Below, piece by piece: positions 1 through 5,519 of a stretch of 5,519 nt of DNA (position 1 is the first letter of the stretch; every line of letters begins with the position of its first letter). The notes under the pieces were generated by a model, which worked only from the letters and a program-made list of their open reading frames with translations, did not search any database and was not told where the DNA came from. Made by a program: the position numbers and the translations under genes. The stretch is from Pseudomonadota bacterium (GTDB taxonomy: Bacteria; Pseudomonadota; Alphaproteobacteria; Rhodospirillales; Casp-alpha2): positions 1 through 5,519 of the forward strand of contig JADFNT010000136.1 of NCBI GenBank assembly GCA_022563215.1, given 5' to 3'.

Positions 1-1275
1 GGCACCGATATCCAGCTCGGCGGCAACTTCGACATGCGCGGACTCCAGGAGTTGGGCGATGTCACCGGCGAGGACGCGCGCGAAAAGGGTATCGCCCGCA
101 TCCGCGCCGAGGTGGAGGAAAAAAAGAACCTGGTGATCGAGGCCGGCGGGTGCGTCATCATCGGCACCGAACGCCATGAAAGCCGCCGCATCGACAATCA
201 GCTGCGCGGCCGTTCGGGCCGCCAGGGCGACCCCGGGGCGTCCAAGTTCTTCCTGTCGCTGGAAGACGACCTGATGCGGATTTTCGGGTCCGAGCGCATC
301 GACAGCATGTTGCAGAAGCTGGGCCTGGAGGAAGGCGAGGCGATCATCCATCCCTGGGTCAACAAGGCGCTCGAAAAGGCGCAACAGAAGGTCGAGGCGC
401 GCAACTTCGAAATCCGCAAGAACCTGCTGAAGTTCGACGACGTCATGAACGACCAGCGCAAGGTCATCTACGAACAGCGCAAGGAATTGATGGCCACCGA
501 GGACGTTTCCGAGGACGTCACCGGCATGCGCTATCAGGTCATCGAAGACCTGGTCGCCCGGTGCATCCCGAAAAAGGCCTATGCGGAACAGTGGGACACG
601 GATTCGCTGCATGAAGAGGCGTTGCGGGTTTTCGGCCTCGATTTGCCGATCGCCGACTGGGCCAAGGAAGAAGGCATCGCCGACGAGGAAATCCTGGAGC
701 GGTTATCGAAGGCGGTCGAGGAACGCATGGCCGCCAAGACCGCCGCCTACGGGCCCGAGATCATGCGTGACGTCGAAAAAAGCCTCCTGTTGCAGCTCTT
801 GGATCAGCTTTGGAAGGACCACCTGCTGAGCCTCGACCATTTGCGTCAGGGCATCGGGCTGCGCGCCTATGCGCAGAAGGACCCGCTCAACGAATACAAG
901 CGCGAGGCCTTCCACCTGTTCGACGATATGCTGAACATGCTGCGCGAGCGGGTGACTCAGGTGCTGGCCCATGTGGAGTTGGAAGTCGCCCCCGACGAGC
1001 CGCTGTTTCTACAGTCCCCGCAACAAGTGACCGAAACCCGCCAGGACCCGGCTTTCGTCGGCGAGGCCGCCTACGCCGGCGGTGCCGAGGGCGAGGCCGC
1101 CTTTGCCGGGGGAGACGGCGAGGAAGGGTTGGCGTTGGCCCCGGTCATGCGCCGCCAGGCCGCCGAAACCGTCGACCCGGACGACCCCGCCACCTGGGGC
1201 CGGGTGGCGCGCAATGCCGCGTGCCCATGCAATTCGGGCCGCAAGTACAAGCACTGCCACGGCAAGGTGGTGTAA
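1..1275 (+). CDS. secA: Protein translocase ATPase subunit SecA, C-terminal part (5' end outside window)
   Basis: SecA is the ATPase motor that pushes unfolded preproteins through the SecYEG channel at the inner membrane. The frame is open from base 1, giving 424 residues; the start corresponds to about residue 510 of the roughly 900-residue E. coli protein. It opens with GTDIQLGGN of the second nucleotide-binding domain. Helicase motif VI follows at residues 55-79 ([20 protein letters not shown] and beyond), including the arginine-rich ATP-binding stretch. The helical scaffold covers about 117-160 ([20 protein letters not shown]). The segment at 261-311 contains [21 protein letters not shown] low-complexity Ala/Gly/Glu linker (about 350-385) leads to the SEC-C zinc finger with ligands C408, C410, C419 and H420 (CxCx8CH), which binds SecB and phospholipid in characterised SecA proteins. 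The stop is TAA at 1273-1275. The only oddity is a tandem duplication in the linker. Family assignment is certain. Confidence 0.98.
1060..1119 (+). repeat. Two-copy 30-bp in-frame tandem repeat in the SecA linker
   Basis: Positions 1060-1089 and 1090-1119 are two diverged copies of one 30-bp unit, both starting GGCGAGGCCGCCT. They encode [10 protein letters not shown] then [10 protein letters not shown] (residues 354-373). The unit length is a multiple of three, so the frame is kept. It lies in the disordered linker between the helical core and the SEC-C finger, where length changes should be tolerated. Probably a slippage or unequal-exchange duplication. Confidence 0.75.
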
Positions 1276-1299
1276 AGGCGCTTATACGGCGGGTTTAGA

Positions 1300-1342
1300 G
1301 CAAATCCCGAGCAAACGGAACCGTTTGCGACGACGTATTTGC
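1300..1342. repeat. Two-step palindromic intergenic element A
   Basis: The inner stem pairs GCAAACGG (1311-1318) perfectly with CCGTTTGC (1321-1328) across AA. The outer stem pairs GCAAAT (1300-1305) with ATTTGC (1337-1342), with unequal internal loops between (5 and 8 nt). The element starts 25 bp after the secA stop. Its layout, and the following AAAATCAATGAGTTAG, resemble from memory the dispersed intergenic palindromes common in alphaproteobacteria; this has not been checked against a database. There is no T-run after the stem, so a classical intrinsic terminator is not supported, although an RNA hairpin could protect the secA mRNA 3' end. Confidence 0.65.
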
Positions 1343-1357
1343 GTAAAATCAATGAGT

Positions 1358-1399
1358 TAGGGTATTTCCGGTGAACCTGCGTGAACCGGAAATACCCTA
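1358..1399. repeat. Palindromic element B, 15-bp perfect arms, between convergent genes
   Basis: TAGGGTATTTCCGGT (1358-1372) is the exact reverse complement of 1385-1399, separated by 12 bp. Read from either side the element begins TAGGGTATTTCC, and on the minus strand its first three bases are the TAG stop of the methyltransferase gene. It lies between convergent genes and directly follows element A. Such a stem could act as a bidirectional transcription barrier, but neither side has a T-run. It may equally be a mobile palindromic repeat. The palindrome is directly visible; its role is inferred. Confidence 0.7.
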
Positions 1400-2095
1400 G
1401 CCGCCGCCATCCACTTCCAGCACGGCGATGATGTTGGCCGTCCAGACGATGGGCGTGGTGGTGAGAATCCTCGACAGAACCCCATGCAGGCAGTCCTCGG
1501 CCAGGCGCCGGAACGGGCTGCCGCGGCGTTGCGGGAGGAAGGCCCGCGCCTTGTATCCGGCCGCCAGTCCCAACTGCTCCAGGCTTTGCGCCGTATAGGC
1601 GCTTTGGTGGGTGAGGTCGGCGAACTGATGGATGCCGCCCCACGGTGACCCCATGTTAGGCACCCGGACGACGACCAGCCCGCCGGGCCGAAGCACGTCC
1701 TTGATCTTCTTTAGAAGCCTGACCCCTTCGGCGGCCGTGAAATGCTCCAAAACGTCCAGCATCACCACCCGGTCGAAGGGTTCCCCGGCGCCGTCCAGGT
1801 AATCCCAAAGGTCGCCGACGGTCACGTGGGACTCCAGCCCCGGCTCCATGACCCGGACCGCTTCCGGGTCCTGTTCGACGCCGTGAAAGCGGGTGACGCC
1901 CTTGTGATTCAGATAGGACAGGAATTCGCCGGTGCCGGAACCGATTTCGAGAACCGAGGTCCCGGGCCCGCACCGGGCCGGAACCCAGAATTCCCGGTCG
2001 TACCATTTGACGTGCTTGTCCTTCAGCACCGGCGTCTGGTAACGCTTGAAGGCGGCATAGACCTTATAGAAATCCTCGGGCTTTTCGACGGCCAT
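1397..2095 (-). CDS. Class I SAM-dependent methyltransferase (Methyltransf_23-like)
   Basis: A 232-residue protein with the Rossmann-type SAM-binding order. Motif I is VLEIGSGTGEFL (residues 48-59), the acidic residue after strand 2 is E74 in HGVEQDPEAV, DVLEHF follows at 114-119, and LRPGGLVVVRVPN (135-147) is the post-III segment. DLTHQSAYTAQSLEQLGLAAGY (160-181) matches the C-terminal pattern of the Methyltransf_23 group, which includes O- and C-methyltransferases of sugars, quinones and small molecules. The substrate cannot be read from the sequence. The residues around 203-227 are hydrophobic and could touch the membrane. I chose ATG at 2095 because AAAGGGG lies 11 nt upstream and homology-like sequence starts there. 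An in-frame ATG at 2230 would add 45 residues with no recognisable fold and would consume most of the divergent gap. The gene is divergent from an fkbM gene and convergent with secA. Its TAG stop lies within palindrome B. Confidence 0.88.
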   Translation of the reverse strand: MAVEKPEDFYKVYAAFKRYQTPVLKDKHVKWYDREFWVPARCGPGTSVLEIGSGTGEFLSYLNHKGVTRFHGVEQDPEAVRVMEPGLESHVTVGDLWDYLDGAGEPFDRVVMLDVLEHFTAAEGVRLLKKIKDVLRPGGLVVVRVPNMGSPWGGIHQFADLTHQSAYTAQSLEQLGLAAGYKARAFLPQRRGSPFRRLAEDCLHGVLSRILTTTPIVWTANIIAVLEVDGGG

Positions 2096-2106
2096 GTTTT
2101 TTCGTA

Positions 2107-2113
2107 CCCCTTT
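2107..2113 (-). promoter_or_regulatory. Probable ribosome binding site deciding the methyltransferase start
   Basis: On the minus strand AAAGGGG precedes the ATG at 2095 with an 11-nt A-rich spacer. The spacing is slightly long, but this is the best Shine-Dalgarno-like match in the gap and it supports the short start over the ATG at 2230. Confidence 0.4.
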
Positions 2114-2261
2114 GCCGGGAAACCTTATCGAAACGCCGGACGGTTGCAACCATTCCCGGCTTTTAAAGTTGCCGCCGGGCCGGGAAACTAGCGGATGAAA
2201 CGGGCCCAGGGTTCGGGGTAGACTATCCATCCGATTTAACCCTGCCCGATGCCACCGGCCT

Positions 2262-2303
2262 GATCCCCCGGCCTTGGCCCCCCGGCCCGATCCCCCGGCC
2301 TTG
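2262..2303. repeat. 15-bp direct repeat just upstream of the fkbM gene
   Basis: GATCCCCCGGCCTTG occurs exactly at 2262-2276 and 2289-2303, with a related C/G-rich stretch between them. The second copy ends 5 bp before the fkbM ATG and occupies the place where a ribosome binding site would be expected; no purine-rich site is present. It may be a local duplication or a binding site. Function unknown. Confidence 0.6.
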
Positions 2304-2308
2304 AAACC

Positions 2309-3118
2309 ATGACCAAGCTTTTCGCGCGATTCCTGGTGGCCCTCGTCAATCTGGCGACGGGCATCCTAGGCCGATGGCGGAAACTGACCGTCCGCGCCCG
2401 GGTCCACGACGGGCTGGCGCCGCAAACCACCGTCACCGTCAACGGCGTCGCCCTGACCCTGCTGGTCCCCGACCGCACGTCCGTCTATTGGCCCCGGCAC
2501 GGGTTCGACAGCGAGCCCAATACGATCTCCTGGATCGACGGATTCGGTGCCGGTGACGTCTTTTACGACATCGGCGCCAATATCGGCGCCTATACCCTCT
2601 ATGCGGCCAAGGCGCGTTCGGTCCAGGTGGTCGCCTTCGAGCCGAATCCGTTCTCGTACCGGGTGCTGGTCCATAACCTTCACCTCAACGCGGTCACCGA
2701 CCGGGTGTTGGCGCTTTGCCTGGCCGCCGCCGCCGAAACCGGGAACACGCGTCTATCCCTGAACGGCACCGAGGCCGGCTCCGTCGGCAACACCATTTCC
2801 GATGGAGGGCCGATTGGCAACGGCATCGGCCTCCAGGCCCTGGCCTTCCGCCTCGACGATCTTGCGGCGATCGAGGGAATCCCCGCCCCGACCCAGGTCA
2901 AAATAGACGTCGACGGCATCGAGGCGGCGATCCTGGAGGGCGCCAAGTCGCTGCTTTCCGGGCCGGGGGTGAAGTCGGTCCTGATCGAGACGTTGACCCA
3001 TGACAGCGCGGAACAGGCACGGATAACGTCGCTGCTGGGGGAATGCGGGCTCAAGCCCGCCGATCTGCCGGACGACGGCTCCGACAACCGCCTTTTCACC
3101 CGCGTCACCCGCGCCTAG
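2309..3118 (+). CDS. FkbM family methyltransferase
   Basis: A 269-residue SAM-dependent methyltransferase of the FkbM family, whose members O-methylate hydroxyls of polyketides and, very often in bacterial gene clusters, sugars of surface glycans. SAM motif I is FYDIGANIGAYTLYAA (residues 85-100), and motif II with its acidic residue is VVAFEPNPFSYRVLVHNL (107-124). The family segment RLDDL (181-185) is followed by VKIDVDGIEAAILEGA (197-212), close to the usual K-I/M-D-V-E-G-x-E signature with Asp in place of the first Glu. The N-terminus is hydrophobic and basic (FARFLVALVNLATGILGRW, about 5-23), suggesting an amphipathic or membrane-associated helix rather than a cleaved signal. The ATG at 2309 has no Shine-Dalgarno-like sequence. 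The gene is divergent from the other methyltransferase and convergent with the fucose synthase homologue. Together with that neighbour, sugar O-methylation is a reasonable guess, but the substrate is unproven. Confidence 0.9.
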   Translation: MTKLFARFLVALVNLATGILGRWRKLTVRARVHDGLAPQTTVTVNGVALTLLVPDRTSVYWPRHGFDSEPNTISWIDGFGAGDVFYDIGANIGAYTLYAAKARSVQVVAFEPNPFSYRVLVHNLHLNAVTDRVLALCLAAAAETGNTRLSLNGTEAGSVGNTISDGGPIGNGIGLQALAFRLDDLAAIEGIPAPTQVKIDVDGIEAAILEGAKSLLSGPGVKSVLIETLTHDSAEQARITSLLGECGLKPADLPDDGSDNRLFTRVTRA

Positions 3119-3126
3119 GCAACCCG

Positions 3127-4080
3127 TCAGGCGACGTTTTCAAGATACCATTGATAGGCCCTGGCCAGACCGTCCTCGAGGCTTGTCGTTGCCTTCCATC
3201 CCAGCGCCGCGAAGCGGGCCGCGTCCAGGGTCTTGGAAGGCATGCCGTCGGGCTTCGAGGCGTCGAAAACCAATTCGCCCTCGAAGCCAACCACCTTGGC
3301 CACGGTTTCGGCCAGCTCGCGGATGCTGAGCACCGTCCCCGGCCCGATGTTCAACGGCCGATCATCGGAATAGTGCTCCATCAGGAACACCAGGGCGTCG
3401 GCGGTATCGTCGACGTACAGGAATTCCCGCACCGGTTTGCCGCTGCCCCAGACGGTCAGGTCCGGGTGGCCTTCGGACTTTGCCGTATGGGCCTTCACCA
3501 ACAGGGCGCCGACGACATGGGAGTCCTCGGGGTGGTAATTATCGCCGGGACCGTACATGTTGAGAGGCTGGCAGGAAATGAAGTCGCAGCCGTATTGGCG
3601 TCGGTAGGCTTGGCACAGCATGATGCCGGCGATCTTGGCGATGGCCGACATTTCGTTGGTCGGTTCCAGCGGACCCGTCAACAAGCAGTCTTCGGGAGTC
3701 GGTTGTGGCGCTTCGCGGGGATAGACGCAAGCGGCGCTCAGGAACAGGAGCTTTTCGACTCCGCTCCGCCATGCGCCATGGATGATGTTCGATTCGATGG
3801 CCAGGTTGTCATAGATGAATTCCGCCGGCCGGGTGTCGTTGGCCATGATGCCGCCGACGGTGCCGGCGGCCAGGAACACGGCTTCGGGTTTCTCCGCCTC
3901 CATCCAGGCCTCGACCTCGGCCTGGCGGCGCAAATCCAGTTCCTTGCTGGTCGCCTTGAGGATTTTACAATCCTCGGATTGCAGGCGGCGCATCAGGGCC
4001 GAACCGACCATGCCGCCGTGGCCGCTGATCCAGACCCGCTTTCCGGCCAGTGAATAAAGGGGTTTGGCGGCATCAGTCAT
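3127..4080 (-). CDS. GDP-L-fucose synthase homologue (extended SDR) with altered active site
   Basis: A 317-residue protein aligning along its full length with E. coli Fcl/WcaG, which converts GDP-4-keto-6-deoxy-D-mannose to GDP-L-fucose by 3,5-epimerisation then NADPH reduction. Family marks are the dinucleotide loop GHGGMVGSA (20-28), VGGIMANDTRPAEFIYDN (75-92), CVYP (118-121), AIAKIAG (146-152), YGPGDNYHPEDSHV (176-189), WGSGKPVREFLYVDD (211-225) and VFDASKPDGMPSKTLD (271-286). C118 and H188 match the E. coli epimerisation pair C109/H179, and K149 matches K140. The catalytic S107 and Y136 are instead A116 and S145, and the NADPH-phosphate arginines R12 and R36 are G22 and S45 (E. coli numbering from memory). 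A normal fucose synthase is therefore doubtful, so no gene symbol is given. The ATG lies 7 nt after the accA stop, and an in-frame TAA five codons upstream excludes a longer start. No gmd partner is in view. Confidence 0.85.
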   Translation of the reverse strand: MTDAAKPLYSLAGKRVWISGHGGMVGSALMRRLQSEDCKILKATSKELDLRRQAEVEAWMEAEKPEAVFLAAGTVGGIMANDTRPAEFIYDNLAIESNIIHGAWRSGVEKLLFLSAACVYPREAPQPTPEDCLLTGPLEPTNEMSAIAKIAGIMLCQAYRRQYGCDFISCQPLNMYGPGDNYHPEDSHVVGALLVKAHTAKSEGHPDLTVWGSGKPVREFLYVDDTADALVFLMEHYSDDRPLNIGPGTVLSIRELAETVAKVVGFEGELVFDASKPDGMPSKTLDAARFAALGWKATTSLEDGLARAYQWYLENVA

Positions 4081-4087
4081 GGCAAAA

Positions 4088-5044
4088 CTAACTTAACCCC
4101 TTGGAACCCATTTCCAGGTATTTCTCGCGCCGCCGGGCCTTCAACACCCCGCCGTCGATCCCGGCCAGATCGCCAAGCGCGTCCTCGATGGCGCCGCCGA
4201 CGGCGGTAATGGCGGCCTGCTTGTCTCGGTGCGCCCCGCCCAGGGGCTCGGCGATGATCCTGTCGATGACGCCCAGCTTCAACAGATCGTCCGCGGTCAG
4301 CTTCAGGGCCTTGGCGGCGTCTTCGGCCTTGGCGGCGTCGCGCCACAGGATCGAGGCACAGCCTTCCGGCGAAATCACCGAATAAATGGCGTGTTCCAGC
4401 ATCAACACCGTGTTGGCGGCGGTCAGGGCCATGGCCCCGCCGGACCCGCCTTCGCCGATGATGACGCTGATCAGCGGCACCTTGAGGCCGATACAGGTTT
4501 CGACGCTGCGCGCGATGGCTTCCGCCTGGCCGCGGGCTTCGGCGTCGACGCCGGGATAGGCGCCTGGGGTGTCGACCAGGGTGATCACCGGCAGGCCGAA
4601 GCGGTCGCCCAATTTCATCAGCCGTTGCGCCTTGCGGTAGCCTTCGGGCCGGGCCATGCCGAAATTGTGCTTCACGCGGCCGTCGGTATCGGACCCTTTT
4701 TCGGTGCCGATGACGACCAGCGAGGCGCCGTTGAAACGCCCCAGACCGCCGATCACCGCCGGGTCCTCGGCGAACTGCCGGTCGCCGGACAAGGGCGTGA
4801 AGTCCTCGATCAGGGCCGAGACGTAATCGAGGGCATGGGGGCGGTCGTGATGACGGGCCACCTGGGTCTTTTGCCACGGCGTCAGCTTCGTATAGGTTTG
4901 CACCAGAAGCTTGTCGACCTTGGCCTGAAGCTTCGAAACCTCGTCGGCGATATTGACGTCTTCGGACCCGGGCTGGTGGCGAAGCTCCTCGATCTTGCCC
5001 TCAAGCTCGGCGATCGGCTTCTCGAAATCCAGATAGTTATGCAT
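4088..5044 (-). CDS. accA: Acetyl-CoA carboxylase carboxyltransferase subunit alpha
   Basis: AccA forms the carboxyltransferase with AccD. This moves the carboxyl group from biotin carrier protein to acetyl-CoA, giving malonyl-CoA, the committed step of cytosolic fatty acid synthesis. The protein is 318 residues, close to the 319 of E. coli. The N-terminus [20 protein letters not shown] leads into a predicted helical or coiled segment (about 10-50). The crotonase-like core includes [13 protein letters not shown] (63-75), [16 protein letters not shown] (91-106), [20 protein letters not shown] (113-132), [16 protein letters not shown] (158-173), GEGGSGGA (197-204), whose glycine-rich backbone forms the oxyanion pocket, and [16 protein letters not shown] (221-236). 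All expected core motifs look intact. An in-frame TAG three codons before the ATG fixes the start. No Shine-Dalgarno sequence is present; the ATG follows a run of C. The gene lies downstream of a lyase gene, separated by a hairpin, and is followed at 7 nt by the fucose synthase homologue. accD is not in the window. Confidence 0.98.
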
Positions 5045-5084
5045 GGGGGGTGTCTAACACAGTACGGCAAACGGCAAAAGCGAA

Positions 5085-5109
5085 GGGCGGCGGGGAAAAC
5101 CCGCCGCCC
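5085..5109 (-). terminator. GC-rich hairpin, likely terminator of the lyase gene
   Basis: GGGCGGCGGG (5085-5094) and CCCGCCGCCC (5100-5109) form a perfect 10-bp stem with a 5-nt loop. In the direction of the lyase transcript it starts 37 nt after the stop codon and is followed by TTCGCTTTT, a broken T-run. This fits an intrinsic terminator of moderate quality and would separate the lyase from accA, whose start is 40 bp further on. No clear accA promoter was found in those 40 bp, so partial read-through is possible. Confidence 0.6.
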
Positions 5110-5145
5110 CCCTTGATGCAAATCGGCATCCTTCGAAAGCGTGGT

Positions 5146-5519
5146 TCAGCCGGCGGCTTTGATCTGTTCGGCTTTTTGAACCATCACCTCGGCCTGCTTG
5201 ATCGACGCGATGTCGATCAGCCGCCCGTCGAGCGCGACGGCGCCCTTGCCTTCCTTCAGCGCCTGTTCCATGGCCTCGATGATGCGCTGAGCCTTGGTCA
5301 CGTCTTCCTCGCTGGGGCTGAACAGATCGTTGGCGAGTTCCACCTGGCTCGGGTGGATCGCCCATTTACCCTCGCACCCCAATGTAGCGGACCGCCTGCT
5401 ATTCGCGGCGTAGCCGTCGGGATCGGAAAAATCGCCGAACGGCCCGTCGATGGGCCTGAGCCCGTTGGCGCGGGCGGCGACGACCATGCGGGCGACCGGG
5501 TAATGCCACATGTCGCCCC
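5146..5519 (-). CDS. HpcH/HpaI-type CoA-ester lyase (malyl-CoA lyase-like), C-terminal part
   Basis: Only the last 123 residues are present; the 5' end lies beyond the right edge, where the frame is still open. The segment contains IDGPFGDFSDPDGYAANSRR (23-42), GCEGKWAIHPSQVELAN (47-63) and VALDGRLIDIASIKQAE (94-110). These match the C-terminal part of the citrate lyase beta/malyl-CoA lyase family, TIM-barrel enzymes that cleave or condense CoA esters with Mg2+. GPFGDFSD and GKWAIHPSQ closely resemble the L-malyl-CoA/beta-methylmalyl-CoA lyases of alphaproteobacteria, which release acetyl-CoA or propionyl-CoA and glyoxylate in the ethylmalonyl-CoA and serine cycles. The substrate-determining N-terminal barrel is missing, so a citramalyl-CoA or malyl-CoA thioesterase-type relative cannot be excluded. 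The TGA stop is at 5146-5148, followed by a terminator-like hairpin. Confidence 0.88.
   Translation of the reverse strand, partial: GDMWHYPVARMVVAARANGLRPIDGPFGDFSDPDGYAANSRRSATLGCEGKWAIHPSQVELANDLFSPSEEDVTKAQRIIEAMEQALKEGKGAVALDGRLIDIASIKQAEVMVQKAEQIKAAG

Follow-up and report, generated by a model that had tools for sequence, protein, structure and literature searches.

The window analysed here is a stretch of 5,519 nucleotides from a Rhodospirillales (Alphaproteobacteria) genome. On its minus strand lies an intact open reading frame (3127-4080) whose 317-aa translation is an Fcl/GDP-L-fucose-synthase-like SDR. This protein and its relatives in which both the Ser/Thr and the Tyr of the catalytic triad are missing are termed variants below. 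The genes of the locus are as follows.

1397 to 2230, minus strand: class I SAM methyltransferase adjoining secA, also in the sister genomes G009 and G019
2309 to 3118, plus strand: FkbM-family methyltransferase, a convergent neighbour in the four variant genomes and not at the sister loci L004 and L134
3127 to 4080, minus strand: Fcl-like SDR of 317 aa with triad Ser and Tyr replaced
4088 to 5044, minus strand: accA, upstream of the Fcl-like gene across a 7-bp gap, order conserved

The cargo that separates the Fcl-like gene from the conserved methyltransferase depends on the species: FkbM in the window, G002 and G003, FkbM together with a TPR methyltransferase in G008, GT2 and a radical SAM gene in G009, and a GDSL hydrolase in G019. 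The loci compared for the cargo at 2309-3118 were the window, L002, L133 and L134. No source of a 4-keto sugar adjoins the Fcl-like gene in the window or at the compared loci. A 336-codon open frame runs antisense to the Fcl-like gene (3043-4053, plus strand) and recurs in L139 (6110-7120); it is probably a by-product of GC-rich codon use.

Comparisons of the predicted structure gave 52-54% identity between the window protein and E. coli GDP-fucose synthase, and the extended-SDR fold of GDP-L-fucose synthase (GFS) is predicted to be intact over the full length. The top NCBIfam match is GDP-L-fucose synthase NF047922 at 466.4 bits. This falls below the 500-bit equivalog cut-off, a weak discriminator here, as four rows that keep both Ser/Thr and Tyr score 472-511 bits and one of three rows from genomes that have GDP-mannose 4,6-dehydratase (Gmd), at 498-520 bits, also lies below it.

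Alignment to the solved E. coli chains equates S107, S108 and C109 with A116, A117 and C118, and Y136, K140 and H179 with S145, K149 and H188. The frame reads L114-S115-A116-A117-C118-V119-Y120-P121 and N142-E143-M144-S145-A146-I147-A148-K149. The original prediction, made from the sequence, had the triad Ser and Tyr lost (A116, S145) with Lys149, Cys118 and His188 kept, and this alignment shows it to be exact. Conservation was counted in 212 distinct non-variant homologues and 11 variant rows, after removal of the duplicates L001, L002, L003 and L081, the fragment L082, L115 (39% identity) and identical sequences; among the variant rows, P0005 is a chimera, P0006 a fragment and P0098 perhaps a mosaic. 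The relevant residues, all encoded on the minus strand and placed by alignment, are listed below.

3232 to 3234: K283, retained, adjoining S282
3427 to 3429: R218, retained, equivalent to E. coli R209 and a likely diphosphate contact
3517 to 3519: H188, the epimerase His, retained
3634 to 3636: K149, the triad Lys, retained (K in 212/212 non-variants and 11/11 variants)
3646 to 3651: M144-S145, Ser at the catalytic Tyr column, also recovered by a DNA pattern
3727 to 3741: L114-S115-A116-A117-C118, triad Ser replaced by A116, G115S, epimerase Cys118 retained
4015 to 4017: G22, at the position of E. coli R12 (R in 180/212 non-variants)

The Tyr column holds Y in 211 of the 212 non-variants, and 207 of them have S or T at column 116. 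The variant rows have A at 116 in all 11 cases, and position 145 is S in ten of them and A in one (P0004), so that of the Ser/Thr-Tyr-Lys triad of GDP-L-fucose synthase (here A116, S145, K149) the Lys alone is left. The Cys/His epimerase dyad is complete, with C118 and H188 in 11/11 variant rows and H188 in 211/212 non-variants. Neither set shows any variation at C118, K149, R218 or W211. Seventy-eight columns are at least 95% conserved in the 212 non-variants, and the variant majority differs at two of these, G115S and Y145S; the change at the S/T column 116 is additional to them.

Other changes concern putative ligand contacts. Position 282 is S in the window protein and R in 200 of the 212 non-variants. 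E. coli R12 is presumably a contact for the NADP 2'-phosphate, and we take two positions of the alignment to be the arginines that bind this group. Both arginines are absent in 8/11 variant rows, the other three rows carrying a basic residue at one or both places, and 8/212 non-variants have no basic residue at either. Lys46, beside the lost Arg, might still bind NADP. Arg215 and Lys282 of human GFS are described as touching the GDP beta-phosphate (PMC12362431); judged by sequence, they are likely the equivalents of R218 and K283 of the window protein.

Both the absence of decay and the clustering of changes at the active site, as originally claimed, were borne out. The frame is intact, and Nei-Gojobori dN/dS among the four variant species equals 0.18, 0.21, 0.25, 0.19, 0.21 and 0.27, compared with 0.21-0.29 for the adjacent accA in three of the four variant genomes and 0.30-0.47 for the neighbouring fkbM in all four. 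The protein without Ser and Tyr is constrained about as much as accA. However, dS within the variant clade is 0.12-0.17, and in such a young clade the retention of Cys and His is weaker evidence than it appears. Sixteen positions are fixed in the eight core variant rows and absent or below 5% in 116 sister rows. Half of them (8/16) lie at most one residue from twelve functional residues, a list of our own, compiled in part from the literature (P about 4e-5). The proportion is 6/14 without positions 116 and 145 (P about 0.001) and 4/12 without both entire motifs (P about 0.007). The nearby changes AAGTVGG and QPLNMYGP, which had also been pointed out, turned out to be less special: members of the sister clade normally carry T74 and Q171, G73 is missing from part of the variant rows and present in certain non-variants, and M175 is also found in some canonical homologues.

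Of 8000 protein clusters that were scored, the best 120 include seven in which Ser/Thr and Tyr are both missing: P0001-P0006 and P0098, with 48 member sequences in P0001 and 166 in P0003. P0027, also among the best 120 of 8000, has Ser at the Tyr place and keeps the triad Ser. No intermediate was found among these 120, the interval between 82% and 74% identity being empty. P0005 is identical to the window protein up to approximately residue 220 and dissimilar beyond; it is likely an assembly chimera and was kept among the 11 variant rows and in the alignment used for the structure model. The variant gene occurs in four species of one genus (G000, G002, G003 and G008), and a DNA pattern for T-N-E-x-[SA]-A-x-A-K was found in 4 of the 317 genomes of the order, all of this same genus.

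In a tree built without nine trait columns, ten of the eleven variant rows join with 100/100 support, forming a conserved clade. P0098 groups apart from them with L092 (98/93), and the tree needs two changes, as a second origin of the loss would; the C-terminal half of P0098 is closest to L092, its N-terminal half is not, and it is perhaps a mosaic. The gene order CitE-like, accA, Fcl-like is common to G004, G009 and G019, where the copies keep Thr/Ser and Tyr, and a methyltransferase and secA lie beyond the Fcl-like gene in G009 and G019 (secA of G019 judged by eye). Since these positional orthologues on the accA side retain Ser/Thr and Tyr, the loss is derived. With P0098 set aside, a single lineage lost Ser and Tyr while the gene stayed at the same genomic position. 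The G115S/S116A pair is also present, with Tyr retained, in genus g14 (L107, L109-L112); A116 is always paired with S115 (16/16 rows), and Tyr is kept in five of these rows. The Fcl-like proteins of g14 belong to five genomes (91-99% complete) in which no Gmd exceeds the cut-off, and their residues ahead of H188 are also unusual (EGHVV).

We considered a heterodimer with a canonical paralogue and found it unsupported. Among the matches listed, the four variant genomes have no full-length canonical paralogue. A fragment occurs in G000 only: a 5'-truncated canonical-type fcl piece of 62% identity covering residues 205-297, on contig C162 (L135, approximately 7195-7473). The piece abuts a run of N and precedes a gene for a B12-binding radical SAM protein; G010 has the same neighbours. 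Second-best matches in G002 and G008 have values of 5e-19 and 5e-21, and none was listed for G003.

Gmd is the enzyme that would supply a GDP-L-fucose synthase with its substrate; of the family's 48 genomes, 23 have a Gmd that exceeds the TIGR01472 cut-off. At least 29 genomes have an Fcl-like match above 370 bits, and 15 of these 29 have Gmd. None of the eight genomes whose Fcl-like gene belongs with that of the window in a 41-row clade has Gmd, as against 15 of the remaining 21. These eight comprise the four variant genomes G000, G002, G003 and G008 (74, 92, 86 and 85% complete) and the four with the nearest triad-keeping relatives. Below the Gmd cut-off of 415 bits, the strongest match seen in the genus members among these eight, at 139.9 bits, is to a related SDR of G002. 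The eight genomes are 74-97% complete; a gap in the assembly may explain an individual absence, but is unlikely to explain all eight. For mannose-1-phosphate guanylyltransferase (TIGR01479), only 6 of the 10 genomes tested have a match over the cut-off, G000 and G008 as partial genes; no such match was found in G002, G003, G004 and G019. The GDP-fucose-synthase frame in which the protein was originally placed fits neither of these distributions. The sugar nucleotidyltransferase matches of G004 (97% complete) are GalU, GlmU, a MurU-like protein, a PEP-mutase frame and one weak unclassified match. A UDP-glucuronate decarboxylase-like SDR is present in 9 of the 10 genomes tested.

An HddC-like transferase is recognizable by sequence in G000, G005, G008, G009 and G019 and by length and place in G002, giving six of the eight Gmd-less clade genomes; no HddC-like match was found in G003 and G004. 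Five of the six (G000, G002, G005, G008 and G009) have an RfbH-like PLP gene nearby. These RfbH-like/HddC-like neighbourhoods are L182 to L186, and in G002 and G009 a gene pair that by eye resembles dehydrogenase E1 precedes the RfbH-like gene. G010, a genome without Gmd, has a cluster (L181, 4514-12828) encoding an ALS-like ThDP enzyme, an RfbH-like PLP enzyme, a GalE-like SDR, an Fcl-like protein, a B12 radical SAM protein and HddC-like and HddA-like proteins. Its RfbH-like, HddC-like and HddA-like genes all score below the curated cut-offs (130.7 against 300 for the HddC-like gene). The cluster is possibly a branched or deoxy GDP-heptose pathway, and GDP-heptose is a lead for the substrate of the window protein.

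Several characterized SDRs offer points of comparison. The window protein has in common with GDP-L-fucose synthase (Fcl/WcaG/GFS/GMER; E. coli 1e6u, human 4b8z) the length, the predicted fold, the Cys/His pair and Lys, as well as conserved Arg, Trp and Lys residues. It differs in the missing triad Ser and Tyr, in G115S, in the missing R12 equivalent and in the lack of a Gmd over the cut-off. The GDP-heptose C4 reductases MlghC and DdahC of C. jejuni (7anc, 7anh) are GFS relatives that likewise keep partial chemistry. As reported (PMC7949155), they are reductases devoid of epimerase activity in which Ser is kept and Y/R or T/H replaces Cys/His, and MlghC likewise has no Tyr (Phe136). The window protein is their mirror image, with C118 and H188 present and Ser and Tyr gone. 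GDP-mannose 3,5-epimerase (2c59) is described as using Ser143/Tyr174/Lys178 for oxidation and reduction at C4, together with a Cys145/Lys217 pair (PMC8787198); the Ser and Tyr of this transient C4 oxidation correspond here to A116 and S145. The UDP-GlcNAc 4,6-dehydratases WbpM and PglF (Mx3K) are also nucleotide-sugar SDRs without Tyr, yet active. They are reported to have Met at the Tyr place and a TDK motif (PMC8987622), whereas the window protein has SAAC, with Ser four residues before Lys and M144 five before. Tyr-less SDRs are therefore already known; in the open-licence literature we found no report of a loss of both Ser and Tyr with the epimerase pair kept.

In GFS, Cys and His epimerise and Ser/Tyr/Lys reduce (PMC7949155; PMC12362431). 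As described for the human enzyme (PMC12362431), Y143F leaves about 3% activity with hydride transfer limiting (isotope effect 3.9 there and none observed for positions 3'' and 5''); activity of C116A and H186A is below detection. Mutation of Tyr thus affects the reduction, and without Cys or His the entire reaction fails, so a protein without Ser and Tyr should lose reduction first. The Y143F data show that epimerisation is not limiting in a slow mutant, which does not mean that it still runs at the wild-type rate; moreover, the human mutant retains its Thr, whereas the window protein is without both Ser and Tyr. Going by residue content, we tentatively favour a reductase-dead enzyme whose remaining activity would be the epimerisation, or isomerisation, of a 4-keto nucleotide sugar via Cys118/His188. 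A fuller version, somewhat less probable, is that a GFS descendant minus its reductase half could be a hydride-free SDR-fold epimerase of a 4-keto nucleotide sugar in a non-fucose pathway. Cys118 would remove the proton adjacent to the keto group and His188 would donate one on the opposite face, and the enolate oxygen would be bound by Lys149, which no longer has the Tyr that it normally pairs with. With no hydride transfer, NADPH would be unneeded or only structural, and the keto sugar would be supplied by another enzyme and consumed by yet another. We infer the activity, substrate and direction in this scheme. Consistent with an epimerase are the 76 of 78 conserved columns kept, those changed being Tyr and the neighbour of Ser, purifying selection like that on accA, the fold predicted to be intact, and the 8/11 variant rows without both presumed NADP arginines. 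Against it count the young age of the clade, the lack of a 4-keto-sugar source next to the gene, the three variant rows with a basic residue at these places, the possible binding of NADP by Lys46, and the enolate of GDP-mannose 3,5-epimerase, which is reportedly held by Ser and Tyr (PMC8787198), both gone here.

A serious rival, although somewhat unlikely, is that the protein is still an oxidoreductase with a changed substrate, taking its proton from Lys149, from Ser115, from Ser145 with water, or from the substrate itself. Precedents are described for such an activity: MlghC, an Fcl-family reductase, has Ser107/Phe136/Lys140 (PMC7949155), substrate-assisted catalysis has been proposed for SimC7, which has no triad (PMC5039031), WbpM and PglF work with Met in place of Tyr (PMC8987622), and human Y143F is slow and not dead (PMC12362431). 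The constant pairing of A116 with S115 also looks as though Ser had shifted one place. However, MlghC and human Y143F retain Ser/Thr where the window protein lost both residues, and most variant rows miss both presumed NADP arginines. A nucleotide-sugar- or NAD(P)-binding pseudoenzyme with a regulatory or partner role and no catalysis is about as serious a rival and also somewhat unlikely. The loss of two triad residues, the variation of the Tyr column within the group (S, or A in P0004) and the position behind accA, with no adjoining sugar pathway found, would agree with it, but the variant majority keeps nearly all conserved columns, Cys118, His188 and Lys149 are in every variant row, the clade-fixed changes concentrate near functional residues, and the matches listed for the four genomes include no full-length canonical paralogue that it could regulate.

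An ordinary GDP-L-fucose synthase, slow yet sufficient, is very improbable given the loss of Ser and Tyr and the lack of Gmd over the cut-off in G000, G002, G003 and G008. As for a sequencing or assembly error or a decaying gene, the window does come from a 397-contig assembly, and P0005 is chimeric, as P0098 may be. Four species' genomes nevertheless agree at the protein level and differ at silent sites, and P0001 and P0003 represent 48 and 166 member sequences, so that recurrence and dN/dS (0.18-0.27) rule out artefact and decay and leave this next to no probability.

GFS carries out three steps at one site, and the protein selected in this lineage keeps the residues for two of them while being without two residues for the third. 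It thereby enables a direct test of whether evolution can split the epimerase and reductase halves of an SDR. If the reductase-dead epimerase reading is true, the protein would be the reverse of Campylobacter MlghC and DdahC, which kept the reductase half only. The clade scores as fucose synthase and the known substrate source was not found in its genomes, which makes this name doubtful there; knowing the compound it acts on would extend the nucleotide-sugar steps known from uncultured alphaproteobacteria by one.
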